Source: Williamsia maris
GTDB taxonomy: Bacteria > Actinomycetota > Actinomycetes > Mycobacteriales > Mycobacteriaceae
Assembly: GCF_024171815.1 (NCBI RefSeq)
Contig: NZ_JAMTCJ010000004.1
Span: 434,001 to 498,000, forward strand
Direction: 5' to 3'
DNA: 64,000 bases
Part shown: in pieces, positions 1 through 64,000 of the stretch
Layout: each line of letters opens with the position of its first letter
How positions within the stretch are numbered: the stretch's first letter is position 1
The notes under the pieces: model-generated
What the model was told of the DNA's origin: nothing
The model's input: the letters and a program-made list of their open reading frames with translations, nothing else
Databases searched by the model: none
Translations under genes and position numbers: made by a program

Positions 1-1
1 G

Positions 2-793
2 ACCGAGGACACGCACGGCCCGTTGGGAATCGGCTACGCCGAACTCCCGCCCGCCCCGACACCGCCCTCGCACCGCGACGCCGCCGACGCCTGGATCGAC
101 CTCACCACCGAGCGCCCCGGCGAGATCATCGGGTTGGTCACCGGCCCCCTGACCAACCTCGCGATCGCCATCGACCGCGATCCCGGCCTGCCCTCCCGGT
201 TGCGCCGTCTGGTGGTCATGGGTGGGTCGTTCCATCACCCGGGCAACACCACGCCCACCTCGGAGTGGAACATCGCGGTGGATCCCGAGGCGGCGCAACG
301 GGTGTTCGCCGCGTTCGGCCACTCCGGGGCGCCCAGCCCGATCATCTGCCCGCTCGATCTCACCGAGACGATCGTGATGACCCCCGATCACCTCGGTCGT
401 CTGGCCGCGTCGGCGGGCAGCACGCCGGTCGAACAGCCGACGCCGGTGGACGAGCCGGGAACGCGATCGGTGGCCAGCCGGGCGGTCGTCCGGCACCTGG
501 TCGACGCCATCCGCTTCTACTTCGAGTTCCACGCCGACCACGACGAGGGCTACATCGCCCACATGCACGACCCGTTCGCCGCCGCGGTTGCACTCGATCC
601 GACCATCACCACGACCCGCCCGGCGTGTGTGGACGTGGAACTCGTCGGCACGTTGACGCGCGGGACGACGGTCGCCGACGAACGTGGGATGTGGGGCCGG
701 GAGCCCAACGCCGCGATCGCCACCTCGACCGATCCGGAACTGTTCTTCGACGAGCTGATCGAACGCGTCGCGGGGCTCGCGGCACGGTTCTAG
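2..793 (+). CDS. Nucleoside hydrolase (IUNH family), 5'-truncated by window edge
   Basis: Inosine-uridine preferring nucleoside hydrolase family; such enzymes split ribonucleosides into free base and ribose in salvage pathways. The frame is open to the window edge, so the N terminus with the Ca2+-binding Asp-rich loop is outside and 263 residues are visible. Family blocks seen in order are GPLTNLA, VVMGGSF, EWNIAVDPEAAQRVF and MHDPFAAAVALDP, the last two carrying the usual substrate/metal-site Asn, Asp and His-Asp residues. It converges on the glycosyltransferase gene and their stop codons share the four bases CTAG, leaving no room for a terminator between them. The nucleoside preferred cannot be read from the sequence. 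A link to the neighbouring nitrogen-response cluster is inference from position only. Confidence 0.85.
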   Translation, partial: TEDTHGPLGIGYAELPPAPTPPSHRDAADAWIDLTTERPGEIIGLVTGPLTNLAIAIDRDPGLPSRLRRLVVMGGSFHHPGNTTPTSEWNIAVDPEAAQRVFAAFGHSGAPSPIICPLDLTETIVMTPDHLGRLAASAGSTPVEQPTPVDEPGTRSVASRAVVRHLVDAIRFYFEFHADHDEGYIAHMHDPFAAAVALDPTITTTRPACVDVELVGTLTRGTTVADERGMWGREPNAAIATSTDPELFFDELIERVAGLAARF

Positions 794-1890
794 CGGATCG
801 CCATCGGGTGATCGGCGTAGAAACGCAGATGCGCCCGAGCTGCGGCTGCCCACGTCATCGACTCCGCCAGTCGTCGTCCCGACGCGACGCGATCGGCATC
901 GACGGTCAACGCGTCGGCCAGGGCATCTGCGAGCTGTGGCACGTCGGCGGCGTAGGAGACGCTGTCGCCGAACACCTCCCGCAACACCGGTAGATCGCGC
1001 GTCACCACCGGACGCCCGGCGGCGAGGGCCTCCATGGCGGCGAGACCGAATCCCTCTTTGGTCGACGGGAAGGCGAAGACGTCCGACGCCGCGACCAGCG
1101 CGGGCAGGTCGTCGTCGTCGACGGTGCCCAACACCGTCGGTGTGACATCGAGTTCACCGCGCCGACGGTCGAACTCGGCGCGGTAGTCACGGTAGTCGAA
1201 CAGGGTCTCCCCGCCGGCGAACACCAACGACAACCCCGGATGGGTGGTCTGGAACAGGGCGTACGCGTCGAGCAGATCGATGCTGCCCTTGCGGGGTTCG
1301 ATGCCGCCGACGGCGAGCACGTAGGGGCCGAGCTGCGAACGCCAACGCTCGCGTGCGGCGATCGCGTCGGGGGTGTCGTCGGCGGCGTCGTTGAACCGCT
1401 GTGCGGCAACCCCGTTGGGGATCACGGTGGGATGCAGGTCCCACCCGTCGACGATCTCGTCCGCCACGGCACGGGACACGCAGATCCGTGCGTAGGGGTC
1501 GACGATCGCCTTCTCGTGGCATTCGGCGAGGACCGGGGTGGTGAACTCGTCGAGGTGGTGCACGGTGCGGATGCACGGCCCGACGGCGTTGGCGCTGATG
1601 CAGTCCTGGGCGTGGACGATGTCGTAGTGCTGTCGGTCGAACGCCCGGCGCATGGTCTCGATCGAGCGGACGATCCGATCGGTGACGGTCTCGTCGGGGA
1701 TCGTGGCGAACTCGACGAGCCGCAACCGGACCCGGGGGTCGACCCTGCGGAAGAAACCGCTGTCGGACCCGCGGGCGAGGGACCACACCGTCACGTCGGC
1801 CCCGGCGTCGGCGAGGGCCTCGGCCAAGGCCAGGGTGTGCACCACCCCGCCGCGCGGTTTGGTCGAGTACGTGATCAGCGCGACGCGCAT
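790..1890 (-). CDS. MSMEG_0565-like glycosyltransferase, last gene of the Nit1C-type cluster
   Basis: A 366-residue GT-B, family-4-like glycosyltransferase. The N-terminal half begins MRVALITYSTKPRGGVVHTL, the Gly-rich acceptor-side loop. The C-terminal half has VGGIEPRKG and the EX7E nucleotide-sugar motif in KEGFGLAAMEALAAGRPVV (about residue 270). There is no signal peptide or membrane span, so it should be cytosolic. The ATG was chosen over an upstream GTG because GAAGGGG lies 6 nt before it; the GTG would overlap the preceding gene. It lies 11 bp after the nitrilase-like gene and ends the operon. Mycobacterial versions of this nitrogen-starvation cluster carry a glycosyltransferase at the same place (recalled). 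Donor and acceptor are unknown; a glycosylated small-molecule product is plausible inference. Confidence 0.8.
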   Translation of the reverse strand: MRVALITYSTKPRGGVVHTLALAEALADAGADVTVWSLARGSDSGFFRRVDPRVRLRLVEFATIPDETVTDRIVRSIETMRRAFDRQHYDIVHAQDCISANAVGPCIRTVHHLDEFTTPVLAECHEKAIVDPYARICVSRAVADEIVDGWDLHPTVIPNGVAAQRFNDAADDTPDAIAARERWRSQLGPYVLAVGGIEPRKGSIDLLDAYALFQTTHPGLSLVFAGGETLFDYRDYRAEFDRRRGELDVTPTVLGTVDDDDLPALVAASDVFAFPSTKEGFGLAAMEALAAGRPVVTRDLPVLREVFGDSVSYAADVPQLADALADALTVDADRVASGRRLAESMTWAAAARAHLRFYADHPMAIR

Positions 1891-1901
1891 ACCGAACCCC
1901 T

Positions 1902-2753
1902 TCACCGTTCGACGGCCGGGACGGGGTCGAGGACGTAGGTCTCGCTGCGCCGTTCGCCGAGATGGTCGAGGACCCTTCTGGCGCGGGTGATCTCGGCCTC
2001 CACGTCGAGGGTGACCGTCGCCAGACCGCCCTTCGAGCGGGTGGTTGCGAGGATCTCGCCGCCGGGACCGACGACCTTGGCCTGTCCGAGGAACCGCAGC
2101 GAGCCCATCACCCCGGTCTGATTCGACGACACGAGGACGACCTGGTTCTCCGCGGCCCGGGCGGCGTCGTAGAGGTCGAACAGACGGGACTGGCGGTCGG
2201 CGGGCAGGCGGGAGGCGCGGTCGGTGACGCTGGCCGGCCAGGCCGACAGGGCGGCGATGATGTGCGCACCGTCGAGTGCGATGGTGCGGGCGGCCTCCGG
2301 GAAGGTCTTGTCGTAGTCGATGAGCATCCCCATCCGGCCGACCGGACTGTCGAACGCGGAGAACGAGTCCCCGGCGGCATACGCCAGGGCCTCCCCGGCC
2401 GGTTGGTGGACCTTGCGGTGGGTGCCGTGCACCCCGTCGCCGCTCACGCAGATGGCCGAGTTGTAGGTCAGTCCGTCGGACGCCTCGGCGTATCCGACGC
2501 AGACCGTCATGGCCCCGGCGGCGGCGATGACCGCCGCGATCTCGGGTCCGTCGGCGTCGAGGGCCGACGGCAGCTCGGCGACGTCGGGGGCGTTCAGATC
2601 ACCGATGTACCCGCCCAGCGACGCGTCGGGGAACACCAAAAGGTCGACGCCGTCGCGGGCGGCGGCCTCGATGATGCCGACCGCCTTCGCGACGGCTCGA
2701 TCGACGTCACGACCGAAGTGTGCCGCGACCGCGCCCACAGTGATCGGTGCCAT
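1902..2753 (-). CDS. Nitrilase-superfamily paralogue lacking catalytic Cys and Glu (putative pseudoenzyme)
   Basis: A 283-residue carbon-nitrogen hydrolase fold protein, clearly paralogous to the nitrilase at the other end of the cluster: LVFPDASLGGY against LVFPEAAIGGY, RKVHQPAGE against RKVHQPLGE, and MLIDYDKTFPEAARTIALDG against LQICYDKAFPEAARSMALDG. The superfamily needs a Glu-Lys-Cys triad. Here Lys114 is present, but the general-base Glu is Asp43 (codon GAC) and the nucleophilic Cys is Asp146 (codon GAC). Without the Cys thiol the normal thioimidate/acyl-enzyme chemistry is impossible, so I infer a regulatory, scaffold or ligand-binding role, possibly pairing with the active paralogue. 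Length is normal and the frame is intact, so this is not a decaying pseudogene. It sits 57 bp after the GNAT-AIRS gene and 11 bp before the glycosyltransferase. Confidence 0.85.
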   Translation of the reverse strand: MAPITVGAVAAHFGRDVDRAVAKAVGIIEAAARDGVDLLVFPDASLGGYIGDLNAPDVAELPSALDADGPEIAAVIAAAGAMTVCVGYAEASDGLTYNSAICVSGDGVHGTHRKVHQPAGEALAYAAGDSFSAFDSPVGRMGMLIDYDKTFPEAARTIALDGAHIIAALSAWPASVTDRASRLPADRQSRLFDLYDAARAAENQVVLVSSNQTGVMGSLRFLGQAKVVGPGGEILATTRSKGGLATVTLDVEAEITRARRVLDHLGERRSETYVLDPVPAVER

Positions 2754-2810
2754 GTCAGGAGACCCTACCGGGGTCGCTCAAAGGCGTTGCCGTTCATCCG
2801 AGTCGGCCCG

Positions 2811-4262
2811 TCACGCTCGACCGAGACCGGTCACTCCGGCGGTGACGGCCACCGTGGTGACCCCGTCCGGCCAGCGCAGGCGCACCCCGGGCTCGGACGT
2901 GAGACTCCCGCACACCGCACCGACGACCCCGTCGGGGACGGGGTGCCCCGCGAGGCCGGCCGGTCGGTCGACAGCCTCTGCGGTGAGCATCGCGAATCCG
3001 GGGAAACACGTGAGCCACGAACCCATCTCGGCCGCGGCGGGCCGCGGGATGGACGCGACCTCGAGTTCGGCCCCGGCGCCGCAGGCCTCGGCCATCATGC
3101 CGGTGGTCCCGGCGATACCGGCCATGCTGACGTCCTTGGCCGCGCGTGGCGACATCGCCGCGACCAGACCGGTCATCGTGCGGAGATCGGGTCCGCTGCG
3201 GGTGCTCGTCGAGTCCCACTGGCGACCGTGGTGGCCGGGACGCCATGATCCGGTGAGGTCGGCGGTGAGACGGATCGCGTCGCCCGCGGAGGCTCCCCCG
3301 GCCCGTACCGGGGTGCTGGTGGAGCCGAACGCCGTGACCGCCAGCGATGCGGGGACCCCGACCTGGGTGTGGCCACCGAGCACCGGCACACCCCATGCCT
3401 GCGACGCCTGCGCGATGCCCCGGATGATGCGGGTCAGCAGCGACCGTGTCGGTGCGCCCACCGCGTCCAACATGCCGCTGGGGGCAGCACCCATGGCGCT
3501 GAGATCGTTGATGTTGACCAGGACCGAACACCACCCGGCCCATTCCGGGTCACGTTCGACCATCGACGGGATGATCGCGTCGCACGCCGCGATGATGTCG
3601 CTGCCGGGGACCGGTACCCCGTCGTCCCCGCGGAAACCGTCGGGGCCCAGTCCGCCGGACTGCGCACGCAGCGGGTCGAGTACCTCGGCGAGGAACGACT
3701 TGGTGGCGTCGGCCACGTCCTGGATGCCGTGTAGTGGCCACCGCATCGACCGGTGCGCGATCCCACCGACGACGGTCGACCCGTGGCTCTCCCAGCCCAG
3801 CCGGGCGAACATCGGTCGGTGTCGCTCCTGCACGGTGGCGTCGAATCGCAGCACGCCGCGCGCCTGGGCGTGGGCGCAGGCGGCCCGGACGAGGGCCGGA
3901 CCGATGCCGGCACTGTGTGCGGCGCCGTCCACCACGAGCCGGCTGCCGGTCCACCACCCGATGTCGGTGTCGCCGTGCGGTGCGAGCCGGACACCGCCCA
4001 GGACCCCGCCGTCGAGGGAATGTGCCAGCAGCACGATCATCCGCGGATCGTCGTCGATCTCGTCGTGATCGGTGGAGGCGAAGATGCGTTGATCGTCGAC
4101 GAACGTCGTCCGCCGCAACCGGTGATAGGCGTCGAGGTCGGCAGGCGACCCGGCGGGCCGGATGATGAACGGCGGCCGGTGGTCGGAGTCGTCACGGCGG
4201 TGTCCGGACAGGATGGACATCTCGGCGGTGGATGTCCGCAGGGTCGGTGCGTGGTGGTCCAC
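2811..4262 (-). CDS. GNAT N-acetyltransferase fused to AIR-synthase-like domain (MSMEG_0567-like)
   Basis: A 483-residue two-domain protein. Residues about 25-180 are a GNAT domain; its acyl-CoA loop is seen as HSAGIGPALVRAA and is followed by the LRFDATVQ strand. Residues about 195-483 resemble the PurM/ThiL/HypE (AIR synthase-related) ATP-binding fold, with the hallmark NDLSAMGAAPSGMLDAV. Cyanobacterial Nit1C clusters encode these as separate proteins (Sll0786 and Sll0787, recalled); here they are fused, which argues for consecutive or coupled reactions. I chose the GTG 4 bp after the radical SAM stop because GGGGGA precedes it; an in-frame ATG 42 nt further in is the alternative. Substrate unknown: an acetyl or acyl transfer plus an ATP-dependent activation of an amide or formyl oxygen is a family-based guess. 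Confidence 0.82.
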   Translation of the reverse strand: MDHHAPTLRTSTAEMSILSGHRRDDSDHRPPFIIRPAGSPADLDAYHRLRRTTFVDDQRIFASTDHDEIDDDPRMIVLLAHSLDGGVLGGVRLAPHGDTDIGWWTGSRLVVDGAAHSAGIGPALVRAACAHAQARGVLRFDATVQERHRPMFARLGWESHGSTVVGGIAHRSMRWPLHGIQDVADATKSFLAEVLDPLRAQSGGLGPDGFRGDDGVPVPGSDIIAACDAIIPSMVERDPEWAGWCSVLVNINDLSAMGAAPSGMLDAVGAPTRSLLTRIIRGIAQASQAWGVPVLGGHTQVGVPASLAVTAFGSTSTPVRAGGASAGDAIRLTADLTGSWRPGHHGRQWDSTSTRSGPDLRTMTGLVAAMSPRAAKDVSMAGIAGTTGMMAEACGAGAELEVASIPRPAAAEMGSWLTCFPGFAMLTAEAVDRPAGLAGHPVPDGVVGAVCGSLTSEPGVRLRWPDGVTTVAVTAGVTGLGRA

Positions 4263-4266
4263 CGCG

Positions 4267-5322
4267 TCATCCCCCGACGTTCTGCAACACGCTGCAGGCG
4301 CCACAGGCCGCGCAGCCGGCGTTCTGGTCGGCACCGGCCATCCCCGCGAGCTGCAGGTGTTCGGCAACGCGCCGCGAGACCTTCTCCACGACAGCCGGAT
4401 CCGGGGCCCGCGCGGAGTCGACGTCGACCGCGAGCGTGCCGGGATGCGGGCGGAACGGGACGACGAACGGGTAGACGCCCATATCGATCAGCTCCCGTGC
4501 GCCGTCGACGACATCGTCAGGGTCCTCACCGAGCCCGATCAGCAGGTAGGTCGACACCTGGTTGCGGCCGAAGACCCGTACCGCCTCGCGCCAGGCCGTC
4601 CGGTACTCGTCCAACGGCACGGTGGACTTGCCGGGCATCCACCGACGCCGGACGTCGTCGTCGAGGGATTCGACGTGGATCCCGATCGATCGGGCACCCG
4701 CGTCGTACAGCTCGGTGATGGTCGCCAGATCGGCGGGCGGTTCGCACTGCACCTGGATGGGCAGGTCGGGAACCGCCGCGCGCACCGCGGCCACGCAGCG
4801 CGCGAGATGGCGTGCACCACGGTCACGACCGGCCGAGGTGCCGGTGGTCATCACCATCTGCCTGACCCCGTCGAGGCGGACCGCCGCCTCGGCGACCTCG
4901 GCGAGCTCGGCCGGCTTCTTCACCGCGACCGTGGCACCCGAGCGCAGTGACTCCTCGATGGAGCAGAACCGACACCTCTGATCGGCGTCGTATCGGATGC
5001 AGGTCTGCACCACGGTGGTGGCGAGCACGTCGCGGCCGTGCAGCTTGGCCAACTTCTCGTATCGCACCCCGTCGTGCGTCGTCAGGTCGTAGAACCGTGG
5101 ACGATCGACCGCCTCGACGTCGAGTCCGGTGTCGACACCGTCGAGCAGGACCCGATCACCGTCGAACACATAGGGACTGAGCGGGTTCCGGGGAATCGCG
5201 GCGTTGAGGCCGTCGATCACCAGGTGTCCGTCGTCGCTGGGACCGGCACCGGCGGTGCGGGTCACCGGCGGCCGTCCGCGAACGCCCAACAGCGCGAGGT
5301 CGACTCGGGTGGATACCGACAT
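4267..5322 (-). CDS. MSMEG_0568-like radical SAM protein with CX8CX2C and a C-terminal Cys cluster
   Basis: A 351-residue radical S-adenosylmethionine enzyme. The cluster-binding cysteines are C108, C117 and C120, spaced CX8CX2C in QTCIRYDADQRCRFCSIEES, unlike the canonical CX3CX2C. Further family features are TTGTSAGRDRGA after the first strand and GIHVESLDDDVRRRW in the barrel, and the length fits a compact TIM-type barrel. The extreme C terminus ends NAGCAACGACSVLQNVGG, a CX2CX2C motif (C337, C340, C343) that could hold an auxiliary Fe-S cluster. AGGAG lies 7 nt before the ATG and overlaps the upstream stop region. It is 9 bp from the Sll0783-like gene and 4 bp from the GNAT-AIRS gene, so translation is probably coupled. 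The reaction is unknown; it is a core member of Nit1C clusters. Confidence 0.85.
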   Translation of the reverse strand: MSVSTRVDLALLGVRGRPPVTRTAGAGPSDDGHLVIDGLNAAIPRNPLSPYVFDGDRVLLDGVDTGLDVEAVDRPRFYDLTTHDGVRYEKLAKLHGRDVLATTVVQTCIRYDADQRCRFCSIEESLRSGATVAVKKPAELAEVAEAAVRLDGVRQMVMTTGTSAGRDRGARHLARCVAAVRAAVPDLPIQVQCEPPADLATITELYDAGARSIGIHVESLDDDVRRRWMPGKSTVPLDEYRTAWREAVRVFGRNQVSTYLLIGLGEDPDDVVDGARELIDMGVYPFVVPFRPHPGTLAVDVDSARAPDPAVVEKVSRRVAEHLQLAGMAGADQNAGCAACGACSVLQNVGG

Positions 5323-5331
5323 GGGTGTCTC

Positions 5332-5856
5332 CTAGACCATGTACGTGGAGTTGATGATGGCTCCCTTGCGTGCGTAGTGGATCAGCGCATCCTGCACGTC
5401 GAGGGGGTGGGCGGGGATGACGCCCTCGATGAGGTCCTCTTCGCGACCACCGTGCAGCGCCAGGCCGAATCGGCAGCAGTACACCGTGCCGCCCTCACCG
5501 ATGAACGTGGCGAGTGAGTCGTTGATGTTCTGCTCGCCCGGGAATCCGGAGTCGCCGGTGGTCGGGAAGCCGCGCGTGGCAAGGCAGTTGATCGCACCCG
5601 GTCCGTAGAAGTACAGCGCCGACTCGAAGCCCTTGCGCAGCGCACGGGTGGCCTGCAGGACGGCGACGAAGCTCACCGACGACTCGTGGGCGATGCCGTG
5701 CACCAGCGTGAAGTACGTCTCGCCGTCCTCGGCCTGGTAGTCGGGGAACAGCTTGGTGCCGCCGTAGATGTTCGACCCCTTGGGCAGGGACGGGTGCGGG
5801 ATCTCGGCGAGGGATTTCTTGATGTTCTCGGCGATGGTGTCGTCGATCTCGGTCAT
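5332..5856 (-). CDS. MSMEG_0572/Sll0783-like nitrogen-starvation response protein
   Basis: A 174-residue soluble protein matching, by recognition, the MSMEG_0572/Sll0783 family, the name-giving small protein of Nit1C clusters. A nitrogen-stress role was proposed for the Synechocystis member (recalled). The layout SALYFYGPGAINC (Cys91) then GTVYCCRFGLALHG (Cys127-Cys128) resembles DsrE-like alpha/beta folds, in which a conserved Cys may carry sulfur or a small ligand; that comparison is mine. No signal peptide or membrane span. AGAGGA precedes the ATG by about 7 nt. A 119-bp gap upstream, the longest inside the cluster, could hold an internal promoter. The radical SAM gene follows after 9 bp. 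The biochemical function is not established to my knowledge. Confidence 0.8.
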   Translation of the reverse strand: MTEIDDTIAENIKKSLAEIPHPSLPKGSNIYGGTKLFPDYQAEDGETYFTLVHGIAHESSVSFVAVLQATRALRKGFESALYFYGPGAINCLATRGFPTTGDSGFPGEQNINDSLATFIGEGGTVYCCRFGLALHGGREEDLIEGVIPAHPLDVQDALIHYARKGAIINSTYMV

Positions 5857-5975
5857 GGGTAGGGTCCTCTCGTAGGTGGTCGATCTCGGTGCCTGTGTTG
5901 ATTACATCGGTGCCGAATTGCGTTGTGGTTGTTGACGGAATAACGCGCGGTTACGCAATCGCCGTGGTGTTGCGG

Positions 5976-7451
5976 TCAGGTTTCCCGGGCACTCGGGGTG
6001 ATCCCCGCGTCGGCCGCGGCGAACGAGCTGCGCCGCACCTTCCCGGCCGCGTTGCGCAGAGGGCGCCGGGCGACGTGCACCCGCCCGGGTCGGCAGACGG
6101 CGGCGAGGTGACCGAGCGTGAAGTGTTCCATCTCGCCGGGATCGACGTCGGAATCGGCGATGTCGAGGACTGCGGACACCGTCTGCGCACCGGTGTCGTC
6201 GCGCACCGCGTAGACCACTGCGTCCCGGATCGCGGGGTGGGCGACGATCGCCTGCTCCATCCGTGCCGGATAGACGGTGCGGTCACCGCATCGGATGGTG
6301 TCCGACCGGCGGTCGATGACGGTGAGGAATCCGTCGTCGTCGACGACGCCCATGTCGCCCAACGTGTCCCAGCCGTCGCGGGTTCGCGCAGACCGGTGAC
6401 CGACATAGGTGTAGCGGGCACCGCCGGCACGGCGCATCCAGATCTGGCCGATGACCCCCGGCGCCACGGCCGATCCGTCGTCGGCGCGGACGGACACCTC
6501 TGTACCGCCGATGGGACGACCGACACTGCCCGGGTGGGCCAGCCAGTCCGCCCCGTCGATCATGGTCAGCCCGTTGGACTCACTGCCCGCGTAGACCTCG
6601 TGCACACGCTGCGGGCCGAGCCAGTCGATCAGCGCGCGCTTGTCCCCCTCGGGACACGGGGAGCCCATGTGCAACACCGATCGGATCGACGAGGTGTCGG
6701 CGGCGGCGAGATCCGCTTCGGGCAGTCGCATCAGCCGGTGGATCATGCTCGGCGACAACAACGCCCACGTGATGCGGTGCCGGGCGACGATGTCGGTGAA
6801 GGTGTGCTCGTCGAAGTCGTCGGCCAGCACCAACCGGTGGTCGGTCATCAGGCCCCGGAACGCGTAGGTGAACGTCGCCGAATGCCACAGCGGACCGCAG
6901 ATCAGCTGGACCGCCCGGGCCGGTAGGAACGGGGCGACATCGGCATCGGGATCGAACCGGGCGGGAGCGGTGCTGCGGATGACCTTGGGTCGTCCCGTGC
7001 TGCCCGACGAGGTGGAGGCCTTCCAACAGGACGCCGACGCGTCGGGCAGGGCGGCGTCGGACATCGAGTCGTCGGCCCGGTGCCCCGCGGGGACCCATCC
7101 GATGGTGTGGTCGGCGGGTCGGGCTCCGATCGCCAGTGCGGGACGGTCGACTCGTTCGAGCACTTCGCGCTCCGCCCGCGCCATGTCCGGGTCCATCGGC
7201 TGCGGTGTGGCGCCGAGTTTCCAGACGGCCGTGCACGCGACGACGAACTCGATGCAGGTGGGCAGGGCGATGGTCACCAGGTCGTCGGCGCGGACACCAC
7301 GGGCCCGGTAGTCACGGGCCAGCCGGTTGCCCGCGCGATCGAGCTCGGCGGCGGTGAGTACACACCGGTCGTCGGCTCCGATGACCACGGGGTGGTCCGG
7401 TTCGGCTGCCGCCCTCGCGGAGATCAGGCGGGAGATCGATCGCCGGGCCAC
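5976..7451 (-). CDS. AMP-forming acyl/aryl-CoA ligase-like enzyme within the Nit1C-type cluster
   Basis: A 491-residue ANL-superfamily adenylating enzyme. The ATP loop is SSGSTGRPKVIRS, the adenylate motif region is VYAGSESNGLT, the hinge region is DTLGDMGVVDDDGFLTVIDR, and the C-terminal catalytic lysine region is NAAGKVRRSSF. It should activate a carboxylate as acyl-AMP and pass it to CoA or another acceptor. The GTG is 4 bp after the flavoprotein stop; a longer frame upstream lies inside that gene and was rejected. A ligase is not among the Nit1C genes I recall from cyanobacteria or proteobacteria, so it may mark an actinobacterial version that first activates an acid, for example one released by the nitrilase. 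The substrate cannot be predicted from sequence alone. Confidence 0.83.
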   Translation of the reverse strand: MARRSISRLISARAAAEPDHPVVIGADDRCVLTAAELDRAGNRLARDYRARGVRADDLVTIALPTCIEFVVACTAVWKLGATPQPMDPDMARAEREVLERVDRPALAIGARPADHTIGWVPAGHRADDSMSDAALPDASASCWKASTSSGSTGRPKVIRSTAPARFDPDADVAPFLPARAVQLICGPLWHSATFTYAFRGLMTDHRLVLADDFDEHTFTDIVARHRITWALLSPSMIHRLMRLPEADLAAADTSSIRSVLHMGSPCPEGDKRALIDWLGPQRVHEVYAGSESNGLTMIDGADWLAHPGSVGRPIGGTEVSVRADDGSAVAPGVIGQIWMRRAGGARYTYVGHRSARTRDGWDTLGDMGVVDDDGFLTVIDRRSDTIRCGDRTVYPARMEQAIVAHPAIRDAVVYAVRDDTGAQTVSAVLDIADSDVDPGEMEHFTLGHLAAVCRPGRVHVARRPLRNAAGKVRRSSFAAADAGITPSARET

Positions 7452-7455
7452 GGGG

Positions 7456-8775
7456 TCAGCTACCGACCGCGAGGCGCAGGCCGCCGGCGGTGCCGCGCCC
7501 GCGGTCGATGATGGTCTCGGCGATGTGCCGGGCATCGTCGTCGATGCCGAGGAACCGACCCGAACCCCAGGTGTGCATCCACGGCAGACCGATGAACGAC
7601 AGCCCGGAGACGCCGGTGACACCGCGGGTCTGCATCGGTCGGCCGCCGCCGTCGAACGCGCTCGCCTCGATCCAGCGGTAGTCCGGTCGGTACCCGATGG
7701 CCCAGATGATGGTGGTGATGCCGGCCGCGGCCAGGTCGAGCGTCTCGGGATCGGTCGACGGACGCCACACCGGCTCGTACCGCGACGCCGGCGGGGCGTC
7801 GATCCCCTCGCGGGCGATGTGGGCGTCGATGTCGGCGCAGATCGAGTTGTAGACCGAGTCGGCCTTGTCCAGCGAACTCGTCAGGGTCGGGGCGAAGGTG
7901 AGGCCGGTGTCGCGCCCGTCGGTGAGGGTTCCGTACAGGGACATCCCCTCGAGCGCGAAAGCCCTCAGGTCGACGTCACGTCCGCCGTCACGACCCGTGA
8001 CGTAGTGGTTCGTCTTCTCCCGGGCGGCCTTCCCACCCGGGTACTGCTGGGCCGGGGTCTCGTAGAGGCCCATGTCGGCGAGCCAGGTCATGCAGTCGCG
8101 GCCGCGGTAGAAGCGGGCCACCCGCGGAGCGGTTCCGATGGCCAGGTGGACCGACCGTCCCTCGAGGTGGAGGTCCTCGGCGATCTGTGCGCCGGACTGC
8201 CCCGAGCCGACCACCAGTACGGCGCCGTCGGCGAGTTGGTCGGAGTTGCGGTACTCCTCGGAGTGCAGCTGACGGATCGCGGGATCCAGGGTCGGCGCGA
8301 AGGTCGGGACGACCGGGACGGGATAGCCGCCGGTGGCGACGACGACCTCGTCGCAGGTGAGGATCTCCGGCCCGTGCTCCCCCTCGGTCATGAGCTCGTA
8401 GCCACCGTCCTCGCCGTGCGACAGGCGCGTGACCCGGGTGCCGGTGCGCAGCGGCGGGGAGAACGTGTCGAGCCAGCCGCGCAGCCATTCGACGACCTCG
8501 TCGCGGGTCATGAAACCGTCGGGGTCGGGGCCCTGGTAGGCGTATCCCGGCAGCCGGCAGTGCCAGTTGGGGGTCACGAGGGTGAAGTTGTCCCAGCGGG
8601 TGTCGGACCACTGGTGCATCGGGGTACCGGCCTCGACGACGAGATGGTCGATGTCGTTGGCGCCGAGATACCAGCTCACCGACAGGCCGGCCTGTCCGCC
8701 GCCGATCACGATGACCGGCACGTGGGTGGTGTCGTCGGAGGCGAGGTGTTCGGGGGTCGCGGGCGATGTGCTCAT
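7456..8775 (-). CDS. MSMEG_0569-like FAD/NAD(P)-dependent oxidoreductase (flavoprotein monooxygenase-like)
   Basis: A 439-residue class-B flavoprotein. An FAD-binding Rossmann loop VIVIGGGQAG sits at residues 21-30 and a second dinucleotide loop VLVVGSGQSGAQIAE at about 195, as in flavin-containing and Baeyer-Villiger-type monooxygenases. WDNFTLVTPNWHCRLPG lies between, and the C-terminal ATG-like motif is IIWAIGYRPDY. Such enzymes use NAD(P)H and O2 to oxygenate N or S atoms or carbonyls. It corresponds to the flavin oxidoreductase at one end of Nit1C clusters (NitH in the naming I recall). AGGGAC precedes the ATG. It follows the MSMEG_0570-like gene after 76 bp and precedes the ligase gene by 4 bp. 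The substrate is unknown; nitrogen oxygenation would suit the cluster but is inference. Confidence 0.85.
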   Translation of the reverse strand: MSTSPATPEHLASDDTTHVPVIVIGGGQAGLSVSWYLGANDIDHLVVEAGTPMHQWSDTRWDNFTLVTPNWHCRLPGYAYQGPDPDGFMTRDEVVEWLRGWLDTFSPPLRTGTRVTRLSHGEDGGYELMTEGEHGPEILTCDEVVVATGGYPVPVVPTFAPTLDPAIRQLHSEEYRNSDQLADGAVLVVGSGQSGAQIAEDLHLEGRSVHLAIGTAPRVARFYRGRDCMTWLADMGLYETPAQQYPGGKAAREKTNHYVTGRDGGRDVDLRAFALEGMSLYGTLTDGRDTGLTFAPTLTSSLDKADSVYNSICADIDAHIAREGIDAPPASRYEPVWRPSTDPETLDLAAAGITTIIWAIGYRPDYRWIEASAFDGGGRPMQTRGVTGVSGLSFIGLPWMHTWGSGRFLGIDDDARHIAETIIDRGRGTAGGLRLAVGS

Positions 8776-8851
8776 GAGGATGTCCCTGATCGCTGGGATG
8801 GACGATGGACGTACGGGGGTCGGACAGGCGTGCCGGTGGAGGTCGTCGGCG

Positions 8852-9139
8852 TCAGAGGGGCGGGCTCATGGACACGACGTCCACCTTCGCCCCGTCCGGG
8901 TATCGTGCTGCGCTGGTAATGATCTGGTGTGTGGTGGCTGCGGCCGACGTGCACGCGAACCCGTACTTGGCGCGCACCCGCTCGCTCGCCTCGCTCAGCG
9001 CGGTGGTGGAGCGGTCGACGAACTCGGCGACGGTGTAGCTCGCCCCGGCGGTGAGGTGGTCGTGCATCACCAGGCTCGGCGAGTAGCAGTTCTCCACGGC
9101 GCCGTCTGGCCACCGCACCTCGAACGTCATCTCAGGCAC
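8852..9139 (-). CDS. MSMEG_0570-like small nitrogen-starvation response protein
   Basis: A 95-residue protein starting MPEMTFEVRWPDG and containing the block ENCYSPSLVMHDHL, which I recognise as the MSMEG_0570 family of the Nit1C clusters. No enzyme motif is visible; one Cys lies in the conserved block and another near the C terminus (FACTSAAATTHQI). I chose the GTG that gives the family-typical MPEM start. It overlaps the end of the nitrilase gene by 8 bp, implying translational coupling; an ATG nine bases further in would also work. Family function is unknown; a small subunit or chaperone for a neighbouring enzyme is possible. Confidence 0.78.
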   Translation of the reverse strand: MPEMTFEVRWPDGAVENCYSPSLVMHDHLTAGASYTVAEFVDRSTTALSEASERVRAKYGFACTSAAATTHQIITSAARYPDGAKVDVVSMSPPL

Positions 9140-10025
9140 GGGCCAACCCGTTCCATGCGGCGGTGTGGTCGGCGTCGGTCAGCGCACCGTAGACGTCGGG
9201 ACGGCGATCACGGAGATGGAACATGCCGCCGCGCATCGCACGGAAGGTGCCCTCGATGTCGATGTCGGCGACCGCCATCCCGCTACCGAGAAGCGTGGTG
9301 GCGAGGATGTTCCCGCCGGGATCGACGACCTTGGCGTTGCCGACGTAGTTGAGCGACCCGAAGGTGCCCGACTGGTTCGACGCCACCCAGAACACCTGGT
9401 TGTCCAACGCCCGGGCCATGTCGAAGAGGTTGAACCGGTAGGTCCACCGGTCCTCCTGCAGATCGGTCGCGGTCGCGGTCCGCGCGGCCGGCCACGCCGA
9501 CAGGCTGGCGATGATCTCGGCCCCGTCGAGCGCCATCGAGCGTGCGGCCTCGGGAAATGCCTTGTCGTAACAGATCTGGAGACCGACGCGTCCGACCGGT
9601 GTGTCGAAGACCGGGTACTCCGACCCGGCCGAGTACGACATGTTCTCACCGAGCGGCTGGTGCACCTTGCGGTAGCTGCCGTAGATCCGCTGCCCGTCGA
9701 GCACCGCGGCCGCGTTGTACCGGGTCTCGCCGTCACGGTCCAGCTCACAGAATCCGATGGCGACGACGAGATCGCCCACGATGTCCTGGACCCGACGGAT
9801 CTCCGGTCCGTCGAGCGAGATCGCCGGGGGCAGTGAACGATCGGTGTTCTTGACCGTGTCGCCGTGGTTGCCCAGCGACGACAGGTACCCGCCGATGGCC
9901 GCCTCGGGGAAGACGAGGAACTCGACGCCCTGGTCACGGGCCTGCGTGGTGAGCGTCTGGATCAGGGCATAATTCTGGTCGAGGTCGCGGGTGAAGTTGG
10001 CGGCGACCGCTGCGATGGTTGTCAT
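9132..10025 (-). CDS. Nitrilase-superfamily hydrolase with intact E-K-C triad, first gene of the Nit1C-type cluster
   Basis: A 297-residue carbon-nitrogen hydrolase. The catalytic residues are E41 in LVFPEAAIGGY, K120 in SYRKVHQPLGE and C152 in GLQICYDKAFPEAARSMALDG. Family members hydrolyse nitriles to acids and ammonia, or cleave amides. It is shorter than the roughly 330-residue Nit6803-type nitrilases, so amidase activity is equally possible. The ATG has GAAGGA 6 nt upstream; longer readings extend into the promoter and were rejected. This is the promoter-proximal gene, and a GlnR-box-like element lies about 55 bp before its start, which points to induction under nitrogen limitation. A catalytically defective paralogue lies near the other end of the same cluster. 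Confidence 0.88.
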   Translation of the reverse strand: MTTIAAVAANFTRDLDQNYALIQTLTTQARDQGVEFLVFPEAAIGGYLSSLGNHGDTVKNTDRSLPPAISLDGPEIRRVQDIVGDLVVAIGFCELDRDGETRYNAAAVLDGQRIYGSYRKVHQPLGENMSYSAGSEYPVFDTPVGRVGLQICYDKAFPEAARSMALDGAEIIASLSAWPAARTATATDLQEDRWTYRFNLFDMARALDNQVFWVASNQSGTFGSLNYVGNAKVVDPGGNILATTLLGSGMAVADIDIEGTFRAMRGGMFHLRDRRPDVYGALTDADHTAAWNGLARA

Positions 10026-10078
10026 CGGATGTCCTTCGGTGGGGTCGATTCGATCTGTACCCAGTTGACGCCCGAGGT

Positions 10079-10094
10079 GTTTCCCGATGGTTAC
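10079..10094 (-). promoter_or_regulatory. Putative GlnR box (GTAAC-N6-GAAAC)
   Basis: On the operon strand the sequence reads GTAAC CATCGG GAAAC, an exact fit to one a-b half of the actinobacterial GlnR consensus I recall (GTnAC-N6-GAAAC). The next positions do not continue the pattern, so this is a single box rather than the strong tandem form. It lies just upstream of the putative -10 of the nitrogen-starvation-type operon, where GlnR activation would make sense. Confidence 0.5.
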
Positions 10095-10103
10095 GCGGAG
10101 AAC

Positions 10104-10119
10104 AATGACGTGGGTCATT
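10104..10119. promoter_or_regulatory. Inverted repeat AATGAC-N4-GTCATT upstream of the Nit1C-type operon
   Basis: A perfect 6-4-6 inverted repeat in the meaB-nitrilase gap. A second perfect repeat, ACACG-N5-CGTGT, lies at 10126-10140. They could be operators for an unidentified regulator, or a weak hairpin ending meaB transcription. The low-GC stem and the absence of a clear T-run make the operator reading slightly better. Confidence 0.35.
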
Positions 10120-10160
10120 ACCCTCACACGGTTCACGTGTACGAAATGTGTAGTGCGCGA

Positions 10161-11150
10161 TCAGCTCTGGTCGAACGCCTCGACGATCGCGGTCGCGGCG
10201 AGTGCCGGTGTGAGCGTGCCCGCCCGCACCTCGTGCTCGACCCGTCGCCGGGTCGCCCGCACGGTCGGGTCGGTGTCGAGGCGGTGCATGAGCTGGTCGT
10301 TGACCATGGCCCACATCCAGTCGACCTGCTGCTGGGCGCGCCGCGACTCGAAGCGGCCGGCGTCGGCGAGCACCTTCTTGTGCCGCAGCACCGTCTGCCA
10401 GAAATCGTCCACGCCGACGTTCTCCAGCGCGCTCATCGTCAGCACCGGGGGAAGCCACAGGGCGTCGTGCGGGTAGAGCAGACGGATCGCGCCGCCGAGT
10501 TCGCGGGCGGCCGAGCGGGCCTCACGTTCGTGCTTGCCGTCGGCCTTGTTGACCACGACGATGTCGGCGAGCTCGAGGACGCCCTTCTTGATGCCCTGCA
10601 ACGAGTCCCCGGTGCGCGCGAGGGTGAGGAAGCAGAAGCTGTCGACCATGTTCGCGACGGTCACCTCGGACTGCCCCACCCCGACAGTCTCGACGAGCAC
10701 GACGTCGAACCCGGCGGCCTCGAGCAGCACGATGGTCTCTCGGGTGGCCTTCGCGACACCTCCGAGGGTGCCCGACGTCGGCGACGGCCGGATGTAGGCC
10801 TGCGGTGCGACCGACAGTCGCCCCATGCGCGTCTTGTCCCCCAGGATCGAGCCCCCGGTACGCGTCGACGACGGGTCCACCGCGAGCACCGCGACCTTGT
10901 GTCCCTGCTCGATGAGGTACATCCCGAGCGCCTCGATCGCGGTGGACTTCCCGACGCCGGGGACACCGGTGATACCGACCCGGTAGGAGCGTCCGGAGTC
11001 CGGGGTGAGGTCGAGCAGCAACTCCTGGGCCAACGCCCGGTGGTCGGCGCGCGTCGACTCGATGAGGGTGATGGCGCGTGCGAGCTGCGGTCGGCGATCC
11101 GCTCGGACCGCCTCGGCGAGAGCCCGCGGGTCGATGGGTTGACGTGGCAT
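10161..11150 (-). CDS. meaB: Methylmalonyl-CoA mutase-associated GTPase MeaB
   Basis: A 329-residue G3E-family P-loop GTPase that protects and loads methylmalonyl-CoA mutase with adenosylcobalamin. Seen: Walker A GVPGVGKST (about residue 61), the VDPSSTRTGGSILGDKTRM segment, VETVGVGQSE (G3-like) and VVNKADG (G4). The ATG 16 bp after the mutB stop matches the length of the mycobacterial homologue; a GTG 48 nt upstream inside mutB is less likely. It is the third gene of a mutA-mutB-meaB operon. In M. tuberculosis a mazEF pair (Rv1494-Rv1495) lies between mutB and this gene; it is absent here. Confidence 0.93.
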   Translation of the reverse strand: MPRQPIDPRALAEAVRADRRPQLARAITLIESTRADHRALAQELLLDLTPDSGRSYRVGITGVPGVGKSTAIEALGMYLIEQGHKVAVLAVDPSSTRTGGSILGDKTRMGRLSVAPQAYIRPSPTSGTLGGVAKATRETIVLLEAAGFDVVLVETVGVGQSEVTVANMVDSFCFLTLARTGDSLQGIKKGVLELADIVVVNKADGKHEREARSAARELGGAIRLLYPHDALWLPPVLTMSALENVGVDDFWQTVLRHKKVLADAGRFESRRAQQQVDWMWAMVNDQLMHRLDTDPTVRATRRRVEHEVRAGTLTPALAATAIVEAFDQS

Positions 11151-11166
11151 CAGATGAGCGTCGGAC

Positions 11167-13415
<2,249 letters not shown>

Positions 13416-13419
<4 letters not shown>

Positions 13420-15398
13420 CGCGCGTCCTGTCGGTTGGCGGCCCCGGCGCCCGAGCGGGCACCGACACCGAGGAGTTGCTGCAGGGACGTCAGCGTGTCG
13501 ATCGCGTCGACACCGATGCCGACGAAGTCGTCGGGGGCAGGCTCATCCGAGGGCCACGCCGAGGCCGGGCCCGCCACGTGGACGGTCGTCACGCCGGCGT
13601 CTCGGAGTGCCTGTAGTGCTGCCGATCCCTCCTCGCGATAGCGGGGGTTCGCGGCACACAGGACGGCGACGGACGGGTCACCGGCCGCGGCCACCGCGTC
13701 GGCGATCTCCTCGGGGCGCAGTGGACCGGGGTTCACCGCGGCGATACCGCCTGCGGCCAGCAGGTTCGCGACGAACGTGGTGCGGCCGTTGTGCTCGGCC
13801 ACCGGACCGAGCGGCACCAGCACGACCGTGGGCCGTGCGCCCGCCTCGGCCAGCGTTCGGTCGGAGGCGTCGCGCAGTTCCTCGAACTGGTGGGCCGTGC
13901 GGACCAGGTTGGGTGGCGCCGGGGCGACCGGTGTGTTCGGCGACGTGGCGGATTCCGAGGTCACGAGCGGTCGCTCGTCGAGGTTCGGGAACTCGCTGAT
14001 CCCGGTCAGCGGGACGGTGCGGTGGGCGATGGCCCGGTCCCGCTCGGCCAACGACTCGGCGATCTGTTCGGCGATGAACCCGCGCTCGAGCGCAGCCCGG
14101 TATCCGCCGTGTCCCTCCACTGTCTGGAACAGGGCCCAGGCCGCGTGTGCGACGTCGTCGGTCAGCGATTCGACGAACCATGAGCCGCCCGCCGGATCGA
14201 GGACCCGGCCGAGGTTCGACTCCTCCAGCAGGAGGAGTTGGGTGTTGCGGGCCATGCGGCGGGAGAAGGCGGGACTCGAGGTGCGTGCCTCGAGCGGGAG
14301 AGCGGCGTCGAACCCGAGCACGGTGACCTGGTCGGCTCCGCCCACCCCGGCCCCGAACGCGGCCACGGTCGACCGGAGCATGTTCACCCATGCGTCGCGC
14401 TGGGAGAACATGCCGATCGTGGTGACGGCGTGGGTGACGGCGCCACCGGCTGCCGGTGCACCGACCACGTCGGCGACGCGCGCCCAGAGTCGGCGCAGTG
14501 CACGGAATTTCGCGATCGAGAGGAACTGGTCGTCGGACGCGCCGAGGGCGAAGGTCAGCTGACCCAACGCCTGTTCGGGCGACAACCCCGAGTCGGTCAG
14601 GGCGCGCAGGTAGTCGACGCCGGCGGCGACGGAGAACGCCAGTTCCGCGACGTCGGTGGCGCCCGCCGCGGCGAAGTCGGTGCCGTCGACGCGCAGTGCG
14701 CGAGCGCGAGTCCCGGCCCGGTGGGCGATGTCGACGGCGGCTGCGAGGTCGACGTCGGGGCGCGTCGAGTAGGCGGAGGTGAGCGGGGCCAGACCGAGGC
14801 TGATGACGGTGGACACGGTCGGACGGTGCTCGTCGGGAAGCAGGTCGAGGAGCGTCCGGGCCGCGGCGACGCCGTCGACGCCTGCGTCCACCGTGACCGG
14901 CACCAGGTCGAACAGGACACCGTCGAGAGCGGCGGGAAGGTCGTCGAGCGCGATCCCGTCGGTGCCGACCGACAGCCACAGCCCGCTGGCGCCGTTCTCG
15001 AGCGCATCGATGATGGCGTCGTTGATCGCCCCGGGGTCACGCGGTGAGCTCGGATCCCCGAAACGCTCGGTGACGCGCCACCCCATGATCGGGTCGCGGT
15101 CGGCGTCGCTGCCCCGCACGTACGGGAACTCGCCCGGCAACGACGACTCGGGGAGCTCATCGCGTCGGGTGTAGAGCGGCCTGACGGTCAGTGAACCCGG
15201 CAGGTTCGTCGACAGGAGTTCTTCGGGGCTGCCCGGCAGTTCGTCGGCCGACACCCGGCGCGACTTGGCGAGGACCGCAGTGGCCGATTCCGACCACTGT
15301 CGGTACGCATCCTGCAGCGCGGAGCCGGTGGCCGTAGCCGCGTTCGTGGTGGCGTCCGCAGTCGGGGTGTCCGTGTTCGAGATCCCATTGTCGGACAT
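13416..15398 (-). CDS. mutA: Methylmalonyl-CoA mutase small (non-catalytic) subunit
   Basis: A 660-residue small subunit of methylmalonyl-CoA mutase. It keeps the barrel architecture ([31 protein letters not shown]) and a cobalamin-domain remnant, but lacks the DxHxxG cobalt-ligand motif, as expected for the structural partner. The N terminus (residues about 1-30) is Thr/Ala/Asn-rich and probably disordered. The ATG has GAGGAAGG upstream; the longer frame was rejected because it runs into the divergent membrane-protein gene. First gene of the mutA-mutB-meaB operon. Confidence 0.94.
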
Positions 15399-15551
15399 CG
15401 CGCCTGCCTTCCTCGCCCGATCCCGCCGCAGCGTGAGGACGTATTCGAGGGCGATCTGCCCGGCGGTCCATCGGTGAATCGACACTAGCCGATCGATCGC
15501 TCGGGCCGTCACCCCGGCAGTGCGATCCACGCCACACCACCGTCGGGTTCG

Positions 15552-15557
15552 TATGCT
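15552..15557 (+). promoter_or_regulatory. -10 box TATGCT of a likely leaderless promoter
   Basis: TATGCT ends 7 nt before the GTG of the TVP38-like gene, where transcription should begin. There is no Shine-Dalgarno sequence, so a leaderless mRNA is inferred. Confidence 0.5.
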
Positions 15558-15564
15558 CGACGAC

Positions 15565-16299
15565 GTGACCGCACCCGAACGACCCGACGACGCGGTCGAG
15601 CGCTCCCCGGTGCGCACCCTGGTGACCGCGGCGCTGGCCGGGCTGGTCGTCATCGCGGTGATCGGACTGGCCTACGTGGTCCCGCTGCCGTCGGTGGGAT
15701 ACCTGCGGACCTGGGCCGACTCGGTCGGGCCGGGCTTCGTGGCCCTGTTCTTCTGCGCCTACGCACTCATCACCGTCGGCCCCATCCCCCGCACGGCGTT
15801 CACCGTGTCGTCGGGACTGCTGTTCGGGCCGGTCGTCGGTTTCGTGGGCGCGATGGTCGCGTCGACCGTCGCCGCGGCTCTCGCGTTCGTCCTGGCCCGA
15901 CGACTCGGCCGCGGTCGCGTCCAGGGTTTCGTCGACCGCCCGATCGTCGCGAGCATCGAACATCGGCTCCGCCGCCGCGGATGGTTGGCGGTCGGTTCGC
16001 TGCGCCTGATCGCGGCGTGTCCGTTCTCGGTCGTCAACTACTGCTCGGGCCTGTCGTCGGTGCCACTGCGGTCGTATCTGCTGGGTTCGGTGGTGGGCAT
16101 GGCGCCGGGGACCGCGTCGATCGTGTTCGTCGGGGACGCGTTGACCGGCCGGTTGAACCCGATCACGTTGGCGTTCAGCGCCACGTTCTTCCTGGTGGGT
16201 ATCGGCGGTCTGGCCGTCGACATCGCGCTGGACCGACGCAACCGGGTGGCTCCGCCGGAGCAGGCCACGGATCACTCCACTCCCGCGATCAAGTCGTGA
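15565..16299 (+). CDS. TVP38/TMEM64 (VTT-domain) membrane protein
   Basis: A 244-residue integral membrane protein of the DedA/TVP38 (SNARE-associated Golgi, VTT) superfamily, the counterpart of Rv1491c. It has an N-terminal span (about 18-40), then the core ALITVGPIPRTAFTVSSGLLFG and a G-rich re-entrant region, then SLRLIAACPFSVVNYCSGLS and two C-terminal spans. Family members have been linked to lipid scrambling and envelope homeostasis. The start was moved to the GTG because TATGCT lies 7 nt before it and no ribosome site precedes the upstream ATG. Divergent from mutA. Confidence 0.85.
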   Translation: MTAPERPDDAVERSPVRTLVTAALAGLVVIAVIGLAYVVPLPSVGYLRTWADSVGPGFVALFFCAYALITVGPIPRTAFTVSSGLLFGPVVGFVGAMVASTVAAALAFVLARRLGRGRVQGFVDRPIVASIEHRLRRRGWLAVGSLRLIAACPFSVVNYCSGLSSVPLRSYLLGSVVGMAPGTASIVFVGDALTGRLNPITLAFSATFFLVGIGGLAVDIALDRRNRVAPPEQATDHSTPAIKS

Positions 16300-16329
16300 G
16301 ACTGGATTCTTCGCAGTAAAGGGTCCATA

Positions 16330-16349
16330 CTTGATTCTTCCGGATCAAG
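16330..16349. promoter_or_regulatory. Inverted repeat CTTGAT-N8-ATCAAG upstream of the SatD-like gene
   Basis: A perfect 6-8-6 inverted repeat 23 bp before the GTG of the SatD-like gene, with the octamer GATTCTTC repeated at 16305-16312 and 16333-16340. The spacing suits an operator covering promoter or leader. The downstream protein ends in a helix-turn-helix-like segment, so autoregulation is possible. Confidence 0.4.
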
Positions 16350-16372
16350 TCCCAGTACTTACGGAGGATCTC

Positions 16373-16975
16373 GTGTTCGTGATGACCGTCGACCAGCGGG
16401 ACAGTCGCCACGACGTCGACCGCGTCGGGGCCGTCCTCGACATGCTCGCCGACGCGATCACCGTACGACCCTTCGAACGCACGGCCGGGGACGAGATACA
16501 GGGTGTCCTCGACGAACCCGCCGAGGTCACCCGCCTGATCGTCGAGCTGGTCCGCACCGGCCACTGGAGTGTCGGCGTCGGGACCGGTCCCGTCGACTCC
16601 CCGCTGCCACGCACCACCCGGGCCGGCCGCGGACCTGCGTTCGAATTCGCCCGGGAGGCGGTGGACGGGGCCAAGAGATCCCGGGTCCCGGTGGCCGTCC
16701 GTGGTCCGGACGGGGACCCGTGCCATCACGCACAGACCGCGGCCCGGCTGCTCGGCGACCTGGTGCTCGGACGCAGCGAACCCGGGGCCGACGCGGTCGA
16801 CGCGATGCGCGCGGCATCCAGTCAGTCAGAGGCTGCTGCCACACTCGGCATCACGCCCCAGGCGATGTCGCAACGACTGCGCAGCGCGCGATGGGACATC
16901 GACGCCGACACCCGCGCCCTGGTCACTGAGATGTTGAGACGGACGCAGACCCCAGGACAGGAGCCCACCGGATGA
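16373..16975 (+). CDS. SatD-like protein with C-terminal helix-turn-helix
   Basis: A 200-residue protein with features of the SatD family: an N-terminal DxRxSR-like stretch (MTVDQRDSRHDVDRV), DEIQGVLDEPAEVTRLIVEL in the middle (kept short here), WSVGVGTGPVDSPLP, and a C-terminal HTH (EAAATLGITPQAMSQRLRSA). The GTG is preceded by CGGAGG at 6 nt. The stop overlaps the next start as ATGA. SatD proteins are typically paired with a DUF3307/SatE-type membrane protein, as here. Their biochemical role is unclear; the HTH suggests DNA binding or self-regulation. Confidence 0.7.
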   Translation: MFVMTVDQRDSRHDVDRVGAVLDMLADAITVRPFERTAGDEIQGVLDEPAEVTRLIVELVRTGHWSVGVGTGPVDSPLPRTTRAGRGPAFEFAREAVDGAKRSRVPVAVRGPDGDPCHHAQTAARLLGDLVLGRSEPGADAVDAMRAASSQSEAAATLGITPQAMSQRLRSARWDIDADTRALVTEMLRRTQTPGQEPTG

Positions 16976-17562
16976 CGATGACCGCCATCGTGTTGCTCGT
17001 GGCGCTCGCGGTGCTGCCCGCGGCACTGCACCCGATCGCCCGCAGGCACCGGGTCACCCCGGTGCTGTTCGCGGCCTCGGTGACGCTGGTGCTGCTCGCG
17101 GCGACCGCGATCGTCGCGGGCATCGCCGGACCGGCCGACGGTGTCGGGGCTCGAATCGCCCAGTGCGCGGCGGTGATCGCCGCCGTCACCGGCGGTGGCG
17201 CGGTGGTCCGATCGGTCCTGGTCCTCGGTGGCGTCGACCCCTGGCGGTCGGACACCCCGATGTCGACCGACGAGTCGGTCTCCCCAACACCGACGCCCGA
17301 TGACCCCGACTCGACGGAACCGCTCGCCGCACCGCCTCTGCGCGGTGGCCGCGTCATCGGTTTCCTCGAGCGTGGTGCGGTGGCGGTGACCCTCATCGTC
17401 GGCTGGCCGGAGGGGCTCGCGATCATCCTCGCGGTCAAGGGGCTCGCCCGGTATCCCGAACTGCGTGAGTCGCACGCCGGCGAGCAGTTCATCATCGGCA
17501 CGTTCGGGTCGGTGCTCTACGCCGTCGCCGTGGCCGGCACCGCACATCTGATCGTCAGTTGA
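16972..17562 (+). CDS. DUF3307-like integral membrane protein paired with SatD
   Basis: A 196-residue membrane protein with three N-terminal hydrophobic spans (about 4-20, 32-55, 65-85), a Pro/Thr/Asp-rich loop (about 90-125) and a C-terminal pair of spans. The C-terminal block FLERGAVAVTLIVGWPEGL, then AVKGLARYPELRE and IIGTFGSVLYAV, matches my memory of the DUF3307/SatE C-terminal signature. It overlaps the SatD-like gene by 4 bp, so the two probably act together. An ATG six bases downstream is an alternative start. Function unknown. Confidence 0.65.
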   Translation: MTMTAIVLLVALAVLPAALHPIARRHRVTPVLFAASVTLVLLAATAIVAGIAGPADGVGARIAQCAAVIAAVTGGGAVVRSVLVLGGVDPWRSDTPMSTDESVSPTPTPDDPDSTEPLAAPPLRGGRVIGFLERGAVAVTLIVGWPEGLAIILAVKGLARYPELRESHAGEQFIIGTFGSVLYAVAVAGTAHLIVS

Positions 17563-17570
17563 GCCCGGCG

Positions 17571-18170
17571 ATGACACGCGTGGGCACGCGAGTACGCATC
17601 GCGTCGGTGGTCGGGGTGATCGGTGCGGTGACCGCGGCCGCCACTGCTGCAACCGCCACCGCCGGATCTGCGGCGGCGAGTCCTGACGTCGCCGCGTCGT
17701 CGGCGACCACGATCGTCACGCTGATCGCGGACCGACTCGTGTTGGCGGACACGGTGGCCCGGTCGAAATGGGTGACCCGTTCGGCCATCGACGACCCCGT
17801 GCGTGAACACGCCGTTCTCGACGCGGCGGCCCGCACGGCGCCGCCCGGAGCCCCCGCCCTCCGGGTGCGGGTGGTGGTGCGCGATCAGATCGAGGCGAGC
17901 AAGACCGTCCAGCGTGCGCTGTTCGCCGGGTGGTCGGCCACGCCCCGAACCGCACCGCGCACCGATCCGGACCTGCGGAATGTGCGCACCCGGATCAGCG
18001 ACCTGACCGCCGAGATCGCCGCGGCGACGGTCCGTCCCGGCACCGTCGGTGGGATCGGCTGCCTCGCCGACCTGGCGTCTGTGACGTCGCGCGTGGTCGT
18101 CGACCGCGGACTCGATGCGGTACACACGATCGCCCTCGTCCAGGCGGAACGGTCCGTCTGTTCGAGGTGA
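17571..18170 (+). CDS. Secreted chorismate mutase (AroQ-gamma type)
   Basis: A 199-residue exported chorismate mutase. Residues 1-40 are a signal peptide (TRVGTRVR, Ala-rich core, cleavage near TAGSAAAS). The mature all-helical domain shows the gamma-AroQ blocks LIADRLVLADTVARSKW, IDDPVREHAVLDAA and VVVRDQIEASKTVQRALFAGW, which carry the usual Arg, Lys, Asp and Gln/Glu active-site positions. It should convert chorismate to prephenate outside the cytoplasm, like Rv1885c of M. tuberculosis, whose biological purpose is unresolved. It starts 8 bp after the DUF3307-like gene and may be co-transcribed with it. Convergent with the SPFH gene. Confidence 0.82.
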   Translation: MTRVGTRVRIASVVGVIGAVTAAATAATATAGSAAASPDVAASSATTIVTLIADRLVLADTVARSKWVTRSAIDDPVREHAVLDAAARTAPPGAPALRVRVVVRDQIEASKTVQRALFAGWSATPRTAPRTDPDLRNVRTRISDLTAEIAAATVRPGTVGGIGCLADLASVTSRVVVDRGLDAVHTIALVQAERSVCSR

Positions 18171-18186
18171 GCGGGCCTGGTCGGAC

Positions 18187-19419
18187 TCAGGTGCGGTCGG
18201 TGTCCTCGCCCGGTTCGATCTCGCTCTGCTCGGCGTCGGGGTATCCGCGGTCGCGACCCCCGAGCACCGTCTCCGGAGCGGTCGACTGCGACCGCGCCGT
18301 GAGCGGCTCCGACACCGGCTTACGGGCAACCGCCTCGGCCTCGGCGACCGCCTGCGCGACCTTCGGGTCCGACGCGAGGTCGAACCAGTCCTCGACGTCG
18401 GAATCGTCGACCACGGGCGGCACGTCGGTGTCGGAGGACTCGTATCGGAACACGCCGTCGTCGCCCTGCGCCCCGAATGACTTCGCGAAGCCCTGAAGCG
18501 CCGACCCGAAGTCCGACGGAACGACCCAGACCGAGTTACCCTCGCCCGCAGCCATTTCCGGCAGCTTCTGCAGGTACTGGTAGGCCAGCAGTTCCGGGGT
18601 GGGCTTGCCCGCCTTGATCGCGGCGAACACCTTCTCGATGGACTTCGCCTCACCCTGTGCGTACAGGTACTGCGCGGCGCGCTCACCCTGGGCGCTGAGG
18701 ATGCGGGACTGACGGTCGGCCTCGGCGGCGAGGATGGCGGCCTGCTTGGCGCCCTCGGCAGAGAGGATCTGACTCTGCTTGTTGCCCTCGGCCGTCTTGA
18801 TCGACGACTCGCGCTGACCTTCCGCGGTCAGGATCATGGCGCGCTTCTCGCGGTCGGCCTTCATCTGCTTCTCCATCGACTCCTGGATCGACGGAGGCGG
18901 CATGATGCTCTTGAGCTCGACGCGGGCGACCCGGAGTCCCCAGCGGCCGGTGGCCTCGTCGAGGACACCACGCAACTGGGCGTTGATGGAATCACGTGAG
19001 GTCAGGGTCTCCTCGAGCGTCATACCACCGACCACGTTGCGCAGCGTCGTGGTCGCGAGCTGCTCGACACCGATGATGTAGTCGTTGATCTCATAGACCG
19101 CCGACTGCGGCACGGTCACCTGGAAGTAGACGACGGTGTCGATCGACAGCGTCAGGTTGTCCTCGGTGATGACCGGCTGGGGCGGGAACGAGACGACCTG
19201 CTCGCGGAGGTCGACGCGTGCGCGGATGCGATCCACGAACGGGATGAGCAGCGTCAGCTGCCCCGACACCGTCTTGGTGTACCGACCCAGCCGCTCGATC
19301 ACGGCGGCCTCGGCCTGCGGTATCAACGCGACCGATCGGAAAAGGATGATGAACGCCAGCAGAACCAGCACCACCACCACGACGAGTCCGGCAATCATCA
19401 GCGCACCTATCCCTTCCAC
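18187..19419 (-). CDS. SPFH/band-7 (stomatin-like) membrane protein
   Basis: A 410-residue stomatin/prohibitin-family protein, the counterpart of Rv1488. One N-terminal membrane span (about 8-30) is followed by VALIPQAEAAVIERLGRY and the band-7 domain (SFPPQPVITEDNLTL, LRNVVGGMTLEETLTSRD). A long Ala/Glu/Gln-rich coiled coil follows (repeated AEG-K-QSQILSAEG units, about 205-265), then an acidic, probably disordered tail. Such proteins oligomerise into membrane microdomains. The GTG start overlaps the nfeD-like stop by 13 bp; an ATG 21 nt later is possible. NfeD partners are almost always adjacent, as here. Confidence 0.92.
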   Translation of the reverse strand: MEGIGALMIAGLVVVVVLVLLAFIILFRSVALIPQAEAAVIERLGRYTKTVSGQLTLLIPFVDRIRARVDLREQVVSFPPQPVITEDNLTLSIDTVVYFQVTVPQSAVYEINDYIIGVEQLATTTLRNVVGGMTLEETLTSRDSINAQLRGVLDEATGRWGLRVARVELKSIMPPPSIQESMEKQMKADREKRAMILTAEGQRESSIKTAEGNKQSQILSAEGAKQAAILAAEADRQSRILSAQGERAAQYLYAQGEAKSIEKVFAAIKAGKPTPELLAYQYLQKLPEMAAGEGNSVWVVPSDFGSALQGFAKSFGAQGDDGVFRYESSDTDVPPVVDDSDVEDWFDLASDPKVAQAVAEAEAVARKPVSEPLTARSQSTAPETVLGGRDRGYPDAEQSEIEPGEDTDRT

Positions 19420-19835
19420 ACGACCGCGGTAGCTCCGTCGATCTGCATGACCATCACGTCCTGGCCCGTCTCGTACACGTCGGCGTCGTGCATGGGCCGC
19501 GCCGACCAGGTGTCCCCGTCGAGTCGGACCTGACCGCCCCGTGAGGTGACCTCGGCGGTCACCACCGCGGTCTTCCCCTGCAGCGCTTCGGCATTGGTGG
19601 CCAGAGCCGGCCGACGCATGAGATGCCGTTTGGCCACGGGACGAGCTGCCGCCAGCAGGAGCACCGACACGACGGCGAACACGACGCCGTCGACGGCGAT
19701 CGGGAGGTCGAAGAACAATGCACTCCCGGACGCGGCGAGAGCACCACCCGCCAACATGAGCAGGATCAGTTCACCACTGAGTGCCTCGACGCCCAGGAGT
19801 ACGAGCGCCGCGGCCAACCACACCAGAGCCGCCAT
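19407..19835 (-). CDS. NfeD-like membrane protein
   Basis: A 142-residue protein, the counterpart of Rv1487. Residues 1-65 hold two to three hydrophobic spans including LGVEALSGELILLMLAGGALA; residues about 85-142 form the soluble OB-fold NfeD domain (LQGKTAVVTAEV, GQVRLDGDTWSARP). This is the short NfeD form without the protease domain. It works with the downstream stomatin-like protein in membrane quality control or microdomain organisation, inferred from the conserved pairing. Confidence 0.9.
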   Translation of the reverse strand: MAALVWLAAALVLLGVEALSGELILLMLAGGALAASGSALFFDLPIAVDGVVFAVVSVLLLAAARPVAKRHLMRRPALATNAEALQGKTAVVTAEVTSRGGQVRLDGDTWSARPMHDADVYETGQDVMVMQIDGATAVVWKG

Positions 19836-19887
19836 GGCCCCATAGTGCCAGAATTCGGCATTCTGCCGGCTGATCCGTACGGGACCC

Positions 19888-20736
19888 TCAGGGCACTCGG
19901 TCCTCGCCTGCGGTGACGAAATCGATGAGCTCTTCGACGCTGCGCATGAGTTCGACGCGGATGTCGCGATAGTCGTGCACCCGGCCGTAGATCCGGCGCC
20001 ATCCGTCTTGCGGTGTGCCCCAGCCCAACCGGCGGCACACGCCGGTCTTCCACTCCTCGCCGCGCGGGACCCGCGGCCATTCCTCGATACCCATCCGGTC
20101 GGGTTTGACCGCCTCCCAGACGTCGATGAAGGGGTGTCCGCAGACGAGGACGTCCGGTCCCACCTCGGCGGTCAGGCGGGACTCCTTCGAGTTCGCGACC
20201 AGGTGGTCGACGAGCACGCCGGCACGTCGGTGTGGGGCGGGCTCGAACACGTCGAGGACGGCGTCGAGGTTGTCGAGGCCGTCGAGGCTCTCCACCACCA
20301 CGCCTTCGGCGCGCAGGTCGTCACCCCACACGCGCTCGACGAGTGCCGCATCGTGGACGCCCTCGACGAACAGCCGGCTGGCTCGTGCGGTGCGGGCTCG
20401 TCGGGTGGGCGCCGCGACGGATCCGGAGGCGGTGAGCGTGCGACCCGCCGCCGGGGCCGCGACGGGTCGGGTCAGGGTGACCGTGGCGCCGTCGATGAGG
20501 AAGGCCGACGGTCGCATCCCGAAGATCCGGGTGGCTCCCCTGCGGTCCTCGAGGCGGACATAGTCGCCGTCGTAGCCCTTCTCGAACCCCACGACCGCAC
20601 CGCAGAAACCGCTCGCGGCGTCCTCGACCACGGTGCCGCGATCGGCGGGCACCTCGGGGACGACCGGTCGGCGCCGATGGCCACCACCGGCGAGGACGTC
20701 GGTTCCGTACGGGTCGTTGCCGGAGAATGCGCTCAC
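19888..20736 (-). CDS. DUF3097 family protein
   Basis: A 282-residue actinobacterial conserved protein, the counterpart of Rv1486c. Features: DPYGTDVLAGG near the start, a small beta-domain (VVGFEKGYDGDYVRLEDRRG), ARASRLFVEGVHDAALVERV (a Toprim-like start), LVDHLVANSKESRL, GHPFIDVWEAVKP and EWPRVPRGEEWK. The acidic residues around FVEGVHD and VDHL suggest a metal-binding Toprim-like fold, which is my reading. The GTG was chosen because TACGGT lies exactly 7 nt upstream (leaderless pattern). Divergent from the hypothetical gene to its right. Function unknown. Confidence 0.8.
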   Translation of the reverse strand: MSAFSGNDPYGTDVLAGGGHRRRPVVPEVPADRGTVVEDAASGFCGAVVGFEKGYDGDYVRLEDRRGATRIFGMRPSAFLIDGATVTLTRPVAAPAAGRTLTASGSVAAPTRRARTARASRLFVEGVHDAALVERVWGDDLRAEGVVVESLDGLDNLDAVLDVFEPAPHRRAGVLVDHLVANSKESRLTAEVGPDVLVCGHPFIDVWEAVKPDRMGIEEWPRVPRGEEWKTGVCRRLGWGTPQDGWRRIYGRVHDYRDIRVELMRSVEELIDFVTAGEDRVP

Positions 20737-20743
20737 CGGAACC

Positions 20744-20749
20744 ACCGTA
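20744..20749 (-). promoter_or_regulatory. -10 box TACGGT of a likely leaderless promoter (DUF3097 gene)
   Basis: On the minus strand TACGGT is followed by 7 nt and the GTG of the DUF3097 gene; no Shine-Dalgarno sequence is present. Confidence 0.45.
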
Positions 20750-20835
20750 GAGATCCGCGTCGAACCGATCGCGACGCCACGCCGAGGTGGGTGGGTGCGT
20801 CGGCGGTGAGTCCGATGCGGGTCGGGACGGAGCGC

Positions 20836-20841
20836 TATCGT
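20836..20841 (+). promoter_or_regulatory. -10 box TATCGT of a likely leaderless promoter
   Basis: TATCGT ends 8 nt before the ATG of the following gene, without a ribosome site. With the DUF3097 promoter it makes a back-to-back divergent pair less than 120 bp apart. Confidence 0.45.
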
Positions 20842-20849
20842 GGCGATCG

Positions 20850-21692
20850 ATGACCGAGACCACCCACCAGCCACCGACCGGCAGCCTCCGCGCCCTCACC
20901 AGCCTCGCCACGTGGGGTGCGCGGTGGCGCAGTGGGCAGTGCGCCCCCGACGACATCGTCGACGCACTGTCCGATGCCGCCGACAGTCACCGCATCACCG
21001 CCGCCGACCCCGCGGCGGCGCAGGCGCTGTCGCTGGGCGCCGCCGAGACCGGCACCGGGAGCCTGCTGCGGATGATCCGCAACTCGCGGTGCATCCGATT
21101 GCTCATGCCGTCACCGGGTGACACCTGCGGGATCGTCGCGTCGCCGGCTCTGCGCAGCGCACTCGACACCGGCGAGATCCTGGTGCTGTGGCCCCGGGGT
21201 CCCGAACCCGACAGTGACGACGCCTACGGCCTCGTCGCGCGGACGATCGCCACGGACACGGTGACCTGGACGGCGTACCACCTGGGCCGGGTCACCCCCC
21301 GACCGGTCGAGAGCCTGGCGACCGTGGAATACGACCTGCGACAGGGCATCCGCTCGGCGGCCGAACTGTTCACCCAGCTCGGGTCGATGGACGCCCCGAC
21401 GTCCGCGGCGGATGCGCCCGATCTGCGCACCAGACTCACGGAGCTGACCGCGCGCTCACACATCGATCTGCCGCCGCACACCTCCGAACGCGTCATCCGC
21501 GTGATCGATCAGGCGACCCAGGTCGCGGCGATCGTCGATCTCGTACTCGAACGGACTCCGGCGTTCGGGCTGACCTCGGGAGCCCAGTCGAGCGGGGATC
21601 ACGCGGTGGAACGGCTGCGATCGTTGACGCGGGTGGCGCGGATGACCGCTGTCAACACGATCATCAGCGAATCAGAGCAGAGCCTGAGGTGA
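20850..21692 (+). CDS. Conserved actinobacterial hypothetical protein
   Basis: A 280-residue soluble protein I do not recognise as a characterised family. It is rich in Ala, Thr and Ser, lacks a signal peptide and membrane segments, and is predicted mostly helical with a central segment LRMIRNSRCIRLLMPSPGD and a C-terminal helix pair (RVIRVIDQATQVAAIVDLVL). Coding is supported by the GC-rich third positions and by the promoter arrangement. It sits between the DUF3097 gene and hemH, replacing nothing I can match in M. tuberculosis. The ATG has a -10-like TATCGT 8 nt upstream. Confidence 0.7.
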   Translation: MTETTHQPPTGSLRALTSLATWGARWRSGQCAPDDIVDALSDAADSHRITAADPAAAQALSLGAAETGTGSLLRMIRNSRCIRLLMPSPGDTCGIVASPALRSALDTGEILVLWPRGPEPDSDDAYGLVARTIATDTVTWTAYHLGRVTPRPVESLATVEYDLRQGIRSAAELFTQLGSMDAPTSAADAPDLRTRLTELTARSHIDLPPHTSERVIRVIDQATQVAAIVDLVLERTPAFGLTSGAQSSGDHAVERLRSLTRVARMTAVNTIISESEQSLR

Positions 21693-21713
21693 CCCCGCCC
21701 TGAGTGACCCCGC

Positions 21714-22784
21714 TCAGGCCGCCGGACGTGACGGACGCTGTGAGACACAGCATCCCACCGCACAGCGTGCACCGTTCTCGGTGCAGCCCATCCCCGCGGC
21801 GTCGGTGTCGAGTCCCTGCAACTGCGCCGAGATCAGCGCGATGATCATGTCGGTGAACCGCGGGTCCACACCCACCGTGCCCGCACGTTCCATCGGCAGG
21901 TCGAGTCGCTCGGCGACCTCCACCGCCTCGGTGTCGAGGTCCCAGACCACCTCGAGGTGGTCGGAGACGAACCCGATCGGGCACACGATGACCGGGTCGA
22001 GGTTCTGTGCGGCAAGGGTTTCGAGGTGATCGCAGATGTCGGGCTCGAGCCACGGGATCTGCGGCGGGCCTGATCGCGACTGCCACACGAGGTCGTGCGC
22101 GGCGAATCCGGCTGCGGCGGCCGCGCGTTCGGACGCGGCGGCCACCTGGCGGCTGTAGAGGTGTCCGCCCAGCGTGGGCGGACCCGCGGCCTTGTCGGCC
22201 GCGGACGGGATCGAGTGCGCGGTGAACACGAGTCGGGCGTCACCACGCGAGTCGGCCGGAAGTCGGTCCCGGGCGGCGGTGATCGCGTCGGCACAGGCCG
22301 CGATCATCTCCGGCCGATCCCAGTAGTGCGGCAGCTTGCGCAGGCCCATCAGATCCGTGCCAGGCTGACCGTGCTTGTCCGACAACGCATCCAGCGCTCG
22401 GCGGATGTCCTCGTGGTACTGCGCGCAGCCGGAGTAGCCACCCCACGCCGAGGTCGGGAACACCAGGGCATGGCGGCGGCCGTCGTCGTACATCGCCGAC
22501 ACCGTGTCCTCGATCATCGGGTGCCAGTTCCGGTTCCCGAAGTACACCGGGAGGTCGATGCCCGCCGATTCCAGACCGGCCCGGAGGTGATCGATGATGT
22601 CGAGGTTGAGGCGGTTGATCGGCGAGACGCCGCCGAAGTGCAGATAGTGCTCGGCGACCGCGTCGAGACGTTCCGGTGGCACCCCTCGACCCCGTGTGAC
22701 GTTCTCCAGGAACGGCCGGACGTCCTCGGGCCCGTCGGGACCACCGAACGACAGCACCAGGATGGAGTCGAAGGGAGTGCTCAT
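21714..22784 (-). CDS. hemH: Ferrochelatase (coproporphyrin-type, with C-terminal Cys cluster)
   Basis: A 356-residue ferrochelatase, counterpart of Rv1485 (hemZ). Actinobacterial members insert iron into coproporphyrin III in the coproporphyrin-dependent haem pathway (also called cpfC). Seen: [40 protein letters not shown], the conserved active-site region VFTAHSIP, and [15 protein letters not shown]. The C terminus [16 protein letters not shown] supplies cysteines for a [2Fe-2S] cluster. The ATG overlaps the inhA stop by 4 bp, placing it third in a fabG-inhA-hemH operon. Haem output may be linked to the ctaA/ctaB haem genes elsewhere in the window. Confidence 0.95.
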
Positions 22785-23617
22785 GAACCGGTGAACCCCT
22801 CGGGGAACCAGGTGTTGTGGCTCGCACCGCCGTCGACGTAGACGATCGATCCGGTGGTGCCGGGCAGCCAGTCCGACAGCAGCGCACAGATGGACTTCGC
22901 CACCACGGTGGGGTCGTCGACGTTCCACCCGATGGGCGACGCGCCGTCCCAGTACTCGTTGAGCATGTTGAGCTGCTTGGCGTCGTCGGTGGCGGTGCCC
23001 GCGATCGCCTTGGCGGCGAGCGTCTTGATCGGGCCGGCCGCGACGAGGTTGGACCGGATCCGCTTGGCGGCGCCGACTTCCCGTGCCACGTAACGGTTCA
23101 CCGACTCGAGCGCGGCCTTGGCCACGCCCATCCAGTTGTAGTACGGCATGGCGGTGCGCGGATCGAAGTCCATGCCGACGATGGAGCCGCCCTCGTTCAT
23201 CACCGGCAGCACGGCGCGGGCCAGTGCCGCGTAGCTCCAGGCGGAGATCTCGAACGACTTGGCCGCATCGGGTCCGGGCGCGTCGAGGAACGGCACGGCG
23301 TCGGGGCCCATCAGGTTCTTGGGTGCCATCGCGATCGAGTGCAGGACACCGTCGACACCCTCGGGGGCCAGTTCACGCACCTTGTCGGCGAGCTGGCCGA
23401 GGTTCTCCTCGTTGGTCACGTCGAGACCGATGGCGGCCGGGACCTCCTGCGGGAGTCGGCGGGCGATGCGATCGATCAGGCGCAGACGCTCGGGGATGCC
23501 GGTGATGATGACCTTGGCACCCTCGTTCTGCGCCATCGCCGCGGCGTGGAACGCGATCGACGAATCGGTGATGATGCCGGTGATCAAGATGGTCTTGCCC
23601 TCGAGCAGTCCGCTCAC
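22781..23617 (-). CDS. inhA: Enoyl-ACP reductase InhA
   Basis: A 278-residue NADH-dependent enoyl-ACP reductase of the FAS-II system, needed for mycolic acid meromycolate chains. The N-terminal block [11 protein letters not shown] is that of mycobacterial Inh[10 protein letters not shown] holds Ser94, the position changed in isoniazid-resistant Inh[12 protein letters not shown] holds catalytic Tyr160 and Lys167. The C terminus ([18 protein letters not shown]) is slightly longer than in M. tuberculosis. AGGAGGA precedes the GTG by about 6 nt. Downstream of fabG and overlapping hemH by 4 bp. Its presence marks a mycolate-producing organism. Confidence 0.95.
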
Positions 23618-23669
23618 GTGTGTCCTCCTGGCTGTGGATGTGGGGGTCGTGCGGGTGATGTGGGGTGGG

Positions 23670-25494
<1,825 letters not shown>

Positions 25495-25499
25495 GGGCC

Positions 25500-26441
25500 C
25501 TACCGTCCCGACCCGGCGCCGAGACCGCGACGGCGGCGCACGACGAAACGCACCACGTCGGAGATCCAGTCGCGGTCGGTGCGCAACGTCAATGTCGGTG
25601 CACCACAGGTACGCAACGTCCGGTGGACGTCGGACTGGTGGGCGTGCGCCGCGCGTGCGAAGTCGTCGCGGACCCGATCGGTCACCGTGATCTCACGGAC
25701 CTGGCCGCTCTCGGCGTCGCGCAGCACCACCTCGCCGACGTCGGGCAGCGCCATGTCGCGGGGGTCGAGAACCTCGATGCCGAGCAGTTCGTGATGGCCA
25801 CCGACCGCTCGCAGTGGTCGGTCCCAGTCGATGGGGCCGAGGAAGTCGCTGACGACGACGGCGAGTCCGCGTCGGCGCTCGGGGCGACGGAGCGCGTCGA
25901 TGCCCGCGTTGAGGTCGCCACGCACCCCGTCGGAACTGCGGTGGGTGGTCGCGATGGTCTTGAGGAGATTCAGCGCGTGGGCTCGTCCGCTGCGGGCCGG
26001 GATCCGCACGATGGTGTCGCCGGTGGCCACGATCGCACCGATACGATTGCCGCCACCGAGGGTCAGGTGGGTGATCGCGGCACACGCGGCGACCGACAGG
26101 TCGCGCTTGGTGCCGTTGACCGTGCCGAAGTCGAGACTCGCGGACATGTCGACGACCAACCAGGTCTCGAGCTCGCGGTCGGCGACCATCTGCCGGACGT
26201 GGGCGTGCGTCGTCCGCGCGGTGACCGACCAGTCCATCCGGCGGACGTCGTCGCCCGGCTGGTACATCCGCGCCTCACCGGGCTCGGAACCGGGACCGGG
26301 GATCAGGCCCATGTGGTCGCCCTGCAGCACACCGTCGAGCTTGCGGCGGACGGTGATCTCGAGCGTCTTCAGTGCCGCGGTCAGCGTCGGGTCGTCGAGG
26401 GTGCCCGCGCCGAACGACGGCAGGCGGTCAGCGTCCGCCAT
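25500..26441 (-). CDS. DUF58 domain protein
   Basis: A 313-residue protein, the counterpart of Rv1480. The hallmark DUF58 block EARMYQPGDDVRRMDWSVTA (about residue 70) precedes a VWA-like fold with VVDMSASLDFGT, a degenerate MIDAS. There are no membrane spans, unlike the neighbouring VWA protein. The ATG overlaps the moxR 3' end by 14 bp, indicating coupled translation in the moxR-DUF58-VWA operon. Role inferred: adaptor between the MoxR ATPase and its substrates. Confidence 0.9.
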   Translation of the reverse strand: MADADRLPSFGAGTLDDPTLTAALKTLEITVRRKLDGVLQGDHMGLIPGPGSEPGEARMYQPGDDVRRMDWSVTARTTHAHVRQMVADRELETWLVVDMSASLDFGTVNGTKRDLSVAACAAITHLTLGGGNRIGAIVATGDTIVRIPARSGRAHALNLLKTIATTHRSSDGVRGDLNAGIDALRRPERRRGLAVVVSDFLGPIDWDRPLRAVGGHHELLGIEVLDPRDMALPDVGEVVLRDAESGQVREITVTDRVRDDFARAAHAHQSDVHRTLRTCGAPTLTLRTDRDWISDVVRFVVRRRRGLGAGSGR

Positions 26442-27645
26442 CGATGCGGCCGTGCGTCGGCGCCGGATGGCCGCCGGTGGCGCGCGGATCCGGTGCCTGG
26501 CCGGGTGTGGACTGCTGCGGCTTGGCCATGCCCACCGGGGCGCCGTTGGGGGGCTGGGGTACGCCGTGCTGGGGTGCACCCTGCGGCGGACCCCCGGGGG
26601 CGGACTGCGGTATCGGCCCACCCTGGATCGGCTGTGCACTGACCTGGGGCAGTCCGACGGTCTGCAGTACGCGCGTGATGACCTGATCGGCGTCGATCTC
26701 GTCGGCGAGCGCGTCGTAGCTGAGCACCAGACGGTGCCGCAGGACGTCGGGGATGATCTCGACGACGTCGGAGGGGATCACGTAGTCACGTCCGCGGACC
26801 AGGGCCAGCGCCCGGGCCGCGGCGACGATGCCCAGGGTGGCGCGCGGCGACGCGCCGTAGGACAGCCAGCTCGCGACGTCGTTCATGCCGAAGTCGGCCG
26901 GACGGCGGGTCGCGGTGATGACGCGGACCACGTAATCCACCAGCGCGTGATGGACGAAGACGTTCGCGGCGACCTTCTGCAGCCGCACGGTCGACGCGGG
27001 GTCGAGGATCTGTCCGGCGGTCGGCACGCGGGTGCCCATCCGGTAGACGATCTCGCGCTCCTCCTCCACCGAGGGGTAGTCGACGAGGACCTTGAACAGG
27101 AAGCGGTCGCGCTGCGCCTCGGGCAGCGGGTAGACGCCCTCGTTCTCGATCGGGTTCTGCGTCGCCATGACGAGGAACGGATCGGGCATCGGGTAGGTGG
27201 TCCCGCCGATCGACAGGTGCCGCTCGGCCATCACCTCGAGCAACGCCGACTGCACCTTGGCCGGCGCTCGGTTGATCTCGTCGGCGAGCAGGAAGTTTGC
27301 CACGACCGGTCCGAGTTCGGTGTCGAACTCCTCGCGGCCCTGCCGGTAGATGCGGGTACCGATCAGGTCGGTCGGCACCAGGTCGGGGGTGAACTGCACG
27401 CGGGAGAAGCTGCCGCCGATGACGTGCGCGTAGGTCTCCACCGCGAGGGTCTTGGCGACACCGGGGACGCCCTCGAGCAGGATGTGGCCGCGGGCCAGCA
27501 GACCGACCAGGATCCGCTCGATCAGCTGATCCTGCCCGACGATGACGCGCTTGACCTCGAACATCGTGCGCTCCAGGAGCTTCACGTCCGCGTCGGTGAG
27601 TGCGAACTCGCCGCCCTGGTCATTGCCGTCGTGCGTTGCGGACAC
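26428..27645 (-). CDS. moxR1: MoxR-family AAA+ ATPase with Pro/Gln-rich tail
   Basis: A 405-residue AAA+ ATPase, counterpart of MoxR1 (Rv1479). Walker A GVPGVAKT and Walker B FLLADEINRAP are followed by sensor region MATQNPIENEGVYPLPEAQ and arginine-finger region RDRFLFK. The C-terminal about 75 residues form a low-complexity Pro/Gln/Gly tail, probably a disordered interaction arm. The GTG was chosen because CGGAGGATC lies 7 nt upstream; a longer frame lacks a ribosome site. It likely chaperones envelope or metal-enzyme substrates together with the next two genes. Confidence 0.93.
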   Translation of the reverse strand: MSATHDGNDQGGEFALTDADVKLLERTMFEVKRVIVGQDQLIERILVGLLARGHILLEGVPGVAKTLAVETYAHVIGGSFSRVQFTPDLVPTDLIGTRIYRQGREEFDTELGPVVANFLLADEINRAPAKVQSALLEVMAERHLSIGGTTYPMPDPFLVMATQNPIENEGVYPLPEAQRDRFLFKVLVDYPSVEEEREIVYRMGTRVPTAGQILDPASTVRLQKVAANVFVHHALVDYVVRVITATRRPADFGMNDVASWLSYGASPRATLGIVAAARALALVRGRDYVIPSDVVEIIPDVLRHRLVLSYDALADEIDADQVITRVLQTVGLPQVSAQPIQGGPIPQSAPGGPPQGAPQHGVPQPPNGAPVGMAKPQQSTPGQAPDPRATGGHPAPTHGRIDGGR

Positions 27646-27795
27646 GCGTGATCCTCCGATTGAGAGCCGGTAGTGGGGAGACTTGACCTCACCGAGAGTA
27701 GCGGTCGCACGCACCCGAGGGTCGGATGCGTGCGAACGCGCTGCTCACCGACGACGCCGACCGTGTCGAGGTCGCCGACCGGCGGAGCCTGGTGG

Positions 27796-29433
27796 CTACC
27801 CGGTGAGGCGGATGACGTACGGCATGGCGCCGCTGGTCCGCAGGGGCGAGATCTTCACGACGTCGCCGGACTGCGGTGCCTCCACCATCTGGTTGTTGCC
27901 CAGGACGAGAGCGACGTGCTCGCTCGCGTTGGGGCCGTAGAAGATCATGTCGCCGCGTTGCATCTGCGACAGCGGCACCTTCTTGCCCGAGGTGTACTGG
28001 TAGCCGGTGTAGTGCGGCAACGAGATACCGATGCCTGCGAACGCGTAGATCATCAGACCCGAGCAGTCGAAGCCGGACTTGTTGTAGTCGCCGTAGCTGT
28101 CGGCGACGCCGCCGTCCCGGATGCCCTTGGTGGGTCCGTTGGCGTTGCCACCGCCCCAGGCGTAGGTGACGCCGAGTTGCGAGAGGGCACGGTTGACCAC
28201 GATCTCGACGGCCGCCGACCCGGTGACGCCGGGGGTGACCGAGGTCGACCCACCGGTACCCGGTGTGGCCGCGGTGCCCTGATCGGTGCCGTTGAGATCG
28301 GTGTGCGGGCGCTGGATCGAGGCGACGACCGAGGCCAGGACCTGCTGTGCGGCGTCGACCGCGAGCTTCGCGGCGGCCTCGGCTGCGACCTTGAGTGCCG
28401 ATTGCGCGGCGGTCTGGATCGCGTTCTGCATCGGGTTCACCGGAGCGGCCGCCGGGACGCGTCCCGGAATGACCGGTGCCGCGGCGGGCACCTGTCCTGC
28501 CGGGGCCTGTGCTGCTGGTGCGCCCGCGGCCGGGGCCTGCGTCGGAGCGGAGGCCTGGACCTGACCCGGGACCGCTGCGGCCGCAGCCGCGGCGGCTCGT
28601 CCGCGAAGTGCGTCGAGCTGGGCCTGCGCCTGGTCACGGGCGGCGGTCAGTTCGACGCGTCGCGCCGACTCGGTCCGCACCGCGGCCATCGCGTCCTGGA
28701 TCGCCTGCAGCGCATCGTTCTTGCGGGCTGCTGCCGACTTGGTCGCGAACGACGCCTGCGCTCGGGTGGCCGCCGCGGTCGCGACACGGTTCGCCTGCTC
28801 GTTGCGGGCGACCTTCAACTGGGTGATCGAGGCCTTCTGCTTCTTGGTGAGCCGATCCAGGATCCCGGCGCGGTCGAGAACCGCGCTCGGATCGGAGGTC
28901 GACAGGTAGTTCGTCATCGAACTCTGCGAGCTGCCCTGGCGGTAGAGGTTGCGCACGAAGTCGTCGAAGCCGCGCTGCGCCGTGCTGATGGCGGCGGTGG
29001 CCTTGCCGAGTGCGTCCTGCGACCCCTTCATGGCGATCGACGCGAGGCGTTCCTGATCGCGGGCGTTCTGCAGGTCGACGAGCGTGCGGTTCACCGACTC
29101 CCGCTTGAGTGCGACGGTGTTGTCGAGATCGGCCAGATGTTGGTCGGTGCCTGCGATCTGGTTGATCAGGTCCGCGATCCCGCCGGGACTGCGTGGCGAG
29201 TCACCCGCGGACGGGGCGGCCACCGACGGGCCCACGCCCATACCCAGCAGGGCGATGATCACCACCAGTGCCATCGTGGCGACCGCGGTCATCCGGGGGC
29301 CACGATCGCGGCTCTCGGATGATTCGGTGTGGTGGTTTCGACCCGGGTCGCGACGACCCGGAGCGGCGTGTGGCCGTCGGTACGAGACGCGCGCTGCGCG
29401 TGCTCGGCCGACGGGAACGAAACGTCGCCTCAC
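27796..29433 (-). CDS. ripA: RipA-like NlpC/P60 peptidoglycan endopeptidase
   Basis: A 545-residue secreted cell-wall hydrolase cleaving peptide stems during septum splitting. From the N terminus: an Arg-rich stretch and hydrophobic core (VATMALVVIIALLGMG, signal peptide), a long coiled coil (about 80-290, like RipA), an Ala/Pro/Gln low-complexity linker, and a C-terminal NlpC/P60 domain with GFDCSGLMIYAF (Cys nucleophile), SEHVALVLG (His) and MVEAPQSGD. The GTG has GAGGGAG 7 nt upstream; an ATG 47 codons in is the alternative. The adjacent ripB (Rv1478) of M. tuberculosis is missing here; moxR follows directly. Confidence 0.92.
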   Translation of the reverse strand: MRRRFVPVGRARAARVSYRRPHAAPGRRDPGRNHHTESSESRDRGPRMTAVATMALVVIIALLGMGVGPSVAAPSAGDSPRSPGGIADLINQIAGTDQHLADLDNTVALKRESVNRTLVDLQNARDQERLASIAMKGSQDALGKATAAISTAQRGFDDFVRNLYRQGSSQSSMTNYLSTSDPSAVLDRAGILDRLTKKQKASITQLKVARNEQANRVATAAATRAQASFATKSAAARKNDALQAIQDAMAAVRTESARRVELTAARDQAQAQLDALRGRAAAAAAAAVPGQVQASAPTQAPAAGAPAAQAPAGQVPAAAPVIPGRVPAAAPVNPMQNAIQTAAQSALKVAAEAAAKLAVDAAQQVLASVVASIQRPHTDLNGTDQGTAATPGTGGSTSVTPGVTGSAAVEIVVNRALSQLGVTYAWGGGNANGPTKGIRDGGVADSYGDYNKSGFDCSGLMIYAFAGIGISLPHYTGYQYTSGKKVPLSQMQRGDMIFYGPNASEHVALVLGNNQMVEAPQSGDVVKISPLRTSGAMPYVIRLTG

Positions 29434-29695
29434 TGATGACTCCCTCGCAGAACTGACGTGCGGCTGGTGGACGCCCGACCGTCCGGCGACACCGCAATCC
29501 GGTCGATTCCGACACCGCCGGATACGACACGATCACCGATCACCACCGCCAACTTGTGTCCCGGCAGGTGTCAACTTCCCCATCAACACCACCTATGACA
29601 TGTCGAACCGTACGCCACAAAAGCCCCGAGCGAAACATGAGTCACAAATTACAAAGAGGTGATTACCTGCATATATGCGGTGAACTGCGCGTCAT

Positions 29696-29712
29696 CACGA
29701 ATGTATTTCGTG
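29696..29712. promoter_or_regulatory. Inverted repeat CACGAA-N5-TTCGTG upstream of ripA
   Basis: A perfect 6-5-6 inverted repeat in the AT-rich island, with the perfect palindrome GCATATATGC 17 bp to its left. Both lie about 250 bp before ripA and could bind a regulator controlling cell-wall hydrolase expression. Confidence 0.35.
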
Positions 29713-29740
29713 AATGACACGGCGGTAATTCATTAAATGT

Positions 29741-29759
29741 GGCAAACCGAGTATTTGCC
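29741..29759 (-). terminator. Possible terminator of the Rv1476-like gene
   Basis: Eight bases after the stop, the minus strand forms GGCAAA-N7-TTTGCC followed by ACATTTAAT. The stem is short and the T-run poor, so it is a weak intrinsic terminator at best. Confidence 0.35.
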
Positions 29760-29767
29760 GAGATGAT

Positions 29768-30370
29768 CTAGCGGTTCGAGCTGTCCCGCTCGTCGTCGCC
29801 GGGTGCGGATCCGGCACCCGCGGCGGGTGCGACCGACGCCGTCTCCGCAGGTGTGGACGAGTTCGTCGCGCTCACGCGGCGGCGTCCGAGCACACGGGCC
29901 GCAACGGCGCCCACCGCCACCACGACGATCAGCGCGATGGTGACGACAGTCCACGGGACCTGCGTCTGGTCGGTCATCCGGTCGAGCAGCTGCTGAGCGG
30001 CGACCGGCGGATTGCTGGTGGACAGGTTGTCCTGGGCCTGCTCGAGCTGAACACGGCTGAAGTCGTCGGACGCCGAACCGACGGTCCCGGGACCGAACAC
30101 GACGACCGTTCCCCCGGTCTCGTCCTGCAGCGCGGTGGCGATGTCTCGGAAGTAGGTGAACTTCGGCTGCGATTCCGACAGCACCACGAAGTACATGTCG
30201 TGGCCCTCGTCTTTGGCCTGCGAGACCACCGAGGTCAGACGCGGCGTGATGTCGGCGGGCGCTGCGACGTGGTCGTCGGCCAGATCGGCCTCGATCGCCT
30301 TCAGGTCGACATCGGCGGGGATGATCGACATCGCCGGACTCTGCGCCCAGGTGCTCGCGTTGGGGGCCAT
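29768..30370 (-). CDS. Rv1476-like membrane protein
   Basis: A 200-residue protein, the positional and sequence counterpart of Rv1476 next to acn. Residues about 15-130 form a soluble domain starting IIPADVDLKAIEADLADD, with FVVLSESQPKFTYFRDIA; one membrane span (about 148-170) precedes a short cytoplasmic, Ala/Ser-rich tail. The ATG used gives the usual N terminus; an ATG 13 codons further in (MSIIPAD) is equally reasonable. Function unknown; the domain resembles TPM-like 'stress' domains only loosely. Divergent from acn. Confidence 0.78.
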   Translation of the reverse strand: MAPNASTWAQSPAMSIIPADVDLKAIEADLADDHVAAPADITPRLTSVVSQAKDEGHDMYFVVLSESQPKFTYFRDIATALQDETGGTVVVFGPGTVGSASDDFSRVQLEQAQDNLSTSNPPVAAQQLLDRMTDQTQVPWTVVTIALIVVVAVGAVAARVLGRRRVSATNSSTPAETASVAPAAGAGSAPGDDERDSSNR

Positions 30371-30560
30371 GTCGTGTCGCTGCCTTCCGCTCCGGGGTTG
30401 ATGACTCGACCCCGCCAAGACCCTCCATAGGGGTCACATCCACAGGCACAGTACGACACAATTGAGCCGCGGTGATCGAACCGCGGTGTCCCGGCCCGCT
30501 CGCGCGGGTCGGGGACACGCGATGTTCACCGTGCGCGCGACACATTGTCACCGGTGGTGA

Positions 30561-33500
<2,940 letters not shown>

Positions 33501-33530
33501 CGCAGTACCGCAGTGCCGAAGTCCGTTCAT

Positions 33531-33564
33531 CCCACGGTGGGCCCGCTCGAGGGTCCACCGTGGG
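33531..33564 (+). terminator. Strong hairpin between acn and acnR
   Basis: A perfect 10-bp stem CCCACGGTGG / CCACCGTGGG with a 14-nt loop, starting 30 bp after the acn stop and ending 30 bp before acnR. No T-run follows, so it may be a partial terminator or a processing/stability element setting the acn to acnR ratio. Confidence 0.6.
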
Positions 33565-33594
33565 TGAGCGCCCCATGAGTTAGAGGTCATCACC

Positions 33595-34167
33595 GTGCCC
33601 AAGGTCAGCGAGGACCATCTCGCCGCGCGCCGTCGCGAGATCCTCGACGGGGCTCGGCGGTGCTTCGCCGAATACGGCTATGACGGCGCCACCGTCCGTC
33701 GCCTCGAGGAGGCGACCGAACTCTCCCGCGGCGCGATCTTCCACCACTTCCGCGACAAGGAAGCGCTGTTCCTGGCGCTGGCCCACGAGGACGCCGAGCG
33801 GATGGCCGACGTCGCCGCCGAGCAGGGTCTCGTCCAGGTCATGCGCGACATGCTCGACCACCCCGAGGATTTCGACTGGCTCGGCACCCGCCTGGAGATA
33901 GCGCGCAAGCTCCGCACGGACGCCGCGTTCCGCACCGAGTGGTTGGCGCGGTCGGTCGATCTCGAGACCGCGACCCTGGCCCGACTCGAACGTCAGCGCA
34001 GCGCGGGCCGCCTGCGCGACGACATCCCGACCGCGGTCATCGTGCAGTACCTGGACCTCGTGCTCGACGGAATGATCACCCGGCTCGCGTCGGGGCATCG
34101 CAGCGGCGACCTGCACGCGGTCCTCGATCTCGTCGAGGAGTCCGTGCGCCGTCCCCGGGCACGATGA
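33595..34167 (+). CDS. acnR: TetR-family repressor AcnR
   Basis: A 190-residue TetR regulator directly downstream of acn, as in Corynebacterium and mycobacteria (Rv1474c). The N-terminal HTH (ILDGARRCFAEYGYDGATV, LSRGAIFHHFRDKEALF) is textbook TetR. The C-terminal ligand domain corresponds to the citrate/Mg-sensing domain known for AcnR. AGAGGT precedes the GTG by 7 nt. It should repress acn, and thereby itself, through the 16-bp palindrome in the acn promoter. Confidence 0.9.
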   Translation: MPKVSEDHLAARRREILDGARRCFAEYGYDGATVRRLEEATELSRGAIFHHFRDKEALFLALAHEDAERMADVAAEQGLVQVMRDMLDHPEDFDWLGTRLEIARKLRTDAAFRTEWLARSVDLETATLARLERQRSAGRLRDDIPTAVIVQYLDLVLDGMITRLASGHRSGDLHAVLDLVEESVRRPRAR

Positions 34168-34288
34168 CCGCCTCGACAAAGCCTGCGACACCCTGTCCGT
34201 AAGTTGAGTTATTCGTCCTCCGGGATCGTCGTCGATCGATAGCATCGGACCCACGTGCGATCACGTCAGCGGAAGGTCGGCCCCACAT

Positions 34289-35815
34289 ATGTTCCCAGGA
34301 GTTTTCGCGGCGACGACGCCCGACAAACCGGCCGCGATCTCCCCGGCCACGGGTGAGCAACTCACCTACCGCGAACTCGACGAGCGATCGACCCGCCTGG
34401 CCAACCTGCTGCACGACTTGGGTCTGCGCCGCGGCGACTGCATCGCGATGGTGTCGACCAACGATCTCCAGGTGTTCGAGGTCTACTGGGCCGCACTGCG
34501 TTCCGGGCTCTACATCACACCGGTCAACTATCACCTGACCGCCGCGGAGACGAACTTCATCCTCGGCGATTGTGGTGCGCGCGTGCTGTTCGCGAGCACC
34601 GCCTCCGCCGACGCGGTCGCGGCCAGCGGCGAGGTGCCGAACCTGGAACGCCGCTTCGCCTGGGGCGCGGGCATCGACGGGTTCGACTCCTACGACGAGG
34701 CCCTCGCGCAGGCATCACCGCTCCGACCGGCGACCCAACCACGCGGACACGACATGCTCTACTCGTCGGGGACGACCGGTCGCCCCAAGGGCATCAAGCC
34801 CGCGCTGCCCGAGGGCCAGGTCGACGAGATCCCGGACGTCTACACGGCGATCTTCGCGCCCATGTACGGGTTCGACGAGAACACCGTCTACCTCTCCCCC
34901 GCACCGCTCTATCACGCTGCGCCGCTGCGGTATTGCGGCATGACCCAGTCGGTGGGCGGAACCGTGGTGATGATGGACCGGTTCGACGCCGAGGAGGCGC
35001 TGCGACTGATCGAGAAGTACGGGGCCACGCACAGCCAGTGGGTGCCGACCATGTTCATCCGCATGCTCAAGCTCCCCGCCGAGACCCGCGACTCCTACGA
35101 CGTGTCGTCGATGAAGGTCGCCATCCACGCCGCCGCACCGTGTCCGGTGCACGTGAAGCGCGCGATGATCGAGTGGTGGGGCCCGGTGATCCAGGAGTAC
35201 TACTCGTCGACCGAGGCCGTCGGGGCCACGTTCATCAACAGCGAGGAGGCTCTCGAGCATCCGGGGTCGGTGGGCAAACCGCTGCTCGGGGTCATCCACG
35301 TCTGCGACGACGACGGGACCGAGTTGGCGACCGGCGAGACCGGGACCGTGTTCTTCGAGCGTGAGGCGCAGACCTTCTCCTACCACAACGATCCCGCGAA
35401 GACCCGGGCCGCACAGCATCCCGAGCATCCGCTGTGGGCCACCACCGGCGACATCGGGCACGTCGACTCCGACGGTTTCCTCTACCTCACCGACCGCAAG
35501 GCGTTCATGATCATCTCCGGTGGAGTGAACATCTACCCGCAGGAGGCCGAGAACATCCTGATCGGCCACCCCGCTGTGTTCGACGTCGCGGTGATCGGTG
35601 TGCCGAACGACGAGCTCGGCGAGGAGGTCAAGGCCTGCGTGCAACTCGAGGCGGGGGCCACCGCGTCGGAGGAACTGGCGGCCGACCTCATCGCGTTCAC
35701 CGGCGAGGCGATCGCGGCCTACAAGGTCCCACGCACCGTGGACTTCGTCGACGAACTACCCCGCACCGCCACCGGCAAGCTCGTGAAAGGTCAGCTGCGC
35801 GAGCAATACCAGTGA
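34289..35815 (+). CDS. Acyl-CoA synthetase (FadD-type AMP-binding ligase)
   Basis: A 508-residue fatty or aryl acyl-CoA ligase. Motifs in order: ATP loop YSSGTTGRPKGIKP, EYYSSTEAVGATF (adenylate), TTGDIGHVDSDGFLYLTDR (hinge) and the catalytic-lysine region PRTATGKLVKGQLRE. It resembles FadD4-like ligases of mycolate bacteria; the substrate chain cannot be told. GGAAGG lies about 12 nt before the ATG. It stands alone between acnR and the convergent ABC-F gene. Confidence 0.9.
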   Translation: MFPGVFAATTPDKPAAISPATGEQLTYRELDERSTRLANLLHDLGLRRGDCIAMVSTNDLQVFEVYWAALRSGLYITPVNYHLTAAETNFILGDCGARVLFASTASADAVAASGEVPNLERRFAWGAGIDGFDSYDEALAQASPLRPATQPRGHDMLYSSGTTGRPKGIKPALPEGQVDEIPDVYTAIFAPMYGFDENTVYLSPAPLYHAAPLRYCGMTQSVGGTVVMMDRFDAEEALRLIEKYGATHSQWVPTMFIRMLKLPAETRDSYDVSSMKVAIHAAAPCPVHVKRAMIEWWGPVIQEYYSSTEAVGATFINSEEALEHPGSVGKPLLGVIHVCDDDGTELATGETGTVFFEREAQTFSYHNDPAKTRAAQHPEHPLWATTGDIGHVDSDGFLYLTDRKAFMIISGGVNIYPQEAENILIGHPAVFDVAVIGVPNDELGEEVKACVQLEAGATASEELAADLIAFTGEAIAAYKVPRTVDFVDELPRTATGKLVKGQLREQYQ

Positions 35816-35839
35816 TCTGCACTCCGCGGAGCGCTGTCA

Positions 35840-37471
<1,632 letters not shown>

Positions 37472-37479
37472 GACGTTTG

Positions 37480-37485
37480 AGTTTA
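37480..37485 (-). promoter_or_regulatory. -10 box TAAACT of a likely leaderless promoter (ABC-F gene)
   Basis: On the minus strand TAAACT is followed by 8 nt and the GTG of the ABC-F gene; no Shine-Dalgarno sequence lies between. Confidence 0.5.
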
Positions 37486-37545
37486 CGCGCTCATGACCAT
37501 TGCTTTTCGCCACGACCGGCCGGGCGGGCGCCGGAGGTGCTTCGT

Positions 37546-37551
37546 TACGGT
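37546..37551 (+). promoter_or_regulatory. -10 box TACGGT of a likely leaderless promoter (SDR gene)
   Basis: TACGGT ends 7 nt before the GTG of the SDR gene. It forms a divergent pair with the ABC-F promoter about 60 bp away. Confidence 0.45.
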
Positions 37552-37558
37552 GCTGGAT

Positions 37559-38353
37559 GTGACCAGACCAACAGACGCACCCACCGGATCCGACCTCCGA
37601 TCGCTCGCCGGACGCTCGGCCCTGGTGACCGGCGCGAGCCGGGGCATCGGGTTGTCGATCGCCACCGAGCTCGCCCGCCGCGGTGCCGCCGTCACCATCA
37701 CCGCGCGGAAACCCGAACCACTGGAGCAGGCCGCGGAGTCGATCCGCGCCGCCGTACCGGGGGCCGTCGTCGCGGCCGAACCCGGCAACGCTGGGTCGCC
37801 CGAGGACCGCACCCGCGCGGTCGCCACCGCGGCCACGCCCACCGGCACCGTCGACATCCTGGTCAACAACACCGGTATCAACCCGATCTTCGGGCCGCTG
37901 ATGTCGGCCGACCTCGATGCCGTCCGCAAGATCTTCGACGTCAACGTCGTCGCCGCACTCGGATTCATCCAGGAATGCCACCGCGCGGGCATGGGCGAGA
38001 ACGGCGGGACCGTCGTCAACATCGCAAGTGTCGCCGGCCTGCGCTCCACCGGCGTGATCGCCGCGTACGGGGCGTCGAAGGCCGCGCTGATCCGGCTGAC
38101 CGAGGAACTCGCAGCCGAGCTCGGGCCCGGCATCCGCGTGAACGCGGTCGCCCCCGCGGTGGTCAAGACGCAGTTCGCCGAGGGTCTGCTCGCCGCCGGT
38201 GAGGACGTCGTGGCGTCGCGCTACCCGCTCAAACGCGTCGGGGTGCCGACCGACGTCGCGCAGGTCGTGGCGTTCCTCGCCGGCGACGAGTCCAGCTGGA
38301 TCACCGGCGAGACGATCCGGATCGACGGCGGCATGCTCGCCGCCGGCAGCTAG
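37559..38353 (+). CDS. Short-chain dehydrogenase/reductase
   Basis: A 264-residue classical SDR. Cofactor loop VTGASRGIG, ILVNNTGINP, catalytic Ser in NIASVAGLRS, YGASKAALIRL (YxxxK) and the C-terminal GETIRIDGGML. The substrate is unknown; NADP preference is likely from the Arg-rich TARKPE after beta-2. The start was moved to a GTG with TACGGT 7 nt upstream; longer readings (GTG three codons earlier, or an ATG further up) are possible. The lycopene cyclase gene follows after 7 bp, so the two are probably co-transcribed. Confidence 0.85.
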   Translation: MTRPTDAPTGSDLRSLAGRSALVTGASRGIGLSIATELARRGAAVTITARKPEPLEQAAESIRAAVPGAVVAAEPGNAGSPEDRTRAVATAATPTGTVDILVNNTGINPIFGPLMSADLDAVRKIFDVNVVAALGFIQECHRAGMGENGGTVVNIASVAGLRSTGVIAAYGASKAALIRLTEELAAELGPGIRVNAVAPAVVKTQFAEGLLAAGEDVVASRYPLKRVGVPTDVAQVVAFLAGDESSWITGETIRIDGGMLAAGS

Positions 38354-38360
38354 GACCATC

Positions 38361-39506
38361 GTGGTCGACGCCGACCATCGGTGCACCCTGGCCGTCGTCG
38401 GTGCCGGACCCGCCGGACGGTCGCTCGCCCACCGCGCCGCGGGGGCCGGGATCGACGTCGTACTCGTCGACCGCGACCCCGAGCGGGTGTGGCGGTCGAC
38501 CTACGCCACCTGGACCGACGAACTGCCGTGGTGGGTCGACCCGGCCGCCATCTCGCATCAGGTCGACGCGGTGGCGGTGTACTCCCCTTCGCACCACATC
38601 CTGCGACGCGGTTATACGGTGCTCGACACCGCCGCCCTGCAGCGCAGCCTGGGGCTGGACGGGGTCCGGGTGGTCGGTGGGACGGCGATGACCACCGACG
38701 CACGGTCGGTGTCGTTGAGCACCGGCGTCACCGTGCGCGCACAGGTCGTCGTCGACGCACGCGGGTCGATCTCGACGACCGGTCCCGCCCAGACCGCGTA
38801 CGGGGTGTTCGTCCCCACCGGGGCAGCCGCACCGATCCTGGGCGCCGACCCGGCCGTCCTGATGGACTGGCGGCCGTTCGACGGCTCTGACCGACAGCCG
38901 CGCGTCGCGAGCTTCCTGTACACCGTCCCGGTCTCGGCCGACCGTGTTCTCGTCGAGGAGACGTGCCTCGTCGGGCACCCGGCGTTGTCGGTCGGCACCC
39001 TACGAGATCGCCTGCGTACCAGGATGAATCTTCGTGGGCACGCCGTCGACGTCGACGGTGACGACATCGAGCGGGTCCATTTCGCGGTCACCGGGGGCGG
39101 CGGACGCCCGTGGACGTCGCGACCCATGACGTTCGGTGCGGCCGGCGGGCTCATGCACCCGGCGACCGGGTACAGCGTCGCCACGTCGATGCGATGTGCC
39201 GACGACGTGGTCGCGGCAATCGAGCGCGGCAACGATCCCGGGTCGGCCCTGTGGTCGGCCCGCGCGCGACTGGTGCACACCCTGCGTCGGCGCGGGCTCA
39301 ACGCACTGCTGGGACTCGACGCCGAGACGACCGTCGAGTTCTTCGACGCCTTCTTCGCGCTGCCGGCCGACCGGCAGCGGGCCTACCTCTCGGGTCGCGA
39401 CGACCCGCGCGGGGTGATGGCGGCGATGCTCACGATGATGCGGGTCGCCGATCCCGGGGTCGGGATCGCAGTGGCGCGAGGGGCCGCGGCGCCGACCCGC
39501 TGGTGA
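38361..39506 (+). CDS. Lycopene beta-cyclase-like FAD enzyme
   Basis: A 381-residue flavoprotein of the CrtL/CrtY-type lycopene cyclase family, closing ionone rings on linear carotenoids. FAD loop TLAVVGAGPAGRSLA at the N terminus; WTDELPWWV; the family hallmark FGAAGGLMHPATGYS near residue 260. No other carotenoid gene is in the window, so it is an isolated pathway gene. AGGA precedes the GTG by 6 nt and the gene begins 7 bp after the SDR. It ends 3 bp before the convergent MarR gene stop. Confidence 0.85.
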   Translation: MVDADHRCTLAVVGAGPAGRSLAHRAAGAGIDVVLVDRDPERVWRSTYATWTDELPWWVDPAAISHQVDAVAVYSPSHHILRRGYTVLDTAALQRSLGLDGVRVVGGTAMTTDARSVSLSTGVTVRAQVVVDARGSISTTGPAQTAYGVFVPTGAAAPILGADPAVLMDWRPFDGSDRQPRVASFLYTVPVSADRVLVEETCLVGHPALSVGTLRDRLRTRMNLRGHAVDVDGDDIERVHFAVTGGGGRPWTSRPMTFGAAGGLMHPATGYSVATSMRCADDVVAAIERGNDPGSALWSARARLVHTLRRRGLNALLGLDAETTVEFFDAFFALPADRQRAYLSGRDDPRGVMAAMLTMMRVADPGVGIAVARGAAAPTRW

Positions 39507-39509
39507 CCT

Positions 39510-39956
39510 TCAGTCACGCACGGCGGTGTCGCCCTCGGCGTCGAGCAGGCGGCGGATCAGGTCGGCCAGCTGTCGGAGTTCGTCGGAGGTGAGTGCCGAG
39601 ACCGACGACGGCGGCCGCAGGAGGATCGCGTCGGCCGTCGCGATGGCGTCATGACCGGCCGCGGTGAGAGTGACGAGCTTGCGTCGCCGGTCGTCGGGGT
39701 GCGGGCGCCGCTCGACGAGTCCGTGCGCTTCGAGTTTGTCGACGATCAGCGTCGCGTACGGCGCGTCGACGTTGTTGGCCTCGGCGAGTTCGCGCAGCGT
39801 CATCGGTCGATCGCGCAGCTGGAACAGGACCTTGCCCCGACCACCACCCAATCGGAACCCGAGAGCCTCGGCGAGTGCGCCGCGGCGGTTCTGCGCCTCG
39901 ACGTAGCGGTACATCAGCGTCCAGGCCCCGTGGTCCCGCTCGGTCGGATCACTCAC
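39510..39956 (-). CDS. MarR-family transcriptional regulator
   Basis: A 148-residue winged-helix regulator. DNA-binding region: MTLRELAEANNVDAPYATLI then VDKLEAHGLVERRPHPDDRR, the typical wing. The GTG overlaps the SDR stop by 4 bp (GTGA), so regulator and SDR form a two-gene operon. The large nested inverted repeat at the SDR start is the likely autoregulatory operator. Ligand unknown. Confidence 0.88.
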   Translation of the reverse strand: MSDPTERDHGAWTLMYRYVEAQNRRGALAEALGFRLGGGRGKVLFQLRDRPMTLRELAEANNVDAPYATLIVDKLEAHGLVERRPHPDDRRRKLVTLTAAGHDAIATADAILLRPPSSVSALTSDELRQLADLIRRLLDAEGDTAVRD

Positions 39957-40663
39957 CACGGCACCGTACGTCCCAGGTAGTCGACGTAGCGCAGATCCGT
40001 CGATCCGGACAGCGAGTCCAGCGTCGTGACGACATTCGGGATGGAGTCGTCGACGGTCAGACGTGCCTCGCTGCCACCGAGGTCGGTCTGTACCCACCCC
40101 GGCGCCATCAGCACCAGCGATCGCCGGTCGCCGACGTGCCGTGCGGCGTAACTGCGCACATAGGTGTTGAGCGCCGCCTTGCTGCCGCGATACACCTCGT
40201 GGCCTCCGTTGACGTTGTTGGTGACGCTCCCCTGTCCCGACGACATGACGCCGATGGTGCCGTCGGGCTCCACCAGGTCGGCCAGCGCCTCGATGACGCG
40301 CAACGGGCTCAGGGCGTTGGTGATCATCACCCGGGTGAACTCCTCGTCGGTGGTCTCGGCGACCGTCCCATCGGGTTCGTTCGTCACACCGGCGTTGATG
40401 AACAGGAGGTCGAAGGTGCGCCCGGACAGGCGATCACGCAGGGCAGCGATCTGGTCGGGCGCGGTGATGTCGACGGTCTCGATCTCGACGTCGCGGTCAT
40501 CGCGGTCCGCGAGCTCGTGCAGCGGCGTGCGCGAGGAACCGCGCACGGTGGCCACCACGTGCCTGCCGAGCCCGGACCATTCGTCGGCGAGTGCGAGACC
40601 CAGGCCGCGGGAGGCCCCGATCAACAGGATGCGGTCGAGCGGACGAGGGGGTGCTTCCGACAC
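39953..40663 (-). CDS. Short-chain dehydrogenase/reductase co-transcribed with MarR
   Basis: A 236-residue SDR with LLIGASRGLGLALADEW, LLFINAGVTNEPDG, GVMSSGQGSVTNN (Ser) and VYRGSKAALNTYVRS (YxxxK); it ends VDYLGRTVPW. The YxGRT-like C terminus and NxG loop resemble the CsgA/sniffer-type SDRs. I chose the GTG that begins after the operator, with a TACAAC box 7 nt upstream (leaderless-type); an ATG nine codons earlier lies inside the operator. It is the first gene of the operon with marR and would be induced when MarR is released. Confidence 0.83.
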   Translation of the reverse strand: MSEAPPRPLDRILLIGASRGLGLALADEWSGLGRHVVATVRGSSRTPLHELADRDDRDVEIETVDITAPDQIAALRDRLSGRTFDLLFINAGVTNEPDGTVAETTDEEFTRVMITNALSPLRVIEALADLVEPDGTIGVMSSGQGSVTNNVNGGHEVYRGSKAALNTYVRSYAARHVGDRRSLVLMAPGWVQTDLGGSEARLTVDDSIPNVVTTLDSLSGSTDLRYVDYLGRTVPW

Positions 40664-40669
40664 CAAATC

Positions 40670-40706
40670 AGTTGTAGTCACAACAACCATTGTTACCACT
40701 ACAACT
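40670..40706. promoter_or_regulatory. Nested inverted-repeat operator (MarR-type) of the SDR-marR operon
   Basis: A 37-bp element with perfect 9-bp outer arms AGTTGTAGT and ACTACAACT and a perfect inner repeat AACAA-CCA-TTGTT. It covers the putative -10 of the SDR-marR operon. The AT content is high against the surroundings. It fits a MarR operator with two dimer sites. Confidence 0.65.
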
Positions 40707-40741
40707 AAAAGGGCGCCACCAAACATCGGCGACCGGGGCGA

Positions 40742-41245
40742 CTAGCGCGGAAGTGCCCGCCACCGTTCGACCATGTCCTCGACGTCGATGGTGGGCACGA
40801 CGATGCGTGAGGACGGGCCCAGCGACGGCGCCAGTCGTTCTCGCTTCACCCGGCGGTTGAAATCGACGAGGATGCGGCGAACCGACTCCTCGCTGCGTAT
40901 GTCGCGCAACGACTCCGGATACTCCTGGCGTTCGCGCCGCAACTGCAACGTGGCCGGTAGCAACTCCGACGAATCGAGCCCCTCGTCCCGGATCTTCTTC
41001 TTGGCCCACCAGTCCGGGTCGTCGAGACCCCGCAGATCCAGCGGCTTGCCGAGACCGGGCAGGTCGTCGAAATCGCCCCGCTCACGGGCTTCCCGTATCA
41101 GTCGGTCGACACGGGATTCCGGTACCGGCGGCCGTTGCCAACGCCGCAGCCTGCGCGCACGTCTCGCGTCGAGATCCGACCTCGCGTCCGGGTCCGACGC
41201 CTCGGGAGGGTGGGTGGGCCGCTCGGGGCCGGTGTGAGGATCCAC
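40742..41245 (-). CDS. DUF1992 (DnaJ homologue subfamily C member 28-type) protein
   Basis: A 167-residue soluble protein with the DUF1992 core: ESRVDRLIREARERGDFDDL, GLGKPLDL, WWAKKKIRDEG, LLPATLQLRRE and VDFNRRVKRER. The N-terminal 35 residues are Arg/Asp/Pro-rich and probably disordered. No J-domain is present despite the family name. GTG start without a clear ribosome site. It lies 16 bp after (downstream of) the sufT-like gene on the same strand. Function unknown. Confidence 0.82.
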   Translation of the reverse strand: MDPHTGPERPTHPPEASDPDARSDLDARRARRLRRWQRPPVPESRVDRLIREARERGDFDDLPGLGKPLDLRGLDDPDWWAKKKIRDEGLDSSELLPATLQLRRERQEYPESLRDIRSEESVRRILVDFNRRVKRERLAPSLGPSSRIVVPTIDVEDMVERWRALPR

Positions 41246-41261
41246 CGCCGATCGACGAGGG

Positions 41262-41618
41262 TCAGACGGTGAAGCCGAGCGCGCGGAGCTGCTCGCGTCC
41301 GTCGTCGGTGATCTTGTCCGGTCCCCACGGCGGCAGCCAGACCCAGTTGATCACCAGTTCGGTGCACAGGCCGCTGCCGACGACCGCGGCGCGCGACTGG
41401 TCCTCGATGACGTCGGTCAGCGGGCAGGCCGCCGAGGTGAGGGTCATGTCGATCTTCGCGACGGCCTCGGCGTCGACGTCGATGCCGTAGATGAGCCCGA
41501 GATCGACGACGTTGATCCCCAACTCGGGGTCGACCACGTCGCGCATGGCCTCCTCGATGTCGTCGAGGCTGGGCAGGGAGGTGGCCACCTCGCCGGTCGG
41601 TGCTGTGGTGTCGGTCAT
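41262..41618 (-). CDS. sufT: DUF59/MIP18-type metal-sulfur cluster assembly factor (SufT-like)
   Basis: A 118-residue protein of the DUF59 family, counterpart of Rv1466. Core DPELGINVVDLGLIYGIDV and the Cys-bearing block LTSAACPLTDVIEDQ, with VWLPPWGPDKI near the end. Family members help deliver Fe-S clusters to apo-enzymes. AGGA lies 7 nt before the ATG. One base separates it from sufU; it is the last gene of the suf operon. Confidence 0.9.
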   Translation of the reverse strand: MTDTTAPTGEVATSLPSLDDIEEAMRDVVDPELGINVVDLGLIYGIDVDAEAVAKIDMTLTSAACPLTDVIEDQSRAAVVGSGLCTELVINWVWLPPWGPDKITDDGREQLRALGFTV

Positions 41619-41619
41619 G

Positions 41620-43427
<1,808 letters not shown>

Positions 43428-44201
43428 TCAGGCGCCCGCGGCCGCGCTGGTGAACTTCACGTAGCCGTTCTCCTCGAGCTCGTCGGCGAGCTCGGGGCCG
43501 CCGGACTCGACGACACGACCGTTGACGAAGACGTGGACGAACTCGGGCTTGATGTAGCGCAGGATCCGCGTGTAGTGCGTGATCAGCAGCACGCCGCCGT
43601 TCTCGCGCTCGCGGTAGCTGTTGACACCCTGCGAGACGACCCGCAGCGCGTCGACGTCGAGGCCGGAGTCGGTCTCGTCGAGGATCGCGATCTTCGGCTT
43701 GAGCATGCCCAGCTGCAGGATCTCGTGACGCTTCTTCTCACCACCGGAGAAGCCCTCGTTGACCGACCGCTCGACGAACGAGGGATCGATCTCCAACTCG
43801 CTCAGGGATTCCTTGACCTCTTTGACCCAGTGGCGCAGCTTGGGCGCCTCGCCGCGGACCGCGGTCGCCGCGGTGCGCAGGAAGTTCGACATCGAGACGC
43901 CGGGGACCTCGACCGGGTACTGCATGGCCAGGAACAGCCCGGCGCGTGCACGCTCGTCGACGGTCATCGCCAGGACGTCCTCACCGTCGAGGGTGATCGT
44001 CCCCTGGGTCACCTGGTATTTCGGGTGACCGGCGATCGCGTACGACAGCGTCGACTTGCCGGAACCGTTGGGCCCCATGATCGCGTGGGTCTGACCGGAC
44101 TCGACGGTCAGGTCGACACCCTTGAGGATGACGATGGGCTCCGCGTCGGAGTCCTTGGGTGTGACGTTGACGTGCAGGTCACGGATTTCGAGTTTTGCCA
44201 C
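43428..44201 (-). CDS. sufC: Fe-S assembly ATPase SufC
   Basis: A 257-residue ABC-type ATPase of the SufBCD scaffold. Walker A MGPNGSGKSTLS, signature FSGGEKKRHEILQ, Walker B IAILDETDSGLDVDAL and H-loop LITHYTRIL. It drives conformational change in SufB-SufD during cluster assembly. GAGGA about 10 nt before the GTG. Lies 72 bp after sufD. Confidence 0.96.
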   Translation of the reverse strand: MAKLEIRDLHVNVTPKDSDAEPIVILKGVDLTVESGQTHAIMGPNGSGKSTLSYAIAGHPKYQVTQGTITLDGEDVLAMTVDERARAGLFLAMQYPVEVPGVSMSNFLRTAATAVRGEAPKLRHWVKEVKESLSELEIDPSFVERSVNEGFSGGEKKRHEILQLGMLKPKIAILDETDSGLDVDALRVVSQGVNSYRERENGGVLLITHYTRILRYIKPEFVHVFVNGRVVESGGPELADELEENGYVKFTSAAAGA

Positions 44202-44273
44202 GGTGTTTCAGTCCTCTTGGTCGTAGTCGTGCGAAGTGTGTGCGGGCGCGGAGCCCGTCAGGCCCGAGACATC

Positions 44274-45478
44274 TCAGGCACCGGCGATCTGGAGTTCGGC
44301 CTCGACGGCCGCCTCGAGTCGCTCGCGGATCTCGGGCACGCCGATCTTGGCGATGACCTCGCCGAAGAAACCACGGACCACCAGTCGTCGTGCCTGGTCC
44401 TCGGGGATGCCCCGAGCCTGTAGGTAGAACAACTGCTCGTCGTCGAATCGTCCCGTGGCGCTGGCGTGGCCGGCGCCGACGATCTCGCCGGTCTCGATCT
44501 CCAGGTTGGGCACCGAGTCGGCGCGCGCGCCGTCGGTCAGCAGCAGGTTGCGGTTGACCTCGAACGTCTCGGTGCCCTCGGCCTCCGCGCGGATCAGCAC
44601 GTCGCCGACCCACACCGTGTGTGCCTCGCGGGCACGGTTGCTCGAATCGCCCTGCAGCGCACCCTTGTAGACGACGTTGGACTTGCAGTTGGGCTGCGAG
44701 TGGTCCACCAGCAGTCGCTGCTCCAGATGCTGTCCGGCGTCGGCGAAGTACAGGCCCCACATCTCGGCGTCGCCGCCCGGGCCGTCGTAGTGCACCAGCG
44801 GGGACAGACGGATCAGGTCGCCACCGAGGCTGATCGCGAAGTGCCGGATGGTCGCGTCGCGACCGAGCCGCACATGATGGGCGGCGACGTGCACGGTGTC
44901 GTCGGCCCAGTCGTGCAGGTTGACGACGGTCAGATGTGCACCGTCGGCGACCACGAACTCGATGTTCTCGGCGTAGGTACCGCTGCCGGCCTGATCGATG
45001 ACGACCACGGCCCGCCCGAAGCGCTCGACACGGATCTGGGTGTGCCCGAACGCGACCTGTCCCTCACCGGGACCGGTGATGGTGACGGTGACCGGATCGG
45101 CCACCTCCACCTCGCGGCCGACGGTGATGACGGTGGCCGAGGTGAACGACGAGAACGCCTGCGCGGCGATCCGGTCGAACGGGACGCCGCCGTCACCGAG
45201 GCGCGTGTCGTCGCGATCGACGGTCTCGACGGTCACGCCGTCCGAGGCACCCTCGACGGAGACCGTCGCCGTGCCACTGGCCGTGGCCTCGCCGTTGTGC
45301 AGACCGCGCAGGCGACGGAACGGCGTGAAACGCCATGCCTCGTCGCGCGACCCGGGGACCTCGAAGGCGTTGACGTCGAACGAGGTGAACAGCTCACCCT
45401 TGTTGGTGACCGGGTGGACGTTCTCCCCGCGAACAGCGCCGACGACGCCGGCGGTGTCCGGGGTGATGTTCTCGGTAC

Positions 45479-45482
<4 letters not shown>
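44274..45482 (-). CDS. sufD: Fe-S assembly scaffold SufD (TTG start)
   Basis: A 402-residue beta-helical SufD. Family blocks: [11 protein letters not shown] near the N terminus, [40 protein letters not shown] and the C-terminal [20 protein letters not shown]. No upstream ATG or GTG fits: the start is a TTG overlapping the sufB stop by 4 bp (TTGA), with GAAGGA 9 nt upstream. The rare start plus overlap should couple SufD synthesis to SufB and hold it at a lower level. Confidence 0.94.
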
Positions 45483-46947
<1,465 letters not shown>

Positions 46948-46951
<4 letters not shown>

Positions 46952-47769
46952 CGAGAATCCTCTCGTTTGGTGCCGGTGGCCGATGCGAGCTGTGCATCGG
47001 ATCCCGACGGGCTGTCGATCGTGCTGCGGGAGTCGTCGGCGGCCGGTTCGGCCGGAGACGCCACCGCGAGCGGCACGTGGGTGGTGCAGGCGCAGTCACC
47101 GTTGGCGATGGTCGCCAGGCGCTGCACGTGCGTGCCGAGGAGGTCGGTGAACCGGGCGGTCTCGGCCTCGCACAGTTCGGGGAACTCGGTGGCCACATGG
47201 GCGACCGGGCAGTGGTGCTGGCAGATCTGCACACCGGCGCCGACGCGTCGGGTGTTGGCGGAGAAGCCCGCGGCGGTGAGGGCGACCGCGATCCGGTCGG
47301 CGGTCTCGATCACGGCGTCGGGATCGGAATCGCCCGCGGTGTTCCCGGGTACGTCGGACACGATCGCGTCGATCCGGTCGGCCGCGAAGTCACGGACCGC
47401 CTGGTCGCCCGCCACGTCACGCAGGCGACGCATCGCCGCCCCGGCGAGGTCGTCGTAGGCGTGGTGCAATTTGCCGCGTCCGATGGAGGTGAGCTGGAAC
47501 TGCTTGGCCGGACGTCCGCGACCGCGCCGCGCATACCGCGTCGACACCGCCGACGCCCGGATCTCGCCGCCGGCGATGAGAGCATCGAGGTGCCTGCGCA
47601 CACCCGCCGCGCTCATGCCCAGCTCCTCACCGATGTCACCGGCGGTGGCCGGTCCGTGCTCGACGAGGAAGGCCACCACCGCGGTGCGGGTCTGACCGTC
47701 GTGTGACACCGACACCGGTGCAGCACCGGCGTCGACGGACACGGCAGAACCGTCCTGAGTGGATTTCAC
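46948..47769 (-). CDS. sufR: Fe-S-sensing repressor SufR
   Basis: A 273-residue ArsR/DeoR-like winged-helix repressor heading the suf operon, counterpart of Rv1460. [23 protein letters not shown]; the wing contains [11 protein letters not shown]. Cluster ligands are likely in [19 protein letters not shown] and CACTTHVPL. The C terminus is Asp/Ser-rich. The GTG chosen directly follows the operator; a GTG nine codons later with AGGA upstream is an alternative. When cluster-loaded it should repress its own operon. Confidence 0.9.
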
Positions 47770-47776
47770 AACACAA

Positions 47777-47795
47777 GTGTCACCTAATTGGACAC
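47777..47795. promoter_or_regulatory. Putative SufR operator (GTGTC-N9-GACAC)
   Basis: A perfect 5-9-5 inverted repeat, with an overlapping ACAC-AA-GTGT on its left side, immediately before the sufR start. It resembles the SufR site ACACT-N5-TGTGA that I recall for mycobacteria only partly. Its position fits autorepression of the suf operon. Confidence 0.45.
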
Positions 47796-47917
47796 CGCAT
47801 GCCAGCAAGGGTTACCTATCCTGCTCTGACCACGGCCGGGACCGCATGACCATCGATACCCGAACACCGCGGAAAGACCTGCACACGCGCCCGACCACCC
47901 GCGTCGCCGAAGACGAT

Positions 47918-47923
47918 TACAGT
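47918..47923 (+). promoter_or_regulatory. -10 box TACAGT of a likely leaderless promoter (mptB)
   Basis: TACAGT ends 8 nt before the mptB GTG, with no ribosome site. It lies in the 162-bp gap divergent from sufR. Confidence 0.45.
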
Positions 47924-47931
47924 CTTGTCTT

Positions 47932-49854
47932 GTGCCCGATCCCACACCTCGCGCGGAGCTGCCTGCGCACGCAGGGAGCGTCGACACCACCGATCCCGAC
48001 GCCGTGACCGGCGTCCGGGCCCGCGTCCGCGCCATGCTGACCTACCTGGGGTTACGGCATCGGTCGGCGACGCCCGCGGTCGACGACACCGGCGACTACG
48101 GCGTCACCATGGCCCGCCTGCACGGTGACGAGCCCGAGGTGGGCGACCTCGAGCCGGACGAGAACCGTCGTCTCAACCGCGTCCGCGTCTTCGGGGCCGT
48201 CGGGTCGATCCTGATCCTGATCGGCTCGCTGGGCACCGGCGCCGTCCCCGTCCTGCAGAACCCCATCGCCGGGGTCCGGCTGCTGTCGCTGCCCTCGCGC
48301 ATGTGGCCGGTCGCGCTGACGCTGTCCATCGGCGGCACCCTGATCCTGGTACTGGCCTGGCTGTTGCTCGGGCGCTTCGCGGTCGGCCGGCTCAACGTCG
48401 AGGTGATGGGCGGCAAAACACCCCGACGCCGCATGACGCAGCGGCAGGCCGATCGCACGCTGCTGCTGTGGATCACGCCGATCATCCTGGCGCCCCCACT
48501 GCTGAGCAAGGACATCTACTCGTATCTCGCGCAGAGCGCGATCGCCTACCGCGGGATGGATCCCTACAAGGTCAGCCCGGTCCGCGGCCTCGGGGTCGGC
48601 GACGTGCTGACGCGGTCGGTGCCCAATCTGTGGCGTGACACCCCGGCGCCGTACGGACCGCTGTTCCTGTGGCTCGGCAAGAACATCACCGCCATCACCG
48701 GCGACAACCTCACCACCGCGATCCTGCTGCACCGCGTGCTCGCACTGGTGGGCGTCGCGCTCATCGTCTGGGCGCTGCCCCGCCTGGCCCGCCGCTGCGG
48801 GGTGTCGCCGACCGCCGCGCTCTGGCTCGGCGCCCTCAACCCGCTGTTGATCCTGCATCTGGTCGGCGGCATCCACAACGAGGCCCTGATGCTGGGACTG
48901 ATGCTCGCCGGCCTCGAGCTGTGTTTCCGGGCGATCTACGGCACCCACCGACTCCGACGGGTCGGGACGGTCCTGCCGAGTCCGTCCGGATGGCTGCTGA
49001 TCGCGGGCACGGCGATCATCGCGGCCTCGGCGATGATCAAGATCAGTTCGCTGCTGGCCCTCGGTTTCGTCGGCATCGCCCTCGCCCTGCGCTGGGGTGC
49101 CACCCTGCCCGCACTGCGCCACGCACCGCCCTCGCAGTGGTGGGCGCGCTCCCGACAGTCGGTGATCGCGCTCGCCGCGTCCGCGACCGTGCTGGTGACC
49201 GTCCTCGTGGTCGTGGTCGTCTCGATCTGCCTCGGCACCGGCCTGGGCTTCGGCTGGACGTCGACGCTGAGCACCGGCGGAGTGGTCCGGTCGTGGATGT
49301 CGATGCCCACGTTGCTGTCGGTGACCGGTGGTCGGGTCGGCGTGCTGATGGGACTCGGCGACCACACCCAGGCGATGCTCGACGTCGCGCGCCCCATCGG
49401 GCAGGTCATCGCGGGGCTGTTCATCATCCGATGGCTGCTCGCCGCCCTGGCCGGCCGACTTCATCCGCTCGGTGCGCTCGGGATCGCGATGGCGACGTTC
49501 GTGCTGCTGTTCCCGTTCGTACAGGCCTGGTACCTGCTCTGGGCGGTCATCCCGCTGGCCGCGTGGGCGACCGGTCGGTGGTTCCGCCTCGTCGCGATCG
49601 CCGTCTCGGCGATCATCGCCGTGGTGGTGTTGCCCACAGGGGCGGGCACGCGCGGCTTCCAACTCGCGGAGGCGATCGTCGCGTCGATCTTCCTCACCGC
49701 TGTGCTCACCGCCGTGTTCTTCGAGAAGATGCCCTGGCAGAAGACCGGCGACGCCCCGCCGACCGTCGATCACGACGACGTCGGACCACCGCCTCCCGGG
49801 CCCACCGAGGCGGCGCCGGCCCGCGAGCCGGCGACCGCGACCCCCGGGGACTGA
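47932..49854 (+). CDS. mptB: Alpha-(1->6)-mannopyranosyltransferase MptB-like (GT-C)
   Basis: A 640-residue polytopic GT-C glycosyltransferase, counterpart of Rv1459c, extending the alpha-1,6-mannan core of lipomannan/lipoarabinomannan from polyprenyl-phosphomannose. About 12-13 membrane spans; the first extracytoplasmic loop holds PPLLSKDIYSYLAQSAIAYRG with the conserved acidic pair region, then DTPAPYGPLFLWL. The N-terminal 80 and C-terminal 35 residues are cytosolic and low in complexity (Pro-rich tail). The start is a GTG with a -10-like box 8 nt upstream. Divergent from sufR. Confidence 0.88.
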   Translation: MPDPTPRAELPAHAGSVDTTDPDAVTGVRARVRAMLTYLGLRHRSATPAVDDTGDYGVTMARLHGDEPEVGDLEPDENRRLNRVRVFGAVGSILILIGSLGTGAVPVLQNPIAGVRLLSLPSRMWPVALTLSIGGTLILVLAWLLLGRFAVGRLNVEVMGGKTPRRRMTQRQADRTLLLWITPIILAPPLLSKDIYSYLAQSAIAYRGMDPYKVSPVRGLGVGDVLTRSVPNLWRDTPAPYGPLFLWLGKNITAITGDNLTTAILLHRVLALVGVALIVWALPRLARRCGVSPTAALWLGALNPLLILHLVGGIHNEALMLGLMLAGLELCFRAIYGTHRLRRVGTVLPSPSGWLLIAGTAIIAASAMIKISSLLALGFVGIALALRWGATLPALRHAPPSQWWARSRQSVIALAASATVLVTVLVVVVVSICLGTGLGFGWTSTLSTGGVVRSWMSMPTLLSVTGGRVGVLMGLGDHTQAMLDVARPIGQVIAGLFIIRWLLAALAGRLHPLGALGIAMATFVLLFPFVQAWYLLWAVIPLAAWATGRWFRLVAIAVSAIIAVVVLPTGAGTRGFQLAEAIVASIFLTAVLTAVFFEKMPWQKTGDAPPTVDHDDVGPPPPGPTEAAPAREPATATPGD

Positions 49855-49909
49855 TCGGCGACACCGCCGTCCACGCAGGTCCGTTTGGCGACTCGAGGCC
49901 GCCGACGAA

Positions 49910-49915
49910 TAGTGT
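49910..49915 (+). promoter_or_regulatory. -10 box TAGTGT of a likely leaderless promoter (ABC ATPase)
   Basis: TAGTGT ends 8 nt before the GTG of the ABC ATPase gene; no Shine-Dalgarno sequence is present. Confidence 0.45.
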
Positions 49916-49923
49916 TGGGCCCT

Positions 49924-50922
49924 GTGAAGAGTCCCCTCGGTCGCCCGGCCGCCGCGCCGCCCGCCGACGGGAGCGGTTCCGTGCACACCGGACCCGGTGC
50001 CGACGCGCCCGCATTGCAGATCCGCGGGCTGGTCAAGCGGTACGGCGACCTGACCGCGGTCGACGGTCTCGACCTCGACCTCCAGCGCGGGCAGGTGCTC
50101 GCCCTCCTCGGTCCCAACGGTGCGGGCAAGACCACGACGGTCGAGATCTGCGAGGGGTTCGGTGTCCCTGACTCCGGCGAGGTCCGCGTGCTGGGTCTGG
50201 ACCCGGTCGCCGACAACGAACGCCTGCGCACCCGCATCGGGGTCATGCTGCAGGGCGGCGGCGCCTACCCGGGCGCCCGCGCCGGCGAGATGTTGCGACT
50301 GTGCGCCGCCTACTCGGCCAACCCGATCGACCCCGACTGGCTGCTGCGGACCCTCGGGCTCGTCGACGCCGCCCGCACCTCCTACCGCCGTCTGTCGGGT
50401 GGGCAGCAGCAGCGACTGGCCCTGGCGTGCGCCATCGTCGGACGTCCGGAGTTGGTGTTCCTCGACGAGCCGACCGCCGGACTGGACGCCGCAGCGCGGA
50501 TCCTGGTGTGGGAGTTGATCGATCGGCTCCGCGCCGACGGGGTGTCGGTGCTGCTGACCACCCACCTGATGGACGAGGCCGAACAACTCGCCGACGACCT
50601 GATCATCATCGACAAAGGCCGCGTCGTCGCGCACGGCACACCCGCCGAGGTGACCAGTCGTGGCGCCGAGAACGAACTGCGTTTCCGCGCACCCCGCGGA
50701 CTCGACCTGACCCTGCTCGTGTCGATCCTCGCCGAGGGCTACCGCGTCTCGGAGGTCAACCCCGGCACCTACCTCGTGGCGGGCGAGGTCACCCCCCAGG
50801 TGCTCGCCGCCGTGACCGGGTGGTGCGCCAAGATCAACGTGCTCGCCACTGACCTCCGCGTGGAGACACGCAGCCTCGAGGACGTCTTCCTCGACCTGAC
50901 CGGACGGGAGTTGCGCGGATGA
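49924..50922 (+). CDS. ABC transporter ATP-binding protein
   Basis: A 332-residue ATPase, counterpart of Rv1458c. Walker A LLGPNGAGKTTT, Q-loop VMLQGGGAYPG, signature LSGGQQQRLALA, Walker B LVFLDEPTAGLD, H-loop LTTHLMDEAEQ. The C-terminal 70 residues are the extra domain typical of drug-type (DrrA/NodI) exporters. The N-terminal 30 residues are Pro/Ala/Gly-rich. Its stop overlaps the permease start as ATGA. Substrate unknown; conserved linkage to mptB and ctaA hints at envelope or haem-related export. Confidence 0.92.
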   Translation: MKSPLGRPAAAPPADGSGSVHTGPGADAPALQIRGLVKRYGDLTAVDGLDLDLQRGQVLALLGPNGAGKTTTVEICEGFGVPDSGEVRVLGLDPVADNERLRTRIGVMLQGGGAYPGARAGEMLRLCAAYSANPIDPDWLLRTLGLVDAARTSYRRLSGGQQQRLALACAIVGRPELVFLDEPTAGLDAAARILVWELIDRLRADGVSVLLTTHLMDEAEQLADDLIIIDKGRVVAHGTPAEVTSRGAENELRFRAPRGLDLTLLVSILAEGYRVSEVNPGTYLVAGEVTPQVLAAVTGWCAKINVLATDLRVETRSLEDVFLDLTGRELRG

Positions 50923-51713
50923 CCACCCCCGCGGCCTCACGGGCCTCCCACTTCACCCCGGGCCAGTTCACCCCCGATCCGCGCCCGGCGCCGGTCCTGC
51001 GGATGCTTCTCGCCCAGTCGCGGATCGAGCTGATCCTGCTGCTGCGCAACGGCGAGCAGTTGCTGCTGACGCTCTTCATCCCGGTCACCCTGCTGATCGG
51101 TCTGTGCCTGTTGCCGATCGGCACCTTCGAGGAGAACCGCGCCGACCGGTTCGTCCCCGCGATCATGACGGTCGCGGTGATGTCGACCGCGTTCACCGGC
51201 CAGGCGATCGCGGTCGGCTTTGACCGCCGCTACGGCGCGCTCAAACGACTCGGCGCCACCCCTCTGCCCCGCTGGGGCGTCATCGCGGGCAAGTCGATCG
51301 CCGTCGCGATCGTCGTGGTGCTGCAGGCGATCATCATCGGCCTCATCGGCGTCGCCTTCGGATGGAACTGGTCGGTGCCGGGGCTGCTCCTCGGTGCCGT
51401 CGCCATCGCGATCGGCACGATGGCGTTCTCCGCGCTGGGGTTGCTGCTCGGCGGCACGCTGCGGGCCGAGATCGTGCTCGCGTTGGCCAACGTCATCTGG
51501 TTCGTGCTCATCGGTGTCGGCAGCCTGGTCGTCATCGGCGACGGTGTCCCGACCGCCGTCCGCTGGATCGCCCGGTGCACCCCCTCGGGGGCGTTGAGCG
51601 AGATCCTGCACCGCGCGGGCGAGCAGTCCGTCGACTACGTGGGTTTCGGCGTGCTCATCGCCTGGGGTGTCGTCGCCGGGGCCGCCGCCGTGCGGTATTT
51701 CCGCTTCACCTGA
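50919..51713 (+). CDS. ABC-2 type transporter permease
   Basis: A 264-residue membrane protein with six spans (about 47-66, 75-100, 122-145, 150-172, 180-203, 235-255), counterpart of Rv1457c. It shows the ABC-2 block GFDRRYGALKRLGATPLPRW, the cytosolic coupling loop. The N-terminal 28 residues are cytosolic. With the overlapping ATPase gene it forms a heteromeric exporter. Confidence 0.9.
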   Translation: MTTPAASRASHFTPGQFTPDPRPAPVLRMLLAQSRIELILLLRNGEQLLLTLFIPVTLLIGLCLLPIGTFEENRADRFVPAIMTVAVMSTAFTGQAIAVGFDRRYGALKRLGATPLPRWGVIAGKSIAVAIVVVLQAIIIGLIGVAFGWNWSVPGLLLGAVAIAIGTMAFSALGLLLGGTLRAEIVLALANVIWFVLIGVGSLVVIGDGVPTAVRWIARCTPSGALSEILHRAGEQSVDYVGFGVLIAWGVVAGAAAVRYFRFT

Positions 51714-51778
51714 AGGCCGCGTGGCCAGGATCACGTGGGTACACCGACGCGTTGGTGATGCGCTCTCACCGGGGTCTA

Positions 51779-51784
51779 TAGCAT
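51779..51784 (+). promoter_or_regulatory. -10 box TAGCAT of a likely leaderless promoter (ctaA)
   Basis: TAGCAT ends 7 nt before the ctaA GTG; no ribosome site is visible. Confidence 0.45.
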
Positions 51785-51791
51785 CGAAGCC

Positions 51792-52784
51792 GTGTTGTAT
51801 CGCGGTTTCGTCCGGCTGGTGAATCACCTCCCACTCCCCTCCCGACGCGTACAGGTCGGCATCGCCATCGCGGTGATGCTCTCGCAGGCCGGTATCGCTG
51901 TCACCGGGTCGATCGTGCGGGTCACGTCGTCCGGCCTCGGTTGCCCCACGTGGCCACAGTGCTTCCCGGGCAGCTTCACCCCCGAGCCGCACGCGTCGGT
52001 GGCCGCCATCCACACCGCGGTCGAGTTCGGCAACCGGATGCTGACGTTCGCGGTGGTCCTCACCGCGGCTCTGATCGTCCTGGCCGTCACCCGCGCGAAC
52101 CGTCGCCGCGAGGTCCGCTTCTACGCGTGGCTGATGCCGCTCTCGACGGTCCTGCAGGCCGTTCTCGGTGGCCTCACCGTGCTCACCGGCCTGCTCTGGT
52201 GGACCGTCGCGATCCACCTGCTGGTGTCGATGGGGATGGTCTGGCTGTCGGTGCTGCTGCTCGAGAAGGTCCGCGAGCCCGACGACGGCGAGGCGCTGAA
52301 GCAGGTGCCCGACCCGCTGCGCTGGCTGGCCGCGCTCAGTGCCGTGGTGATGAGTGCACTGCTGGTGGCCGGCACGATGGTCACCGGCGCCGGACCGCAC
52401 GCCGGGGACAAGAGTGTCGAGAAGCCGGTCCCCCGGCTGGCGATCGAGATCACCACGCTGGTGCACGCGCACGCCGAGCTGATGATCGCGTACCTGGCCC
52501 TGGTGGTCGCGCTGGGATTCGGGCTCGCGGCGGTCGGTGCACCCGTCCGCCTGCGACGCCGTCTCTACGTCCTGGTGGCGCTCGTGCTGGCCCAGGGACT
52601 GATCGGCCTCACCCAGTACCTCACCGGGGTTCCCGAGGTGCTCGTGGTCATGCACGTGGCCGGCGCCGGGGCGTGTGTCGCCGCGACCGCCGCGCTGCGG
52701 GTCGCGATGCGACCCCGTCAGGCGATGACGCCGTCGACCGACGCGGTTGCGTCACCGACCGAGGCACCCGGCCTGCACGCCTGA
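51792..52784 (+). CDS. ctaA: Haem A synthase (COX15/CtaA)
   Basis: A 330-residue polytopic enzyme oxidising haem O to haem A for cytochrome aa3 oxidase; counterpart of Rv1456c. Eight spans in two four-helix halves. The first extracytoplasmic loop carries the Cys pair GLGCPTWPQCFPG, then haem-ligand histidines in SVAAIHTAVEFGNR, WWTVAIHLLVSMG, TLVHAHAELM and VLVVMHVAGAG. The C-terminal 35 residues are a cytosolic tail. Works after CtaB, encoded nearby. Confidence 0.93.
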   Translation: MLYRGFVRLVNHLPLPSRRVQVGIAIAVMLSQAGIAVTGSIVRVTSSGLGCPTWPQCFPGSFTPEPHASVAAIHTAVEFGNRMLTFAVVLTAALIVLAVTRANRRREVRFYAWLMPLSTVLQAVLGGLTVLTGLLWWTVAIHLLVSMGMVWLSVLLLEKVREPDDGEALKQVPDPLRWLAALSAVVMSALLVAGTMVTGAGPHAGDKSVEKPVPRLAIEITTLVHAHAELMIAYLALVVALGFGLAAVGAPVRLRRRLYVLVALVLAQGLIGLTQYLTGVPEVLVVMHVAGAGACVAATAALRVAMRPRQAMTPSTDAVASPTEAPGLHA

Positions 52785-52788
52785 TCGA

Positions 52789-53139
52789 TCAGCTGCGGGC
52801 GACCCATCCGGCCATCGTGGCCCAGTGACCCGTGCGTGGTGTCGCCGCGGCACTGAGCTCGCGATCCCACTCGGCTAGTTCGAGGCCGTCCACGGCGCCG
52901 ACGAGCGCGTGCGCGGTCTCCACGTCCTCGACGACCTGATCACCCATCACGCCGTTCTCCGAGCCGACCATGAGGACCCGCACGCCGGAGGTGCCGACCG
53001 GTTCGATCACCGCACTGGCGGAACCGCCGTTGCTGCGCACGAAGCGGGCGGCCGCGGCGAGCGTGCCGCGCGGGATGCGGATCGACCGTGCGTTCTCGTC
53101 CTGCTCGACGGTGCCCTGGTCTTCGGTGGTATCGGCCAT
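52789..53139 (-). CDS. Rv1455-like conserved hypothetical protein
   Basis: A 116-residue protein matching the small gene between ctaA and qor in mycobacteria (Rv1455). The N-terminal 20 residues are acidic; the core IRIPRGTLAAAARFVRSNGG, VIEPVGTSGVRVLMVGSENG and VDGLELAEWDRELS suggests a small alpha/beta fold. No known motif. Weak start signals: the ATG used gives MADTTEDQG; one four codons earlier is possible. Its stop lies 5 bp past the convergent ctaA stop. Confidence 0.7.
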   Translation of the reverse strand: MADTTEDQGTVEQDENARSIRIPRGTLAAAARFVRSNGGSASAVIEPVGTSGVRVLMVGSENGVMGDQVVEDVETAHALVGAVDGLELAEWDRELSAAATPRTGHWATMAGWVARS

Positions 53140-53202
53140 GCACGCCAGCATATCGGTGGGCCTGCGACACCCGGTCGGACGCCTCGCGGTAGAACGGTGG
53201 GC

Positions 53203-54186
53203 ATGAAGGCAATCCACGTCACCGCCCACGGCGGACCCGAAGTCCTGCGCAGCGTCGACGTCGACGATCCGACCCCGGGACCCGGTCAGTTGGCCGTACG
53301 GGTGGGCGCAGTCGGGATCAACTTCATCGACACCTACCTGCGATCGGGGCTCTATCCGTCGCAGACGCCGTATGTCCCGGGCTCGGAGGGCGCGGGCACC
53401 GTCGTCGCGGTCGGCGAGGGTGTCGACGAGAGCCGGGTCGGATCGCGCGTCGCGTGGTCGGACGCGCCGGGCAGCTACGCCGAGATCGCGCTGGTCACCG
53501 CCGCGCGCGCGGTGCCGGTACCGGACGGGGTCAGTGACCCGGTCGCCGCCAGCGCCCTCCTGCAGGGACTGACCGCGCACTATCTCCTCGACGGCAGCGC
53601 GCATCCGCAGGGACCCACCGCGGACACGCCCGGCGACACGATCCTGGTGCACGCGGGTGCCGGCGGTGTCGGGCTCGTGCTGACCCAGATGGCGGCGGCC
53701 CGCGGGATCCGGGTGATCACGACGGTGTCCACCGACGCCAAGGAAGAACTCTCGCGTACCGCGGGGGCGTCGGAGGTGCTGCGCTACGGCGACCACGTCG
53801 CGGACACGGTCCGCGAACTCACCGACGGCGCGGGCGTCGCGGTGGTCTACGACGGCGTCGGGGCCGACACCTTCGAACAGAGTCTGCGCAGCACCCGCGT
53901 GCGCGGAACGGTCGTGCTCTTCGGTGCCGCCAGCGGCCCGGTACCGCCGTTCGACCTGCAGCGACTCAACGGACTCGGCTCACTGAGCGTGACCCGCCCG
54001 ACGCTGGCGAACTTCGTGTCCGATCCGGACGAGTTCGCCTGGCGCAGCGGCGAGGTGATGTCGGCGGTGGCACAGGGACGGGTCGACGTCCGGGTGGGCA
54101 ACAGCTATGCGTTGGCCGACGCCGAGCAGGCGCACCGCGATCTCGAGGCTCGCGCGACGACGGGATCGGTCGTGCTCATCCCCTGA
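53203..54186 (+). CDS. qor: Quinone oxidoreductase (zinc-independent MDR family)
   Basis: A 327-residue NADPH:quinone reductase, counterpart of Rv1454c. MKAIHVTAHGGPEVL start, YVPGSEGAGTVVAVGEGV, nucleotide loop HAGAGGVGLVLTQMA, VYDGVGADTFEQSL and a C-terminal dimer strand. No structural zinc cysteines, as in QOR proteins. It reduces quinones or enals in detoxification. The ATG has GGTGG close upstream and a TAGAAC box 7 nt before it. Ends 19 bp before the convergent ctaB stop. Confidence 0.93.
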   Translation: MKAIHVTAHGGPEVLRSVDVDDPTPGPGQLAVRVGAVGINFIDTYLRSGLYPSQTPYVPGSEGAGTVVAVGEGVDESRVGSRVAWSDAPGSYAEIALVTAARAVPVPDGVSDPVAASALLQGLTAHYLLDGSAHPQGPTADTPGDTILVHAGAGGVGLVLTQMAAARGIRVITTVSTDAKEELSRTAGASEVLRYGDHVADTVRELTDGAGVAVVYDGVGADTFEQSLRSTRVRGTVVLFGAASGPVPPFDLQRLNGLGSLSVTRPTLANFVSDPDEFAWRSGEVMSAVAQGRVDVRVGNSYALADAEQAHRDLEARATTGSVVLIP

Positions 54187-54205
54187 TCGCGCCCGACGCG
54201 GGAGA

Positions 54206-55192
54206 TCAGAAGTACGAGGCGATCGTGGGCAGGTGCACCACGGAGTCGATCGCGAGGCCGCAGAACACGATGGCCAGGTACTCGTTGGACTGCAGGAACA
54301 CCTTGAGCGGGGTGATGGGCTCGCCACGGCGGGTGGCGGCGAGCAGCTTGTGCACCGCCCGTAGAAACCAGGCACCGGCGCCGATCGCGACGACGGCGTA
54401 GATGGGTCCGGTGGCCCACACCAGGACGAGCGTCGCGGCGACGGTGGCCCAGGTGTAATAAACCATCTGCCGGGCGACGTGCAGCTCGGTGGCGATCACC
54501 GGCAGCATCGGCACGCCCGCGGCCCGGTAGTCCTCCTTGTAGCGCATCGCCAGCGCCCAGGTGTGCGGCGGCGTCCAGAAGAAGATGACCAGGAACAGCA
54601 CAACCGGCTGCCAACTGATCGATCCGGTGACCGCGGCCCAGCCGACCAGGGTCGGCATGCATCCCGCGGCCCCGCCCCAGACGACGTTCTGCCAGGTCCG
54701 GCGCTTGAGGACCATCGTGTAGACGAACACGTAGAACGCGATGGTGGCCATCACGAGCAGGGCGCTGAGCAGGTTGGCGAAGCTCCACAGCACCGCGAAG
54801 GAGGCGGCGCCGAGGACGAGTCCGAAGATCAGTGCGTTCAGGCGCGACACCGCATGACGGGCCAGCGGGCGCCGCTCGGTGCGCTTCATCTTCTGGTCGA
54901 TGTCGTGGTCGATGACCATGTTGAGCGTGTTGGCGCTCGCCGCACCGAGCCATCCGCCGACCAGGGTGATCGCGATCAGACCGATGTCGACCGATCCGCG
55001 ATCGGCCAGCAGCATCACCGGCACGGTGGCGACGAGCAGCAGCTCGATGACGCGCGGCTTGGTCAGCGCGATGTAGGCGAGGAGCGTGGTCCGCAGGCGG
55101 CTCGCACCGGACGTTCCCGGCGTCTCGTCGGGGGAACGGACGGGGCGGGTGGTGGCGGCTCCGTGTCCTCCACCGCTGTGCCCGATCTCCAC
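54206..55192 (-). CDS. ctaB: Protohaem IX farnesyltransferase (haem O synthase)
   Basis: A 328-residue UbiA-type prenyltransferase attaching farnesyl diphosphate to haem B to make haem O. First Asp motif [18 protein letters not shown], second region [15 protein letters not shown]; nine spans. The N-terminal 30 residues are a Gly/His/Thr-rich cytosolic stretch. The GTG has CAGGAG 6 nt upstream; the longer frame was rejected. Divergent from tkt, and partner of ctaA. Confidence 0.94.
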
Positions 55193-55586
55193 GTGCTCTC
55201 CTGATTCCGCTGCACTCGTCGTGTCGTGTCGTCGCGTGCCGTATCCCGTGGCGCTGAGCGGGATACGGGTGGGCGGTGGTCGCGAGGTGACACCTCGTCG
55301 AGACCGTCGTCGAGAACGCCGACATCTACTACAGGGCATGGTAGACGGCGGGACCTGCCGATCGACAATTGGACGTCTCACGCGCCGGGAGAGAACTGCG
55401 CGTATCGGATGATTTACCGATGCGCCCCGGCACCGGGTGGGCCGACTAGGGTTGGGGCCAGGAGTCGGAAGATGCGAGCTGCCGGCGATCGGGTCGAACC
55501 GTCACGATCGGCACCGGGCGCGCACCGTCGGGACACCGACCGACTCTTCCCCGCTCGATGCGACCGACACAGGAGAATTCCCCATC
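55193..55586. other. 394-bp divergent region between ctaB and tkt
   Basis: Contains the ctaB ribosome site, a possible -10 TAGGGT (55447-55452) pointing towards tkt, the inverted repeat ATCGG-N8-CCGAT (55404-55421), and an AGGAGA ribosome site before tkt. The tkt leader would be about 130 nt. Frames crossing it are not convincing as genes. Confidence 0.5.
55404..55421. promoter_or_regulatory. Inverted repeat ATCGG-N8-CCGAT upstream of tkt
   Basis: A perfect 5-8-5 inverted repeat about 25 bp before a possible -10 box of the pentose phosphate operon; a candidate operator. Confidence 0.3.
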
Positions 55587-57686
<2,100 letters not shown>

Positions 57687-57691
57687 CCACC

Positions 57692-58813
57692 ATGGCCCAG
57701 AACGCACATCTGCACGAACTCTCCGAGGCCGGGGTATCGGTCTGGCTCGACGATCTCTCGCGTGAGCGGATCTCCTCGGGCAACCTCGCCGAGCTGATCG
57801 AGACGAAGTCGGTGGTCGGCGTGACCACCAACCCGTCGATCTTCCAGGCCGCACTGTCCGCCGGTGACAGCTACGACCTGCAGGTCCGTGAACTCGCCGC
57901 CCAGGGCGCCGACGTCGACGCCACCATCCGCACGGTGACCACCGACGACGTCCGCAACGCGTGCGACATCTTCACCCCGGTCTACGAGGCCAGCAACGGC
58001 GTCGACGGACGGGTGTCGATCGAGGTCGACCCGCGCCTGGCCCACGACGCGGACAAGACCGCCGCGCAGGCGATCGAGCTGTGGAAGATCGTCGACCGTC
58101 CGAACCTGCTCATCAAGATCCCCGCGACCGAGGAGGGTCTGCCCGCCATCGCCAAGACCCTGGCCGAGGGCATCAGCGTCAACGTGACCCTGATCTTCTC
58201 GGTCGAGCGCTATCGACTGGTGATGGGCGCCTACCTCGACGGCATCGAGGCGGCCAAGGCCGCGGGCCACGACGTCTCGAAGATCCACTCGGTGGCGTCG
58301 TTCTTCGTCTCCCGTGTCGACACCGAGATCGACTCGCGGCTCGACGCCATCGGTACCCCCGACGCGACCGCGTTGAAGGGCAAGGCTGCCTTGGCCAACG
58401 CTCGCCTGGCCTACGTCGCCTACCAGCAGGTCTTCGAGGTCGAGTCGCGTTTCCAGGCCCTGGTGTCCGACGGCGCCCGTCCGCAGCGTCCGCTGTGGGC
58501 CTCGACCGGGGTGAAGAACCCCGACTACTCCGACACGCTGTACGTCTCGGATCTGGTGGCGCCGAACACGGTGAACACCATGCCGGAGAAGACGATGGAC
58601 GCCTTCGCCGATCACGGCGCGGTCGACACCGGGTCGCTGGTCGGTCGCGGACCCGAGTCCGAAGAGGTCTTCACGGCGTTGTCCGACATCGGCATCGACC
58701 TCGACGACGTGTTCCTCACCCTCGAGAACGAGGGTGTCGACAAGTTCGAGAAGTCGTGGGGTGAGCTGCTCGACGCGACGCAGAAGCAGCTCGACTCGGC
58801 GTCCAAGGGCTGA
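57692..58813 (+). CDS. tal: Transaldolase
   Basis: A 373-residue class-I aldolase-type transaldolase exchanging dihydroxyacetone units. Seen: [25 protein letters not shown] and the Schiff-base lysine block [12 protein letters not shown], then [12 protein letters not shown]. Long form typical of actinobacteria. AAGGGA lies 9 nt before the ATG, 5 bp after tkt. Confidence 0.96.
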
Positions 58814-58818
58814 GGCGC

Positions 58819-60381
58819 GTGACGGCCGCCGCCGACACGACGTGGATCAACCCGCTCCGGGACAGCCGCGACAAGCGGCTGCCCCGGATCGCGGGCCCGT
58901 GCAGCCTGGTGATCTTCGGTGTCACCGGTGACCTGGCCAAGCGCAAGCTGATGCCGGCGGTGTACGACCTCGCCAACCGTGGTCTGCTGCCGCCCAGCTT
59001 CGCGCTGGTCGGGTTCGCCCGTCGCGACTGGGACGACCAGGACTTCGGTCAGGTCGTCCACGACGCGGTGCGTGAGCACTCCCGGACCCCGTTCCGCGAG
59101 GACGTGTGGGAGCGGTTGGCCGAGGGGTTCCGCTTCGTGCAGGGCGCGTTCGACGACGACGACGCGTTCGACCAGTTGCGCACCACGCTGGCCGAACTCG
59201 ACGCCGAGCGCGGCACCGACGGCAATCACGCGTTCTACCTGTCGATCCCGCCGGGGGCGTTCCCGACCGTCTGCGAGCAGTTGCAGCGGTCCGGGCTCGC
59301 GGTCCCCGGCGGAGACGACGGGGGCCTGCCCGCGGAGCGGTGGCGCCGGGTGGTCATCGAGAAGCCGTTCGGTCACGACCTGGCCAGCGCGAAGGAACTC
59401 AACGCCGTGGTCAACGGCGTGTTCCCGGAGGACTCGGTGTTCCGCATCGACCATTACCTGGGCAAGGAGACCGTCCAGAACATCCTCGCCCTGCGGTTCG
59501 CGAACCAACTGTTCGATCCGCTGTGGAGTTCGCACTACGTCGACCACGTCCAGATCACCATGGCCGAGGACATCGGACTCGGCGGTCGGGCGGGGTACTA
59601 CGACGGCATCGGTGCGGCGCGCGACGTCATCCAGAACCACCTGCTGCAGCTGCTCGCCCTGGTGGCCATGGAGGAGCCGGTCTCCTTCGAGCCCCGGGAG
59701 CTGCAGGCGGAGAAGATCAAGGTCCTCTCGGCGACGCGCAACATCCTGCCGTTGGACCTCAACACCGCCCGCGGCCAGTACGGCCCCGGGTGGCAGGGCA
59801 GTCACCCGGTTCCCGGTCTGGTCGACGAGGAGGGGTTCTCCGCGGACTCGACGACCGAGACGTTCGCCGCGATCGCGGTGGAGGTCGACAGTCGCCGGTG
59901 GGCCGGTGTGCCGTTCTATCTGCGTACCGGGAAACGCCTGGGGCGGCGCGTCACCGAGATCGCCCTGGTGTTCAAGAAGGCACCGCATCTGCCGTTCGAC
60001 AAGACGATGACCGAGGAACTGGGCGAGAACGCCCTGGTGATCCGGGTCCAGCCGGACGAGGGCATCACGCTGCGATTCGGTTCGAAGGTGCCCGGCTCGA
60101 GCATGCAGGTCCGCGACGTCAACATGGACTTCAGCTACGGCCAGGCCTTCACCGAGTCGTCGCCCGAGGCCTACGAACGTCTCATCCTCGACGTGCTGCT
60201 CGGCGAACCGTCGCTGTTCCCGGTCAACGCCGAGGTCGAATTGTCCTGGCGCATCCTCGATCCCGTGCTGCGGGCGTGGGCCGCAGAAGGCAGGCCGGAC
60301 ACCTACGAATCCGGGATGTGGGGACCGCGGTCGGCCGAGGACATGATGACCCGCGTCGGGCGGGCGTGGCGCCGTCCGTGA
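58819..60381 (+). CDS. zwf: Glucose-6-phosphate 1-dehydrogenase
   Basis: A 520-residue NADP-dependent enzyme opening the oxidative pentose phosphate pathway. NADP loop LVIFGVTGDLAKRKLMP, active-site FRIDHYLGKETVQNI (His-Asp), VIEKPFGHDLASA. GTG start 5 bp after tal; no strong ribosome site, so coupling with tal is likely. Activity probably needs the OpcA protein encoded next. Confidence 0.97.
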   Translation: MTAAADTTWINPLRDSRDKRLPRIAGPCSLVIFGVTGDLAKRKLMPAVYDLANRGLLPPSFALVGFARRDWDDQDFGQVVHDAVREHSRTPFREDVWERLAEGFRFVQGAFDDDDAFDQLRTTLAELDAERGTDGNHAFYLSIPPGAFPTVCEQLQRSGLAVPGGDDGGLPAERWRRVVIEKPFGHDLASAKELNAVVNGVFPEDSVFRIDHYLGKETVQNILALRFANQLFDPLWSSHYVDHVQITMAEDIGLGGRAGYYDGIGAARDVIQNHLLQLLALVAMEEPVSFEPRELQAEKIKVLSATRNILPLDLNTARGQYGPGWQGSHPVPGLVDEEGFSADSTTETFAAIAVEVDSRRWAGVPFYLRTGKRLGRRVTEIALVFKKAPHLPFDKTMTEELGENALVIRVQPDEGITLRFGSKVPGSSMQVRDVNMDFSYGQAFTESSPEAYERLILDVLLGEPSLFPVNAEVELSWRILDPVLRAWAAEGRPDTYESGMWGPRSAEDMMTRVGRAWRRP

Positions 60382-60429
60382 ACGGACGCCGACCGTGACC
60401 CCTGCTCCCCCAGCGAAGGAACGTCTCCG

Positions 60430-61353
60430 ATGATCTTGGATCTGCCCGCCACGACGACCGAGAAGGTCAGCAAGAAGCTCGTCAAGATGCGCGAGTCGGG
60501 CGGTGCGGTGACCCTCGGTCGGGTGCTGACCCTGGTGGTCTGCGCCGACGAGGGCGAACCCACCGAGGGCGCGATCGAGGCGGCCAACGAGGCCAGCCGT
60601 GAGCACCCCTGTCGCGTGATCGTGGTGTCGCTGGGCAACAGCGCGGCGGCGTCCCGACTCGACGCGCAGATCCGGGTGGGCGGCGACGCCGGCGCATCCG
60701 AGGTCGTGGTGCTGCGGCTGTACGGCGAGCTCGCCGGCCACGCCGAGAGCGTCGTGGTCCCCTTCCTGCTGCCCGACACCCCGGTGGTGACCTGGTGGCC
60801 CGGCGAGGCTCCGGAGAACCCGGCGCTGGATCCGGTCGGTCGTCTGGGCACCCGTCGCATCACCGACTCGACGAGGGCCGCCGCTCCCGACGAGGCGCTC
60901 GCGCACCGGCTGGCCACCTACGCACCCGGCGACTCCGACCTCGCCTGGGCGCAGATCACCTACTGGCGCGCGATCCTGACCGCCGCGCTCGATCGTCCCC
61001 CGTTCGAGCCCGTCGACCGGGTCGTCGTGACCGGACCGGGTCGGTCGCCGTCGATCGACCTGCTGGCCGGCTGGCTCCAGGCTCAGCTCGGGGTACCGAC
61101 CGAACGCCATGCCGGCAGTTTCGAGGTCCGCCTCGAGCGCACCACCGGCCCGCTCGTACTCGCCGTCGACCAGAACAACAATGCGGTGCTCAGCAACCCC
61201 GGCAAGCCCGACGGCAAGGTCGCGATGAGCGCCCGGGGCGTGCGTGACTGCATCGCCGAGGAGCTTCGGCGCCTCGATCCCGACGAGATCTACCACCTCG
61301 CCCTGCAGGGGGCATCGCGCATCACCCGACCGACCGCGGAGGCATCGCTGTGA
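60430..61353 (+). CDS. opcA: Glucose-6-phosphate dehydrogenase assembly protein OpcA
   Basis: A 307-residue OpcA, the partner that activates G6PDH in actinobacteria and cyanobacteria. MILDLPATTTEKVSKKLVKM start; NEASREHPCRVIVVS, VVPFLLPDTPVVTWWPG and the C-terminal RRLDPDEIYHLALQGA. A 48-bp gap after zwf carries AAGGA 8 nt before the ATG. The stop overlaps pgl by 4 bp. Confidence 0.95.
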   Translation: MILDLPATTTEKVSKKLVKMRESGGAVTLGRVLTLVVCADEGEPTEGAIEAANEASREHPCRVIVVSLGNSAAASRLDAQIRVGGDAGASEVVVLRLYGELAGHAESVVVPFLLPDTPVVTWWPGEAPENPALDPVGRLGTRRITDSTRAAAPDEALAHRLATYAPGDSDLAWAQITYWRAILTAALDRPPFEPVDRVVVTGPGRSPSIDLLAGWLQAQLGVPTERHAGSFEVRLERTTGPLVLAVDQNNNAVLSNPGKPDGKVAMSARGVRDCIAEELRRLDPDEIYHLALQGASRITRPTAEASL

Positions 61354-62093
61354 GCACACCGGAACCCGAGGTCGTCGTCGCGGCCGATCCCGCCGAGTTG
61401 GTCGCGCAGGCCGGCCGACGCCTCGTCGACGTCGTCGTCGCGGCGCAGGGCGACCGCGGCTCGGCCTCGATCGTCCTGACCGGGGGCAGCAACGGGATCG
61501 CGATCCTCGAATGGCTTCGTGAGAACTCGCAGGGCGTCGACTGGCGAGCGGTCGACGTGTACTTCGGCGACGACCGTTTCGTCCCGCGCGACGACGACGA
61601 GCGCAACCACGGCCAGGCGGCGCGCGCACTGCTCGACCACGTCGACGTCGACCCCGCCCGCGTGTTCGTCATGGAGCCGTCCGACGGCCGTTTCGGCGAT
61701 GACATCGATGCCGCCGCAGCCGATTACGCCCGGATCCTGCGAGAGCACGGAGACGGCGCGGACAGCCCGGTCTTCGACGTGCACCTGCTGGGGATGGGCG
61801 GCGAGGGCCACATCAACTCGCTCTTCCCGCACACCGACGCACGAGCCGAGCAGTCCGCGGCCGTCGTGGCCGTCACCGACTCCCCCAAACCCCCGCCGCG
61901 GCGCATCACCCTGACCCTGCCCGCGGTCAACCGCGCCGCACAGGTGTGGTTCCTGGTCGCCGGTGAGGACAAGGCCGATGCCGTGTCCGCCGGGGTCACC
62001 GGCGGGGACCCGGTCGAATGGCCGTGTGCGGGTGCACACGGGTCGGCGGCGACGGTCTGGTTCGTCGATCGTGGGGCTGCCGGCGCGTTGTGA
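61350..62093 (+). CDS. pgl: 6-phosphogluconolactonase
   Basis: A 247-residue DevB-type lactonase, second step of the oxidative pentose phosphate branch. SIVLTGGSNGIAILEWL, VYFGDDRFVPRDDDERN, HLLGMGGEGHINSLFP. The GTG overlaps the opcA stop (GTGA). Last gene of the operon; no clear terminator follows. Confidence 0.95.
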   Translation: MSTPEPEVVVAADPAELVAQAGRRLVDVVVAAQGDRGSASIVLTGGSNGIAILEWLRENSQGVDWRAVDVYFGDDRFVPRDDDERNHGQAARALLDHVDVDPARVFVMEPSDGRFGDDIDAAAADYARILREHGDGADSPVFDVHLLGMGGEGHINSLFPHTDARAEQSAAVVAVTDSPKPPPRRITLTLPAVNRAAQVWFLVAGEDKADAVSAGVTGGDPVEWPCAGAHGSAATVWFVDRGAAGAL

Positions 62094-62144
62094 CGCCCGG
62101 ATCGGGTCACGCGATGTGACACCGCATCTCAATTATTCGACCGT

Positions 62145-62162
62145 CCTGTGAACTGTCACAGG
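62145..62162. promoter_or_regulatory. Inverted repeat CCTGTGA-N4-TCACAGG before the TetR gene
   Basis: A perfect 7-4-7 inverted repeat just upstream of a possible -10 TAGTGT (62169-62174). It is a good candidate for a TetR autoregulatory operator; a weak terminator of the pgl operon is the alternative. Confidence 0.45.
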
Positions 62163-62350
62163 TCCCGGTAGTGTGTGCCGTGGGTCAACAAGTCCGACGT
62201 CGGGTGGTCGGACCGGGTCATCGCAGCACCGTCGAGACGCCGCAGGGGCGCTTGTCGTAACCACCGGCTCCACTCATGAGGATTGCGGATGATCGTCCAT
62301 ACCCATTCACTGCACCCCGTCCCGATCGGTGGCATCACCGGCGTCGCGAC

Positions 62351-62956
62351 ATGACCGCGTCCGAGGCGTTCGCCGTACCGCAGGAGCAGTCCGAGCCGGC
62401 CAGGCGCACCGGTCGGTTGTCCGTCGACGACTGGGTGCGCGCCGCGTTGGACCTGCTCGTCCGGGACGGCGTGGCCGCGGTCCGCATCACGCGGCTGTGC
62501 GAGGAACTGCACGTCACCAAGGGCAGCTTCTACTGGCATTTCACCGACATCAACGGGTTGATGGAAGCGGTGGCCGACCACTGGTGCGACACCCAGAACA
62601 CGTCGATGGGAGCTCTCGTCGACCTCGGGTCGATGGCGCCACGCGACCGACTCGAGACGATGACGGCGGCGCTCGTCGGCGATCGCTCCTGGGCGGTCGA
62701 GAACGCGATCCGCGAGTGGGCCCGCAGCAACGTGATCGTGGCCGACACCGTGCGCCGACTCGACCGGTTGGTGTTCTCCGTCGTGCAGGAGGCCCTGCTG
62801 GAGCTGGGGTTCGACCACGCCGAGGCGCGCCTGCGTGCCGGCGCCCTCGTCTACGCGGGCATCGGTTTCCTGCACGCACGAGACAGCCTCGACACGCCCA
62901 CCGCGGACGAGATCCGGTCGATCTTCTGGGTCATCACCGCGCGCCCGGACGCCTGA
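62351..62956 (+). CDS. TetR-family transcriptional regulator
   Basis: A 201-residue TetR regulator. HTH region: LSVDDWVRAALDLLVRDGVA then LHVTKGSFYWHFTDINGLM. The C-terminal domain is helical with one Cys. The ATG used excludes an Arg-rich 25-residue extension; an upstream ATG is possible and would leave about 180 nt after the inverted repeat. Convergent with ppc. Targets and ligand unknown. Confidence 0.82.
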   Translation: MTASEAFAVPQEQSEPARRTGRLSVDDWVRAALDLLVRDGVAAVRITRLCEELHVTKGSFYWHFTDINGLMEAVADHWCDTQNTSMGALVDLGSMAPRDRLETMTAALVGDRSWAVENAIREWARSNVIVADTVRRLDRLVFSVVQEALLELGFDHAEARLRAGALVYAGIGFLHARDSLDTPTADEIRSIFWVITARPDA

Positions 62957-62980
62957 TCACCCGCGCCCTGATCACCCGCG

Positions 62981-64000
62981 CTAGCCGCTGTTGCGCAGCG
63001 CGGTGGCCAGTCCGTTCATCGTCAGCTGGATACCACGTCGCACCTGCGGGGAGTCGTCGCCGGCACGGAATCGCTTCAGCAGTTCGAGTTGCAGCAGGTT
63101 CAGCGGCTCGAGGTACGGGAACCGGTTGAACACCGATCGGGCCAGCGACGCGTTGTCGGCGAGCAGATCGGTGCTCTCGGTGATGTCGAAGTACATCTGC
63201 ACGGTGCGCTTGTGCTCGGCGGTGATCATCCCGAACACCCGCTCGCGCAACGACTCGTCGGCGACCAGGCGCGAGTACCGCTCGGCCAGCCCGAGGTCCG
63301 ACTTGGCCATCACCTGGGCCATGTTCGACATCACGGTCCGGAAGAACGGCCAGCTGCGGTAGTACCCGCGCAGGGTCTCGAGCCGCTCCGGATCTCCGTC
63401 GATCCACTGCTCGAACGCCGACCCGGTGCCGTACCAACCCGGCAACATCACGCGGGACTGTGTCCAGGAGAGCACCCACGGGATGGCACGGAGGTCGGAG
63501 ATCTTCTCGGTCTGCTTGCGCGACGCCGGACGGCTGCCGATGTTGAGGGCACCGATCTCCGACAGCGGCGTGGACGAGGTGAAGTACTCGACGAATCCGG
63601 GGGTGTCGTGGACCAGCGCGCTGTAGGCGCCGCGGGCCAGCGCGGCGAGCTCGTCGAGCACCACGTACGCGGCCTCGGCCTCGTCCCCGAGACCCTCGGT
63701 GTCGAGCAGGGTCGACTCGATGGTCGCCGCCAGCAGTGTCTCGAGGTTGCGTCGGGCCAGCACCGGTTCGGCGTACTTGGCCGCGATGACCTCACCCTGC
63801 TCGGTGATACGCAACGATCCCTGTACCGCCCCCGGGGGCTGGGCCAGGATCGCGTCGTAAGACGGTCCGCCACCGCGTCCGACCGTTCCGCCGCGACCGT
63901 GGAACAGTCGCAGACGGATCCCGGCCTTCTGCGACGCCTCGACGAGGTCGAGTTCGGCTCGGTAGAGAGCCCAGTTCGCGGCCAGGTACCCGCCGTCCTT
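62981..64000 (-). CDS. ppc: Phosphoenolpyruvate carboxylase, 3' part only
   Basis: The last 339 codons of PEP carboxylase, which makes oxaloacetate from PEP and bicarbonate to refill the TCA cycle; the N-terminal about 600 residues are outside the window. The catalytic mobile loop [20 protein letters not shown] is present, then [55 protein letters not shown] and the C terminus ATALRNSG, equivalent to the usual QNTG-type end. Convergent with the TetR gene; the 24-bp gap holds part of a tandem CTGATCACCCGCGC repeat. Confidence 0.96.

Follow-up and report, generated by a model that had tools for sequence, protein, structure and literature searches.

Gene A, a nitrilase-fold gene in the 64,000-nucleotide stretch of Williamsia maris DNA analysed here (the window), carries aspartate at the positions of both the nucleophilic cysteine and the general-base glutamate of its in-cluster paralogue, gene B. 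Judged by alignments, trees and substitution rates, the Asp146-carrying family to which A belongs is ancient and the trait is under selection, which suggests a lasting, non-standard role. We lean, tentatively, towards reading A as an ancient pseudo-nitrilase that acts as a non-hydrolytic partner of B in the step that B performs, likeliest through co-assembly with it.

A begins with ATG and runs on the minus strand for 283 residues with no internal stop. Its CN_hydrolase match (PF00795) spans residues 15-252 at 109.7 bits, the alpha-beta-beta-alpha fold of that family is recognisable, and the predicted single-chain fold is sound. Set against the catalytic members of the nitrilase superfamily, A keeps the lysine (Lys114, codon AAG) and Glu121 and lacks the Glu base at position 43 and the cysteine at position 146; in the predicted model, Asp146 is the first residue of the helix following strand 139-145. 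The nitrilase superfamily reaction needs both a Cys nucleophile and a Glu base, and its thioester route cannot run without them. By its residues, A would thus count as a pseudoenzyme, in which catalytic residues are lost while fold and selection are kept. The original prediction had aligned Asp146 and Asp43, both encoded by GAC, with Cys152 and Glu41 of B, and its residues, codons and numbering were all correct, only the strand going unmentioned; it had also described a retained Lys, an HQPxGE loop and an otherwise undamaged gene of 283 residues, in agreement with Lys114, the sequence HQPAGE, the intact reading frame and the sound predicted fold. Copies at 98% identity in two further genomes of the genus, together with the family-wide occurrence of Asp146, rule out sequencing error or local mutation. 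Metal binding at D43/D146, an idea that came from the His found at position 43 in some rows, was dropped because Gly and Gln also occur there. The label "MSMEG_0566-type" for A derives from the gene order of the cluster and from family names. The features of the cluster are collected in Table 1.

Table 1 Features of the A/B cluster, in window coordinates.
Feature	Position	Strand	Basis or remark
MSMEG_0565-family glycosyltransferase	790..1905	minus	TIGR04047 over cut-off; immediately downstream of A, the two overlapping by 4 nt
A: MSMEG_0566-type D-nitrilase, 283 aa, D43/K114/E121/D146	1902..2753	minus	ORF, PF00795 match, alignment
A codon 146, GAC (Asp), nucleophile position	2316..2318	minus	Codon and predicted model
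A codon 43, GAC (Asp), general-base Glu position	2625..2627	minus	Codon and alignment
MSMEG_0567-type GNAT/AIR-synthase-like protein	2811..4367	minus	TIGR04045 and TIGR04050 over cut-off; true start likely inside listed ORF
MSMEG_0568-family radical SAM protein	4267..5322	minus	TIGR04043 over cut-off
MSMEG_0572/Sll0783-family protein	5332..5856	minus	TIGR04044 over cut-off
AMP-binding, acyl-CoA synthetase-like protein	5976..7622	minus	Profile match; in some clusters only
MSMEG_0569-family flavin-dependent oxidoreductase	7456..8775	minus	TIGR04046 over cut-off
MSMEG_0570-type small protein, 92 aa	8852..9130	minus	Frame differs from listed 113-aa ORF
B: in-cluster paralogue, intact E41/K120/E127/C152, 297 aa	9132..10025	minus	ORF, PF00795 150.6 bits, alignment

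The window cluster contains the gene types of the Mycolicibacterium smegmatis MSMEG_0565-0572 ('gpr') cluster plus the AMP-binding protein. It is Nit1C-like, in that the MSMEG_0572, radical SAM, GNAT/AIRS and flavoprotein families all score over their cut-offs and lie together; a homologue at the same place as the 92-residue protein carries the annotation 'MSMEG_0570 family'. Across 80 loci (the best 80 of 420 relatives), A is accompanied by other cluster genes in a few gene orders. The AMP-binding gene is inserted in a minority of relatives, for example in 9 loci that share one gene order and in 6 that share a second. The glycosyltransferase match begins at most 168 nt from the A match in 110 of 110 loci measured; exceptions beyond those 110 are L224, where the glycosyltransferase is on another contig, and genome G426, which has none over cut-off. 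B directly precedes A, with match ends 2-69 nt apart, in 8 of 10 hand-picked loci. All four Rhodococcus plasmid records that were found have two matching places, and on R. qingshengii pN9T4-1 the genes run 0572-0568-0567-B-0570-0569-A-0565. One contig titled Acidobacteriaceae (BOG_194; L056) carries an actinobacterial-type A at 78% identity together with cluster genes, and is possibly mis-binned.

Other classes of the phylum hold ten divergent clusters (L187-L195 and L197) with MSMEG_0572-, radical SAM-, GNAT- and AIRS-like parts, nine of which (L187-L195) include the glycosyltransferase; in L187, disulphide-reductase-like and cupin/HTH genes lie in between. Searches with A and B (phmmer) found no A/B-like nitrilase in the stretch examined of these ten, indicating that the cluster core does not need one. 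The idea that the glycosyltransferase is tied only to A, or that A is the sole substitute for NitC, was rejected, since clusters with B only and L187-L195 also have the glycosyltransferase.

B was taken from the ATG at 10025, the longer listed ORF beginning further upstream at 10136. Its codons 41, 120 and 152 are GAG, AAG and TGT, and its motifs read FPEAAIGGY, RKVHQPLGE and QICYDKAFPE, as compared with FPDASLGGY, RKVHQPAGE and LIDYDKTFPE in A; the two proteins are 49% identical over 269 aligned residues. We compared 61 A rows (carriers of Asp146) with 65 B rows (E-K-E-C, more than 50% identical to the window's B), both thinned to 90% identity. Only 4 of the 266 alignable positions are near-fixed (at least 97% in both A and B) with differing residues, namely 146 (D in A, C in B), 191 (L/R), 201 (A/L) and 267 (E/D). 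With the nucleophile among only four strict differences, the Cys-to-Asp pattern is more than chance. Positions 191 and 201 both fall within the predicted helix 187-203 of A, which we take to be part of the nitrilase dimer surface. K114, W172 and P173 do not vary across the 61 thinned A rows; E121 is present in 60, with Asp in the remaining one (the G381 gene). In A, Ala predominates (45 of 61) at position 119, where at least 97% of B rows have Leu. Position 85 is Cys in at least 97% of A rows and Ala, Thr, Val or Cys in B.

These residues bear on a different reading, in which A is a re-purposed enzyme with a new centre that works without cysteine, made up of D146, K114 and E121 (an Asp nucleophile, or Lys plus two carboxylates) and serving a different pathway step. 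We consider this unlikely, though it deserves serious attention: the invariant K114, W172 and P173, the near-invariant E121, the Leu-to-Ala change at position 119, a constraint on A equal to that on B, the place of A beside the glycosyltransferase wherever the distance was measured, and the D-K-E-D set kept even in the orphan A gene of G426 all speak for it. Against it, selection is not strict on the acid/base part of the old site, as position 43 drifts through D, G, H and Q, and we know of no natural nitrilase-fold enzyme with an Asp nucleophile. That the D-nitrilases are nitrilase-fold enzymes with a new Asp146/Lys114/Glu121 catalytic site, acting on what B consumes or produces in a step that is non-hydrolytic or does not use cysteine, is likewise a doubtful proposition.

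How far the trait is fixed was assessed in several sets of genomes. Six peptide patterns were scanned against a collection of 84,980 species genomes, and the best 80 of the 420 relatives found were retained; together with 8 genus-sample genomes these make up 88 A rows, all scoring better with A than with B, in which six genomes are represented twice. All 88 rows have D146, K114 and E121, and position 43 is Asp in 81 and His in 7. One of the six search peptide patterns contained D146, an ascertainment bias, and the count was therefore repeated on evenly drawn genomes using a whole-protein search. Of 345 genomes sampled from the class, 45 encode a protein resembling A or B (E 1e-50 or better), and 31 have a gene nearer A than B; all 31 genes carry D146, K114 and E121, with Asp, Gly or Gln and never Glu at position 43. 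A sample of 396 genomes from the phylum gave 9 with a match at E 1e-30 or better, and the only Asp146 gene outside the class there is that of G381, with residues D43/K114/D121/D146.

An alignment of 248 nitrilase rows, leaving out matches shorter than 230 residues, contains 125 rows that by similarity are nearer A than B; 113 of these have Asp146 and the other 12 have Cys. The 113 had been picked by Asp146 itself and would be circular as proof of fixation, hence the sorting by similarity only. Lys114 is present in all 113, and Glu121 in 111, the remainder being the Asp of the G381 gene, which is present twice. Position 43 is D in 101, G in 7, H in 4, Q in 1 and E in none; codon 146 is GAC in 110 and GAT in 3; none of the 113 rows has an internal stop. 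One Cys row (L244) contains an internal stop sign, the B row of L099 is partial, and the B of L254 ends with its contig before position 43. The 12 Cys rows nearer A represent six E-K-E-C genes of four genomes from other classes (G107, G128, G150 and G388), each present twice, and score only slightly higher with A than with B (273 against 254 bits, for example). These six nitrilases are intact, at L112-L115, L117 and L121, and may be the nearest living relatives of A's Cys ancestor. The Cys genes of G107 and G128 sit in a cluster-like locus, in genomes where no protein scores over cut-off with TIGR04047.

A branch with SH-aLRT support of 96 separates the Asp rows from the far Cys-type outgroups in a tree of 130 rows. 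A tree of 74 rows, computed with columns 43 and 146 masked and the far outgroups removed and still including the six Cys genes nearer A, splits 35 Asp from 39 Cys rows with support of 100/96. One change is placed on the masked tree at position 146 and five at position 43, which drifts across the Asp clade through Asp, Gly (twice), His and Gln. The outgroups being of Cys type, Cys to Asp is the likelier direction. The original prediction had proposed asking whether D/K/D is fixed among orthologues, with a Cys146 orthologue as the case that would speak against it: D146 and K114 are indeed fixed, position 43 is never E and varies among D, H, G and Q so that D/K/D as a whole is not fixed, and no Cys146 orthologue lies inside the Asp clade, the six A-nearer Cys genes falling outside it on the tree.

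Selection on the two genes is closely similar. Invariant positions among the thinned rows number 59 of 266 in A and 55 of 266 in B, and mean entropy is 0.87 and 1.02, respectively. Comparison of the window's genes with eight relatives gave dN/dS values of 0.04-0.20 (A) and 0.05-0.19 (B). By these measures, A is as constrained as B. The earlier view that the substitutions were selected holds, in the light of the fixation of D146, the single well-supported Asp/Cys split and a dN/dS of A that matches that of B. A decaying relic is hardly credible as a reading of A: 14 of the 45 nitrilase-bearing genomes of the class sample lack the gene, as might be expected of such a copy, but its dN/dS is well below 1, 59 positions are invariant, and internal stops are absent from its 113 rows. 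It is very improbable that A works as annotated, as an ordinary carbon-nitrogen hydrolase or aliphatic amidase. The PF00795 match, a homologue annotated 'carbon-nitrogen hydrolase family protein' and the name 'aliphatic amidase' given to MSMEG_0566 in the accessible parts of PMC4222082 and PMC4617892 are in keeping with such an enzyme, yet both the Cys nucleophile and the Glu base are absent from the 88 rows (best 80 of 420 relatives plus 8 genus genomes) and from the 31 class genes.

The occurrence of A and B is asymmetric. Within the class sample, 30 of the 31 A-bearing genomes have an in-cluster B with Cys; 29 of these B genes are full E-K-E-C, the other being the L254 gene cut at its contig end. 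A Cys-type gene without A occurs in 14 of the 345 genomes, and A without B in one. Thus, A depends on B in occurrence, and B does not depend on A. The original prediction had considered a paired active and inactive nitrilase within one cluster unusual; the pair is real, although far from peculiar to this genome. Among the best 80 of 420 relatives, B lies alongside A in 72 loci (one partial); six of the other 8 are on short contigs or near a contig end, and in the remaining two, L062 and L070, B is elsewhere in the genome. These two, Rhodococcoides trifolii (L062) and Kitasatospora arboriphila (L070), were candidates for A without B and were rejected as such when a whole-genome search found B beside a flavoprotein gene, A having stayed with the cluster core and the glycosyltransferase. 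G426, a genome 98% complete, has a single orphan A, and a search of the genome found neither B nor a TIGR04044 protein, nor any TIGR04047 protein over cut-off. This orphan (L239, 9342-10205) has D43, K114, E121 and D146 and is followed by a galactose-1-epimerase-like gene. Conversely, G434 is one of the 14 genomes that have the Cys type only. Six A-bearing genomes belong to its genus and the B genes of all seven group together, which makes a loss of A in G434 probable. B therefore seems able to work without A.

That A instead acts as an independent ligand-binding sensor or adaptor, partnered not by B but by the glycosyltransferase or some other enzyme of the cluster, we judge improbable. The MSMEG_0565-type gene adjoining A in every locus measured, the two genomes in which A stayed with the core and the glycosyltransferase while B lay elsewhere, and the absence of a specific A-B distance correlation agree with it. 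However, A is not required for the glycosyltransferase to be present, as all 14 B-only loci examined show, and a single CN_hydrolase domain fills the 283 residues, leaving no extra regulatory part. Distances were compared over 61 thinned clusters: beyond the whole-cluster signal there is no A-B correlation (partial r -0.11), and A correlates with the radical SAM gene at 0.39 and with the flavoprotein gene at 0.45. This lends no support to the hetero-oligomer that the original prediction had suggested; that suggestion, like the sensor named beside it, stays a hypothesis.

The reading of A as a partner of B is the best supported, on the grounds of the asymmetry of occurrence, the position of B directly before A in 8 of 10 loci and the two strict differences in helix 187-203. 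On this reading, A would have retained the nitrilase fold together with a charged pocket formed by Lys114, Glu121 and Asp146, in which Asp146 may replace the lost Glu as counter-ion of Lys114, a residue that would otherwise be without its usual acidic neighbour. The Cys-thioester/Glu-base reaction would be impossible for A, and hydrolase activity is presumably absent. A would then serve the step of B, itself a putative activity, in the actinobacterial Nit1C-like ('gpr') nitrogen-starvation cluster, likeliest with A and B co-assembling through the nitrilase dimer surface so that A might stabilise or gate B. Several points count against this partnership: the lack of an A-B specific distance correlation; the constant neighbour of A being the glycosyltransferase (110 of 110 loci) and not B; the orphan A of G426; a conservation of K114, D146 and nearly all E121 that appears to exceed what a pure scaffold would need; and the six Cys-type genes of other classes that score slightly nearer A than B. 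These points keep both the re-purposed centre and the independent sensor in contention.

The fixed Asp at the nucleophile position in A's clade corrects the amidase annotation carried in databases and papers. The pairing of an active-type with a disabled-type nitrilase also offers a clean handle on what the cluster makes or breaks, the two roles being separable. Were the retained Asp-Lys-Glu centre catalytic, it would be new chemistry on a very common fold.

The gpr cluster of M. smegmatis (MSMEG_0565-0572) has the same eight gene types as the window cluster, and MSMEG_0571 and MSMEG_0566 are, by family names and gene order, the putative orthologues of B and A, respectively. According to the available parts of PMC6039565 and PMC4222082, this cluster is GlnR-dependent and induced by nitrogen starvation; the former states that the phenotype of the eight-gene operon could not be assigned to single genes. 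Both genes respond to nitrogen limitation, the values tabled in the portions accessible being 4.06 for MSMEG_0571 and 2.96 for MSMEG_0566 in PMC4617892, and 48.04 and 8.94, respectively, in PMC4222082. MSMEG_0566 appears in the accessible text of PMC4617892, PMC4222082 and PMC6039565 as an aliphatic amidase or putative aliphatic amidase, text which makes no mention of active-site loss. The literature searched, mostly without subscription papers, contains no title or opening of an abstract that describes such a loss in A's family; as subscription papers lay mostly outside the search, this is no proof of novelty. PMC6039565 also proposes, in the part available, that translation continues from MSMEG_0571 (B) into MSMEG_0569, the terminal UGA of the former being decoded as selenocysteine. 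The stop codon of B is TGA in 101 of 102 orthologues, but A usually ends in TGA as well (104 of 110). Read-through past the B stop ends before 90 residues in 61 of the 102 and reaches 500-560 residues in 30; given these early ends, a fused B-MSMEG_0569 protein is not conserved in this set.

Among other nitrilase-fold proteins, the amidase PH0642 of Pyrococcus horikoshii (1J31, 6YPA) differs from A in that the natural enzyme has a Cys nucleophile and Glu; in the accessible descriptions, the nucleophile is missing only in the laboratory variant C146A. The heteromeric NIT4A/NIT4B2 nitrilase of Sorghum provides a precedent for two nitrilase paralogues in one complex (PMC5154151), though that pair is of plant NIT4 type and the available part of the paper reports no Cys-to-Asp subunit. 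A further parallel in gene content is Nit1C (nitBCDEFGH in Pseudomonas; the sll078x genes in Synechocystis), whose parts correspond to those of the window cluster by family names and by the descriptions in the accessible part of PMC11049912: MSMEG_0572 to NitB, the radical SAM protein to NitD, the GNAT and AIR-synthase-like parts to NitE and NitF, and the flavoprotein to NitH, with NitG also among the correspondences. The class studied here has the A/B pair and a glycosyltransferase instead of the NitC of Nit1C. A and B score 36.9 and 39.0 bits with the Nit6803/NitC family (TIGR04048) and fall outside it, and no NitC-type nitrilase scores over the cut-off of 502.6 bits in the 30 genomes searched, the window's included, the best reaching 248 (G128). 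Thus, the A/B pair stands where NitC stands in Pseudomonas.
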